From contig VWND01000033.1 in assembly GCA_009599575.1 (NCBI GenBank), positions 186,001 to 250,000 on the forward strand: a stretch of 64,000 nucleotides of DNA, read 5' to 3'. Under the pieces are notes generated by a model. It was not told where the DNA came from and did not search any database. It was given only the letters and a program-made list of their open reading frames with translations. Positions 1-64,000 of this stretch are shown one piece after another. Source of the stretch: Blumeriella jaapii (lineage: Eukaryota; Ascomycota; Leotiomycetes; Helotiales; Drepanopezizaceae). A program made the position numbers and the translations under genes. Every line of letters starts with the position of its first letter. Position 1 is the stretch's first letter.

Positions 1-1432
1 TATTTTGATTTAATAAATTAAGCCAACCAGTTTAGCGCGGAAATTGCTTAGAGATTTTACAATTACGAGCATTTTTTTGTCGTATACGACGTAGTTTAAT
101 TCTGCGAAAGCTATAGTTTTGCTAAAATAAACGATTGGAAGTCAATCGTTATTATAGAATTAAAAAAGCATAAAAGCTACTACGCCGTCGGAAGCGTTAG
201 TTTTTAATATGCAAAAAAGGTTTTGCCTGTAATATTATAGAATTAATATAATAATAAAAGCTAATATAAAAAGATCGAAACTTTTTTAATATTTAAAAAT
301 AAAATTGTAAAAAACGTTAGTTTTAATCAAATGAATCAGAAACTTTGCAATTATATCGTAATTTCGAATAAAACGTCGGTAAAAATTACAAAAACCAAAA
401 AAGCTTTATATATTTTTTACAATAATAAAAAGCTTCTAATAGGCGACCACGGAAACTTTTTTTAAATTTACTTTTAAATCTTTAATAGAAATAATAAAAC
501 CTAAGTAACGGGTCCGAATAACGTTGAATTCAGACTTTCGAATATCGGCTTATAATTCAGCGTCAGCGAGTTTTTAAAGCATTTTGCGAACGTATATAAC
601 GTATTTCAAAAAATCGGACGAATAAATAAAAATATTATTTAAATATGTAATGCAAAAATCGTTTAAATAATCGAAAAAAAACGTCGTTTATATAGCGTTA
701 ATAAATTGCGGATTTATTAATAAAGCCAAAAAATAGCATTTTGCATTTATAAAAAACGCCGTAACGCGTACGAAACGTCGTTAGTTTTTTACTGGCGGAG
801 TTTATTCGTATTTTATAAAAAGCTTAACGAATATCGAATTTCGTAAAAATTCGCGCTTTCGAAAAACGAGCAAAAGTCTTATCGATAAAAAAAAAAAAAT
901 AGCGATTTTTACGAATAACGTTATTAAAAGCTCGATAATCGATATAAAAACGCAATAAACCGTCGGGTTTTTTAGCGAAAAGTATTAGAGCAGCGAAAAA
1001 AGCGGTAAAAGGTTCGATAAAGCTTTTGTTAAAATTATTTTGCAAATAAGTTTTAATAATCTCGAGTTTTAAAATCGATATTTTATATAAAAAAGTGTAT
1101 TTCAGCTTTTTTTTATTTATAATAAGCTCGATTTTATAATCGTAAAGCCGGTAAAAGGCTAGCTCGTTACTGGCGGCCTTAAAAAACACGTATTCGAGGT
1201 TTTTGTATTCCGAGGGAAAAAATTCGAAAAAAGGTTTATTCGAAGTTAGTTTTGCTAAGCTGGTTAAAAAAATCGAAATCGATATTTCGTTGGTTTTAAA
1301 ACGTTCGAAAAAACTGTGAAATTAAGTTTTAAAAGAAATATTATACGTAAAATCGTTTAGTATTTTATCGATTTCGTATAAAAAGGTTGAAAACATTTTA
1401 ACTGCTTTTTTTCTAAAAATCAGCTTGAAAAC
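1..1432 (-). pseudogene. gypsy reverse transcriptase-RNase H relic (Z1)
   Basis: Minus-strand reading gives the gypsy RT order. From about 1189 down to 824 there is a YDYKIEL stretch, then KKPDGLLRFYIDYRAFNN (finger/palm) ending in FTKFDIR, the first catalytic block. Below 640 come ADIRKSEF, YLGFIIS and GFCNFYRRFIRNY (RT thumb and connection), then an RNase H start reading KTNASDGVV, where families usually have an ETDAS-type motif, so the acidic residue has become Asn. RT copies element RNA into cDNA in the particle; this copy cannot do so because many in-frame TAA/TAG codons interrupt it. The RNase H C-terminus and integrase lie beyond position 1. Confidence 0.85.
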
Positions 1433-1948
1433 GTATATAATAATTTGGCAGATGGAAATTGGATAAGCAGTAAATTAAGGGATTCGTTTTCGAATTAGTC
1501 GTTTGAAAAGTTTAAAAAATAGCTTATTTAAATTATCGATTATATTAAATTAAAAGGCTATCGCGGCAAAAGTTTTTTTTCGGTTTTGGATATAATTGTT
1601 TTTCGTAGAATAAAAAAGCTGTTTTAACGAAAAAAGAAAAAAAAAAAAAGAAATAATAAAAAAAAGATCGTTAGCTTGGAAAGATGGTGTAATTTCTCGT
1701 ATTATTCCATTGGCGTCGCTATCGAAATTAGCATCGCGAATAAAATTCGACTTTTTCGCGTTTCGCATAGCGTCGTAAATCTGCCACAATTGGTTAAGAT
1801 TTTTGTTACGTTTTACAGCGTCGTTTTAATGGCGAAATTAAATTTTTCGGAAATGCAAATAAGAGATTTTAATACAACGAGCGTAAAAAGCTGTAAAGGG
1901 GTAAAACTTCGGCTAATAAAGTTTGCGTTTATTATAGTTTAATAGAAT

Positions 1949-2331
1949 TTAATATTCGGCCAACCAAGCTTTTCTTAGGATTATATTATAATTTCCGAAA
2001 TTAATAATTAAAAAAAGAATAAACGATTGTATTCGATTGTTAATAATAAAATTGAAAAGCGTAAAATATATAATTAAATGGCTACGAGCTTTATTATATT
2101 TTTTTATAAAAAAAAAAGCCGGGAAAAATTGAATTAAAAGTTTTAAAAAGAAAAAAAAAAATTTGATTAGCGCCGAATCGATTAACGTATAATCGTTCGC
2201 TTTAAAATCGGCGAGCGCTTTTATTTTGTACGAAAAGCTATTTTTAATAAGTATAACGGAAATTGTTAGTAAATCGTTATTAAAAAGCTTTCGAACGTTA
2301 AAATAACGCATATCGCGCAATACGCTTAAAA
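1949..2331 (-). pseudogene. gypsy aspartic protease relic (Z1)
   Basis: A 123-codon open stretch on the minus strand. It contains a protease-like segment (ADFKANDYTLIDSALIK, where ADFGANGY-type D-x-G-A motifs are usual), then the second half ending NFGNYNIILRKAWLAEY, matching the family's conserved D-I-I-L-G-x-x-W-L block. The catalytic-loop Gly codons have turned into Lys/Asn codons, consistent with G to A change. The enzyme would have cut the Gag-Pol polyprotein. The same segment survives at about 39785-40155 in copy Z2. Confidence 0.75.
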
Positions 2332-2339
2332 AGAAGGTT

Positions 2340-3840
2340 TTGCTTAGGCTTAGGCGTTTTTCCGATTAGCGGAAAAGCTTTTAACTTTCTCGTATGCGTT
2401 TTGAAAGTCGTTTGGAAGAGGGTTTTCGTTTTTATTATTATTATTAAAAAACGAATTTTCGGCCGGCTCGATTTCGTTTATATTTACCAGCTTAAGAAAG
2501 CTTTTGGATGGAACCGAGGGTCGGCCCGTAGAAGATCGTACAAATTGGCCTCGAATTTTCTGGTATGAAATAAAAAACGAGCGTTGTCGTTGGTCCGATC
2601 GAAAAGAAAAAACGCTAAAAAAAGCGTTTTAGCGTAAGAAAAAAGGAAAAACAGCAGAGGGCTGAAAAAGAGTTTATGAAGCATTTGAACGATTTTCGTA
2701 CGTACGATTTGACTCGTAGTACGCTTTGGTTAAAAATCTATTATTTTAATAAATAGTAAATTTAATTAAAAAGCGATTCGCGTATAAAATTCGTTTAGCC
2801 AATTGATTTTGTTTTTTTAACGAACGGCGGTAAGCTAATTTTTAAAAGTCGTTGTACGCGCTTATTTCAAATGCAGCTTTTTTCGTAGACGCTTTGATAT
2901 TTTGTCGCGAAAGGCGTTTCGAAGCTGTTTGTCGGTTCGTATTTAAGCGTTCGCTGTAAAAATGGAAAATCGCAGGTAAAATCGCTAAAAGTCGTCGTAC
3001 GTATTTATTGCAAGCATTTTGAATTCGTTTTCGGCCTTTTAAACGTCGGAAAAGTCGGCCAGAAAATCGGCGATTTTTTTTATTAATTTTTCGGAAAATA
3101 TAAAATCGGAACGGTTTAAAATACGCGGGGTTAAGAATTTTTTTGCTACGCTTTCGGTTTGATCGAATATGTAATTTTTGCGAAATCGATCGCTAGCGAA
3201 ATAATCGTGGTAAAATTCGAAGTTATCGAAAACTTTAGTTTTTTAATAGCGTGTTTTATAATTTTTATTATTATTTAGCTTAAACTTAAGATTCGGAACG
3301 CGCTTTATGCGAGCTAATCGAAAATCAGCAGATAAATGGAAATTATAGCGTTTAAAAGGCGCGCTAAGGTTTTAGCCGTCAGGGGAAAATTTAAAAAAAG
3401 TTCGCGAAAAGCGTGGAGATTGGTTTGCAGCGTTTGTTGGTTGAAATAAAACGTTGCGAAAAAAAGCAGCAGATTCGCGACTGGCAGAAACACGTTCGAT
3501 AGATTTTACCAAACGCTCTGATTAAAGGATTTGTCGCAGTCGTATAATCTCCAGAAATTATCGTTTACGCTTTTACGCTTTTTTCAGTTGATTTTGCAAA
3601 AGTTTCAATTAAACGCTTTCAGCGCTAGGCTGCAAAAAAAAAGTGGCAGGCGAAATGGTTGGCGCTCTGCCTTTTTTTTTGTTTTTTTTTTTCGAAGAAA
3701 AAACTGTTTTTTAAAAAAAAAAGCTTTTGGGGAAGGCTGTTTTTTCGCTGATTGAAAAAAAGGAGGTTAAAATGTAATAGCAGGAGCTGAAAAGCTTTGT
3801 TAAAAAGGAGATCGTTGAACAAAAGCTATTTTTCGCGAAG
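2340..3840 (-). pseudogene. gypsy gag relic (Z1)
   Basis: This stretch lies between the protease and the 5' LTR, where gag belongs. The best open piece (2684-2484, 66 codons) reads FLFHTRKFEANLYDLLRADP and is repeated in copy Z2 at 40257-40499. The remainder holds only short open pieces. I see no intact zinc knuckle. Assignment to gag rests on position and on conservation between the two copies rather than on a recognised domain. Confidence 0.55.
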
Positions 3841-3952
3841 TGCGAAAATAAGCTTTTTCATAACCGGTCGATTATTTTGGTATAATCCGTGAGGAATTCG
3901 AAAAGAAAAATAATTTACGCCGTCGTCAGCGTAAAAAAAAAGTTGTTAATAA

Positions 3953-4249
3953 TATGACGATCTAATCAATCGGAGGGCTGGGAGATCAGTTAATTAATCG
4001 CCGTGTTTATATAATATAAAAAACGAGCTTTTGGTTTTGTAACAAAAATATTCATTTAGAATCAATAATTGTAGATAGCAGAAGTTGCTAAAAGAAAAGA
4101 GTTTTATATATATAAATAGTTTTCACAGTTGATGGGGAGACCCACCAGAAGACCAGGAAGCTTGCAGCTATACGTAGTTGCTGAGGAGCTTGCAGCTATA
4201 CCTAGTTGCTAGGGTGACACGAGAGGTGGCAACAGAGTGAATCGTTACA
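3953..4249 (-). repeat. LTR of family Z (Z1 5' LTR)
   Basis: On the minus strand it starts TGTAACGATTCACTC and ends ..GATTAGATCGT. The same unit, interrupted by a Tc1 element, occurs in sense orientation at 36876-38513 behind the plus-strand copy Z3. It directly precedes the Z1 gag region. The inner terminus has diverged from TGTAACG to TATGACG. The 4250-4383 stretch beyond it is AT-rich flank with no recognisable feature. Confidence 0.8.
4159..4214. repeat. 28 bp tandem duplication in Z LTR
   Basis: Two adjacent 28 bp units start AGCTTGCAGCTATACGTAG and AGCTTGCAGCTATACCTAG. The corresponding LTR at 36876-38513 has a single unit, so this is a copy-specific duplication or a deletion in the other copy. 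Confidence 0.85.
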
Positions 4250-4383
4250 ATTTCGACGTCGAACCCGAAAAGCATTGCTTTTAAATTCAATTAAAATTAG
4301 CAAAAAACCGATTATTCCTAACTGAAAATGATTTCGATATTAAATTAATAAATAATAAAAACAAAAGAAAAAAAAACAGAAAG

Positions 4384-4579
4384 TGTGGGAATACCTATAG
4401 GGGTCACGTGGGATCAGGTGATGCGGGATCACAGTTGTAGGTGCGCAGCGCTAGCGCCCGCTAGTGCTCGCATATTTACCCCCATATTTTTATATTAGCT
4501 AGACCCAGTAGAATGCATACAGTTTCAATCCGATTTATTACGATTAGTCGTATTTGTATTATTATCTGTGATATTAATA
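4384..4579 (+). repeat. Y1 5' LTR
   Basis: Aligns over its full length with 10147-10341. It contains the conserved core GGGGTCACGTGGGATCAGG and a CGCTAGCGCCCGCTAGTG block. The sequence just inside it (TTAATCAGTGGTTAAAT) matches, with transitions, the sequence just inside the S-element LTR (minus strand of about 34738-34756) and is the likely primer-binding region. Confidence 0.9.
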
Positions 4580-4799
4580 TTAATCAGTGGTTAAATTTAT
4601 TTTTAACCACAGATTCGCAAGGTTTAATAGAAGAGGCAAGTTTAAAAGATTTTGTTATGTAAAACGACTTTTTTTTTTTCCGATTTGCGCTAAGGGCTAT
4701 TAATTTTTTTTTGTTATGCAAAACGACCAAGGAAAAGAAAAGGTAGCTAAGGTCAGGTTTAATAATTTTTATTTGATTGTGTTTTATTAACACCGCTGT

Positions 4800-6690
4800 T
4801 CGGCGAGTTTTACGATTTCGAAAAGAGATTCTAGAAACTAAGCAGCAATATAAGCAAACGCCCTATTCCTAATCTGTTGTAGCCTATATTTTGCGACAAT
4901 TATTAATTAAGAACGCTATTAATTTAATTACCGCCATTAATTACGAAATACCGGATTTTAAATACAAGTTATTTTATTATTAAAAACAAATATTTAAAAT
5001 AATTCCGATATTTGCATATATTAAATACGGTGTCGAGGATTGGGATAAAAAAATGGATTTAGCAACGTTTTCCGAAGAGGTTTTAAATAGATATATTGCG
5101 CTTTGCTGCGAGGTTTATAAAACAGATAATAAATTAGATTTATTTTACGAGCTATTATAAATTATTCGGGAAAATTTTGAAAAATGAATTTTCGATACGT
5201 TTGCAAAGTTTAATTTCCGAGCTTGGAAAAAATTCCGCGAAATCTATTTAATCGCAGGCTTTTTTATAAGATTTGTAGCAGGAATTTTATACGCGGCAAT
5301 GGTTTAAGCTCGATTAGGATCAAATAAGATCGAATGAATTTTTGTTTTATAAAAAAAAAAAATTCGGTTGCGTATTAAATGGAACGAGATATTTCGAGAA
5401 TATGGTCGCAAGGTCAGAAAATTAAGTGGGCTATTATTTGACAAAGCAGAAAAAGGTTCCGATATTTTTGCATAGCCGGTAGAATTTTAGTATAATTTTA
5501 GAAACCAGAATTTTGAAAATACCGGTCGCAATAACTTATATAGCTCGTACGATTTATAACGCAATATCGAAATTAAAAAGTTTTTTTAATATTAGTCCGA
5601 ATACTAACGAAAGTATCGTATATACGTTCGATCAGAGCAGTTTTATCTAAAGCTGCAATTTCCGGCCTTATTTTATACGCAAATCCTCGATTATTTTCGT
5701 TAAATTAAAAATATTTCCAAAGTTTATAATAATAAGAAAAAAAAGTATAAAAATGCGGAATACGAAGTTTTTTAAACGATAAATTAAATATTTTTTTTAT
5801 AAAAATTGTTTAAGATTTGGAATTTAGTAAAAAAACGAGATTGGCTACGCAATTGTTTTTTTATTTATGCTAAAAAACGACGCTTACGACTTTTTATATA
5901 ACTAAGTTGTATAATCAGAATTACGAATTTTGAATTATAATTACTTTAATGAAAAAGCAGTTCGAAGTTTTCGAATCCGCCCAGAAATACTTCGAAAAAT
6001 GGCGATTTATAAGTTTATTTCGTATAGCTTTTATATTTGAAAACGTTATTAAAATCAAGTCCGAATGTTTTTTAATTATGGCCAAAAAGCTGGTGATGAT
6101 TCAGCGCAATTTAATTTTCGAATATTATATAAATAAGGTATTTCGCGACGTATTAATAAATACAGTTAAGGATATGCCAGAATGCGCGTATGCGCAGTAC
6201 AATTCAGCAGAGTTTTTTATTGCTTTTTTAATATAATTGAAAAGTTTTATATCGGTTATTTTAAAATTAAATTTAATTTCTGAAGCTTATTTATATTAAA
6301 CCGGCATTTTTCAGAATAAAAACGAAAACACCGGTAATATATAAAAAAAGCTATCGGACGCATATTATACCGATCGCGAATATAAAAGCAATAAAAGGAA
6401 CAGAGGTCGAGGAGGTTTATATCGAGAAGAATACAAGACCCTTTTCCGTAGCAATCCGAAAAGCACCGGCCCAAATCGTGAAAAGCTTTGCTATATGTGC
6501 AAAAAGCTAAATTATTGGTTTATTTAATATATGCCAAAGGAGCGAAAAGCAGCGTACGAAGTCTGGAAGTACGAATTTTACTATTTTATAAGCGTTGATT
6601 ATATTTTTGCCGAATATCGCCAGTTTTTAATTGAAAATAAAAGCGAAAACGTGTCGGAGGCTAGCGGGGAGCGTAAGAATTAATAATCAG
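4800..6690 (+). pseudogene. copia gag relic (Y1)
   Basis: The plus-strand reading shows the fungal copia Gag pattern. A 95-codon open piece at 5949-6236 contains KSECFLIMAKKLVMIQRNL and TVKDMPECAYAQYNSAEFF. It is followed at about 6489-6560 by a zinc-knuckle relic (CYMC, with a following Trp and acidic/basic tail). Gag would form the particle and bind element RNA. Numerous TAA and TAG codons interrupt the frame. About 4580-4800 is leader without coding signal. Confidence 0.75.
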
Positions 6691-6740
6691 CGGCCGCAAT
6701 TCAGTTTACGATTGAATTAAAAGCAATTGACGGCCAATAA

Positions 6741-7200
6741 TTGATAAATAATTTACGTAATTACGCTACGTATTACGCGTATACGAATAAAAACTTATAT
6801 TTACTTTTTTCGATTATTGTTTTTTTTTCGATCAATTTGTATTCGAACGCTATTTTTTTTTACAAATTCCAAGGTTTTATTTCAGATATAAAAGCAGTAA
6901 AGGTTTTTATTGCAAAAAAACGATAAGCCGAAGTTTTGCAAAAGTTGTTTTTTATTTTTTTGCATATAAATCGATTTGAAAATAAGATTAAAATTAAGTT
7001 TGGCGATAATATAACGAAAGTTATCGGTTTTATAAATATAACGATATCGCTAAAGTTAATTATTTTTTTTATTTAATTAACGTGAATACGCTATTTTTGA
7101 TTTTTTTTTAGGATTTCGATCGCTTAAAAGTTTATTATAATAATTTGTCCGATGTTTTTATTTAGGGCCAAAAAAAGATTTCAGTTATTCGCAAATGGGA
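6741..7200 (+). pseudogene. copia protease relic (Y1)
   Basis: A 61-codon open piece reads FQGFISDIKAVKVFIAKK. The D-I-K-A run sits where copia proteases have D-T/S-G-A, so the catalytic Asp remains but the Gly is lost. Downstream, IKFGDNITKVIGFINITI corresponds to the conserved F-G-x-G..I-G second half. Position between the zinc knuckle and integrase supports the call. It is not functional. Confidence 0.65.
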
Positions 7201-7209
7201 TTATCCGTT

Positions 7210-8160
7210 TTTGATATTGCATACGGAAAAAGCTATTTTGGCCTATTTGATAATTACAGAATTACGTTAAATACACCGCCGATTCGGATATTTTTCCGCG
7301 GCGCGTTTTGCAAAAATGCTTAATTTATTCGGTTACGAAAACGTTTTTTTTAAGATTTTGAAAACAATTGAAAAGTTTTGTTATTAGTATCAAATATACG
7401 GCGCAAGCTTTAGCAAATACAAATTTATTTTGAAAAACGACCAAAAATTTAATTATTTTATTATTATTAATATGATATATTTAAATAAAAGCCTAATATT
7501 ATACGTTGTCGATTTTGTAATTTTATTTAATTCGGCAGCGTTTTTTAAAAATATAACCGTATTTAAAACTTTTAATTAATTGCGGAAATACTGGATAAAT
7601 ACGTATTTAAGATTTTCCGATATTATTATATACGATCCAGGTATTAATTTTAACGCAAAAGAGTTTAAAGGATTAATAAAAGTAATATTAATTATTATTA
7701 AGCAGATGTTTATCGAAGCATATAACAGTATAGAAAAAATTAAGCGCTATTATTATACGTTGCGACGTGTTTATAAGATTATTATAGCTGAATTTAAAAG
7801 AACCGGTATTTTTAAAAAATAACGCTTGCAAATAGCTTTGAAAGTTATTAACGATATAACCGATTCAGCAGATTTTGTTTTAATTTTATTTGTATTCGGC
7901 GTTTATTTTCGCATTTACGAAAATGATTTTTTTTTTTGCAAATATTGCAAAGCGAAGGAAAGCTGTACGCAAAGGAATGGCGGAAGTCCGCCGATTGTAA
8001 GCAATTCGCTAAATGCAAAATGTATTTTATACGCGCAATAGCCCGAATATATTCGAAACGCTAAACTTACTTTTTTAATCGTAAGTTCGTGTATAGCGCG
8101 AAAGGATAGGCAACGAAAAAGCTTAATGGAAAGGCTTTTATATTTTTTTCGCAATTGAAA
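7210..8160 (+). pseudogene. copia integrase relic (Y1)
   Basis: It begins with an HHCC-type region (about 7270-7400, including HRRFGYFSAARFAK). The catalytic core follows: VVDFVILF, then IIYDPGINFNAKEFKG (second Asp) and EAYNSIEKIKRYYYTLRR (third acidic block) at 7640-7770. The C-terminal side reads LQIALKVINDITDSADFVLILFVFG. This order and spacing fit fungal copia integrases, which join cDNA ends to chromosomal DNA. At least one stop separates the core from the C-terminal segment. Confidence 0.85.
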
Positions 8161-8379
8161 AAAACAAACGTGTATCGTTTAAATTAAGAAAAAAACAGTC
8201 CAGTTAAAAATAACGGTTGTAAAGCTATATAATCAGGAATTTTCGGAAAACGACGAACCGGAACCTAATAAAAAAAAATCCCAAAACCTTTTTCCGAGCG
8301 TATAAAATCAGAAAAACCTTTCAGAACCAGCAGAACCGCGTCGTACAGGCCGAATAAAAAGAGTTTTACGCAAATACGA

Positions 8380-10067
8380 CGATATATGTTTTAAGCAGCT
8401 GATTATTAAGATTTTTTGCGAAAAGCTTAGTACGTTTCTGACGTATAAAAAGAAATCAGACCGGGAGCTTTTAGCCAGATTGCGCGCTTTTGGAATGATT
8501 ACAACGAAAGGCGAAGCGTTTTGAGGATTTCTAACGTCGTAAGATCGAAGGTTTATTAGCTACAAAAGTATTCGAGTTTATATAATACGATCCAGTTTAA
8601 TATAATAGCGTGCGAGTTTTCGGATTACGTTTAGTAAATGAAATAAAAGCGAAGGAGATTTTTATTCCGTTCGAAAAGTTAAGGCTTATGATACAGGCTT
8701 TTTTGAATTAAAGCAAGGAAGTTATATTAACGCAATTATTTATAATTCAGCGTTCGAGCCAAAGATTGATTATTGCTCTGGCCTTTTCGCTGCTGCAACG
8801 AAGAATACATCTGTATTTACGAAATATTACCCAGGTTTATATATAAAATAAGCAACCGCTAAACCGGCTAATTTTGGCAAAATTACTAAAGGAAATGGTT
8901 TATTTGTATTCCGAAGGCACGATTATACGGGTTAAAAAGGCGTTGTATGGAATTTTAAAAGCAGAGACATTTTGGTGAATAATATATTATATTTATTATA
9001 AAAAGAAGCTGTTTGCCGTTACGTTAATTTACGATTTTTGCTTGCTGATTACTATTGGAAAAGACGCTTTTAGGCTAATTGGGATGCAAACGGACGATAT
9101 ATATTTTTTTGATAACGAACGTTTTATTGCAAAAAAGAAAGCTGAGCTGGAAAAGGCCAAATTAACGGCAAAACCAATGGATGAGCTTATAATTTCGCAT
9201 AATCTAGCTTTTAACGGATGCGTTTTGATTTTAAAAAGCGATTATATAACTTTTATATAAAAAAACCAAAGTAAAAATCTGAAGTTTGTTTTAAATAACT
9301 CAGATATTTAAATGCAAAAATACGCTAGCCAGAAAGCTTTAAGGGTTTATATTGCGTTAATTTGCTAACCAGAAGCTATGTTCGCGTTATTTATAGCTGC
9401 GTAATTTAAAAGTTTAGGCCAAAAGGAAGTTGTCGAGCTGAATAAACGAATTAAATGGATGATGGATAATTAAAACCGAGGATTGATTTATATATTTTTC
9501 GATCTGAACCGTATAAAATTGTACGTTTTTGTGGACGGCTCGTTTGCTAATAACGAAGATTTAAGTAGCCAGATTGGTTACGTTATCGCTATTAGTAATA
9601 AGAATATTTTATTCGAGAACGACGATTTTTTTATGCAAAGCAACGTTATATATTTTAGCTTTATTAAAAGCCGACGTGTTATAAAAAGCGTATTAGCTAG
9701 CGAAATTTTGGGAATAGTAGCCGGAGCCGATTTAGCTATTGCGATTGCGATTATTTTAGAACAAATCATTTAGCAGTTTAGTTTATTAAAGATTTTATTA
9801 ATCGTTTGCACAAACTTTTATTTATTATACGAATGCTTAGTAAAACTTGGAACGACAAAGGAAAAGAGATTTATAATCGATATTATAGCGCTGCGTCAGT
9901 TATACGAAAGGCGTGAAATAGCAGAAATTCGCTGAATTAACGGCAAAGATAACCTGGCGGACGTTATAACGAAGGCAGCCTTAAATAAAGCGTTTACGAC
10001 GTTTATCGAAGAAAATAAGCTGACGATTAGAATGGAGGGCTGGGTAGATAGGAAAGAAAAGGACTAA
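8380..10067 (+). pseudogene. copia RT-RNase H relic (Y1)
   Basis: RVT_2-type relic. RIHLYLRNITQVYI (first palm Asp region altered) and IRVKKALYGILKAETFW lie at about 8800-8980. MQTDDIYFFDN at 9084-9120 carries a TDD in place of the usual YVDD. YIALICxPEAMF and FVDGSFANNEDLSSQIGYV follow at 9360-9580. The RNase H tail at 9820-10067 includes YECLVKLGTTKEKRFIIDIIALRQ, DNLADVITKA and a terminal EGWVDRKEKD with a natural-looking stop at 10065-10067. Matches to the family are long and colinear, so identity is secure. Stops and lost Trp/Gln codons make it inactive. Confidence 0.9.
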
Positions 10068-10146
10068 CTTAGAGGGCTAATTTGCAATTGCGTTTAAACA
10101 CGTTGCAAGCCAGAAACGCATTCTACTGAAAAGAGAAAACTGCCAG

Positions 10147-10341
10147 TATGGGAATACTTATAGGGGTCACGTGGGATCAGGTGATGCGGGATCACAATTG
10201 TAGATGCGCAGCGCTAGCGCCCGCTAGTGCTCGCACATCTATCCCATATTTTCACATCAGCTAGACCCAGTAGAATGCATACAGTTTCAACCCGATTTAC
10301 TACGACTAGTCGTATCTGTATCACCACCTGTGATACCAACA
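10147..10341 (+). repeat. Y1 3' LTR
   Basis: A near-identical partner of 4384-4579, ending CCAACA and followed at once by the TSD copy GAAAG. About 80 bp (10068-10146) separates the pol stop from the LTR. Confidence 0.9.
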
Positions 10342-10346
10342 GAAAG

Positions 10347-10605
10347 CTTAGTCGAAAAAAAAGGAGAGTGTCAAAGGGCACGGTCCAAGTTCCCGGCCTT
10401 TGGCCGAGATTTTGCCGGACGGCCTTCGGCCTTCGGCCTTCGGCTTTCGGTCGGTCGCCCGAGCAGGCACGACCCAGGTGGACCTAAGAATATAACCAAA
10501 CGGACCCTTTGTATCCTTTTAGATCCCTAAGATTCAGTACATTAATCAAATGAATGCCTTGCTTCCTGGTCTGCCTTCTGATGCACCGTGACAGTACTTT
10601 TCGAT
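10347..10605. other. GC-rich island of unknown origin
   Basis: Immediately outside Y1, the base composition changes sharply to GC-rich without RIP-like decay. It contains a short tandem array of GGCCTTC (three exact units plus GGCTTTC) at 10421-10450. The open frames here are low-complexity and unconvincing. It is not part of Y1, because the TSD lies before it. It does not match the S LTR at 34757-34942. It could be a fragment of another element or non-repetitive host DNA. Confidence 0.5.
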
Positions 10606-11287
10606 AAAAGCTTGTTAATATAACGCTAGTTTTTCGAATATAATTTCTAAGCATTTTAAGCGCGATTTGCCAGGGTTTTCAGCCTGTATTCCTTTGTATA
10701 TAATTGTACGCTATGCTGTCAGATAGAGCTTGCGATTTTCAGTCGTTTCGAAATAAGTTTTTATAAAATTAATTATTACGCCAAACTAATAATTTTTACG
10801 AATTATCGTATTGCAATAATAAGCGTTAGCTGTTTTTTTAAGTATATGTAAAAAGGCTTTTGCGTATAAGCTTTCGGGGAAATTGCATAAATCGCATAAA
10901 TTGTTAAACTTTTTTAGCTTTATATAAAATATATTTTATATTTTTTTCTCGTATTTTATTTTATTTTTATAATACATTTTGCTAAAGTTTAAAACTAGCT
11001 GTACAAAGTCGTTTTTTTTATAAAATCTGACTTTTGCTTTTTTGTCGTCGCCTGAAAGTTTATCGGAAAAGTTAGGATCGTTATTTTTAATCTTGGAAAT
11101 TTTCGTTTTATTTTTAAAGTTGTATAACGTTTTGCTTCGTATAAAAAATGTATTACGTACGTTATTATCGCTATTTTTAATAAATATTTTGGTTGTTCGT
11201 AACGCATAAACGTTGGCTAGGCTGTTTTTTGCCTTTTGAAATCCATTTTTATTATTTTCGATATAAGCATTTTTATTATTATAATAA
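10606..11287 (-). pseudogene. copia gag relic, C-terminal part (element S)
   Basis: The minus strand reads KVRFYKKNDFVQLVLNF and further on IKTYFETTENRKLYL then IYKGIQAENPGKSRLKCLEI and FEKLALY. This corresponds to the fungal copia Gag block also seen in Y1. The frame is interrupted at 11287 by insertion of X1 and resumes at 33893 (TSD ATAA). The relic stops at the GC-rich island, so protease and pol are absent. Confidence 0.65.
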
Positions 11288-11554
11288 TATAAAAGTAGGT
11301 AGGAAAACCAGACTGATACGGCCATATGTCGGTAGATAAGATAGTCTAGGGAATCCCTAAAAAAGACTGAAGAAAGAAAAAGAAAAATAAGTAAAAGTAT
11401 AAATTGAATTGCGTGCCTATAGTATTATTTAAAAGGGCGCTTTGCTTTTATACCTGTTGAAAGTAGTTAGTGGCAGAAAGTCTCGGAGGGGTCTATGCTT
11501 CGACCATAGCTAAAACTTTTAATTTTTATTAATATAAAGTATTACCGTTTTATA
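11288..11554 (-). repeat. X1 3' LTR
   Basis: The plus strand starts TATAAAAGTAGGTAGG and ends in a RIP-altered form of CCGTTTTACA. The unaltered family termini are TGTAAAA and TTTTACA, seen at 17548 and 28854. A conserved inner core includes GACTGATACGGCCATATGTC. Confidence 0.92.
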
Positions 11555-11645
11555 TTCTGTTTTAAATAATATACGTAATCGTTTTTAATTACGATTAAAA
11601 AAAAATATAATTTTAATAAATGCAATTTAGTTTATTTTATTTGAT

Positions 11646-14600
11646 TTAAAAATTAATTAATTAAAAACCGAACTTTTTAGCTTTATATTTTTTCGGTTTT
11701 TTAATCCGTTTTTAGCCTTTTTGCTATTGGCTTCTGCGGAAAAATAGCGTTTCGCTTATCGTTTAAATTATTTTGTTTATTTTGCTTTTTTAAAAAATGG
11801 CTCGATAAAATATTAATTAAGGTATCGTTTAGATTTACGAACGTTTTAATAACTTTTTCGTCGATAATATTATTAAATATCGCCGCGATAAATGTTTTTT
11901 ACGATTTTTTTTCGTAAATAATAAATTTCAACTTTTAAACGTAATTTTACGCTTTGCAAAAGGCGCTGAAAAGTCTTATATTAAAATCGTAGAAGTAATC
12001 GATTAATTCGTCGTGATTAAAACCGATTAACGCTTTTGCTTCGCGTAAAACTAATAGGTCGAACCACGGTTATTTACCGACGAATACTTTTAAAAAAGCT
12101 TCGAAATTTGTAAAAAAAACTATTTTACGAAATAGTTCGGAAGTAATCGTTTGCAATCGAAACTACCGAAAATGCTATAATTGCTTTCGCCGCAATATAA
12201 ATAATATCAGATTGTTTATCGGATTATCGTTTTCGAAGTAGTTTTTGTATTTTTGCGTCGTATAATTATTCGAATAAATTAATATCGCGCCGTCGGTTTT
12301 TTAGGTTTTAAATTTAACGAAGACTTTTTGTTTAGTCGAAAAGCTGATAAAAGTTATTTTATTTTTTATTTCGTAGCTTTCGGTTTCGTAATCCGATGAA
12401 ATAGCCGAAGCCATTGTTTTAAACGCGCTAAAATACGAAAAAGCTAAGCTTTTTTAAATGGTTTTAATTAGCTTGGCGTCGTAGTGTAATTGCAAATAAG
12501 CTTCGATTATTTCCGAATTGTATACGAATATAAATAAAACGTAATAGTCGAAAATAGCGTCGATAGGGTTTTCGATTTTTTTTTTTTAAAAATCGGCGAT
12601 ATCGAATTTTATAATTATAATACGGTCGGAGCCAGCGAAATCTAAAGCGATCGAAATATTAAAATATATTATAAAGCGGCAGTTTTCAAAGTTCCGGATA
12701 ATTAAAACAGCAAAATAAAAGCCGAAGTGCATTCTAAAAGCTTATTAAATAAAATTGTAAAATATATTAGCGAAAAAAGCTATAAGCGCTTTTTGGATTT
12801 TAATTAATCGGAAATAATATTTATATATAATTATTTTTTCTTTTATAAAATATAGCAATAGTTTGTTTTTTTCGTTATGAAATTTTACGTAATTAACGAA
12901 TTCGCAGCTTAATTCAAGTAAATTTTAAAATATATTTTCGGTCGAAAAGCTAGAAAAATCGGCTTTTAAAAATATTCGTTGCTTTTATTTTTTTACGTTT
13001 TAGTCGAGTTTTATAATCGCGTTAAAAATTTTAAAATCTGTTTTAAAATTTGCGTAATTTAAATAAGTTTTCGCACGCGCTTAAATAATTCTCGCAGTTT
13101 TTCGTCGGAATATAAATTAATTATTAAAATCAATTTCGAATATATCGTAATCCGAATTTTTAATAGCAGCGAATCGATTAGCAAAACCGATAACGTTAAT
13201 TTTTTTTATAATTAAATCGCAGTACGCCGCGTAATAGCGTATATAAAAATGGCAGAATTTGCCGTTTTTTTTAGCGTTAACGTTATTCGTAAAAACGAAA
13301 TTAAAAAATCGAAGTTTTTTAGCGAAAAAAAGCTCGAATAAAAACGGGTCATCGTTTTTAAAAATCTTTTTTATTTATTTCGGCGTATTATATTTGCAGT
13401 TTTCCGAAAAAAGCTTGATTCAGTTTTCGTTCGAAGCAAAAAAAAAAAAGCTGACGGATTTATTTGATTTTTATATAAAAATATCGAAATAAAACTTTTA
13501 AATCGTTTCGTCGTCGAAAGCGAAAGTTTTAAATAGAATAATTTAATTTTATGCTTTTTGTATAATTTTTTTCGCGATAATTTCGATATTTTTTTTTAAG
13601 CTTTTTCGGTCGAATCGTATAATAGTCGAAATTTTAAATGCTTTTATCAAAATTTGAAATATTAGCGGTACGACGTTTTTAAACGCAGCAGGCGTTTTTG
13701 ATATTTGCGTATTTAATTTCGAAAAATCAGATTTAAAATCGTTTTGTTTTTTTTTTTTCGGAATACTAAGATTTTCTGAATTTGATTTTGTAAAATCGTC
13801 GTGTTTTTTATTAATTAACTTAAAATTTATAACTCGGCGTCGATTTCCGGCTGTTTTTATTTGCGGTGCTTTTTTTTTTAGCGACGCGAATAATTTTTTT
13901 TTTCGAATAAAAAAAGTTTCGGAAATATCGGCGCGCTTTTTTACGTTTTTTATTTTTATTTTTTTCGGAATCGTTTTTATAAATATAATAAGTTTTTTGT
14001 ATTCGAATAAGCGGTTATTTGCCGTTACGCTTTTGATTTCGTTTTCGGATTCGTTTTCGACGGTTAAAAATAAAAATCGCTGAGTTATTTTAGCTGTTTT
14101 AAAAATATTAATTATTACCGCGTATATTTTTTCGAATTAAACGAAAATAATATTGGCTTTTTCGTTTCGTCGTCGTAAATTTGAAATATCGGAATAACGT
14201 CGTTTTTTTTTTTCGATATAAAAATGCTGTATTTGGCGACGCTTAGTTTTTTGCTTTGAAAAAAAAAAAAATTTAAAGTTTCGTAGCCGATTAAAATTTT
14301 TTTTAGCGATTGCATAGCGTCGTCGACCAGTTTGCAGACAGTTGTAAAAAGATTTATAAATCTGCGGATTTTTAAATTATTAGCTTTTAAAACTTACGCT
14401 TTGAAAATATAAGCGTTTAATATTCAGATTTTTTTTTTAGTAAAAGTAATAGTTTCGAAAAAGCGAGCGAGATGCCGAAATAAAATAATACCGGTGATTT
14501 TGCTAAAAACGTATTTTTAAATATTTTTTTTTCGTTAATTTGGCAGAAAGCGTAATATTCGGTTTATTACTTTTTTTTTATTATTTCGAATTTTTTTTGC

Positions 14601-14916
14601 TTCGGCGAAAGCTTTTAAAGCGTTATTATAATTTAGCAGAAACTTGTCGTAATTAAAACTTTTGCGAACGAATTTAGTTTTAACAAAACTTTTGTAATCG
14701 AATAGAAATTCGTTAACGTTTTTAGTTATTATATCGAATTGCTTTATAAATGTTTTTACGAAAGCTGCTTATTAATTTAGGATGGCGGTATTATATGCTT
14801 GCTTAAATTCGGAAAAGTTGCGTATAATAATTCCGTTAAAATAGATTAAAAATGAATTTGCTAGGTTTAGCAACGCTTTGCTTAAGGAACGATATAATAT
14901 TAATAAGTTTGTTAAT
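11646..14916 (-). pseudogene. X-family 3' accessory ORF, copy in X1 (unknown function)
   Basis: A long sense-strand frame between integrase and the 3' LTR, colinear with the copies in X2, X3 and X4. I do not recognise it. N-terminal third (about 14900-14500): lysine/glutamate-rich helical-looking sequence such as KNVNEFLFDY and LNYNNALKAFAEAKKA. Middle: Lys-rich segment with ESENE and KKRADI. C-terminal third: FISFSTKQKVFVKF, TDGAILIYSNNYT, FENDNPI and ILRRKQL. It ends in a basic tail (KPIAKR-type). TAA/TAG interrupt it often, consistent with former CAA/CAG. No aspartic, RT, integrase, chromo or zinc-knuckle motif is visible. Confidence 0.6.
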
Positions 14917-14989
14917 TAGAAAAATATGTTATATTTATTAAAAAATAACTGAAAAAAAATACGAAGATTATAAAATATTTGTATTTAAA

Positions 14990-15370
14990 AATCACGGGAA
15001 TCCGTATGCTATTTTCTTAATAAATTATAATTATTTAAATAAGCATTCGTTTAAAACAACGAAAAAAGTAAACAGTGCAGAAAATAGCAAATAATAAAAT
15101 GCATAAAAAATAGTTTTTGTAAAATATGCGAGCGGTATAAATGTATCAGATATATGGCTCAAATATATACAAAGCTTTTGTTTTAATAAATAAAAATACA
15201 GTTAAATAAAGAAAAGTATAATAAATGTCCTAAATAATATAAAAAAAAGTTTTAAAATAAACAGTATATATAAAACAGAATAATTAGGTTGTATATAAGC
15301 AAAGCAAAATAAGAATAATAAAACAATATATAATAAAAAAGAAAATAATAGGTAATAAAAATAGTAGAAC
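14990..15370 (-). other. A-rich (sense T-rich) tract between integrase and accessory ORF in X1
   Basis: The plus strand is A-rich and the sense strand T-rich, giving strongly hydrophobic conceptual translations. In X2 the equivalent tract (21270-21660) is open for 93 codons. Either a decayed membrane-spanning segment or a non-coding spacer would look like this. Confidence 0.4.
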
Positions 15371-15389
15371 AGTTAGTGAATAATTTTGT

Positions 15390-17170
15390 AAGTATTTTTC
15401 TTTTTTTCGGTTATAAATGGAATTACGATTTAAATTGTGATTTTAGCAGCGGGATTATCGTCCGGTCGTTTTCAGACTTTTCCAGAGGTTTTTTTTTTTT
15501 TAAAAATATAATCGTTTTGGTCGGAATCGTCGTCGGAATCGCTGGAATCGGAATCGCTTTTTAATTCGGAATCTAAGAAATAGATTTGCTAGTTTTTTTT
15601 GTAAAATCGTTTTAATCGGTTAGCGGCGAACGTTTTTTTTAATTTTGTTTTATCGAATTTCGTAAGCTTATAATAATTTTTATTTAATTCGGCTTTGTAT
15701 ACTTCGTAAAATCCGAGCCATTTATAATTAAGCTTAATATCGGCCGATTTATTAATAACGCGCTGAACGTCGTAAATTAAAATTAAATTTTTTTTTTTGA
15801 TTAATATTTTTTTTAAAACCTTGGTTTTATTTTAAATTTTTTTAGCCGTTTTTTTATATTTTTTTTTTTTTAAAATTATTTTTTTTATATTTATATCGCG
15901 GTAATTTAGTTATTTAAATTTTATTATTAATAAATTTGCTTTCGTTTTTATTTTAATCACGTTATAAAGTTTTTATACAAATTATTTTGTTTCCAAAAAT
16001 AATCGAGTGTTTTTGCCGTATTAAATAAAAAATGAAATTATTTTAATAAGAGCGTATATGCATATGCGTATAATAAAAAGCATTTCCGAGAATTTCCGCG
16101 ACCAACGTTTATAATTTTTTCGAATAACTTTTAAAAAATCGTCGAAAATATTTTTATAGCTTCGTTTAACAAATCTGTTGCTTTTCGAATTATAAATTGA
16201 AATTTAAATGCGCCGAATATCGTATTTTTTTGTAAAAGTTTCGATAACGCTTTTGTTTTCGGATTTATTATCGACGTTTAATTTGCTAAACAAATCGTGT
16301 CGATATACAACGTTTTTTTAAAAAAAGATCGCTATAATTTCGAAAATAGCGTTTCGGAAAAATCGCTTTTTAAGCTATTTAAATAAATCGTCGATAGCGA
16401 ATACGAAGCACGTATATTCGCGGTCGGTAATCGGTACGCGTATAACGTCGAAATTAATTTTTTTTTAAACTTTAGAAACTACGTCGGATATAATAGGTTT
16501 TTTTTTCGGCCAGGCTTTCGTTTTTAGCAAAAAATATAGTTTTTAACGAAAGCTTTGCAGTTTTCGAAGTATTTTTTTTATTAAAAATCGTTTTTGATTC
16601 GGTAATAAATGGTTTTAATTTTTTTATAAAACATTTTTTCGTAAGCTTTTTTTATAATTTAAAACTTATCGGCTTTGTTATTTATTATTAAACGTTTTTA
16701 ATATATATTATTTTTTATTTTATATAATTTTCTGTCGGCTAAAATATAATCGAAAGCTTGGTTTTTAAATAATTTAAATTAATAATTTAGCACGTTAAGC
16801 GGTTTAAATAAAATGGTTAAGTAATATGCGATCGAATAAAAGTTTTCGGTTTCGTAATTATCGATTAAAAGTTTATTTTCGTCGTTAGTCGGCTTATTGC
16901 GATCGTTTTCGATTAAATTTATTCGCGATGCTAGCCGAAATAATAACGCGAATGCTTTTTCGGCCCGAGAATTAATATTTTTTATTCGCGGTGCCAGCCG
17001 AGATAATAACGCGAATAGTTTCGGTTTTGTAAAATTTAAGGCGCAAATAGCGAAGCAGCCGATTTCGTTAACAATTTATTCGTCGATATTTTATTCGTTT
17101 TATTTAACGAAATCAGACGGATAAAAACGTTTTCGTTTGGAAAAACCGTTTGCCGCTATATTAATTATTT
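15390..17170 (-). pseudogene. gypsy integrase relic (X1)
   Basis: Colinear with the clearer copy in X2 (21661-23400). Minus-strand reading shows a zinc-finger end with a CxxC and KRK run, the catalytic core region, and a C-terminal part resembling the LVLVYD...DKS..KL..xWLG block followed by a ...LKRFY basic segment near 15620. The domain joins element cDNA to the target. Stops are frequent. Confidence 0.7.
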
Positions 17171-17547
17171 TTTTAATATATTTGATTTCGAAATTTATAA
17201 ATCGTATCTAAGCTATTTAATTAGTAACGAGCGCTTTTGATAAATTATTAGCTTTTTTATTTAATTGATCGACAAAGATTTTTGCGTCTGTTTTCAAAAT
17301 AAAATATACGCTGTACAATTCGCTTTTTATTTTTTTTATTGCTTTAAAAGCGCTTCGATATTTTCGTTTAATAATATCGTAGCGTGTTTCCGCGAAAGAT
17401 TATAAGCCGCTTTCGAATCGTGAAAAATGCCGTTTTTTGTTTTCGTCGATTTGTTATAATACAGCTTTTTAACCGAAAATACTAGCGTCGATAATTAAAA
17501 TAATTTCTTTTGCGTTTGGGTTATAATCGATCCGGACAAGCGATAAG
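17171..17547 (-). pseudogene. gypsy RNase H relic, 3' piece (X1)
   Basis: The minus strand reads LIIDASIFG, then RHFSRFESGL, AIKKIKSELYSVYFIL, KTDAKIFVDQLNKKA and ALVTN, a clear gypsy RNase H. The pattern of the DAS and TDA acidic motifs is kept. X2 interrupts this frame at 17547/28855, and the upstream RT portion continues at 28859. Confidence 0.85.
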
Positions 17548-17814
17548 TGTAAAAGTAGGTAGGAAAACCAGACTGATACGGCCATATGTCGGTGGGTAAG
17601 ATAGTCTAGGGAATCCCTAGAAGAAACTGAAAAAAGGAAAAGAAAAATAAATAAAAGTATAAATTAAACTGCGTGCCTATAGTACTATCTAAAGAGGTGC
17701 TTTGCTTTTATATCTGTTAAAAATAATTAATAGCAGAGGATTTCGGAAGGGTTCATACCTCGACTATAGCTAAAACTACTAACTTCTATTAATATAAAAT
17801 ATTACCGTTTTATA
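17548..17814 (-). repeat. X2 3' LTR
   Basis: The plus strand starts TGTAAAAGTAGGTAGGAAAA and ends CCGTTTTATA, preceded by TAAG. This left LTR retains the TG terminus that most other copies have lost to TA. Confidence 0.93.
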
Positions 17815-17905
17815 TTTTATTTCAAATAATATATATAATCGTTTTTAATTACGACCAAAGAAAAACATAACTTTAATAAATATAATTTAATTTATTTTAT
17901 ATAAT

Positions 17906-20900
17906 TTAAAAATCAATTAATTAAAAACCGAATTTTTTAGGCCTATACTTTTTTTCGGTTTTTTAACCCGTTTTTGGTTTTTTTGCTATTGGCTTTTGCG
18001 AAAAAATAGCGTTTCGCTTATCGTTTAAATCATTTTGTTTATTTTGCTTTTCTAAAAAATAATTCGATAAAGTGTCAGTCGAAATATCGTTTAAATTTAC
18101 GAACGTTTTAATAGCTTTTTCGTCGATAATATTATTAAATATCGCCGCGACGGATGCTTTCTACGATTTTTTTTCGTAGATAATAAATTTTAGCTTTTAA
18201 ACGTGGTTTTACGTTTTGCAGAAAGCGCTAAAAAGTTTTATATTAAAATCGTAAAAATAATTAATTAATTCGTCGTAATTAAAACCGATTAACGCTTTTG
18301 CTTCGCGTAAAACTAATAGGTCGGATTACGGTTGTTTGCCGACGAGCGCTTTTAAAAAAGCTTCGAGGCTTATAAAAAAAACTATTTTACGAAATAATTC
18401 GAAAATAATCGTTTGCAATCGAAACCACCGAAAATGCTATAATTGCTTTCGCCGTAATATAAATAATATCAGATTGCTTATCGGATTATCGTTTTCGAAA
18501 TAGTTTTTATATTTTTGCGCCGTATAATTATTCGAATAAACCAGTATTGCGCCGTCGGTTTTTTGGATTCTGAATCTGACGAAAACCTTTTGCTTAGTCG
18601 AAAAGCTAATAAAAATCATTTTATTTTTTATTTCGTAGCTTTCGATTTCGTAGTTCGATGAAATAGCTAAGGCCACTGTTTTAAACGCGCTGAAATACGA
18701 AAAAGCTGGACTTTTTTAAATAGTTTTAATTAGTTTGGCATCGTAATATAATTGCAAATAAATTTCGATTATTTCCGAATTATATGCGAAAACAAACAGA
18801 ACGTAATAATCGAAAATAGCGTCGATAAAATTTTCGATTTTTTTTTTTTTTTAAAAATCGGCGATATCGAATTTTATAATTGTAATACGGTCGGAATTAG
18901 CGAAATCTAAAGCGATTAAAACGTCAGAATATGCTACGAGGCGGCAGTTTCCGAAGTTCCGAATATTTAAAACAGCGAAATAAAAGCCGGAATGCATTTT
19001 AAAAGCTTATTGAATAAAATTGTAAAGCATATTGGCGAAAAAAGCTGTAAGCGCTTTTTAGGTTTTAACTAGTCGAAAATAATACTTATATATAGCTATT
19101 TTTTTTTTATAAAATACAACAGTGGCTTGTTTTTTCCGTTATGAAATTTTACGTAATTAACGAATTCGCAGCTTAATTCAAATAGATTTTAAAATATACT
19201 TTCGGTCGAAAGGCCAAAAAAGTCGGCTTTTAGAAATATTCGTTGTTTTTATTTTTTTACGTTTTAATCGAGTTTTATAATCGCGCTAAAAGCTTTAGAA
19301 TCTGTTTTAAAATTTGCGTAGCCCAAATAAGCTTTAATACGCGCTTAAATAGTTTTCGCAGTTTTTCGTCGGAATATAAATTAATTATTAAAATTAATTT
19401 CGAATACATCGTAGTCCGAATTTTTAATAATAGCGAATCGATTAGCAAAGCCGATAATATTAATTTTTTTTATAATCAAATCGTAATACGCCGCGTAATA
19501 ACATACGTGCAAATAGCAAAATTTGCCGTTTTTTTTAGCGTTAACGTTATTCGTAAAAACGAAATTAAAAAATCGAAGTTTTTCAGCGAAAAAAAATTCG
19601 AATAAAAACGGGTCACCGTTTTTAAAAGTTTTTTTTATTTGCTTTAGCGTATTATATTTGCAATTTTCCGAAAAAAGTTTGATTTAGTTTTCGTTCGAAG
19701 CAAAAAAGAAAAAGCTAACGAATTCGCTTGGCTTTTGTATAAAAGTGTCGAAGTAAAACTTTTAAATCGTTTCGTCGTCGAGCGAAAGTTTTAAGTAAAG
19801 TAATCTGATTTTATATTTTTTATATAATTTTTTTCGTAATAATTTCGATATTTTTTTTCAGGTTTTTTCGGTCGAATCGCGTAATAATCGAGATTTTAAA
19901 TACTTTTATTAAAGTTTGAAATATTAGCGGTTCGACGTTTTTAAACGCAGTAAGCGTTTTTAATATTTGCGTATTTAATTTCGAAAAATCAAATTCAGCG
20001 TCGTTTAGACTTTTTCTTTTCGAAATGCCGGCGTTTTTTAAATTTGATTTCGTAAAATCGTCGCGTTTTTTATTAATTAGCTTAAAACTCGTAGCTTGTC
20101 GTTGATTTCCGGCTGTTTTTATTCGCGATGCTTTTTTTGCTAGCGACGTAAATAGTTTTTTTTTTCGAATAAAAAAAGTTTCGAAAATATCGGCGCGCTT
20201 TTTTACGTTTTTTGTTTTTATTTTTTTCGAAATCGTTTTTATAAATATAATAGGTTTTTTGTATTCGAATAAGCGGTTGTTTGCTATTACGCTTTTAATT
20301 TCGTTTTCGGATTCGTTTTCGATAATTAAAAATAAAAATCGCCGAATTGTTTTAATTATTTTAAACGTATTAATTGCTACCGCGTATGTTTTTTCGAATT
20401 AAACGAGAATAATATTAGCTTTTTCGTTTTTTTCGTCGTCGTAAATTTGAAATATCGGAATAGCGTCGTTTTTTTCGTTCGGTATAAAAATATCGTATTT
20501 AGCGACGCTTAGTTTTTTGTTTTAAAAAAAAATCAGATTTAAGATTTCGCAGCCGACTAAAACTTTTTTTAGCGATTATATAGCGTCGTCGATTAATTTG
20601 CAAACAGCTGTAAAAAGACCTGTAAATTTGCGGGCTTTTGGATTATTAGCTTTTAGAATTTGCGTTTTAAAAATATAAGCGTTTAATATCCAAACTTTTT
20701 TTTCGTAAAAATAATAGTTTCGAAAAAACGAGCGAAATATCGAAATGAAATAATACCGGTGATTTTGTTAAAAACGTATTTTTGAATATTTTTTTTTCGT
20801 TAATTTAGCAAAAAGCGCAAAATTCGGTCTGTTATTTTTTTTTTATTATTTCGAGCTTTTTTTGCTTCGGCGAAAGCTTTTAACGCGTTATTGTAATTTA

Positions 20901-21180
20901 GCAGAAATTTGTCGTAATCAAAGTTTTTACGAACAAATTCAGCTTTAACGAAGCTTTTGTAATCGAATAAAAATTCGTTAACGTTTTTAGTTATTATATC
21001 GAATTGCTTTATAAATGTTTTTACGAAAATTGCTTATTGATTTGAAATAGCGGCATTATATATTTGCTTAAATTCGAAAAAATTGCGTATAATAATTCCG
21101 TTCCAAAATAAATTAAAAATAAGTTTGCTAAATTTAGCAACGTTTTACTTAAAAAACGATATAATATCGATAAATTTATT
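17906..21180 (-). pseudogene. X-family 3' accessory ORF, reference copy in X2 (unknown function)
   Basis: About 1,090 codons on the element sense strand downstream of integrase. One frame can be followed through long open runs separated by single stops. Landmarks from N to C: FEFKQIYNAA, NVNEFLFDYKSF, ALKAFAEAKKARNNKKK (20960-20840); ANLQ/FTGLFTAVCKLIDDAI, VAKYDIFIPNEKNDAIPI (20640-20440); Lys-rich middle with TFFIRKKKLFTSLAKK (20180-20110); LSLDDETI, EFFFAEKLRFFNFVFTNN (19800-19540); AILVYSNNYTAQKYKNYFEN (18560-18500); a basic C-terminus KPIAKKPKTG. The start codon is not identifiable. The position is that of env or extra ORFs in other retroelements, but I see no homology to support an envelope. 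I cannot assign a function. Confidence 0.65.
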
Positions 21181-21269
21181 AATTAAAAAAATATATTATA
21201 TTTATTAAAAAGTAATTAAGAAAAAGTACGGAAATTATAAAGTATTTGTATCCAAAAGTTACGGGAATC

Positions 21270-21660
21270 CGCATGCTGTTTTTTTAATAAATTATAACTG
21301 TTTAGGCAAATATCCGTTCAGAACAGCGAAAGGAGTAAATAGTACAAAAAATAGCAAACAATAAAATGCATAAAAAATAGTTTTCGTAAAATATGCGAAC
21401 AATACAAATGTATCAGATATGCGGCCTAAATATGTATAAAGCCTTTGTACAAACAAAAATACAAATAAACAAAAGAAAAGTATAATAGGTGTTTTAAACA
21501 ATATAAAAAAAAGTCTTAAAAATAAATAATATGTATAAAACAGAATAATTAAATTGTATATAAAGCAAAGCAAAACAAAAACAATAAAATAATATATAAT
21601 AAAAAAAAAAACAATAAATAATAAAAACAGTAGAATAATTAATAAATAATTTTGTATACA
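21270..21660 (-). other. hydrophobic tract between integrase and accessory ORF in X2
   Basis: A 93-codon open stretch (21573-21292) is almost entirely F, L, I, Y and V with few charges, ending FAVLNGYLPKQL. Related stretches exist at 14990-15370, 44760-45095 and 58150-58560. T-rich sense DNA produces such translations by default, so coding is uncertain. Confidence 0.4.
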
Positions 21661-23400
21661 CTTTTCTTTTTCTCGGTTATGGGTGGAATTACGATTTGAA
21701 CTGTGCTTTCAGCAGCGGGGTTATCAGATTATTTCCAAACCTTTCCAGAAGGTTTTTTTTTTTTAGAAGTATAATCGTTTTGATCGGAGTCGTCGTCGGA
21801 TTCGCTGAAATCGGAATCGCTGTTTAAATCAGAATTTAAAAAATAGATTTGCTAGTTTTTTTTATAAAATCGTTTTAATTTGTTAGCGGCGAACGTTTTT
21901 TTCAGTTTTGTTTTATCGAGTTTCGTAAGCTTATAATAACTTTTATTTAATTCCGCCTCGCATATTTCGTAAAGTCCGAGCTATTTATAATCAAGCTTAA
22001 TATCGGCCGATTTGTCGATAGCGCGCTGAACGTCGTAAACTAAAACCAAATTTTTTTTTTAATTAGCGTTTTTTTTAAAACTTTAGTTTTATTTCAGATT
22101 TTCTTAGCTGCTTTTTTATACTTTTTTTTTTTTAGAATTATTTTTTTTATATTTATATCGCGGTAATTTAGCTGCTTAGATTTTATTATTAATAAATCAG
22201 TTTTCGTTTTTATTTTAATTACGTTATAAAATTTCCATACAAGCTATTTTGTTTTCAAAAGCAATCGAGCGTTTTTGCCGTATTAAATAAAAAATAAAAT
22301 TATTTTAATAAAGCGTATATATATATACGTATAACAAAAAGTATTTCCGAGAATTTCCGCGACCAACGCTTATAATTTTCTCGAATGATTTTTAAAAAGC
22401 CGTCGAAAATATTTTTATAGCTTCGTTTAACGAATCCGTTGCTTTTCGAATTATAAGCTAAAATTTAAATGCGCTGGATACCGTATTTTTTTGTAAAAGT
22501 TTCGATAATATTTTTGTTTTCGAATTTATTATCGATATTTAATTTGCTAAATAAACCGTGTCGATATACGACGTTTTTTTAAAAAAAGGTCGTTATAACT
22601 TCGGAAATAGCGTTTCGGAAAAATCGCTTTTTAAGCTATTTAAATAAGTCGTTAATAACGAATACGAAGCATATATAACCGCGATCGGTAGTTAATACGC
22701 GTGTAACGTCGAAATTAATTTTTTTTTAGATTTTAAAAAACTACGTCGGATATAATAAATTTTTTTTTCGGCTAAGCTTTCGTTTTTAGCAAAAAATACA
22801 GCTTTTAACGAAAGCTTTACAGTTTTCGAAGTATTTTTTTTATTAAAAGTCGTTTTTGATTCGGTAATAAATAGCTTTACTTTTTTTATAAAATACTTTT
22901 TCGTAAGCTTTTTTTATAATTTGAAATTTATCGGCTTTATTATTTACTATTAAGCGTTTTTAATATATATTATTTTTTATTTTATATAACTTTTTGTCGG
23001 CTAAAATATAATCGAAAGCTTAATTTTTAAATAATTTAAATTAATAGTTTAATACGTTAAATAGTTTAAACAAAATAATTAAATAATATGCGATTAAATA
23101 AAAATTTTCGGTTTCGTAGTTATCGATCAAAAGTTTATTTTCGTCGCTAATCGGCTTATTCCGATCGTTTTCGATTAAATCCATTCGCGATGCCAGCCGA
23201 AATAATAACGCGAATGCTTTTTCGGCCCGAAAATTAGTGTTTTTTATTTGCGATACCAGCCGAAATAACAACGCGAATGATTTTAGCTTTGTAAAATCTA
23301 AAGCGTAAATAACGAAGCAGCCGATTTCGTTAGCGATTTATTCGTTAATATTTTATTCGCTTTGTTTAGCGAAATTAAACGGATAAAAGCGTTTTTTTTT
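21661..23400 (-). pseudogene. gypsy integrase relic (X2)
   Basis: From the high-coordinate side: a zinc-binding region near 22850-22780 with NCKAFVKSCIFC followed by KRKLSRKK; the core region at about 22700-22330 with VAEILGN; then the C-terminal module near 22060-21860 with LVYDVQRAIDKSADIKLDYK and LTKLDKTKLKKTFAANKLKRFY. It ends in an acidic Ser/Asp tail (SDFSESDDDSD). The pattern matches fungal gypsy integrases with a L-D-G-T..G-N-R-L-K type C-terminus. Many stops; inactive. Confidence 0.8.
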
Positions 23401-23419
23401 AAAAAGGCCGTCTGCCGCT

Positions 23420-25330
23420 GTATTAATTATTCTTTTAATATATTTAATTTCGAAATTTATAAATCGCATTTAAGCTATTTAATTAATAACGAATACTTTT
23501 GGCAGGTCGTTGGCTTTTTTATTTAATTAATCGATAAAAACTTTTGCGTTTGTTTTCAAAATAAAATATACGCCGTATAATTCGTTTTTTATTTTTTTTA
23601 TTATTTTAAAAGCGCCTCGATATTTTCGTTTAGTAATATCGTAGCGTGCTTTCGCGAAGAATTATAAGCCGTTTTCGAATCGTAAAAAATATCGTTTTTT
23701 GTTTTTATCGATTTGTTATAATATAATTTCCTAATCGAAAATATTAGCGTCGATAATTAAAATAATTTCTTTTGCGTCTGGGTTATAATCGATCCGCATA
23801 AGCGATAAAGTCGATAAAAAGTCGTTTTTAAAAACTTTTATAGTTTTGTTTTGCTTTTTTTTCCAAACGAAATCGATTTTTTTTTTTATCGTAATGTAAA
23901 TGGATGCAGTTTTTTAAAAAAAAGTTTTTGATTTAATTGCGGTAATAAATTATAACGCTAATAAAAGTTTTGGCTTCGATAATATTTTTATATTTTTTTT
24001 ATTCGCAAATCTTTTTTAATTTTTTTTCGTTAAAAATAGCGGCCAGCGTTGTCGGTTATATAATCAACGATATTTATTTCGAATATGCAGAATTTTTAAT
24101 CGAAGGCTAATAATAACTTTGGCTTTTTCGAAGCAGATTATAATTTTATCGATATTTTAAATATATTTTATTATATAACGTCGAATTCCAAAAAGGATTT
24201 TTTTATTATTATAATATAATTTAAAACTTTTTATTTCGACGTCGTTAACGTAAAAAAAAATAATATCAGAAATACAAATTATAAAAACCTTATATACGAT
24301 TTTTACGAATTAAACGATTAAATTGATAGCTTTTATAAGTACTTTCGTTATGCGCAGTAGACCGATTGAAATTTAAATGGCCGTTATATTTCGAGATCGT
24401 AGATTAAAAACTAAATAATCGTAGCCGAAAAACAAATCGAAAAAAAAAGCGATCGTTAATTCTGCGAATTCGTTTAAAAATTAATCGACGTTAAATAGCA
24501 CGTTAGCGTTTCGTATCGTTATTTTATTTATTTCGACGATTGCGGTAATAAATTTGTAAATGCTTTTTTTTTTTTTCGCAACAATAAACTATTTGTTTTT
24601 ATATAAATCGTGGCAAAATTCGAAAATTTCTTATTTAATTCGTTTTTTCAGCATTTTTATTATTTTATTCTAAAAGGCCCTAAAAACTGAAAAAGTTTTT
24701 TTTTGCCAGGCTTCGTAAAACACGGTTTTAATATCGATATAAAACGTAATATTAAAGCTGAATTAATTTATTTCGGTAAAATCGAAAGCTATAACTTTTT
24801 TTCGATTGCGTAAAACTTCGTATAAAATCTTTTTTTTTTTTAGCAAAAATTAGGTTCCGATTGCTAAATTATCAAATCGTTTTTTTATAAATCGGCTGCC
24901 AAATAATAGGCTGGAAAATCGGCCGGTAATAAGTTTTTTAAATTCGCTAATAACGGATTAAAATGGTTTTATTACTTTGTTTTTTTCGAATTAATCGTTT
25001 ATTTTTCCGAAGATATTCCACCGAATTCGCTAAAATTTACGGATCGTATTTTATCAGCTTTGCGTTTGTAAAAAGTGCTGATATTAATATAAAAAAATAA
25101 AATGTATAAATCGGGTTTGTTTAATACGAAAACGAAATCTTCGGAATTTTTATTTCCGAATTAATAATTAAAAATATTAATATTGGCCAATTTTATTCGC
25201 GGTGCTATTTCGATTAGTGACGCGAATGCTTTTAGCCGAATGTTTTTCAGGTTTTGTTATAGCCTAGCGTTTGTTCTAGAATCAGAGTCGGCTATTCGTT
25301 TTCCGATAAAACGTCGATTAAAAAAACCTT
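23420..25330 (-). pseudogene. gypsy RT-RNase H relic (X2)
   Basis: The minus strand shows VIAFDFTEINQFSFNI and FYEAWQKK near 24800-24690. RNANVLFNVDEFLNEFAEL and FFFDLFFGYD follow near 24480-24400 (families usually read LIDFFSGYDQ). Next come SRNITAI, GLLRITK and FFYVNDVEIKSF near 24250, where the YVDD/FLDD motif reads FYVND, so one catalytic Asp has become Asn. RNase H follows to about 23420 with the same motifs as 17171-17547. Identity is secure from the order of blocks. Confidence 0.85.
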
Positions 25331-25438
25331 GTCGCCGGCGACGATAATTTGATTTTGAAAAAATCGGTTCCAGTTTTAAAAAAAAGCTTTTATTTGGCCG
25401 TTTTCGGTATATTTAAAACTGACGAAATTTTCCAGAAT

Positions 25439-25861
25439 TTAAAACATTTCAAAAATAATAGAATAGAAGCATTTTTTTATTATTAAAAAGTTTTTATAAA
25501 TAATAATATTTTTAACGTTTATTTTTATATTTCGTATAATTTTATTAAATTTAATAATGTTTTTATTAACGATAATATAAATTATTCGTTTGTCGATAAT
25601 AATCGGAATACCACTGGCTTCGGCTGTTTTTTGGTTTATGCAATTGACTTCGGCTTTATTATCGAATAAAACGAAGGCGGTCGTACTTTTTTTAAGTATA
25701 GTTTTTATTTTTAGCGCTTTTATAGCCGTGTAAAAGCAGTTTCGTCGTTTTGATTTTTGAGTTTTTATAACGAAAACCAAAAGGCTGACTTTTTCTAAGA
25801 ATTTCTTTTTATCGGCTAAATTAACTGCGATATTATAAATTTTTTTTTGATTTTTTTTCAA
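25439..25861 (-). pseudogene. retropepsin-type protease relic (X2)
   Basis: A 140-codon open frame. Its core reads AFVLFDNKAEVNCINQKTAE and then ASGIPI. In related gypsy proteases this is A-L-x-D-S/N-G-A-E-V-N-x-I, so the catalytic Asp is present but the flap-proximal Gly is replaced by Lys. A second hydrophobic half (KINVKNIIIYKNF) follows. It lies between gag and RT on the same strand. This is one of the longest open stretches in X2 and aligns with 30486-30915 and 62340-62760. Confidence 0.8.
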
Positions 25862-25899
25862 TTCAAAATCGTTTTTTTTTTTTTTTTTTTCGAATAATT

Positions 25900-27804
25900 T
25901 TAATTTTTTCGTTTTTTTTTTTAATACAAAGATTTATTTATTAATAATTTTGTCGAATTTTTTTTTTGTATTAAATAAATCGCTGAATTTTAATTTAATT
26001 TTCTGTTTTATAATTTTTTTAATAGTTTCGTCGACGGCTTCGAAGCTGATATATTTATCGATTTATTTCTCGCTTCGCATTAATGGTAGGCGTTTAAAAG
26101 CTGGTATTTTCTAAATAATTTAAACCGAGGTATCGGTGTCGATATTTTTTATATCGTCGTTAATTTTTTTTATTATAAGCGTTTTTTTAATAATTTTATC
26201 GGTTTTTTTTCGAATTTCAAAATTTTTTTCTTTTTCGATTCTAACGTTTTTTTTTATATCAGTTGATTTAGCGAATAAAACAGAAGCATTTTGCTTTTTT
26301 GTAATTCGCTGATTTAATTATGCAGCCATAATATCTGCAGATGCGATATTTGCATTAGCAATATGCGTATTTATCTTTTATTTATATATTTGAATTTTAT
26401 TTATATTTAGAATAAAGGTTTTTTTTTTAATTAATACGCTTTTTGGAATATTTTTTTTTTTATTAATGAAAATCGTTTTTGCATTTTTTCTGTTTTTCAA
26501 GCAATCGTTTTATTTCGTATTTTTTATTTTTAAGCGAATAGTATTTAACTAGCTTTGATTTTTAGCTTTATTAAAAAGGTTTATTTCTGTTTTTATCGGT
26601 CCGAGGCAAATCGCTCCGTATTTATTAATATAGCAGATACTATTATTTATACAAAAATTAAATGCTTTGCATTTAGAGCGAATATAAGGTTTTTCGTAAT
26701 GAATTTTTTTGTTATTACAAAATCCATATTTAAAGCCACGGAATCTGTTTTGGTAGTTACTTTTATTATTTTAATAGCCGCGATTTTGGTTTCCGCGTTG
26801 ATTTTTTTTTTTTTTTTAATAATTGTTATTATAATTAATATTTCGCTGATTCTGATCGTTAGTACGGGAAAGTTGTTATTAGGCAGTTATTATTTCTACG
26901 GTGGCTTAACGAAGCTAATCGTTTCGCGCATTTTAAAAAAAATAATTATTATAAAAATTATTTTAATCGTTTTTATTATTCGAATTAACGTAAAAAAGTT
27001 TTTTTTATTATTGCATAAGATTTTCGATTTTGCTTTAAAATTTTTGAATTTTAATATCGGTAAATTTTAATACGAGAATTTCGATGTTTTTATTAAGCTT
27101 TTCCAAGTTTGTAAGTTTTGCAAAACGATTAAATAATATAATAATTAGTTGCTTTTTGGCGATTTCGGTAATTTTTAATAGCTGGGCATATTTCTGCATT
27201 AAAGCTTCTACGTTTTTTTGTAAATAAAAGAAAAAGATTTCTTTTGGTTTATAGCTTCGATAATACGTTCGTTTTGGTTTTGCTTAAAAACGAATTTTAT
27301 AAATTTGAAATACTGGTCGAAGACTTCAAGATTTTATTCGTTAATTTTAAAATATTTAATAGTTTTGTTGCGAATGCTGATTGGAAGGCCAAGTAAAAAC
27401 AATTTTTTTTGTTTAATTTCGCTTAAAACTTTTTTGTTAACGAAAACGTTAAAAACTTTCGTATAAATACGATAATAGGTTTTAAGTTTTTTTGCTTAGC
27501 GAATTATTATAATAAACTGTTTGAAAAAAGCGATAATGTCGCGAATTTGCTGGCGATCGTGGTTTCGAAATTCCGATTTTAAAATTTTAATTAATTTGCG
27601 CCAGTTTCGAGCTTTAATAGCTTTTTATTTATTTATCGATTTGATAATATTTTTAATGGTTGGGTTATAATAGCGAAGGAGTTTATCGAATATTTTAGTT
27701 TTAAAAATTCCGAAATTTTCATAGGTTTTTTTATATTTTTCGATAAAATCGGTAATGTTGGCGCTATTAAATAAAAGTGTATTAAAAAAGCTAAGGAGGG
27801 GCAT
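25900..27804 (-). pseudogene. gypsy gag relic (X2)
   Basis: The likely start ATG is at 27804-27802 (minus), giving MPLLSFxNTLLFNSANITDF, then an EKYKKTYENFG-type helix. This matches the fungal gypsy Gag opening F-N-G-x-N-V-T-E-F. Downstream segments include FRNHDRQQIRDI and FDQYFKFIKFVFKQNQ. A Cys-containing stretch near 26690-26600 (GFCNNK..KCKAFNF) may be a degenerate zinc knuckle. The opposite strand is open for 171 codons at 26555-27070, which I read as a shadow. Confidence 0.75.
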
Positions 27805-28587
27805 GCGGCTTCGTATAAAAAAACGAAAAGCGTCGTTGTTTATAATATTAGCGAAAGTGTTAATAAAATTTGAATTAAATAAATAAATGTTTTCTGAAAT
27901 TGTAGGTTAAAGGTTTTTAGTATAAAAAAAATTGTTTTTAATAAAAAAGCTATTAAAAAGGTTTTTGTGTTTTCTAAAAAAATTAAATAAAATAAAATTG
28001 CGTCTAGATATTTAGGTAGTATATCGAAAAACTTGTTTTTTAGTAAATTGATTAAATTAATATAATATTGCTGTATAATTTACGGTTTCGATATTCCGTG
28101 GCTCAGGCTAATGCACGTATAGCCATTTTTTTACTATTTTTAATAAAAAGCCGCAAATTGTAATTGTTATAATTATAAAGCGTAAAATCAAAAGATTGAA
28201 TTTTCGCCAAGCGTTTAATCAAAAGAAATTTAATTTAAAAAGGCCGAGCGCAGCGGTCGAAGCGTATAAACCAATATTCGATTTGTTATTTTTAAATAAA
28301 AAAGCGATTTTCGAGTTTTGAATTTCGCACGGTTCAGGATTGCCTGACCGTAATTTCAAACGTTTTTAAAATATGTTGTATTTTTATAATTTAATAATTA
28401 TGCGCAAAATAAAAAAAGCTATTAAAAGTCTTTTATATAATGCAATTGCGAATAATATTATATAAAAGGTTTTTTAAGCCGTAATAGCGAAATATCGAAG
28501 TCGATTTTAATTGCGAATTTAAAAAATGCATCGGCGAATATATAAAAACGAAATACCGAAGTTTGAATTCCTGCGTAAATTATTAAA
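27805..28587 (-). other. X2 leader (5' LTR to gag)
   Basis: No coding signal. It is conserved with 32845-33625 in X1. It contains an imperfect hairpin, CGGTTCAGG-ATTG-CCTGACCG, at 28330-28350 and less mutated patches around 28088-28122 and 28243-28262. Leaders of LTR elements hold primer-binding and packaging signals; I could not identify the primer tRNA. Confidence 0.6.
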
Positions 28588-28854
28588 TATAAAAATAAAT
28601 AAGAAAACCAAACTGATACGGCTATATATCGGTAAATAAAATAGTTTAAGAAATCCCTAGAAAAAACTAAAAAAAGAAAAAAAAAAAAAAATAAAAATAT
28701 AAATTAAACTGCGTGCTTATAATACTATTTAAAAGGATGCTTTGCTCTTATACCTGTTAAAAATAGTCAATGGCAGGGGGTCTCGGAGGGGTTCATGCCT
28801 CGACCATAGCTAAAACTACCAACTCCCATTAATACAAGGTATCACCGTTTTACA
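28588..28854 (-). repeat. X2 5' LTR
   Basis: The plus strand starts TATAAAAATAAATAAG and ends ATCACCGTTTTACA, followed by the TSD TAAG. Its right half (GGGGGTCTCGGAGGGGTTCA) is hardly mutated, while its left half is. Confidence 0.93.
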
Positions 28855-28858
28855 TAAG

Positions 28859-30440
28859 GCTAATAAAAAATCGTTTTTAAGGATTTTTATAGTTTTGTTT
28901 TGTTTTTTTTTTTAAACGAAATCGACTTTTTTTTTTATTATAGCGTAAATAAATACAGCTTTTTAAAAAAAGTTTTTAATTTAATTGCGATAATAAATCA
29001 TAACGCTAATAAAAGCTTTGGCTTCGGTAATGTTTTTATACTTTTTTTATTCGCAAATTTTTTCGATTTTTTTTCGTTAAAAGTGGCGGCCAGCGTTGTT
29101 AGTCATATAGCCAACGATATTTATTTCGGGTATACAAAATTTTGATCGAAAGCCAATAATAGCTTTGGCTTTTTCGAAGCAGATTATGATTTTATCGATA
29201 TTTTAAATATATTTTATTATATAACGTCGAATTTCAAAAAGAATTTTTTTATTATTATAATATAATTTAAAGCTTTTTATTTCGACGTCGTCAATATAAA
29301 GCAAAGCAATATTAAAAATGCAAATCATAAGAATCTTATATACGACTTTTACGAATTAAGCGATTAAATTAGTAATTCTTATAAGTATTTTCGTTATACG
29401 CAGTAGGCCGATTGGAATTTAAATTGCCGTTATATTTCGAAATCGTAGGTTAAATATTAAATGGTCGTAGCCGAAAAACAGATCGAAAAAAAAAGCGATC
29501 GTTAATTTTGCGAATTCGTTTGAAAATTAATCGACGTTAAATAGCACGTTGGCGTTTCGTATTATTATTTTGTTTATTTCGACGATTGCGGTAATAAATC
29601 TGTAAATGCTTTTTTTTTTTTCGTAACGATAAACTATTTGTTTTTATATAGGCCGTGGCAGAATTCGAAAATCCTTTGTTTGATTCGTTTTTTTAATATT
29701 TCGATTATTTTATTTTAGAAAGTTTTAAAAATTGAAAAGGTTTTTTTTTACCAAGTTTCGTAAAATACGGTTTTGATATCGATATAAAGCGTAACGTTAA
29801 AGTTAAATTGGCCTATTTCGGTAAAATCGAAAGCTATAGCTTTTTTTCGGTTGCGTAAAACTTCGTATAAAACCTTTTTCTTTTTTAGCAAAAGTTGGGT
29901 TCCGATTGCTAAGTTATTAAATCGTTTTTTTGTAAATCGGCTGTCAGATAATAGGCTGAAAAATCGGCCGGTGATAAGTTTTTCGAATTCGCTAGTAATT
30001 AATTAAAATGGTTTTGCTGCTTCGTTTTTTTCGAATTAATCGTTTATTTTTTCGAGAATATTTTTACCGGATTCGCCAAAATTTACGAATCGTATTTTAT
30101 CAGTTTTGCGCTTGTAAAAAATACTGATATTAATACAAAAAGGTAGGATATATAAATCGGGTTTGTTTAATACAAAAACGAAATCTTCGGAACTTTTATT
30201 TCCGAGTTAATAATTAAAAATGTTAATATTGGCCAATTTTATTCGCGGTGCTATTTCGATTGGCGACGTAAATGTTTTTTAAGTATTTTTCAGGTTTTGT
30301 TATAGCTCAGCGTTTGTTTTGAAACCAGAGCCGGCTATTCGTTTTTCGATAAAACGTCGATTAGAAAGATTTTATCGCCGGCGACGGTGATTTGATTTTG
30401 AAAAAACCGGTTTTAGTTTTAAAAAAAGGCTTTTATCTGG
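28859..30440 (-). pseudogene. gypsy RT relic, 5' piece (X1)
   Basis: Continuation of the X1 pol across the X2 insertion, colinear with 23812-25330 of X2. It carries the same blocks: an NRKKAIAFDFTEIG-type opening near 29850, DEF..EFAELTIAFFFD near 29500, and the SRNI..GLLRI stretch. It ends into the RNase H piece at 17547 once X2 is removed. Confidence 0.8.
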
Positions 30441-30485
30441 TCGTTTTCGGTGTATTTGAAGCTGACGAAACTTTTCAGGATTTAA

Positions 30486-30915
30486 AGCATTTTAAGAATA
30501 ATAGGGTAAAGGCATTTTTTTTATTATTAAAAAGTTTTTATAAATAATAATATTTTTAATATCGATTTTTATATTTCGTACAATTTTATTAAATTTAATC
30601 GTATTTTTATTAACGATAATATAAATTATTCGTTTATCGGTAATAATCGGAATACTATTGGCTTCGGCTGTTTTTTTTTTGGTTTATATAATTGATTTCG
30701 GCTTTATTATCGAATAAAGCGAAGGCGGTCGTGCTTTTTCTTAAGCATAATTTTTATTTTTAGCGCTTTTATAGCCGTATAAAAGCAGTTTCGTCGTTTT
30801 GATTTTTGGGTTTTTATAACAAAGGCCAAAAGGCTGATTTTTTCCGAGGATTTTTTTTTATCGGCTAAATTAATTACGGTATTATAAATTTCTTTTTAAT
30901 TTTTTTCTAATTTAA
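30486..30915 (-). pseudogene. retropepsin-type protease relic (X1)
   Basis: Aligns with the X2 protease (25439-25861). The region around the catalytic Asp reads FALFDNKAEINYINQ, with an insertion in a T-run near 30670 that breaks the frame. It is less open than the X2 copy. Confidence 0.7.
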
Positions 30916-30949
30916 AATCGTTTTTTTTTCGAATAATTTTAATTTTTTC

Positions 30950-32844
30950 GTTTCTTTTTAATACAAGAATTTGTTTGTTAATAATTTTATCGAATCTTTT
31001 TTCTATGCTAAATAAATCGCTGAATTTCAATTTAATTTTCTGTTTTATAATTTTTTTAATAATTTCGTCGACGGCTTTAAAGCTGATATATTTATCGATT
31101 TATTTTTCGCTTCGTATTAATAATAAGCGTTTAGAAGCTGATACTTTCTGAATGATTTAAACCGAAATATCGGTATCGATATTTTTTATATCGTCGTTAA
31201 TTTTTTTTATTATAAGCGTTTTTTTAATAATTTTATCGGTTTTTTTTCGAATTCCAAAATCTTTTTTTTTCTCGATTCTGACGTTTTTTTTTATATTAAT
31301 CGGTTTGGCGAATAAAACAAAAGCATTTTGCTTTTTTATGATTCGCTGGCTTGATTGTACAGCCATAATATTTGCAGATGCGATATTTGCATTAGCAATA
31401 TATATAATATTTGTTTTTTATTTATATACTTGGATTTTACTTATATTTGGGATAAGGGTTTTCTTTTTGATTAATACGCCTTTTGGGATGTTTTTTTCTT
31501 TTATTAATAAAAATCGTTTTTGCATTTTTTCTGTTTTCCAAGCAATCGTTCCATTTCGTACCTTTTACTTTTAAGCGAATGGTGTTTAATCAGCTTTGAT
31601 TTTTAGCTTTGTTAAAAGGGCCCATTTCTGCTTTCGTCGGTCCGAAGCAGATCGCATCGTATTTGTTAATATAATAAATATTATTATTTATATAAAAATT
31701 AAATGCTTTGCATTTTAAGCGAATATAAGGTTTTTCGCAATAAATTTCTTTGTTGTTACAGAATTTATACTTAGGGCTACGAAGTCTGTTTTGATAATTA
31801 TTTTTATTATTTTAATAATCGCGATTTTGATTTCCGCGTTAGTTTTCTTTTTTCCTTTAATAATCGTTATTATAATTAGTGTTTCGCTGATTCTGATCGC
31901 TAGCACGGGGAAATTGCTACTGGACAGTTATTATTTTTACGATAGCTTAGCGAAGTTAATCGCTTCGCGCATTTTAAAAGAAATAATTATTGTAAAAGCT
32001 ATTTTAATCGTTTTTATTATCCGAGTTAACGTAAAAAAGTTTTTTTTGCTATTGTATAAAACCTTCGATTTTGCTTTAAAATTTTTAAATTTTAATATCG
32101 GTAAATTTTAATACGAAAGTTTCGATATTTTTATTAAGCTTTTCCAAGCTAGTAGGTTTTGCAAAACGATTAAATAATATAATAATTGATTGTTTTTTGA
32201 CGATTTCGGTAACTTTTAGTGGCTGGGCATGTTTCTGCACTAGAGCTTTTACGTTTTTCTTATAAATAAAAGAAAGATTTCTTTTAATTTATAGTTTTAA
32301 TAATACGTTCGCTTTAGTTTTATTTAAAAACGAATTTTATAAATTTAAAATACTGATCGAAAGTTTCAAGATTTTGTTTATTAACTTTAAGATGCTTAAT
32401 AGTTTTGTTGCGAATGCTGGTTGAAAAGCCAAATAAAAACAATCTTTTTTATTTAATCTCGCTTAGAACCTTTTTATTAACGAAAACGTTAAAAACCCTC
32501 GTATAAATACGATAATAGGCTTTGAGTTTTTTAACTTGGCGAATTATTATAACAAACTGTTTAAAAAAAGCGATAATATCGCGAATTTGTTAGCGATCGT
32601 GGTTTCGAAACTCCGATTTCAAAATTTTAATTAATTTGCGCCAGTTTCGAGCTTTAATAGCTTTTTATTTATTTATCGACTTAATAATATTCTTAATAAT
32701 TAAATCGCAATAACGAAAAAGTTTATCGAACATTTCAATTTTAAAAACTCCGAAATTTTTATAAGTTTTTTTATATTTTTCGATAAAATCGGTAATATTA
32801 GCGCCATTAAATAAAAATGTATCAGAAAAGCCAAGAAAGGGCAT
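30950..32844 (-). pseudogene. gypsy gag relic (X1)
   Basis: An ATG at 32844-32842 opens MPFLGFSDTFLFNGANITDF, followed by IEKYKKTYKNFGVFKIEMFDKLFRYCD, a clear gypsy Gag N-terminus. Later segments near 31720-31600 include KFCNNKEIYCEKPYIRLKCK, possibly a degenerate zinc knuckle. The frame breaks repeatedly. The downstream part near 31157-31366 is Lys-rich. Confidence 0.75.
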
Positions 32845-33625
32845 GCGGCCTCGCATAAAAAAACGAAAAGCGTCGTTATTTATAATATTAGCGAAAATAT
32901 TAGTAGAATTCGAATTAAATAAATAAATGTTTTTTGAAATTGCAGATTATGGGTTTTTAATATGAAAAAAATCGTTTTTAATAAAAAAGCTATTAAAAAA
33001 GTCTTTGTGTTTTCTAAAGAAATTAAATAAAATAAAATTGCGTCCAGACATTTAGATAATATATTAAAAAACTTGTTTTTTAATAAATTAATTGAATTAA
33101 TATAATATCGCTGTATAATCTACGGTTTCGATATTCCGTGGTTCAAGCTAATGCACGTATAGCTATTTTTTTATTATTTTTAATAAAAAGCCGCAAATTG
33201 TAATTGCTATAATTACAAAGCGTAAAATCAAAAGATTGAGTTTTCGCCAAGCGTTTAACTAAAAAAGATTTAATTCAGAAAAGCCGAGCGCAGCGGTCGA
33301 AGCGTACGAATTAATATTCGATTTGTTATTTTTAAGCAAAAAAGCGATTTTCGAACTTTGAACTTCGTACGGTTCAAGATTGCCTGACCGCAATTTTAAA
33401 CGTTTTTAAAATATATTGCATTTTTGTAATTTAATAATTATACGCAAAATAAAAAAAGTTATTAAAAGTCTTTTATATAATGCAGCTGCGAACAACACCA
33501 TATGAAAGGTTTTTTAAGCCGTAATAACGAAATATCGAAATCGATTTTAATTGTAAATTTAAAAAATGCATCGGCGAATATATAAAAACGAAACCGAAGT
33601 TTAAATCTTTGCGTAAGTTATTAAA
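32845..33625 (-). other. X1 leader (5' LTR to gag)
   Basis: Colinear with 27805-28587, including the hairpin CGGTTCAAG..CCTGACCG at 33370-33390. No coding signal seen. Confidence 0.6.
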
Positions 33626-33892
33626 TATAAAAATAAATAGAAAAACCAAACTAATACGGCCATATATCGATGAGTAAAATAGTTTAGGAAATCCCTAGAA
33701 GAAATTGAAAAAAAAAAAAGAAAAATAAATGAAGGTATAAATTAAACTGCGTGCTTATAATACTATCTAAGGGAGCGCTTTGCTTTTATATCTGTTAAAA
33801 GTAGTCAGTGGCAGGGGGTCTCGGAGGGGTCCATGCCTCGACCATAGCTAAAACTTCCAACTTCTATTAATACAAGGTATCACCGTTTTACA
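33626..33892 (-). repeat. X1 5' LTR
   Basis: A 267 bp partner of 11288-11554, ending CACCGTTTTACA and followed by the TSD ATAA at 33893-33896. As in the X2 5' LTR, the GGGGGTCTCGGAGGGGTCCA block is well preserved. Confidence 0.92.
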
Positions 33893-34126
33893 ATAATTTT
33901 CGTTTCTGATAATTAATTTAAGTAAAAAAAGCAAGGGTGGATTTTCTTTTTTATTTCTGAAAGCCACCTCGTAGCTAAATCTTTTAATTTTTATTTGTTG
34001 TCGTTTTTTATTTGCAAAAGTAAAAAAAGTAGATTTACTTTTTTGGAATACTGCTGCTAAGCGATTTGCATAATTACCGTCTCGTTTTTTTGTAAATAAC
34101 GCTATATTAATTTTATAAATAAACAA
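33893..34126 (-). pseudogene. gag relic, N-terminal part (element S)
   Basis: An open minus-strand stretch reads ALFTKKRDGNYANRLAAVFQ and continues to RNENYCK at the X1 junction. After removal of X1 it leads into 11287-10606. Protein identity is weak here. The call rests on continuity with the downstream copia-type Gag piece and on the LTR upstream. Confidence 0.45.
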
Positions 34127-34756
34127 ATGATTATAAAAACTGCGTTTTAAAAAAGCGTATGTAATATTAAATAAATCGGCGTTTTAATTAGCAAAATCTT
34201 TTTGGAAAAGCTTTTATAAAACCTTTTTTTAGACGTATTTATGTTTTGTTTTATATCGGTTTAAAAAAAGATAAATTTATTTATTTATAATAAAAGCGGT
34301 TTGGTAAGTAGCTAATTTTGGTTTGAATTATTTCAGTTAAAAGTCGGTATTAATTTCGAAATTTAGGTCGAATAAAAGGTTTCGAATAGGATAGGAAAAT
34401 ATTTTCGATATTTTGGCTGCTTTTGCTTGCAATCAAAGGGTTGCAAAGTCGAATTAAATTGAATTGGATTATTGCTGTTTTTGGTACATAGGCTGCAGGC
34501 TCGGGCTTAGCGCAAATAAATAAGTTTTTATTAATTTTGGTTTTTGGTTTTGATTGCGCAAGCTCGGCGCGAGCGTATAAAACGCGTATAATTAAGAGGT
34601 CACTTTTTAATACCTGATTTTAACTATTCCGAAAAAATCGTCGATTTTAGCGTAGCTTCAAATGCAGGAAAAGGTCGCTTTTTGCACCGTTTTGCTATTT
34701 TTTTTTTAATAAACCTAGCTGCTTTATAATTAATAGTAAAGTCAACCATTAATCAG
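34127..34756 (-). other. S leader region
   Basis: No convincing coding signal. Just inside the LTR the minus strand reads CTGATTAATGGTTGACTTTA, which aligns base for base with the post-LTR sequence of Y1 (TTAATCAGTGGTTAAATTTA) apart from mostly transition differences. This marks the probable primer-binding region. Confidence 0.5.
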
Positions 34757-34942
34757 TGTTGGTATTATATAAAAGGGGTTGTATATACACAGGGTTGAAA
34801 TATTATAATAACTAGGATTGTATTACGAAAAAAATCTAAAGAGTAAATTAGCTATCGCACGGGTATGTGTAGGTAGGGCTGCACGCTTGCAGCCTACCGT
34901 CGTCACGTGGTCTGATTATGTAATTGTGCGCATGATCAGCCA
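34757..34942 (-). repeat. 5' LTR of copia relic S
   Basis: The minus strand ends ..TAATACCAACA at 34757, the same terminus as the Y1 LTR. The outer end is placed at about 34942 by a TG/CA terminus and the point where family Z RNase H coding begins. A 27 bp imperfect palindrome lies at 34872-34898 (GGTAGGGCTGC and GCAGCCTACC arms). The GC content is higher than the surroundings. Without the partner LTR the outer boundary is provisional. Confidence 0.5.
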
Positions 34943-34949
34943 CCATCAT

Positions 34950-35126
34950 ATACCCATAGATTATAAGGCTTTGGAATATTTTATAACCTCCAAACCTTTA
35001 AACGCTCGACAGACACGCTGGGCCGAGCTTTTCGCCGACTACAATCTTTTTATTACGTATAAACCAGATAAACACAATTTTTTGGCTGACGTATTAACAC
35101 GTCGTACGAGCGAACTCGACCGCTAA
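34950..35126 (+). pseudogene. gypsy RNase H C-terminal relic (Z3)
   Basis: Open to a stop at 35124-35126. It reads DYKALEYFITSKPLNARQTR then WAELFADYNLFITYKPDKHN and ADVLTRR. This is the conserved end of gypsy RNase H (TDHKALEYF..ARQ.RW.E....F.I.Y.PGK.N..AD.LTRR). The His of TDHK has become Tyr. The open frame extends upstream into the S LTR, but that part is not RNase H. Confidence 0.88.
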
Positions 35127-35129
35127 AAC

Positions 35130-36872
35130 TTTTTTAACGCATTTAGCGCTTGCAAATTCTTTTCCGAGAAAATCAAATTAATTACCGCTTTTTAATTAAA
35201 AAACTTCGATTTTTTACGGCTTTCGAAACAGCTGTTTTTATCGTTAAAATAGCTGATTTTTTTCTCGTATTTCGTATCGTTGATTAAATTTTTTACGCTA
35301 ATCGCATAGCTAGCAGCTTAATGGCTTTTCGAAAAAAAGCTGTACGAAACGCTACGAAAAAAAACGACGATAATAATATTTCGTATACGCTTAAACGCGA
35401 TTTATTATTATATTACGATCGTTTAATAATCCTAAACGTCGATTATTTTCGTTTGGCCTTTGTACGAAAAATGCACGACCAAATTTTTACCGTTTATTTT
35501 AACGTTCGCAAAACTACGCAATTGCTTTCGAATTAATATTATTAGCGAGGTATAACAGTTTTCGTAAAATAATATTATCGTAATTGCTACGCTTATCGAA
35601 AAAGTTTTGTTTTAAAAAATAAGCGCCCCGGCTTTTTTTTGCTTTTTTTTGTTTTTAACCATTTTTAAAAGCACGTTACAATAGATTTTTGCAATTTTAA
35701 CAAAAACAAATACGATTACGATAACGTATTCGTAATAATAAATCGCTTTTCTAAGCAGGCTATTTCGATTTTTTATTATAAAAATATCGACGTTCGAAGC
35801 TTCGCTAAATTATATATATTTTACGTATATAAGTATTTTAGTTTTTTAAAAAATATTATTAGCGATCGTGGCTTTTAATATTAGTTTATTTTTTCGTTTA
35901 AATTAAACAAAATATTCGGTACGCAATTAAAGCTTTCGACAGCCGCTTATTCTGAAACCGACGGTCAGACCGAAATTTATAATTAATATTTGCAAAAACG
36001 CTTTCGACTTTTCGTAAACTTTTATTAAAACGATTAAAGCGAATTTTTTTTAATAATAGATTTCGCTTAAATAATTTTTTTTTACAAAAGTCTAAATAGC
36101 TTTTTATTTTTTGAAATTGTATACGATTATACTTTTTATATTAATTAAAATTAAAAATTCGATGTTTCCTTTTTTTTATTTTTTGTATAAATTAAACGTA
36201 AACGAAGCTCGTGCGTAAGCTCGCCGCTATTACGACGCTTGGAATTTCGCCAAATCGCATTTTTAATAAGCTTACGATAAAATGAAAAAAAATGCGAATA
36301 AGTCTCGCCGCGCGATCGATTTTAACGTTAGCGATTACGTTTGGCTCGATATGCGTTTATTTCCGACCTTCCGGCCTTTTCGCAAGCTCGACAATTTTAC
36401 AAACGGCTTTTTTAAAATTATAGCCAGAATTTTCGATAACGCTTTTAAGCTAGACCTTTTTAGTATTATAAACGTACATTTAGTTTTTTACGCTAATCGA
36501 TTATATAAAACAGCTAACGACGCGTTTTCAAATCAGGTTAATTTAGCTTTTAAACTTATTAATATAATTAATAAGCTTAAATACGAAATCGAAAAATTAA
36601 TTGCTTATCGAATGCAGCGGAAAACCTTTTAATATAAAGCTTTTTAAATAAGCTTAAATAAAAATCTTACGTAATACTCCGCGTCTGATTTTATATATGC
36701 TTTTTTAAAGATGCGCGACTTTTATTTAACGCATAAAAAGCTTCCCGGTCTTTTTGCAAAACTTATAAATTGGCTAAAAGCGTATTCCGAAGGTTTGAAC
36801 TCGTATAATTATTTGGATAGCGACGTACCAATAAAAAAAAGCTCGAAAACGCGCTTTTTTCGGACGGAGAAA
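35130..36872 (+). pseudogene. gypsy integrase with chromodomain-like C-terminus (Z3)
   Basis: A zinc-finger region at 35321-35536. The core follows: TIDFCNFNKN near 35670, IISDRGF near 35850, and LKLSTAAYSETDGQTEIYN near 35925, the hallmark S-T-A-x-x-P-Q-T-D-G-Q-T-E block. The C-terminal open frame 36282-36632 has KSRRAIDFNVSDYVWLDMR, KLDNFTNGFF, HLVFYANRLYK and YEIEKLIAYR, typical of gypsy GPF/Y and chromodomain regions. It continues past a stop into SASDFIYAFLKMRDFYLTH and NYLDSDVP-type sequence ending near 36872. Inactive because of multiple stops. Confidence 0.85.
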
Positions 36873-36929
36873 TAAAATAACGATTTATTCTTTTTGCTAT
36901 TTTTCGTATTATTTTAGCAATTACGTATA

Positions 36930-36958
36930 CAGTGGGTAGACACATGAAGTTGCGCGTC
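36930..36958 (+). repeat. Tc1 left TIR
   Basis: Starts CAGTGGGTAGACACATGAAG and is complementary to 38268-38296 with two mismatches, at outer positions 5-6. Confidence 0.92.
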
Positions 36959-37101
36959 AGTAAATAGTCCGTACCCCAACAAAATTCTACTACCTTTACA
37001 ACTTCATAACTCCATTAATAATTAATCGATTTTAAATACAAATAGCTTAAATGAAAGCTGAAAATCGAAAGAATATTCGATTTCAATTAGTATTTGGTAT
37101 A

Positions 37102-38203
37102 CTATCTATTTGCAGCCTTAATGGCGTTTACCCGCTTTTGCATCCTTTCCGCCAGTTTATTTAATAACTGGTCTTCCAAAAGCTTTCACGCCCTTTGTGC
37201 AGTACTGATTAATAAACGCTGAGTTATATTATTATCTTTTATAGCGATTAATTCAGGTTTAAGCTTAATTATCTTAGCTTTTAGCATTTTCCATAGATTT
37301 TCAATCGGATTAAAATCCGGCGAATAAAGCGGCCAATTTATTAATTTAATATTTATATCACGAAACCATTTCTGAATAGAACGCGCTTTATGAATCGGAG
37401 CGTTATTTTGCATGAAAATACTGTCGTCGTAAAAAATCGTAGGAAGGTGTTCTTCGAAAACTTCGAAATATTTGGCGGCTGTAACGCTTTTACGAGTCGC
37501 ATTTGAATCTCCGCGTATTACGACCAAATCTGTTCGAATTCCCCAGCCGAATGCAGCCCAAAATATAATCGATCGACTTTTAGTAGGCTTTTCTTGAACT
37601 GCCTAAGGTTGTAGGCTTTTAGCTATTAAATTGCGTTAATAATAAAAAATATAAATCGATAGAAATATTAATTTTTCGTTCGATAAACAAATTCTTAACG
37701 ATTTTTTTTTTCACGTTTAATTGAATATTCGTCAGACCAGCGCTAGCGACGCTAATAAGAAAGTGGTTTATTATCGTAAAAAAGTGTTTATTGCAATCGC
37801 GCGGCAACGCGTTCGTCGGTAAAACAGGTCGTTTTCGACAGCGCTATTTTTGTATATCGGATTTTTTTAAAAATCGATATATCGTTTTTTTCGAAACGTG
37901 CGGAACGGTAGAAAAGCGTAATTGGGCCGCTGTAATCTTTGGCGTACGGGCAATTGCTTTGAAAATAGCTTTTTTATCGCGTTCCGTAATAAAAAAAGGC
38001 GGGCGTTTTCGAGGTTGTGATTTACCGTCGGGTTATAAAAACGCGTTTTTGACCGTGTAACGCGCGGTGGATAGGCTGCACTTTTCCGACTCCGCAAGCC
38101 AGGTATAAGGAACCCTATACTTTTTAGCGCCAATAATACGATTTCTAGCCTTTTGAGAAAGGTGCTCAAAGGGCTGGCGAGACGTTTCGGCTGTTCGTGG
38201 CAT
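37102..38203 (-). pseudogene. Tc1/mariner transposase relic (DD34E)
   Basis: An ATG at 38203-38201 opens MPRTAETSRQPFEHLSQKAR and a helix-turn-helix region (RVPYTWLAESEKCSLSTARY). The catalytic part has RWSDEYSIKR (first Asp), FMQNNAPIHKA where the second Asp is Asn (codon AAT), and SPDFNPIENLW, with exactly 34 residues between that site and the Glu. A TGA at 37186-37188 sits where Trp is expected, and the frame resumes KLLEDQLLNKLAERMQK to a stop at 37102. The middle also has stops. The full length, about 366 codons, suits the family. It would cut and paste the element at TA sites; this copy cannot. Confidence 0.9.
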
Positions 38204-38267
38204 AGTAGTGTAGTTGCGAAAAAGAGGTGTGTTTTGTTGTAAACGCGAAAAGTCGCGGTCGGGGGCC

Positions 38268-38296
38268 GACGCGCAACTTCATGTGTCTACGTACTG
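38268..38296 (-). repeat. Tc1 right TIR
   Basis: The minus strand reads CAGTACGTAGACACATGAAG.., partner of 36930-36958, followed by TA. Confidence 0.92.
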
Positions 38297-38646
38297 TAGC
38301 TGCAAGCTTTCTGGTCTTTTAGTAAGTTTTTCTATTAATTGTAGAAATTATTTATATATATAAAACTTTTTTTTCTTAGCAACTTCTGCTTTTTGCAATT
38401 ATTAATTCTAAATGAATATTTTTGTTACAAAACCAAAGGCTCGTTTTTTATATTATATGAACACGGCGATCAGTTGACTGATTTCCCAGCCCTCCGACTG
38501 ATTAGATCGTTACATATATAGCGTTGATAAATTGCGGGTTTATTAATAAGGCCAAAAGGTAGCATTTTGTATTTATAAGCGCCGTAACGCGTACGAAACG
38601 TTATTAGTTTTTTATTAGCGGAATCTATTCGAATTTTGTGAAAAGC

Positions 38647-39240
38647 TTAACGAATATCGAGCTTCGTAAAAATTCGCGTTTCCGAAAAACAAGCAAAGGT
38701 TTTATTAATAAAAAGAAAAAAGTAGTGATTTTTACGAATAATATTATTAAAAGCTCGATAATTAATATAAAAACGCAATAAACCGTCGGGTTTTTTGGCG
38801 AAAAGCATTGAAGCAGCGAAAAAAGCGGTAAAAAGTTCGATAAAGCTTTTGTTAAAATTATTTTGCAAATAGGTTTTGATAATTTCGAGTTTTGGAATCG
38901 ATATTTTGTACAAAAGAATATATTTCAGTTTTTTTTTATTTATAATAAGCTCGATTTTGTGGTCGTAAGGCCGGTAAAAGGCTAGCTCGTTATTAGCGGC
39001 TTTAGAAAACACGTGTTCGAGATTTTTATATTTCGGGAAAAAAAAATTCGAAAAAAGTTTATTCGAAATTAGCTTTGCTAAGCTAATTAAAAAGGTCGAA
39101 ATCGATATTTCGTTGGTTCTGAAGCGTTCGAAAAAACTATGAAATTGGGTTTTAAAAAAAGTGTTGTACGTAAAATCGTTTAGTATTTTGTCGATTTCGT
39201 ATAGAAAAATTAAAAACATTTTAACTGTTTTTTTTTCTAA
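38647..39240 (-). pseudogene. gypsy reverse transcriptase N-terminal relic (Z2)
   Basis: A 190-codon open frame, the longest in this family here. It reads AANNELAFYRPYDHKIELII, KISIPKLEIIKTYLQNNFNK, LFAKKPDGLLRFYINYRAFN and ends FTKLDIR. The PYDHKIEL block is better kept than in Z1 (YDYK). The pattern is the opening of gypsy RT, up to the first catalytic Asp of L-D-I/V-R. The downstream palm is missing because Z3 cuts it off. Confidence 0.88.
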
Positions 39241-39784
39241 AAATTAGCTTAAAAGCGTATGTAATAATTTGGCAAATAAAAATTAGGTAAGCAGTGGGTT
39301 AAAAGATTCGTTTTCGAATTGGTCGTTTAAAAAGTTTAAGAAATAGCTTGTTTAAATTATCGATTATATTAAATTGAAAAACTATCGCGGCGAAGGTTTT
39401 CGGTTTTTAATATAATTGTTTTTTGTAAAACAAAAAAGCTGTTTTAACGAAAGAAAAAAAAAAAGAAATAATAAAAAAAGAATCGGCAGCCTGGAAAAAT
39501 AATATAATTTTTTATATTATTTTATTAGCGTCGTTATCGAAATTAGCACCGCGAATAAAATTCGACCTTTTCGCGCTTCGCATAGCGTCGTAAATCTATT
39601 ATAATTGGTCAAGGTTTCTATTACGTTTTACAGCGTTGTTTTGATAGCGAAATTAAATCTTTCGGAAATGCAAATAAAAGATTTTAATACAACGAGCGTA
39701 AAAAGCTATAAAAAAGTAAAACTTCGGCTAATAAAGCTTGCGTTTATTACAATTTAGTAAAACTTAATATTCGGCCAATTAAGC

Positions 39785-40155
39785 TTTTTTTAGAATTATA
39801 TTATGATTTCCGAAATTAATAATCAAAAAAGAAATAAACGATTATATTAGGTTGTTAATAATAAGATTGAAAAGCGTAAAATATATAATTAAATGGCCAC
39901 GAGCTTTATTATACTTTTTTTAAAAAAAAAAAAGCCGGAAAAAATTAAATCAAAAGTTTTAAAAAAAAAAAAAATTTTGATTAGCGCCGAATCGATTAAC
40001 GTATAATCGTTCGCTTTAAAATCGGCGAACGCTTTTATTTTATACGAAAAGCTATTTTTAATAAATATAACGGGAATTATTAATAAATCGTTATTAAAAA
40101 GCTTCCGAACGTTAAAATAACGCATATCGCGTAATATGCTTAAAAAAAAGCTTTG
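39785..40155 (-). pseudogene. gypsy protease relic (Z2)
   Basis: Aligns with 1949-2331. An open part at 40197-39889 reads MRYFNVRKLFNNDLL and ADFKANDYTLIDSALIK. It carries the same Lys for Gly change in the active-site loop as Z1, then a frame break in an A-run near 39960. Confidence 0.7.
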
Positions 40156-40159
40156 CTTA

Positions 40160-41019
40160 AGCTTGGGCGTTTTTTCGATTGGCGGGAAAGTTTTCAACTT
40201 TTTCGTATGCGTTTTAAAAGTCGTTTGAAAAAAAGTTTTCGTTTTGATTATTATTATTAAAAAGCGAATTTTCGGCCGGTTCGATTTTGTTTATATTTAC
40301 CAGTTTGAAAAGGCTTTTGGATGGAACCGAGGATCGGCCCGTAAAAAATCGTATAAATTGGCTTTTTTGAATTTTTTAATATAAAATAAAAAACGAGCGT
40401 TGTCGTTGATCCGATCGAAAAAAAAAACGCTAAAAAAAGCGTTTTAACGTGGAAAAAAAGAAAAAACAGCAAGGAATTAAAAGAAAGCTTATAAAACATT
40501 TAAACGATTTTCGTACGTACGATTTAATTCGTAGTACGCTTTGGTTAAAAACTTACTATTTTAATAAATAATAAATTTGATTAAAAAGCGATTCGCGTAT
40601 AAAATTCGTTTAGCTAATTAATTTTATTTTTTTTAACGGACGGCGGTAAGCTAATTTTTAAAAGTCGTTATACGCGTTTATTTCAAATGCAGCTTTTTTC
40701 GTAAACGCTTTGGTATTTTATCGCGAAGGACGTTTCGAAGCTGTTTATCAGTCCGTATTTAAATATTCGCTGCGAAAATGAAAAATCGCAGGTAAAATCG
40801 CTAAAAGTCGTCGTGCGTATTTATTGCAAGTATTTTAAATTCGTTTTCGACTTTTTAACGTTTAAAAAGTCGGCCAGAAAATTGGCGATCTTTTTTATTA
40901 ATTTTTCGAAAAATATAAGATCGGAACGGTCTAAAATACGTAAGATAAAAAGCTTTTTTATTACGCTTTCGGTCTGATCGAATATATAATTTTTGCGAAA
41001 TCGATCGCTAACGAAATAA
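40160..41019 (-). pseudogene. gypsy gag relic (Z2), truncated
   Basis: Colinear with 2340-3213. The open piece 40499-40257 shares FYKLSFNSLLFFLF-type sequence with Z1. Cut by the X3 LTR at 41019. Confidence 0.5.
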
Positions 41020-41287
41020 TATAAAAGTAGGTAGGAAAACCAGACTGATACGGCCATATGTCGGTGGGTAAGATAGTCTAGGGAATTCCTAGAAAAGACT
41101 AAAAAAAAGAAAAGAAAAATAAATAAAGGTATAAATTAAACTGCGTACTTATAATATTATTTAAAAAAGTGTTTTTGTTTTTATACCTGTTGAAAATAAT
41201 TAATAGCAAAAGGTTTCGGAAAAGTTTATGCCTCGATTATAGCTAAAATTATTAATTTTTATTAATATAAAATATTACCGTTTTATA
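41020..41287 (-). repeat. X3 3' LTR
   Basis: The plus strand starts TATAAAAGTAGGTAGG and ends CCGTTTTATA. It is about 268 bp and colinear with the other X LTRs. Its right half is more mutated than in X1 and X2. Confidence 0.9.
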
Positions 41288-41378
41288 TTCTGTTTTAATT
41301 AATATACGTAATCGTTTTTAATTACGACCAAAGAAAAATATAATTTTAATAAATACAATTTAATTTATTTTATATAAT

Positions 41379-44300
41379 TTAAAAACTAATCAATTAAAAA
41401 CCGAACTTTTTAATTTTATATTTTTTCGGTTTTTTAACCAGTTTTTAGCTTTTTTGCTATTGGCTTTTGCGAAAAAATAGCGTTTCGCTTATCGTTTAAA
41501 TTATTTTATTTATTTTGCTTTTTTAAAAAATGGCTCGATAAAATATTAATCGAAGTATCGTTTAAATCTACGAACGTTTTAATAGCTTTTTCGTCGATAA
41601 TATTATTAAGCGTCGCCGCGACGAATACTTTTTACGACTTTTTTACGTAAATAATAAATTCCAGCTTTTAAACGTGGTTTTACGCTTTGCAAAAAGCGCT
41701 GAAAAGTTTTATATTAAAATCGTAAAAATAATCGATTAGTTCGTCGTAATTAAAACCGATTAACGCTTTTGCTTCGCGTAAAACTAATAGGTCGGATTAC
41801 GGTTGTTTGCCGACGAATGCTTTTGAAAAGGCTCCGAAGCTTGTAAAAAAAACTATTTTACGAAATAATTCGAAAATAATCGTTTGCAATCGAAATCACC
41901 GAAAATATTATAATTGCTTTCGCCGCAATACAAACAATATTAAATTGCTTATCGAAGCGTCGTTTTCGAAATAGTTTTTATACTTTTGCGCCGTATAATT
42001 ATTCGAATAAATTAATATCGCGCCGTCGGTTTTTTAAATCCTGAATTTAACGAAAACCTTTTATTTAATCGAAAAACTAATAAAAATTATTTTATTTTTT
42101 ATTTCGTAGTTTTCGGTTTCGTAATCCGATAAAATAGCCGAGGCCATTGCTTTAGACGCGCTAAAATAAAAAAAAGCTAGGCCTTTCTGAATAATTTTAA
42201 TTAGCTTAGCGTCGTGGTATAATTGCAAATAAGCTTCGATTATTTCCGAATTATATACGAATGCAAACAAAACGTAATAATCGAAAATAACGTCGATAAA
42301 ATCTTCGATTTTTTTTTTTTTTAAAAATCGGCGATATCGAATTTTATAATCGTAATACGATCGGAATCAGCGAAATCTAAAACGATCGGAACGTTAAAAT
42401 ATATTACGAAACGGCAGTTTTTAAAATTTCGAATAATCAAAACAGCGAAATAAAAGCCGGGGTGCATTTTGAAAATTTATTAAATAAAACTGTAAAGCAT
42501 ATTAGCGAAAAAAGCTATAAGCGCTTTTTGGGTTTTAACCAATCGAAAATAATATTTATATATAATTACTTTTTTTTTTATAAAATACAGCAATAGCTTG
42601 TTTTTTCCGTTATAAAACCTTACGTAATTAACGAATTCGCAGTTTAGCTTAAATAAATTTTAAAATACACTTTCGGTCGAAAGGCCAAAAAAACCGGCTT
42701 TTAGAAATACTCGTTGCTTTTACTTTTTTACGTTTTAATCGAATTTTGCGATCGCGCTAAAAACCTTAAGATCCGTTTTAAAATTTGCGTAGCCTAAATA
42801 AATCTTAGCACGCGCTTAAATAATTTTTGTAGTTTTTCGTCGAAATATAAATCGATTATTAAAATTAATTTCGAATACGTCGTAATTCGAATTTTTAATA
42901 ATAGCGAATCGATTAGTAAAACCGATAACGTCGATTTTTTTTATAATTAAATCGCAATACGCCGCGTAATAACGCACGTAAAAATAGCAGAACTTGTCGT
43001 TTTTTTTAACGTTAACGTTATTCGTAAAAACGAAATTAAAAAATCGGAGTTTTTTAACGAAAAAAAACTTAAGTAAAAACGGATTACCGTTTTCAAAAGT
43101 TTTTTTTATTTGTTCCGGCGTATTATATTTGCAATTTTTCGAAAAAAGCTTAATTTAATTTTCGTTCGAAGCAAAAAAAAAAAAAAACTGACGGATTTAT
43201 TTAATTTTTATATAAAAATATCGAAATAAAACTTTTAAATCGTTTCGTCGTCGAAAGCGAAAGTTTTAAACAAAATAATTTAATTTTATATTTTTTATAT
43301 AATTTTTTTCGCGATAACTTCGATATTTCTTTTTAAGCTTTTTCGGTCGAATCGTATAATAATCGAAATCTTAAATGCTTTTATTAAAATTTGAAATATT
43401 AGCGGTACGACGTTTTTAAACGTAGTAAGCGTTTCTGATATTTACGTATTTAATTTCGAAAAATCAGATTTAAAATCGTTTAAATTTTTTTTTTTTAAAA
43501 TGCCGGCGTTTTTTAAATTTAATTTCGTAAAATCGTCGCGTTTTTTATTAATTAATTTAAAGCTTATAATTCGGCGTCGATTTCCGGCTGTTTTTATTCG
43601 CGGTGTTTTTTTTGCTAACGACGCGAATAGTTTTTTTTTCCGAACAAAAAAAGTTTCGAAAATATCGGCGCGTTTTTTTACGTTTTTTGTTTTTATTTTT
43701 TTCGAAATCGTTTTTACAAATATAATAGATTTTTTATATTCGAATAAGCGGTTATTTGTTATTATACTTTTGATTTTGTTTTCGGATTCGTTTTCGATAA
43801 TTAAAAATAAAAATCGCCGAATTATTTTAATTATTTTAAAAATATTAATAGCTATCGCGTATATTTTTCCGAATTAAACGAAAATAATATTAGCTTTTTC
43901 GTTTTTTTCGTCGTCGTAAATTTGAAATATCGGAATAACGTCGTTTTTTTTTTTTAATATAAAAATATCGCATTTAACGGCGCTTAGTTTTTTGTTTTAA
44001 AAAAAAATTAAACTTAAGGTTTCGCAACCGATTAAAACTTTTTTTGGCGATTGCATAGCGTCGTCGATTAATTTGCAAACGGCTATAAAAAAGCTTATAA
44101 ATCTGCGGGCCCTTAAGTTATTAGCTTTCAGAGCTTGCGCTTTAAAAATATAAGCGTTTAATATCCAAATTCTTTTTTTAATAAAAATAATAATTTCGAA
44201 AAAACGAACGAAATGCCGAAATAAAATAATACCGGTGATTTTGCTAAAAACGTATTTTTAAATATCTTTTTTTCGTTGATTTAGCAAAAAGCGCAATATT

Positions 44301-44658
44301 CGGTTTATTATTTTTTTTTTATTATTTCGAACTTTTTTTGCTTCGGCGAAAGCTTTTAAAACGTTATCGTAATTTAATAAAAATTTGTCGTAATTAAAAC
44401 TTTTACAAACGAATTTAGCTTTAACGAAGCTTTCGTAATTTAATAAAAATTCGTTAACGTTTTTAATTATTATATCGAATTGCTTTATAAATATTTTTAC
44501 GAAAACTGTTTATTAATTTAAAATAACGGCATTATATATTTATTTAAATTCGGAAAAATTGCGTATAATAATTCCGTTTTAAAATAAATTAAAAATGAAT
44601 TTGCCAGGTTTAGCAACGCTTTGCTTAAAAAACGATATAATATCGATAAGTTTATTAA
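41379..44658 (-). pseudogene. X-family 3' accessory ORF, copy in X3 (unknown function)
   Basis: Colinear with 17906-21180 along its whole length. Open landmarks include the C-terminal stretch at 42270-42061 (AFVYNSEIIEAYLQLYHDAK, ASAILSDYETENYEIKNK) ending FISFSIK. This copy adds residues just upstream of the stretch that is open in X2. Stops are more frequent than in X2. Function unknown, as in the other copies. Confidence 0.6.
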
Positions 44659-44759
44659 TTAGAAAAATATATTATATTTATTAAAAAGTAAATAAAAAAA
44701 AATACGGAAATTATAAGATATTTGTATTTAAAAATTACGGAAATCCGCATACTGTTTTT

Positions 44760-45095
44760 CTAATAAATTATAACTGTTCAGATAAGCATCCGTTTAAAAC
44801 AACGAAAAAAGTAAACAGTACAAAAAGTAGCAAATAATAAAATGCATAAAAAATAGTTTTTATAAAATATGCGAATAATATAAATATATCAGATATGCGG
44901 CTTAAACATATACAAAGCTTTTGTTCTGATAAACAAAAGTACAGTTAAACAAAGAAAAGTATAGTAGATGTCTCAAATAATATAGAAAAAGGTTTTAAAA
45001 ATAAATAATATATATAAAACAAAATAATTAAATTGTATATAAGCAAAGCAAAACAAAAACAATAGAACAGTTAGTAAATAATTTTATATACATTT
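44760..45095 (-). other. A-rich tract between integrase and accessory ORF in X3
   Basis: Equivalent of 21270-21660. Its plus strand is A-rich and no long frame is open in this copy, which weakens the case for coding. Confidence 0.4.
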
Positions 45096-46193
45096 TTTTT
45101 CTTTTCGGTTATAAATGGAATTACGATTTAAATTGTGCTTTTAACAGCGGGGTTATCGTTCGGTTGTTTTCAGACTTTTTCAGAAGATTTTTTTTTTTTA
45201 GAAATATAATCGTTTTGGTCGGAATCGTCGTCGGATTCGCTAAAATCGAAATCGCTATTTAAATCAGAATTCAAAAAATAAATTTGCTGATTTTTTTTGT
45301 AAAATCGCTTTAATCGATTAACGGCGAACGTTTTTTTCAGTTTTATTTTATCGAATTCCGTAAGCTTATAATAGCTTTTATTTAATTCGGCCTCGCATAT
45401 TTCGTAAAATCCGAGCCATTTATAATTAAATTTAATATCGGCCGATTTATCGATAGCGCGCTGAACGTCGTAAATTAAAATCAGATTTTTTTTTTTGATT
45501 AGCGTTTTTTTTAAAACTTTAATTTTATTCCAAACTTTTTTAGCTGCCTCCTTATACTTTTTTTTTTTTAAAAATTATCTTTTTTATATTTATATCGCGG
45601 TAATTTAATTATTTAAATTTTATTATTAATAAATTTGCTTTCGTTTTTATTTTAACTACGTATAAAACTTTTATACAAGCTATTTTATTTCCAAAAGCAA
45701 TCGAGCGTTTTTGCCGTATTAAATAAAAAATAGAATTATTTTAATAAAAGCGTATATGCATATGCGTATAGCAAAAAGCATTTTCGAAAATTTCCGCGAC
45801 TAACGCTTATAATTCTTTCGAATAGCTTTTAAAAAGCCGTCGAAAATATTCTTATAGCTTCGTTTAACGAATTCGTTGCTTTTCGAATTGTAAACTGAAA
45901 TTTAAATGCGCTGGATATCGTATTTTTTTATAAAAGTTTCGATAACGCTTTTGTTTTCGGATTTATTATCGACGTTTAATTTATTAAACAAACCGTATCG
46001 ATATATAACGTTTTTTTTTTAAAAAAGTCGCTATAATTTCGAAAATAACGTTTCGAAAAAGTCTTTTTTCAGGCTATTCAAATAAATCGTTAATAGCAAG
46101 CACGAAACATATATAACCGCGATCGGTAATCGATATACGTATAACGTCGAAATTAACTTTTTTTTAAATTTTAAAAAACCACGTCGAATATAA
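45096..46193 (-). pseudogene. gypsy integrase C-terminal relic (X3)
   Basis: Colinear with 21661-22745 of X2. It includes the acidic Ser/Asp tail and LKRF-type basic segment near 45320, and the C-terminal core up to the X4 junction. The empty site in X2 (GGATATAATAAAT near 22751) confirms that X4 inserted after ATAA. Confidence 0.7.
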
Positions 46194-46460
46194 TATAAAA
46201 GTAGGTAGAAAAACCAGACTGATACGGCCATATGTCGGTGGGTAAAATAGTCTAGGAAATCCCTAAAAAAAACTAAAAAAAGAAAAAAAAAAAAAAATAA
46301 AAGTATGAATTGGACTGCGTGCTTATAATACTATCTAAAGGAATGTTTTGCTTTTATACTTATTAAAAGTAATTAATAGCAAAAGGTTTCGAAAAAGTCT
46401 ATGCCTCGATTATAGCTAAAACTACCAACTTTTATTAATACAAAATATCACCGTTTTACA
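46194..46460 (-). repeat. X4 3' LTR
   Basis: 267 bp. The plus strand starts TATAAAAGTAGGTAGA and ends TATCACCGTTTTACA, with an intact CA terminus. Confidence 0.92.
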
Positions 46461-46552
46461 TTCTGTCCCAAACAATATACGTAGTCGTTCTTAACTACGA
46501 CCAAAAAAAAACATAATTTTAATAAATGCAATTTAGTTTTATTTTATATAAT

Positions 46553-47060
46553 TTAAAAACCAATCAACCAAAAACCGAACTTTTTTAATCCCATACTCTT
46601 TCGGTTTTTTAATCTGTTTTTAGCCTTTTTGCTATTGGCTTCTGCGAAAAGATAGCGTTTCGCTTATCGTTTAAATTATTTTATTCATCCTGCTTTTTTA
46701 AAAAATAGCTCGATAAAATATCAGTCGAAATATCGTTTAATTTTACGAATATTTTAATAATTTTTTCGTCGATAATATTATTAAGCGTCGCCGCGACAAA
46801 TGCTTTTTACGATTTTTTTTCGTAAATAATAAATTTCAACTTTTAAACGTGGTCCTACGCTTTGCAAAAAGCATTAAAAAATCTTATATTAAAATCGTAA
46901 AAATAATCGATTAATTCGTCGTAATTAAAACCGATTAACGCTTTTGCTTTACGTAAAACTAATAGATCGGACTACGGTTATTTATCGACGAATGCTTTTA
47001 AAAAAGCTTCGAAGCTTGTAAAAAAAACTATTTTACGAAATAGTTCGAAAATAGTCGTTT
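46553..47060 (-). pseudogene. X-family accessory ORF, C-terminal part (X4)
   Basis: The last about 170 codons, before the Y2 insertion. Here the codon that is a stop in X1, X2 and X3 is TGG, so the frame runs six codons further (Trp-Leu-Ile-Gly-Phe and stop at 46553-46555). This identifies the likely ancestral C-terminus and shows that the shared stop in the other copies arose by G to A change. The remaining sequence carries the IFNNIIDEK and KPIAKR-type landmarks. Confidence 0.65.
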
Positions 47061-47362
47061 TGTCGTGCATAGCTGAATAGTCGGTAGGAACCCTCACCGG
47101 AGGATGGAACGGATGAATTGTATGCAGTAAGATGTTATTTGTATTGTTCTAAGTCTGACTGGCGAGCTCTCCGCAGAAGACGGAAGGTTCGGGCTCGCTT
47201 AGTCAGTCGCTCGGAAAAACTAGTCTTCGAGGAGGCTCGTTATCACGTGACTACGAGCTTTTCCGAGCTTCAGGAACATCTAACTACTGAAAGCGTACAG
47301 GAAGAATGAATCTGGAACAAAAGAAATGAAAGGAAATAAAGGAATGTAAATATAGCGCAACA
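47061..47362 (-). repeat. Y2 3' LTR
   Basis: The plus strand starts TGTCGTGCATAGC and ends TATAGCGCAACA. It differs from 54972-55273 at six positions, all C/T on the plus strand. A 63-codon open frame on the plus strand (47118-47309) is kept in both LTRs; its Arg-rich centre (RALRRRRKVRARLVSR) has no recognised function and may be incidental. Confidence 0.95.
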
Positions 47363-47370
47363 CACCCCTT
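47363..47370 (-). promoter_or_regulatory. Y2 polypurine tract
   Basis: Minus-strand AAGGGGTG directly abuts the 3' LTR, as expected for the plus-strand DNA synthesis primer of an LTR retrotransposon. Confidence 0.6.
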
Positions 47371-47397
47371 AGCTGATTGCCAATTCGGCGATCAGCT
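47371..47397. repeat. 27 bp imperfect palindrome beside the polypurine tract
   Basis: Arms AGCTGAT and ATCAGCT enclose GCC..GGC around AATT; 11 of 13 base pairs are complementary. It lies between the 3' LTR and the plus-strand gene, in that gene's presumed promoter region. Confidence 0.8.
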
Positions 47398-47580
47398 ATT
47401 CTCAAAGCGCGGGAAGGTCTTTTTGTCGTCCGAATGCGGCCGTAACGCGATATTGCAATATTTATGTGGCTTGTTCACATTTTTTGTCGTTGCGGAGCGT
47501 GAATGAGGCCAATTCAGCTTAAATGAGCGTCTCGTCGCTTTTGAAAACCTCAACTTCTTCATCTTCTCATCAGTCTTCTA

Positions 47581-48810
47581 ATGGATTCAGGCTCCACTAT
47601 TTTGATCAGAAACATCGATATGGCCTTTCCCACACCCAAAAGAGGTCGTCCGCGTGGCTCCACGCGACAAGTTGGCCCAGTTCTTCGGACTTCCAGTCTT
47701 CGGCGCTTGCGCAATCGGAGTTTTGCGGAGTCTATTTTGCGCAATCAGTCGGCCTTTTCGGCCAATTCGTCTCTTTTTGACCCTTTCGAAAGGGGCGACC
47801 CTTTCGATGTTTCGTTTTTGGACGGTTTTCTCGGAGATCCATACTTGCCCGGCCTCGAAGATGCCGATGTGGCGCCTGGAGGTGGGGGAAACGCTGCTGG
47901 CGGTGGAGGAGCTACTGGCGCTGGTTTCGGTCCTGGTGGCACTCCCGGGGAGGGAGGGCAGAACACTGGCGCTTTTGGAGAGGGAGCGCCCGGGGGTCAC
48001 CAGGGCGAAGGGACTGGAGGTGGGGATGACGACGATGGTCGTCCTTCAAAACGCGCTCGCACTGGGGCCAGGAAGCCTGCTATTCCTGGGCCTCCCAACC
48101 CTACTTCTTGTGTGACCTGTGTTGCTCGCGGAGCAACTGGAAACCTAGACTACGACTGCCTGTCGAACTTGGCTGGAGCTCGTTGCTGTCGGTGCCACGC
48201 AACCAGCACGTCGTGCATTCCGGCCGACGCGAACGTTTTGGCTGCGTGGTCTTCCGTTTTCAAAGCTCGGGTTGACAAGGTTATTGAAGCGGTCAGTTTT
48301 ATCGAAAAACTCTGTCGTCCCTGCTGATCGATTCCTAGGATATGACGGTCATTTTTTACCCCACGGTCAAGGCGGCTTTGAAGGTGCAAAGAAGTAAGCT
48401 TCCAAGTCGATCGTAACTCAGGAGCAAAGCTAATAAACACAGAGCGTATCACTGACGCGAAGCTCGCCGCGGCTCGTGGGGTTCCCCAGACTCCTGCTCC
48501 TGCTCCTCGAGTGGAAACTTCTACCCCTGCTCCACGTGCTGGCGGGATGGGGCCTGGCCACGACCCATCAGAGAATGCTCCCGTTCCTGGAGGTCCAGGA
48601 GGGAATCTCGCGGCGACCCTTTTGCCAAACGTTCCTGGTCCTTAGCCTGGTGGAATTCCGCAAGGAGGAGGGAATGTTCCGGCTGCACAGCCGGCGGCAG
48701 CTGTTCCTGGAGGGGCTATCGGGGGGTTTATCCCAGGTCTGACTGTCGCGGAGCGTCGGGCGCGGGTTGTTGTTTTGGCGGGTCATATTTTTGACCTTTT
48801 GCAAGGCTGA
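47581..48810 (+). pseudogene. antisense accessory gene in Y2: AT-hook and Cys-rich protein, intron-containing, mutated
   Basis: On the strand opposite to gag-pol. An ATG at 47581 opens 248 codons. Residues 20-27 KRGRPRGS form an AT-hook (minor-groove DNA binding). Residues 95-150 are Gly-rich and end in an acidic run. KRAR at 157-160 looks like a nuclear localisation signal. Residues 177-212 hold C-x2-C-x12-C-x8-C-C-x-C-x6-C, a possible zinc module. After residue 243 a one-base loss in an A-run (48305-48309) shifts the frame. In the shifted frame coding-like sequence continues past a TAG (48336) to a 49 bp intron (48394-48442), then a Pro/Gly-rich exon with a TAG at 48643, ending AERRARVVVLAGHIFDLLQG with TGA at 48808-48810. 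It ends tail to tail with pol, 130 bp away. Together this suggests a nuclear DNA-binding accessory protein or captured host gene. An alternative start at 47523 is in another frame. Confidence 0.7.
48394..48442 (+). other. predicted spliceosomal intron in the antisense gene
   Basis: 49 bp, starting GTAAGC, with a branch-like GCTAAT and ending ACACAG. The intron interrupts a codon after its first base, and removing it joins two reading frames that otherwise differ. Size and signals are typical of filamentous fungi. Confidence 0.65.
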
Positions 48811-48940
48811 GCGGTCTGGTTTTGGGTTTCTGGGTTTGCGGAAGGTTCGGATTTCCTTTGGTTGGAGGGTGGTTTTGCTGTGTTTTAAGTTTTAATGAAA
48901 GTCTGTTTAAATGAATGTACGCCTGCAAAGTGCAAGCTTT

Positions 48941-49671
48941 TCAGCTCGATTGGTCGAGCTTTTCGATAAGGCTCCGAGAATCCCGTAGGTTGAGGAGTTT
49001 GACGAAACTTTCGTGCTTTTGTCGGGTCAGATTCTTGGTGAGACCGTCTGCGTGCATCTCATCTGTTGGGAGGTATGTGATTTTGAACTTTCTATTTTGG
49101 TACTTCTGGCGAATTCACATATTGCTTATGTCGACGTGGCGGAGCTTCGTGGAGATTCTCTCTTTGTCTTCTACGATTAGTCTGATTGTTTGCTGGTTGT
49201 CGCAATATACGTTTCACTCAGGAACAACATCGAGTCGAAGCTCCTTGAAAAAACGTTGGAGTGCCATCATCTCCTTCACGGTCGCCACACAAGCAAGTAG
49301 CTCCGCTTCAGTGGAAGAAGTGGTGACTGTGTTTTGTCGTACAGCTTTCCACAAAATGGCACCTCCGAAAAGAAAGAAGATATAACCTTGAGAGGATTTT
49401 CGAGTTTCTGGGTCGTCGGCGAAAGAGGCGTCGGTGGAGATTATCAATTGGTTCTCCCGCTCCTCCCGACTGTAGACGATCCTTAGGAACCTTGTTCCAT
49501 AGAGATATCGAAGCGTCCAATTGGCTGCTTCGAGATGTTGGAGACTTGGGTTGGTAAGAAAGTAAGAAAGCTGAGAGGCTGCGAAGGCCACGTCGGGTCG
49601 AAGCATGATGGCCGTGTACAAAATTGAACCGACCTTTTCTTGATACTTCTTGATCTGCGGAGGCGTGGCTA
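48941..49671 (-). pseudogene. copia RNase H (Y2 pol C-terminus)
   Basis: In a frame shifted by one base from the RT: GVATPPQIKKYQEKVGSILY, LRPDVAFAASQLSYFL, AANWTLRYLYGTR, then STDASFADDPETRKSSQGYI (RNase H Asp) and TTSSTEAELLACVATVKE (Glu). The tail VYCDNQQTIRLI and EMHADGLTKNLT ends in TGA at 48941-48943. TGA codons at 49214-49216 and 49115-49117 lie where Trp is expected, both explained by single G to A changes. It degrades RNA in the RNA:DNA hybrid. Family identity is certain; the copy is broken. Confidence 0.9.
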
Positions 49672-50508
49672 CGCCTGGGTTTTAACAAATTCGCAGGTTG
49701 GGAGAGGCGTGCTTGGAAAGCGCCCTTTGCATGCACCAAATTTCGTAGCGATTTTCTCGATATACGAGTCGTGGAGCAGGGAGACTTCTTTTTTTTGTTT
49801 GTTTCGTAGGATACGGACTCCGAGAAAGTAGTCCAGATCTCCTATGCTTGTAAGCTCGTAGGCCTTTTTCAGACCGAGAATGATTTCGTCGGCTTTTGAC
49901 GAGTGGGAGGCGTGGTATAGAACTTGAATATCGTCGACGTAGAACGCCACGTACACGCTTCGCACCTCGTTGGCGAATATACAAGGCTCCTCGCCCATTG
50001 GTTCGAGCTTCAGCTTCCTCAAAGTGTTGGCAAATTCGCCGTACCATAAAGCTGGAGAGTCCTTCAACCCATACAAAGCTCGGTCTAGCTGTACCACCAT
50101 ACCTGGTTGTTTGAATCCATCAGGCAGATGGCACGTAACTGGCTCACTCCTGGAGTTTCGTTTTGCATTAACGAAAGCATTGACCACATCGAATTGCTTG
50201 ACTTCCAGGTCGAAATGGGCCGCCAGCGCTATAACCGTTCGGAAAGAACGGGCTGCGAGTGTAGCTGCGTATGTAGAAAAGATTGAAGCTTCGTTTTGGA
50301 GGTCTCCCTTTACGACTAGTCTCGATTTGCACCGCTGCAACTCGCCTGAGCTGTTCGTTTTGTATGTGAAGACCCATTTGAGTGGAATGGGTTTCATGGT
50401 TTTATCCTTTTTGACAATCCTCCAGCACTTTCTGGTCTCCAAGTTCTTGATCTCGGTCCTTGCTTCCTCTTTGAACTGCTCTCCCATCTGGTGGTTTTTC
50501 AATTCGTT
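49669..50508 (-). pseudogene. copia reverse transcriptase (Y2)
   Basis: A 277-codon open RVT_2 domain. KWVFTYKTN and CKSRLVVKGD come first, then QFDVVNAF with catalytic Asp105, ALYGLKDSP, and FYVDDIQVL with the YVDD motif at residues 188-191. DYFLGVRI follows. The catalytic residues are intact. It is preceded by an in-frame TAG (50509-50511) and ends at a TAG (49669-49671) just after the TPLPT segment. The downstream RNase H continues in the next frame, so a one-base indel near 49670-49690 separates them. Confidence 0.93.
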
Positions 50509-53025
50509 CTAGTTTTTTGGAGCCTTCGGAAGGTTGTCCCGATGTTGTTTTTGGTCGGAAGGTTGAATATTCCTTACCGACTTTTCTCTCATCGAAGCCG
50601 CCATCATTGCGTGGACAGCCTGGAGGTCTTTTCCATCCATCTGAATCGGCTCGTCTGTCCAAAACGTGTAGACGAATTCGTCGATCTGTTGTTTGGTGGA
50701 TGGAGCCACTGGTTGAAAGATTTCGCATACCGTGGCGTACACTTCCGGTCTATCCGGCCAGTGTGAAGTGGAGTCTGTACGATTTCGTTTGGCAGTCTCT
50801 GGAATCAGCTGCTCTTCATCGCTTATCGGAAACTTCGATTTGTTCCTTCTACTCCTTCTGAATGGTGCCTCCTCCTCAGTAGTCAGCCTTGGAGGAGCTT
50901 CCAAAAGCAAGCGTTCAGGTGGCTGCTCTATTCTAAGTCGATCTGGCGCCTGATCTGCCGGGCGATGGCTTCTAATTATGACTTGAGGGGTTGAATTGCG
51001 CGCTCCCTCGTATAGGGCCATTTCCATGCCCGCGCCGGAGGACCTCCTGGAGCTTTGCTCTGCTTTATCCTGTCCTGCAGTAATGAGCTTTGCTAGTTTG
51101 TTACTCCTTCTTGGATCTCCATGACTTTCTGACGCTTCTATCGCGTCGGTCAGAGTGTTTCGGATGTGCTTTGCATACTCCCGACTGATAACTAGTCCTG
51201 AAGATTGAGACTGGTCGGTAGTAGCTTTGTCGAGAGGGCTTTTATAGGGGACTATCACTCCCGAGCTCTGGACGTCTGAATCGACCGTAGAGGGAGGCTC
51301 GATCGCCTCGACCTCCATTGGGTCTTCCACCCCCGAGGATTTGGCTTCCTCTGGGATGTCTAAATCCATTGGTATTGAAGTGTCCTCCTCCTCCACCGTA
51401 GGCCTTGGAGGTCCATCAGGGGGGCCTGAAATCGGTCCTGGTCCTGATGGCGGCTCCGGTGGAGAAGGACCTCCATTCCCTCTTGTAGAGTCTGGAGGTT
51501 GCTCGTTTTGTGATAGTGGCTCTTCCTCTGTATCATCCCTCTCCCAGCACACCGAGTTTTGCTGGTCTGCGCCGCCATTGAGACCGCCCGCTAGTGTCTG
51601 ATACTCAGCGTTCTGAGCTCCTTCGTCCTCCGCGTCTTCGATAAACTCCACGGTCTTCTGAAGCTCTAGTCTAGTTATGGGACTTGGACTTTCAGCCTCC
51701 GAGGAGTAGAACTTGGACTCGTCAAACACTACGTTTCGGCTTGTAATCACACGCATCAGCTGGGGCACCCAGATTTTGTAAATGTTGGAGGCGCTATATC
51801 CAACCAAATATCCGATGTGTCCCTTCGGGAGGACTTTAAATTCTCTTTTGTGTTTTGTGGCCTTCCGATCCTTTATCATTGGGTACGCACGAGCTCCGTA
51901 CGCATAAACTTTGCTCCAGTCTGGTTTGAGATCGGCCGTACGCGCTTTCACAATGGCAGGGTCGTAGTACCGAAAATATTGCCTGAACCAGCTGTGCAGA
52001 ACTTTATTTGGAGACTTGAATTGTCTCCTAGCAAGCGGCGACATATTGTACAAATGCGCTGCTGCTTCTATCGTTTCGGGCCAAAGGGAGGTTGGAAGTC
52101 CCGCCCCAATTCTCATTTTTATCGAACGCTCAATTACTTCCCTCCCTGCTCGTTCGATCGAGCCGTTTGGCTGGTGCACGTAGGGTGGAGTCAATTCCAG
52201 ATCGATACCCTTGCGCTCCGCCCATCTTTGGTACTCCGAAGTGGTGTTTTCTTGTCTTGGAATTACCGACGACTCGTTATTTTGTCGAATTTTGCAAATG
52301 GAAAGGTTGTATTGGCGTTTCACCCATGCGTCGAATGTCTGGAGACGGTCCAGAATGACTTCCATACCTCTCGTCCTGGTGGCGGAGGCCCAAATCTTCC
52401 CACTGTACTCGTTCTTTATCAGGAACATCCACGTCGAGCCGTTGTAGGCTTCTTTACGACCTTTGGGATAGTCGTAAAAGTCCCAACCGATGCGAAAGAA
52501 AGGTCTGGGAGACTTGTTCTCTGATGTTGCCCTTGAAATCACCTGCTTTGAATGCGTAACAGCATACTTCTCGCATTCCATTTTGGTTGAGCCTTTGATT
52601 TTTATTCCACGAGTGTTCTCGACCAGCTTTTCGAGCGCGTTTTTATCCAAATGGCCCGAACGAAGGTGCCATAAGCGCGCATCGTCATCCCGATCGTACG
52701 TAAACACGCTGCTTTTCTTGAACTTATGGCGCGTACGACGTTTCGGGGTTGTATAAATCATCAGGCCGGGCGAATCACGTTTCAAAGAGTGCAAATTGTC
52801 ACGTGGGGAGTGCGAACAAGAAGAGCAGTTGACCTTGATGTATTCAAACACACAGAGATCGGCGATCGTCTGACATTGACGTTTCAAAATGGAGCTTTCA
52901 GGGCTCCCAGAACGAAGAGTATTGTCTGACCCTTGGAACCAGTAACCCTTTTTAGCCAAAAGACTAGCGGAAATGATGTTGGTGGTGAAGTCTGGAACGA
53001 ACGCCACGTTGTTGAGAACCATATC
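50509..53025 (-). pseudogene. copia integrase and linker (Y2)
   Basis: An 837-codon open stretch. NVAFVPDFTTNIIS is the end of the protease-proximal region. LWHLRSGHLDKNAL (His119, His124) with CEKY at 150-153 is the HHCC finger, with Tyr in place of the last Cys. The core has IGWDFYDY (Asp180), RQNNES with Asn248 (codon AAT) where the second catalytic Asp belongs, and PNGSIERAG (Glu290). A C-terminal GYLVGY region and a long Pro/Ser/acidic linker lead to RT. It would insert cDNA; loss of Asp248 should abolish this. Confidence 0.92.
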
Positions 53026-53421
53026 CTAGGGCTTCCCATTCTTTTTGCGAAGGGCCCCTTTTATCCGACGACTCCCTCTTCCGACGATTGGAAGACTCTG
53101 TGTGCCTGCATGGACGCTGTTGGTGGGGTTATCAACCTCCTTGTAGGACCCTTCGATGAAAAGGTCCTTGTCGTTCACCAAATGGGTTCCAGAGCAGTTG
53201 TCAAGAAGGGTACTTTTGTCCAAAGGGTGACACTGACCAGGCTTCAGAGCCAGAACGTTGATTCCGAAGTGCTCTTTGATCGCATCAGGGCAAGGAAGAC
53301 AGAAAGTTGCGGTAGAGGACTCCTCCTGGTCGTCCTTGGAGGTTGACTTTGGAGTCTGTTTTGGCTTGGTTGTTGGGACTCTAAGGATTTTGTTGATTGC
53401 GACCATTTGGATACCTTTTCA
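53026..53421 (-). pseudogene. copia protease (Y2)
   Basis: Open from 53421, with an ATG at 53406. It reads STLLDNCSGTHLVNDKDLF, where the usual D-S/T-G-A is D-N-C-S-G-T. It then runs SLPIVGRGSRRIKG to a TAG at 53026-53028 followed directly, in frame, by the integrase stretch. The first about 175 bases overlap the end of gag in a different (-1) frame. I saw no classic slippery heptamer in the overlap. Confidence 0.8.
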
Positions 53422-54629
53422 TTTAGAGCCTTCAGGGCCTTTTTGTGATTGGAGGACAGCTCTTTTCGCATTTCAGCGATCTTCTGCCTGTCTGGGGGGT
53501 TGGGGAGAGTCTTTTCTTCACGACGACTATTCATTGCGTACAAAAGCTTTCTATAATCGGTTGGGGGATAGAAATGGCGCTCCTTGGGAGTGTCGCATGG
53601 GCAGTCATACCCTTTTCCTCCTTCTTTTTTGCCTTTTCCTCCTCCTTCTTCACGACCTTTCGAAGTATCGTTGTTTTCAGAATCGAGAAGGGAAGTGGCG
53701 AAAACTCCGACCTTTCGGCCTGAATTGTCGAATCCTCGGTTGTTCTTAAGGGAAGAGACTATAAAGCTCAGTTCGATTGGAGTCTTCTTCATGGGGAGGC
53801 CAGCAAGTTCGTCTTCCAGATACTCAGCCTTCTTGCCGTTCGCCCATTGTGGATTGATGTGTGCGGCGACTGCGTCGAGAAAATCGGTGGCAGCGTGGCG
53901 GCCATCCATATCAGAAATCTTGTACTCGACAGCTGCTCTGTAAGCGGTCTGCCATTCCTTCATCCACTCGGTCACATTCACCTTCCCGCTGTACGCCTTG
54001 CGGAGAGTGTTCTTGTAGTCAGATCTGACGGAGCTAACCACGGAAGAGTGTGCAGGGGCAATATCTTTTTTCAGAATACGAACGAGTGCCTGGAGTGATC
54101 TCTGCTTCTTTTCATGGTGTGGATCCTTGACCCTTCGCACACTTCCATCTATCAACGAATCTCTCTGCAGGTCAGTGTGGAGAGTGGCGTACGCTTTCTT
54201 ATTATTGGTAGCGTTGATCTCCGATTGAGCGATTGCAGAGTTCATCAAACTGGTTTCTACAGTTGAAAAGACCCAGTCGAGCAACTTCTGGTAGGCAGTA
54301 ACGTACTCCTGCCACTTCTTGAGCTCCTTTGAATGGTTCTTGGAGAGGTGATCGATCTTATTTTTCAAATCGTCGAAGGTCAGATTGGCTGGTCGAGGCC
54401 TGTCGGAGGGGTTACCAGTCGTAACGGCGGCCCTTTCTGCCTCGGTCATGCTGTTGTATTCGGCGCACTTTCTGTCGTAGTCTGCTTGGCGCTCTCTGTT
54501 CCTCTGATCGATGAACTGGTATGGCGACTGTTTTTGTGGTCGTTCATCAATAAGAGAGCGAAGTGGAAGGTCAGGATCGGTGTAATCGAGGGGAAGAATC
54601 CCTGATCGGTGAAATTTGTACGCTCCCAA
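53244..54629 (-). pseudogene. copia gag (Y2)
   Basis: 461 codons open from 54629. The frame stays open upstream to about 54800 without an ATG; an ATA in a start-like context (ATATCGGCC, near 54695) may be a mutated start. The first in-frame ATG is at 54449. The central part is helical and charged (KELKKWQEYVTAYQKLLDWV). The C-terminal zinc knuckle has Cys343, Cys345 and His352, with Tyr359 where Cys is expected. The C-terminus is Ser/Gln-rich and ends inside the protease frame. It forms particles that package element RNA. Confidence 0.85.
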
Positions 54630-54960
54630 CCAGGAGATCCACGATTTTGGGTCGTGAAGGAAAACCTTCTTCTTTGTGGGGGCCGATATGTTGTTTTCGT
54701 TGTGGAGGGTCGATTGACTGGGTTGAAAAGAGTAGAAAGATGAGAATGAGGTTTGTAGGTTGAGGAGATCGAAGAATTGATGTTTTCCGCATTCTCAATG
54801 GCCTTTTATCGATTCGTGGCCTTTTGCCAAGTGAGGAAAACTCTGCAAAGTATAACCTCCTACGAATATCTTTTGACAATTCGAATGGATTGACCGGTGA
54901 GGGCTCCCAACGAGTCTCCTAGCGTATGCATTGCAGAAAGAAGCTTATTGATTGGCTCCG

Positions 54961-54971
54961 GGGCTCATAAC
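54961..54971 (-). promoter_or_regulatory. Y2 primer-binding site (half-tRNA type)
   Basis: Directly next to the 5' LTR the minus strand reads GTTATGAGCCC. This is complementary to GGGCTCATAAC, the anticodon arm of eukaryotic initiator tRNA-Met, rather than to a tRNA 3' end. Drosophila copia and yeast Ty5 prime in this way from a cleaved initiator tRNA. Confidence 0.75.
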
Positions 54972-55273
54972 TGTCGTGCATAGCTGAATAGTCGGTAGGA
55001 ACCCTTACCGGAGGATGGAACGGATGAATTGTATGTAGTAAGATGTTACTTGTATTGTTCTAAGTCTGACTGGCGAGCTCTCCGCAGAAGACGGAAGGTT
55101 CGGGCTCGCTTAGTCAGTCGCTCGGAAAAACTAGTCTCCGAGGAGGCTCGTTATCACGTGACTACGAGCCTTTCCGAGCTCCAGGAACATCTAACTACTG
55201 AAAGCGTACAGGAAGAATGAATCTGGAACAAAAGAAATGAAAGGAAATAAAGGAATGTAAATATAGCGCAACA
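54972..55273 (-). repeat. Y2 5' LTR
   Basis: 302 bp, partner of 47061-47362, with the same plus-strand 63-codon open frame (55029-55220). Followed by TSD CGTTT. Confidence 0.95.
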
Positions 55274-58050
55274 CGTTTACAATCGAAACCACCGAAAATG
55301 CTGTAATTATTTTCGCCGCAATATAAACAATATCAAATTGCTTATCGGATTATCGTTTTCGAAATAGTTTTTGTACTTCTGCGCCGTATAATTATTCGAA
55401 TAAACCAATATTACGCCGTCGGTTTTTTAGGTTCTGAATCTGACGAAAACCTTTTGCTTAGTCGAAAAGCTGACAAAAGTTATTTTATTTTTTATTTCGT
55501 AATCTTCGATTTCGTAATCCGATAAAATAGCCGAAACTATTGCTTTAAACGCGCTAAAATACGAAAAAGCCGGGCTTTTCTAAATGGTTTTAATCAGCTT
55601 AACGTCGTAGTATAATTGCAAATAAACTTCGATTATTTTCGAATTATATACGAATGCAAGCAAAACGTAATAATCGAAAATAGCGTCGGTAAGATTTTCG
55701 ATTCTTTTCTTTTTTTAAAAATCGGCGATATCGAATTTTATAATTGTAATACGATCGGGACCAACGAAACTTAAGGCGATCGGAACGTTAAAATAAGCTA
55801 CGAAGCGGCAGTTTCCAAAATTCCGAGTAATTAAAACAGCGAAATAAAAGCCGGGATGCATTTTAAAAGCTTATTAAATAAAACTGTAAAGTATATTAGC
55901 GAAAAAAGCTGTAGGCGCTTTTTGGATTTTAATTAATCGGAAATAATATTTATATATAACCATTTTTTTTTTTATAAAATACAGTAATGGCTTGTTTTTT
56001 CCGTTATAAAACCTTACGTAATTAACGAATTCGCAGCTTAATTTAAATAAATTTTAAAATACATTTTCGGTCGAAAAGCTAAAAAAATCGATTTTTAAAA
56101 ATACTCGTTGCTTTTATTTTTCCACGTTTTAATCGAGCTTTATAATCGCGCTAAAAGCTTTAAAATCTGTTTTAAAATTTGCGTAGCCTAAGTAAACTTT
56201 CGCATACGCTTAAGTAATTTTCGCAATTTTTCGTCGAGATATAAATTAATTATTAAAATTAATTTCGAATACGTCGTAATCCGAATTTTTAATAGCAACG
56301 AATCGATTAGCGAAGCCGATAACATCGATTTTTTTTGTAATTAAATCGTAATACGCCGCGTAATAGCGTACGTAAAAATAGCAAAACTTATCGTTTTTTC
56401 TAGCGTTAATATTATTTGTAAAAACGAAATTAAAAAATCGGAATTTTTTAGCGAAAAAAAGCTCGAGTAAAAACGAATTACCGTTTTCAAAAGTTTTTTT
56501 TATTTGCTTTAGCGTATTATATTTACAATTTTCCGAAAAAAACTTGGTTTAATTTTCGTTCGAAGCAAAAAAAAAAAAAAACTGACGGATTTATTTAATT
56601 TTTATATAAAAATATCGAAGTAAAACTTTTAAATCGTTTCGTCGTCGAAAACGAAAGTTTTAAGCAAAATAATTTGATTTTGTATTTTTTATATAATTTT
56701 TTTCGCGATAATTTCGATATTTTTTTCCAAGCTTTTTTTATCGAATCGTATAATAATCGAAATCTTAAATGCTTTTATCAGAATCTGAAATATTAATAAT
56801 TCGACGTTTTTAAACGCAGCAAGCGTTTTTAGCGTTTGCGTATTTAATTTCGAAAAATCAAATTCAGAATCGTTTAAATTTTTTTTTTTCGAAATACCGG
56901 CGTTTTTTAAATCTGATTTTATAAAATCGTCGCGTTTTTTATTAACTAGCTTAAAACTTATAGCTCGGCGTCGATTTCCGGCTATTTTTACTCGCGATGC
57001 CTTTTCTTTTAACGACGCGAATAATTTTTTTTTCCGAACAAAAAAGATTTCGGAAATATCGGCGCGCTTTTCTACGTTTTCTGTTTTTACTTTTTCCGAA
57101 ATCGTTTTTATAAATATAATAAATTTTTTATATTCGAATAAGCGGTTGTTTGTTATTACGCTTTTAGTTTCGTTTTCGAATTCGTTTTCGACAATTGAAA
57201 ATAAAAATCGCTAAATTATTTTAGCTGCTTTAAAAGTATTAATTGCTACCGCGTATATTTTTTCGAATTAAACGAAAATAATATTAGCTTTTTCGTTTCT
57301 TTCGTTGTCGTAGATTTAAAATATCGGAATAGCGTCGTTTTTTTCCTTCGATATAAAAATGCCGCATTTAACGATATTTAGTTTTTTATTTTAAAAAAAA
57401 ATCAGATTTAAAATTTCGCAACCGATTAAAACTTTTTCTAACGATTGTATAGCGTCGTTAACCAATTTGCAAACAGCTGTAAAAAAGCTTATAAATCTGC
57501 GGGCCCTTAAGTTATTAGCTTTTAAAGCTTGCGCTTTGAAAATATAAGCGTTTAATACCTAAATTTCTTTTTTAATAAAATAATAGTTTCGAAAAAACAA
57601 GCGAAATATCGAAATGAAATAACACCGATGATTTTGCTAAAAACGTATTTTTAAATATTTTTTTTTGTTAATTTAGCAAAAAGCGCAAAATTCGGTTTAT
57701 CACCTTTTTTTTATTATTTCGAACTTTCCGTACTCCGGCGAAAGCTTTTGAAGCGTTATCGTAATTTAATAAAAATTTGTCGTAATCAAAGCTTTTGCGA
57801 ACGAATTCAGCTTTAACGAAGCTTTCGTAATCGAATAAAAATTCGTTAACGTTTCCAATTATTATATCGAGTTGTTTTATAAATATTTTTACGAAAGCTA
57901 TTTATTAATCTAAAATAGCGGTATTATATATTTGCTTAAACTCGGAAAAATTACGTATAATAATTCCGTTCCAAAATAAATTAAAAATGAATTTGCCAAA
58001 TTTAATAACGCTTTGCTTAAAAAACAATATAATATCGATAGATTTATTAA
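55274..58050 (-). pseudogene. X-family accessory ORF, N-terminal and middle part (X4)
   Basis: Resumes the accessory frame on the far side of Y2, colinear with about 18420-21180 of X2. It carries the same landmark order, from an ALKAFAGV/AEAKKA-type helix near 57740 to the ILVYSNNYTAQKYKNYF segment near 55400. Many stops are present. With 46553-47060 it covers the complete frame. Confidence 0.6.
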
Positions 58051-58149
58051 TTTAAAAAGTGTATTATATTTATTAAAAAGTAAATAGAAAAAAGTACGGG
58101 GATTATAAAATATTTGTATTCAAAAGTTACGGGAATCCGTATATTATTT

Positions 58150-58560
58150 TTCTAATAAATTATAACTGTTTAAATAAGCACCCGTTTAAAATAACAAAAA
58201 AAATAAATAATACAGAAAATAACAAATAATAAAATGTATAAAAAATAGTTTTCGTAAAATATGCGAGCGGTATAAATATATTAAATATATGGCTTAAATA
58301 TATATAAAGCTTTTGTTCTAGTAAACAAAAGTATAATTAAACAAAAAAAAATACAGTAAATGTCCCAAATAATATAAAAAAAAAGTCTTAAAAATAAACA
58401 GTATATATAAGACAAAATAATTAGGTTATATATAAGCAAGGCAAAATAAAAACAATAAAACAGTATATAATAAAAAAAAAAACAATAAATAACAAAAACA
58501 GTAAAATAATAAATAACAAAAATAATAAAACAGTTAATAAACAATCTTATATATACTTTT
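58150..58560 (-). other. hydrophobic tract between integrase and accessory ORF in X4
   Basis: An 87-codon open stretch (58544-58281) consists almost entirely of F, I, L, Y, V and C, as in X2. The plus strand has A-rich repeats such as AATAACAAAAACAGTAAAAT. Coding potential is uncertain. Confidence 0.4.
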
Positions 58561-58569
58561 CTTCTTTTC

Positions 58570-60320
58570 GGTCATAAATAAAATCACGATTTAAATTGTG
58601 CTTTCAGCAGCGGGGTTATCGTTCGGTTATTTCCAAATCTTTTCAAAAGGTTTTTTTTTTTCAGAAGTATAATCGCTTTGGTCGGAATCGTCGTCGAATT
58701 CGCTAAAATCGGAATCGCTATCTGAATTAAAGTTTAAAAAGTAAATTTGCTGGTTTCTTTTGTAAAATCGTTTTAACCGGTTGGCGGCGAACGTTCCTTT
58801 TAGTTTTATTTTATCGAGTTTCGTAAGCTTATAATAATTTTTATTTAACTCGGCCTCGTATATTTCGTAAAATCCGAACCATTTATAATTAAGCTTAATA
58901 TCGGCTGATTTATTAATAACGCGCTGGACGTTATAAATTAAAATCAGATTTTCTTTTTTAATTAGCGTTTTTTTTAAAATCTTAATTTTATTTCAAACTT
59001 TTTTAGCTGCTTTTCTATATCTTTTTTTTTTTAAAATTATTTTTTTTATATTTATATCGCGGTAATTTAGCTGTTTAAATTTTATTGCTAATAAATTTGC
59101 TTTCGTTTTTATTTTAACCACGTTATAAAACTTTTACACAAGCCATTTTATTTTTAAAAATAATCGAGCGTTTCTGCCGTATTAAATAAAAAATAAAATT
59201 ATTTTAATAAAAGCGTATATGCATATACGTATAATAAAAAGCATTTCCGAGAATTTCCGCGACCAACGCTTATAATTCCTTCGAATAGCTTTTAAAAAGC
59301 CGTCGAAAATATTTCTATAATTTCGTTCAACGAATCCGTTGCTTTTCGAATTATAAGCTGAAATTTAAATGCGTTAAATATTATATTTTTTTATAAAAAT
59401 CTTAATAACGCTTTTATTTTCGGATTTATTATCGACGTTTAATTTATTAAATAAACCGTATCGGCATACAACGTTTTTTTAAAAAAAAGTCGCTATAATT
59501 TCGAAAATAGCGTTTCGGAAAAGTCGTTTTTTAAGCCATTTAAATAAATCGTTAATAGCGAATACAAAGCATATATAACTATAATCGGTAATCGGTACGC
59601 GTATAACGTCGAAATTGACTTTTTCCTAAATTTCAAAAAATTACGTCGGATATAATAAATTTTTTTTTCGGCCAAGCTTTTGTTTTTAGCAAAAAATACA
59701 GCTTTTAACGAAAGCTTTACAATTTTCGAAATATTTTTTTTATTAAAAATCGTTTTTAATTCGGTAATAAATGGCTTTAGCTCTTTTATAAAATATTTTT
59801 TCGTAGGCTTTTTTTATAACTTAAAATTTATCGGCTTTATTATTTATTACTAAGCGTTTTTAATATATATTATTTTTTATTTTATACAACTTTCTGTCGG
59901 CTAAAATATAATCGAAAATCTAATTTTTAAATAATTTAAATTAATAAATAAGCACGCTAAATAGTTTAAATAAAATAATTAAATAATATACGATTAAATA
60001 AAAATTCTCGGTTTCGTAGTTATCGATTAAAAGTTTATTTTCGTCGCTAATCGGCTTATTCCGATCGTTTTCGGTTAAATCTACTCGCGGTGCCAGCCGA
60101 AATAATAACGCGAATATTTTTTCGGCCCGAAAATCGGTGTTTTTTATTCGCGGTGCCAGCCGAAATAACAACGCGAATGGTTTTAGCTCTATAAAACCCA
60201 AAGCGCAAATAGCAAAATAGCCGATTTCGTCAGCGATTTATTCGTCGATATTTTATTCGTTTTATTCAGCGAAATTAAACGAATAAAAGCGTTTTCGTTT
60301 CGAAACCGTCTGCCGCTGTA
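58570..60320 (-). pseudogene. gypsy integrase relic (X4)
   Basis: Colinear with 21661-23400 of X2. It has the zinc-finger region near 59740, core in the middle and C-terminal LKRF-type segment near 58790. A basic stretch KKIYYIRRNFLKFRKK is open at 59675-59600. Inactive. Confidence 0.72.
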
Positions 60321-60339
60321 TTAATTATTTTTTTAATAT

Positions 60340-62260
60340 ATTTAATTTCGAAATTTATAAATCGCATCTAAGCTATTTAATTAATAACGAATGCTTTTGG
60401 TAAATCACTGGCTTTTTTATTTAATTAATCGATAAAAACTTTTGCGTCCGTTTTCAAAATAAAATATACGCCGTATAATTCGCTTTTTATTTTTTTTATT
60501 GTTTTAAAAACGCTTCGATATTTTCGTTTAATAGCATCGTAGCGTACTTTTGCGAAAAATCATAAACCGCTTTCGAATCGTAAAAAATGCCGTTTTTTGT
60601 TTTTATCGATTTATTATAATACAGCTTTCTAATCGAAAATATTAACATCGACAATTAAAATAATTTCTTTTGCGTCTAGGCTGTAATCGATCCGTACAAA
60701 CGATAAAGCCGATAAAAAATCGTTTTTAAAAACTTTTATGATTTTGTTCTGCTTTTTTTCCCAAACGAAATCAACTTTTTTTTTTATCGTAGCGTAAATA
60801 AATACAGCTTTTTAAAAAAAGTTTTTAATCCAATTACGATAGTAAATCATAACGCTAATAAAAACTTTAGCTTCGATAATATTTTTATACTTTTTTTATT
60901 CGCAAATCTTTTTAATTTTCTTTTGTTAAAAATAACGGCCAGCGCTATTAATTATATAATCAACGATATTTATTTCGGATATGTAAAATTTTAATCGAAA
61001 ATTAATAATAGCTTTGGCTTTTTCGAAGCAAACCATAATTTTATCGATGTTTTAAATATATTTTATTATATAACGTCGAATTTTAAAAAGAATTTTTTTA
61101 TTATTATAATATAATCTAAAGCTTTTTACTTCGACGTCGTTAACGTAAAAAAAAACAATATCAGAAATGCAAATTATAAAAACCTTATATACGATTTTTA
61201 CGAATTAAGCGACTAAATTAATAGCTTCTATAAATACTTTCGTTATACGTAATAAACCGATTGAAATTTGAATTGCCGTTATATTTCGAAATCGTAAATC
61301 AAATATTAAATGGTTGTAGCCGAAAAACAAATCGAAAAAAAAAGCGATCGTTAATCCTGCGAACTCGTTTGAAAATTAATCGACGTTAAATAGCACGTTA
61401 GCGTTTCGTATCGTCATTTTGTTTATTTCGACGATTGCGATAATAAATTTATAAATGCTTTTTTTTTTTTCGCAATAATAAACCATTTGTTTTTATATAA
61501 ATCGTAGCAAAATTCGAGAATCCTTTGCTTAATTCGTTTTTTTAGCATTTCGACTATTTTATTTTAAAATATTTTAAAAACTAAAAAGATCTTTTTTTGC
61601 CAAGCTTCGTAAAACACGGTTTTAATATCGATATAAAGCGTAACGTTAAAACTGAATTAGCTTATTTCGGTAAAATCGAAAGTTATAATCTTTTTTCGGT
61701 TGCGTAAAACTTCGTACAAAACCTTTTTTTTTTTTAATAAAAATTGGGTTCCGATTGCTAAATTATTAAATCGTTTTTTTATAAATCGGCTGCCAAATAA
61801 TAAGCTGGAAAATCGGCCGGTAATAAATCCTTCGAACTCGTTAATAATTAGCTGAAATAATTTTATTATTTTATTTTTTTCAAACCAATCGTTTATTTTT
61901 CCGGAGATATTTCCATCGGATTTATTAAAATTTACGAATCGTATTTTATCAGCTTTACGCTTATAAAAAATGCTGATATTAACATAAAAAAGTAAAATAT
62001 ATAAATCGAATTTATTTAATACGAAAACGAAATCTTCGGAATTTTTATTTCCGAATTAATAGCCAAAAATATTAATATTAATCAATTTCATTCGCGGTGC
62101 CATTTCGATTAATAACGTAAGTGCTTTTAGCCGAGTATTTTCCAGGTTTTATTATAATCCAACGTTTATTCTGAAACCAAAGCCGGCTATTCGTTTCCCG
62201 ATAAAACGTCGATTAAAAAAATTTTGTCGCCGGCGACGATAATTTAACTTTGGAAAAATC
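60340..62260 (-). pseudogene. gypsy RT-RNase H relic (X4)
   Basis: Colinear with X2 23420-25330 and uninterrupted at the site where X2 entered X1 (CGATAAAGCCGATAAAA at about 60700). It shows the DFTEI block near 61670, FFFD..F near 61360 and RNase H near 60650-60400. Confidence 0.75.
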
Positions 62261-62339
62261 GGTTTTAATTTTAAAAAAAAGCTTTTATCTGGCCGTTCTC
62301 GATGTATTTAAAACTGACAAAACTTTTTAGAATCCAAAG

Positions 62340-62760
62340 CATTTTAAAAATAATAAAATAAAAGCATTTTTTTATTATCAAAAAGTTTTTATAAATAATA
62401 ATACTTTTAATATCGATTTTCATATTTCGTACAATTCTATCGAATTTAATCGTATTTTTATTAACGATAATATAAATTATTCGCTTATCGGTAATAATCG
62501 AAATACTACTAGCTTCGGCTGTTTCCTGGTTTATACAATTAATTTCGGCTTTACTATCGAATAAAACGAGGGCGGTTGTATTTTTCTTAAATATTATTTT
62601 TATTTTTAATGCTTTTATAGCCGTGTAAAAGCAGTTTCGTTGTTTTAACTTTTAGGTTTTTATAGCGAAAACCAAAAAGCTGACTTTTTCCGAAAATTCT
62701 TTTTTATCGGCTAAATTAACTACGATATTATAAATTTTTTTTAATTTTTTTTTAATTTAA
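62340..62760 (-). pseudogene. retropepsin-type protease relic (X4)
   Basis: Aligns with 25439-25861. The active-site region reads ALVLFDSKAEINCINQ. The loop Gly is Lys here too, so the change predates the copies or recurs. Confidence 0.7.
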
Positions 62761-62789
62761 AATCGTTTTTTTTTCGAATAATTTCAACT

Positions 62790-64000
62790 TTTTCGTTTTT
62801 TTTTAATACAAAAATTTGTTTATTAATAATTTTGTCGAATTTTTTTTTTATATTAAATAAATCGCTGAATTTCAATTTAATCTTTTGTTTTATAATTTTT
62901 TAATAACTTCGTCGACGGCTTCGAAGCTAATATATTTGTCGATCCATTTCTCGCTTCGCATTAGTAATAAGCGTTTAGAAACTGGTACTTTTTGAATAAT
63001 TTAAATCGAAGTATCGATATCGATATCTTTTATATCGTCGTTAATTTTTTCTATTATAAGCGTTTTTCTAATGGTTTTATCGGTTCTTTTTCGAATTCCA
63101 AAATTTTTCTTTTTCTCGATTCTGACGTTTTTTTTCATATTAGCTGGTTTAGCGAATAAAACAAAAGCATTTTGCTTTTTTGTGATTCGCTGGCTTGATT
63201 ATACAGCTATAATATTTGCAAATGCGATACTTATATTAGCAATATATATATTTGTTTTTTATTTATATATTTAAATTTTATTTACGTTTAAAATAAGAAA
63301 TTTCTTTTTAATTAGTACGTTTTCTGAAATATTTTCTTTTTTATTAATAAAAATCGTTTTTGCATTTTTTTTGTTTTCTAAGCAGTCGTCCCATTCCGTA
63401 CCTTTTATTTTCAAACGAATAATATTTAACCAGCTTTGATTTTCAATTTTATTAAAAAAGCCTATTCCTGCTTTCGTCGGTCCGAAGCAAATCGCTTCGT
63501 ATTTATTAATATAACAAACACTATTATTTATATAAAAATTAAATACTTTGCATTTTAAGCGAATATAAGATTTTTCGTAATAAATTTTTTTATTATCACA
63601 GAATTTATACTTAAGGCTACGAGGTCTGTTTTAATAATTATTTACCATTTTAATAGCCGCGATTCTGGTTTTCGCGTTGATTTTTCTTTTTTCTTTGATA
63701 ATCGTTATTGTAATTAATATTTCGCTAATCCTGATCGCTAGCACGGAAAAATTGCTATTAAGCAGCTATTATTTTTACGATAGCTTAGCGAAATTAATCG
63801 CTTCGTGTATTTTAAAAAAAATAATTGTTATAAAAGCTATTTTAATCGTTTTTATTATCCGAGTTAACGTAAAAAAGTTTCTTCTGCTGCTGCATAAGAT
63901 TTTCGACCTTGTTTTAAAATCCTTAAATTTTAATATCGGTAAATTTTAATACAAAAGTTTCGATATTTTTATTAAGCTTTTCCAAGCCAATAAGTTTTGC
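62790..64000 (-). pseudogene. gypsy gag relic (X4), cut by the window end
   Basis: C-terminal part of gag, colinear with 25900-27120 of X2. The opposite strand has open frames (63071-63274, 63677-63949) that recur in the other copies and are shadows of this region. The N-terminus, leader and 5' LTR are outside the window. Confidence 0.65.

Follow-up and report, generated by a model that had tools for sequence, protein, structure and literature searches.

A two-intron antisense gene predicted in a fungal Ty1/copia retrotransposon family

Introduction

Does a gene lying antisense to gag-pol inside a fungal copia retrotransposon encode a protein of the element, and can it carry introns through retrotransposition? 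The question is raised by a 64,000-nucleotide stretch of a Blumeriella jaapii contig (hereafter the window), taken from an assembly of 47.4 Mb in 91 contigs. The original prediction saw there a plausible stable plus-strand cargo gene with a single 49-bp intron, coding perhaps for a nuclear factor or for a captured host protein. We have followed this gene through the copies of its family, and the results support part of that picture and revise the rest.

The element and its setting

The window is mostly AT-rich, at 22-39% GC per kb, while 47.0-55.0 kb reaches 48-55% GC, and this GC-rich block is a single LTR element. The Ty1/copia element spans 47061-55273 (~8.2 kb) and has a minus-strand gag-pol; it is bounded by two 302-bp LTRs that share 98% identity across 300 aligned bp. 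The paired TG..CA LTRs and the short (5 bp) target-site duplication are those of a Ty1/copia element, and the RVT_2 reverse transcriptase (RT) with the integrase part upstream gives the Ty1/copia domain order. The flanks beyond 47.0-55.3 kb are strongly AT-rich, consistent with RIP-degraded repeat DNA. The parts of the element are as follows.

47056..47060, no strand, target-site duplication CGTTT, left copy, read from the sequence
47061..47362, minus strand, 3' LTR, 302 bp, TGT...ACA
47363..47580, plus strand, leader between the LTR and the ATG of the antisense gene, 218 bp
49217..49606, minus strand, RNase H-like end of pol, presumably, named by its motif (no match in Pfam)
49672..50487, minus strand, reverse transcriptase of pol (RVT_2, PF07727, E 1.4e-36)
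50512..53022, minus strand, gag_pre-integrase-like and SH3-like (integrase) part of pol, by Pfam
53247..54449, minus strand, gag-like ORF, named by position (no match in Pfam)
54961..54971, minus strand, presumed primer-binding site (PBS), sequence GTTATGAGCCC after the 5' LTR
54972..55273, minus strand, 5' LTR, paired with the 3' LTR
55274..55278, no strand, target-site duplication CGTTT, right copy, read from the sequence

Within 50512-53022(-), upstream of the RT, Pfam gave a match to PF25597 (retroviral SH3-like domain), and PF13976 scored below its cut-off (24.1 of 28.4 bits). The presumed PBS seems to resemble the anticodon-arm region of initiator tRNA-Met. In the window copy pol is split into several ORFs. 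The protein database held 39 matches to pol at E<=0.001, the best of them 67% identical across 72% of the query; among viral contigs, pol gave 8 and 69 pattern matches and no relative.

The antisense gene in the copies of the family

Searches with the gene returned at least 40 scored DNA matches and at least 165 protein matches across the genome. The 144 RT hits were merged into 124 RT places and compared with 150 listed gene matches. Most copies of the family have the gene: at 98 of the 124 RT places a listed gene match lies on the opposite strand, 3' of the RT, at a gap of 1300-1500 bp (the match at C12:699085, whose strand is uncertain, stands outside this count). None of the listed gene matches falls within 3.5 kb at 22 of the 124, a figure that derives from 102 RT places with a gene match at <=3.5 kb, a number that may be one lower. 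Among 31 RVT_2 places beyond the listed RT hits, one (C11) has a listed opposite-strand gene match 3' of it within 3.5 kb.

For comparison between copies we aligned the window copy with 69 others (78 loci minus 8 duplicates of the same places), each locus being represented by its best BLAST stretch alone. All 69 start in LTR sequence and continue into the gene, and 68 extend to pol; one covers just 790 of the gene's 1230 columns. Relative to the window copy, each of the others carries 43-351 C>T/G>A substitutions over these ~1230 columns, along with 3-30 T>C/A>G substitutions and 2-23 transversions. Such an excess of C>T/G>A is characteristic of RIP. Of all 70 copies, the window copy is the richest in GC.

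Two further loci were considered. C11, at 36% identity, was a candidate for another family whose antisense gene had diverged; its 689 aligned sites hold 195 C>T/G>A changes, 4 T>C/A>G changes and 13 transversions, and it looks instead like a RIPped member of the family described here. At L079 (G000:C5:111500-114300), another copia-like locus, no related antisense gene was found in 2801 bases. This locus adjoins a different RVT_2 match that has fewer stops than most.

The gene model

The plus-strand ORF that had been predicted between pol and the 3' LTR is present at 47581-48327. It encodes 248 aa, begins 218 bp inside the LTR and is antisense to gag-pol; from stop to stop, the gene's open frame has 260 codons. 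The start had been put at 47523, which is an upstream ATG in a different frame and reads ATA in 67 of the 70 copies. Four plus-strand ATGs precede that of the gene (47434, 47464, 47503 and 47523); three of them are ATA in 67-68 of 70 copies, and the one at 47434 is kept in 46 of 70, yet is separated from the gene's open frame. The leader (47363-47580, plus strand) is presumed to be the site of the promoter or 5' UTR of the antisense gene.

Also in this stretch, between the presumed PPT/LTR and the gene, is an inverted repeat (47370-47398) whose 12-bp arms have one mismatch and are separated by 5 bp. The arms show only C/T or G/A variation among the 70 copies, and the repeat is a possible protein-binding palindrome or hairpin.

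The 49-bp intron of the original prediction has the expected signals (GTAAGC...CAG, 48394-48442). It cannot restore the frame alone, because the 248-aa frame closes at 48327, 5' of this intron, and a second intron at 48292-48338 (47 bp) is therefore required. The one-intron model was thus incomplete, and we propose instead the following three-exon model, in which splicing is predicted.

47581..48291, plus strand, exon 1, 237 codons
48292..48338, plus strand, predicted intron 1, 47 bp, GTCAGT...CTGAT...TAG, containing the stop at 48325-48327
48339..48393, plus strand, exon 2 of the gene model
48394..48442, plus strand, predicted intron 2, 49 bp, GTAAGC...CTAAT...CAG
48443..48810, plus strand, exon 3, Pro/Gly/Ala-rich, with terminal TGA at 48808-48810

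With both introns removed, 1134 bases remain, giving 377 codons and a stop that ends at 48810. In the window copy this frame is broken by a single TAG at codon 323 (48643-48645, exon 3), which is a sense codon in some other copies. The stop at 48325-48327 is TGA or TAA in 68 of the 69 other aligned copies and is hence a family trait rather than damage to the window copy. Related copies share the frame, and one of the 70 is free of stops when read in the window's columns alone. All four splice dinucleotides are intact in just 5 of 70 copies, a loss that is expected from RIP; the end dinucleotides of the 49-bp intron differ among copies mostly by G>A.

The prediction that such introns can survive retrotransposition follows from the orientation. 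The genomic RNA corresponds to the minus strand; introns of a plus-strand gene do not count as introns there, and are kept.

Coding constraint

Transitions in this family are swamped by RIP, and the tests were therefore built on signals that RIP does not produce. The first is indel phase. Within the exons, three indels occur in five copies or more (+3, -6 and +15), and each is a multiple of three. Seven occur that often in intron 1 or beyond the gene (+1, +1, -22, +1, -1, +1 and -1); none of the seven is in phase, and the last two are probably one event. The chance of this split, calculated by hand, is ~1 in 84 to 1 in 120, for a five-copy threshold that was picked after the list had been seen. 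Among indels in at least two copies, 3/9 are in phase in the exons vs 0/15 outside (~0.04, by hand); the split is weaker here because all six exonic indels in 2-4 copies are of 1 bp. Single-copy exonic indels are in phase in 12 of 62 cases, as for decaying copies.

The second signal is the share of synonymous transversions. In the spliced frame 30 of 81 transversions are synonymous where 18.3 are expected (P=0.002), and the excess holds for those present in at least two copies (11/26 vs 5.5, P=0.01). Exon 1 alone has 20 of 46 vs 9.8 expected (P=0.0006), made up of 6/15 vs 3.3 (P=0.09) in at least two copies and, by subtraction, 14/31 vs 6.5 in single copies. Most of the exon 1 excess is thus in single-copy changes, which should be neutral if they arose after insertion, and this weakens its reading as selection. 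Exons 2 and 3 have no synonymous excess overall (10/35 vs 9.5 expected), with 5/11 vs 2.5 (P=0.07) among transversions in at least two copies. None of the control frames (shifted exon 1 and three on the opposite strand) gave a significant synonymous excess, the best being an opposite-strand frame with 27/91 vs 22.0 (P=0.13), and pol as positive control gave 13/23 vs 4.8. The constraint seen in exon 1 is weaker than in pol. Exons and introns could not be told apart by the density of transversions per region.

The codon-position composition of exon 1 predicts that of exon 3 best when the two are read in the spliced phase, which leads the next phase by 19 log units; in a control outside the gene the phases differ by up to 18 units with the best two within 1, and since the control varies nearly as much, the composition of exon 3 lends weak support. 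Stops occur in any of the 70 copies at 16 of the 377 codons, and 11 of these are CAA, CAG or TGG, the way in which RIP creates stops.

We hold it very probable that exon 1 codes for protein under some constraint; exons 2 and 3 probably belong to the coding gene, a view based on their open frame, on indel phase and, weakly, on composition. A stable protein-coding gene of the element, as first proposed, agrees with the frame common to related copies and with the transversions of exon 1. Exon 1 does not show the neutral-looking substitution that the original prediction had named as evidence against the gene; exons 2 and 3 gave no synonymous signal.

These data also bear on whether the product might be shorter. 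The protein could be encoded by exon 1 only, running into intron 1 and stopping at 48327 after 248 aa, with exons 2 and 3 non-coding or decayed. Such a product would account for the near-universal stop at 48325-48327 and for a synonymous excess confined to exon 1, but not for the common 3n indels of exon 3 (-6 in 48 copies, +15 in 11). Both gaps moreover have GT..AG ends and branch-like motifs, their joint removal gives a frame with one stop, and the composition of exon 3 is in phase, if by a weak control. We regard this shorter product as rather unlikely.

An RNA rather than a protein might also be sought at this place. A spliced antisense lncRNA could pair with the genomic RNA and, by way of dsRNA or small RNAs, tune the element; the reading frame would then be incidental or secondary. 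In Blumeria hordei, lncRNAs antisense to transposable elements are partly spliced, some of them derive from copia, and they apparently encode no meaningful peptides (PMC10648671); a dsRNA role has also been raised for antisense ORFs (PMC7264820). The present gene is like the Blumeria transcripts in lying antisense in a fungal element, copia elements being among theirs, and in its predicted introns, which some of them also have, but it differs in its coding constraint. The common in-phase indels and the synonymous excess of exon 1 favour a protein, and we find the lncRNA explanation improbable.

The predicted protein and its relatives

The motifs named in the original prediction, an AT-hook, a Gly-rich/acidic linker, a basic patch and seven Cys, are all found in the translation.

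47635..47673, plus strand, AT-hook-like motif PKRGRPRGSTRQV, codons 19-31
47869..48039, plus strand, Gly-rich linker ending DDDDG, codons 97-153
48040..48078, plus strand, basic, NLS-like patch RPSKRARTGARKP, codons 154-166
48109..48216, plus strand, seven-Cys module, Cys 177, 180, 193, 202, 203, 205 and 212

The core of the AT-hook-like motif reads KRGRPRGSTR; we call codons 19-31 an AT-hook by likeness of motif, and the stretch has no match in Pfam. RPSKRARTGARKP is likewise called NLS-like by its likeness to such a signal. The Cys spacing, C-x2-C-x12-C-x8-C-x2-C-x6-C, resembles, without matching it, a fungal zinc cluster (Zn2Cys6-type), and a 111-residue piece matched no curated zinc-cluster profile (Pfam, E<=10). 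A bZIP domain was not found (Pfam, E<=10), and sequence searches of Pfam and PDB returned no match at E<=10. The AlphaFold model has a mean pLDDT of 33, which makes it useless as a fold model. Nonsynonymous transversions per codon were counted in domains drawn by eye. The AT-hook part, codons 32-96, the basic patch and the Cys module have 0.05-0.09; higher values, 0.13-0.25, were obtained for the N-terminal end, the Gly linker, the helix, the Pro/Gly part and the C-terminal part. The motifs suggest a nuclear DNA-binding protein, in line with the nuclear factor first envisaged.

Relatives were sought in several collections. Against 5.8 billion proteins, among which fungal proteomes are thinly covered, the 248-aa protein gave 4264 candidates, none with E<=0.001, so the homologue search advised in the original prediction returned none from the protein database. 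Residues 150-270 of the spliced product gave 108 candidates there, none with E<=1. The antisense protein had no relative in a plasmid collection, and its 16 pattern matches among viral contigs included no relative.

The search results and the distribution of copies together argue against a recently captured host gene carried as cargo, the other origin originally proposed. The intron-bearing structure is host-gene-like, and the GC content is well above that of the flanks, though so it is throughout the element. Against capture, the gene has one fixed place within the family (98 of 124 RT places at one distance), the 69 aligned copies all lie inside the element, the 5.8 billion proteins hold no homologue, with the thin fungal coverage noted above, and a weak, seemingly independent genome match looks like a RIPped member of this very family. 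No non-element homologue was found in the protein database, and of the at least 165 genome matches, part of those listed were checked for element context. Recent capture is in our view quite improbable; an old capture of a host gene would still be compatible with these results. Least credible of all is a functionless chance ORF in the GC-rich part of the element: the longest plus-strand stop-free run in 47363-49214, 260 codons, is matched in 19 of 2000 dinucleotide shuffles and by itself is just moderately unusual, and part of the transversion excess consists of single-copy changes, but indel phase together with the transversion pattern speaks against chance, and this cross-copy pattern is stronger coding evidence than ORF length.

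Discussion

Most of the listed examples of aORF-3R, additional ORFs that run antisense in the interval from pol to the 3' LTR, belong to Ty3/gypsy elements. The kind is already known, with cases in maize Grande (gene23), rice RIRE2, Silene Retand, bean PvRetro13 and Botrytis Boty, the last a fungal example, and in maize Grande the antisense gene is reported to have a promoter of its own and to give a nuclear product (PMC7264820). The gene described here is like them in place, orientation, presence in most copies, want of clear relatives and hints of a nuclear or DNA-related function. It is unlike them in its host element, a fungal Ty1/copia, and in its two predicted introns, and it has AT-hook-like and Cys motifs in place of the TRP28 or SMC domains reported for aORF-3R (PMC7264820).

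A second parallel is found in retroviruses. The hbz gene of HTLV-1 and the APH genes of HTLV-2/3/4 are antisense genes on the 3' LTR side that are spliced and encode mostly nuclear regulators, and antisense transcription of HTLV-1 is reported to start in the LTR (PMC10186651). The fungal gene shares the antisense position on the 3' LTR side, with splicing here as predicted only; it differs in having no bZIP and an unrelated protein, and HBZ belongs to a retrovirus, so that the logic alone is common to both. Together with PMC7264820 and PMC10186651, PMC11963269 is counted as a parallel case.

Within fungal Copia, the clades GalEa and FunCo1 have been defined (PMC5445492). The element resembles GalEa in LTR size and in a 5-bp target-site duplication that is within its range, and differs from fungal GalEa in its RT motif, YVDD instead of QTDD, and in its length, 8.2 kb compared with 5.4-7.0 kb (PMC5445492). 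After the 5' LTR it has GTTATGAGCCC (minus strand), unlike the FunCo1 PBS ATTAAGAGTCT (PMC5445492). The presumed PBS is also unlike that of fungal GalEa as given there. The words antisense and intron do not occur in the main text of PMC5445492, and among open-licence papers we found no description of an antisense gene of a fungal copia that codes for protein and has several introns. What appears to be new is the predicted two-intron protein-coding antisense gene in such an element; the place of the antisense ORF was already known.

The combined results suggest a model in which a Ty1/copia family of a RIP-bearing filamentous ascomycete encodes an antisense accessory gene for a nuclear DNA-binding protein, and we favour this model over its alternatives with some, not strong, confidence. 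The gene's place and orientation, its presence in most copies and the coding constraint on exon 1 are shown here, and the case for exons 2 and 3 as coding is supported but not proven. The accessory gene, which lies between pol and the 3' LTR and runs opposite to gag-pol, would be a regular component of the element. We infer that it is transcribed toward pol from a promoter in the 3' LTR or the 218-bp leader, and that its transcript is spliced twice (47 and 49 bp) into the message for a protein of ~377 residues, in which a basic patch and a Cys module resembling a zinc cluster follow the AT-hook-like motif. This protein most likely enters the nucleus and may there bind element DNA or AT-rich chromatin. 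Its regulatory role might be to control LTR transcription, as does HBZ of HTLV-1, though by a different route, or it might aid the integration complex, as has been proposed for plant antisense ORFs.

A more far-reaching version of the model is that a fungal copia independently evolved a twice-spliced antisense nuclear DNA-binding protein that regulates the LTR or counters silencing (RIP, heterochromatin), a counterpart of HBZ whose antisense placing lets its introns stay. This version is speculative, and we put it forward tentatively as a possibility below even likelihood.

To the question of what antisense accessory genes do in LTR retrotransposons, the family described here adds a fungal case with many copies and a testable model. 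The two short introns would serve as strand-specific tags, as any read spliced there must derive from the antisense gene, and the copies of the family are themselves a record of natural mutation by RIP.
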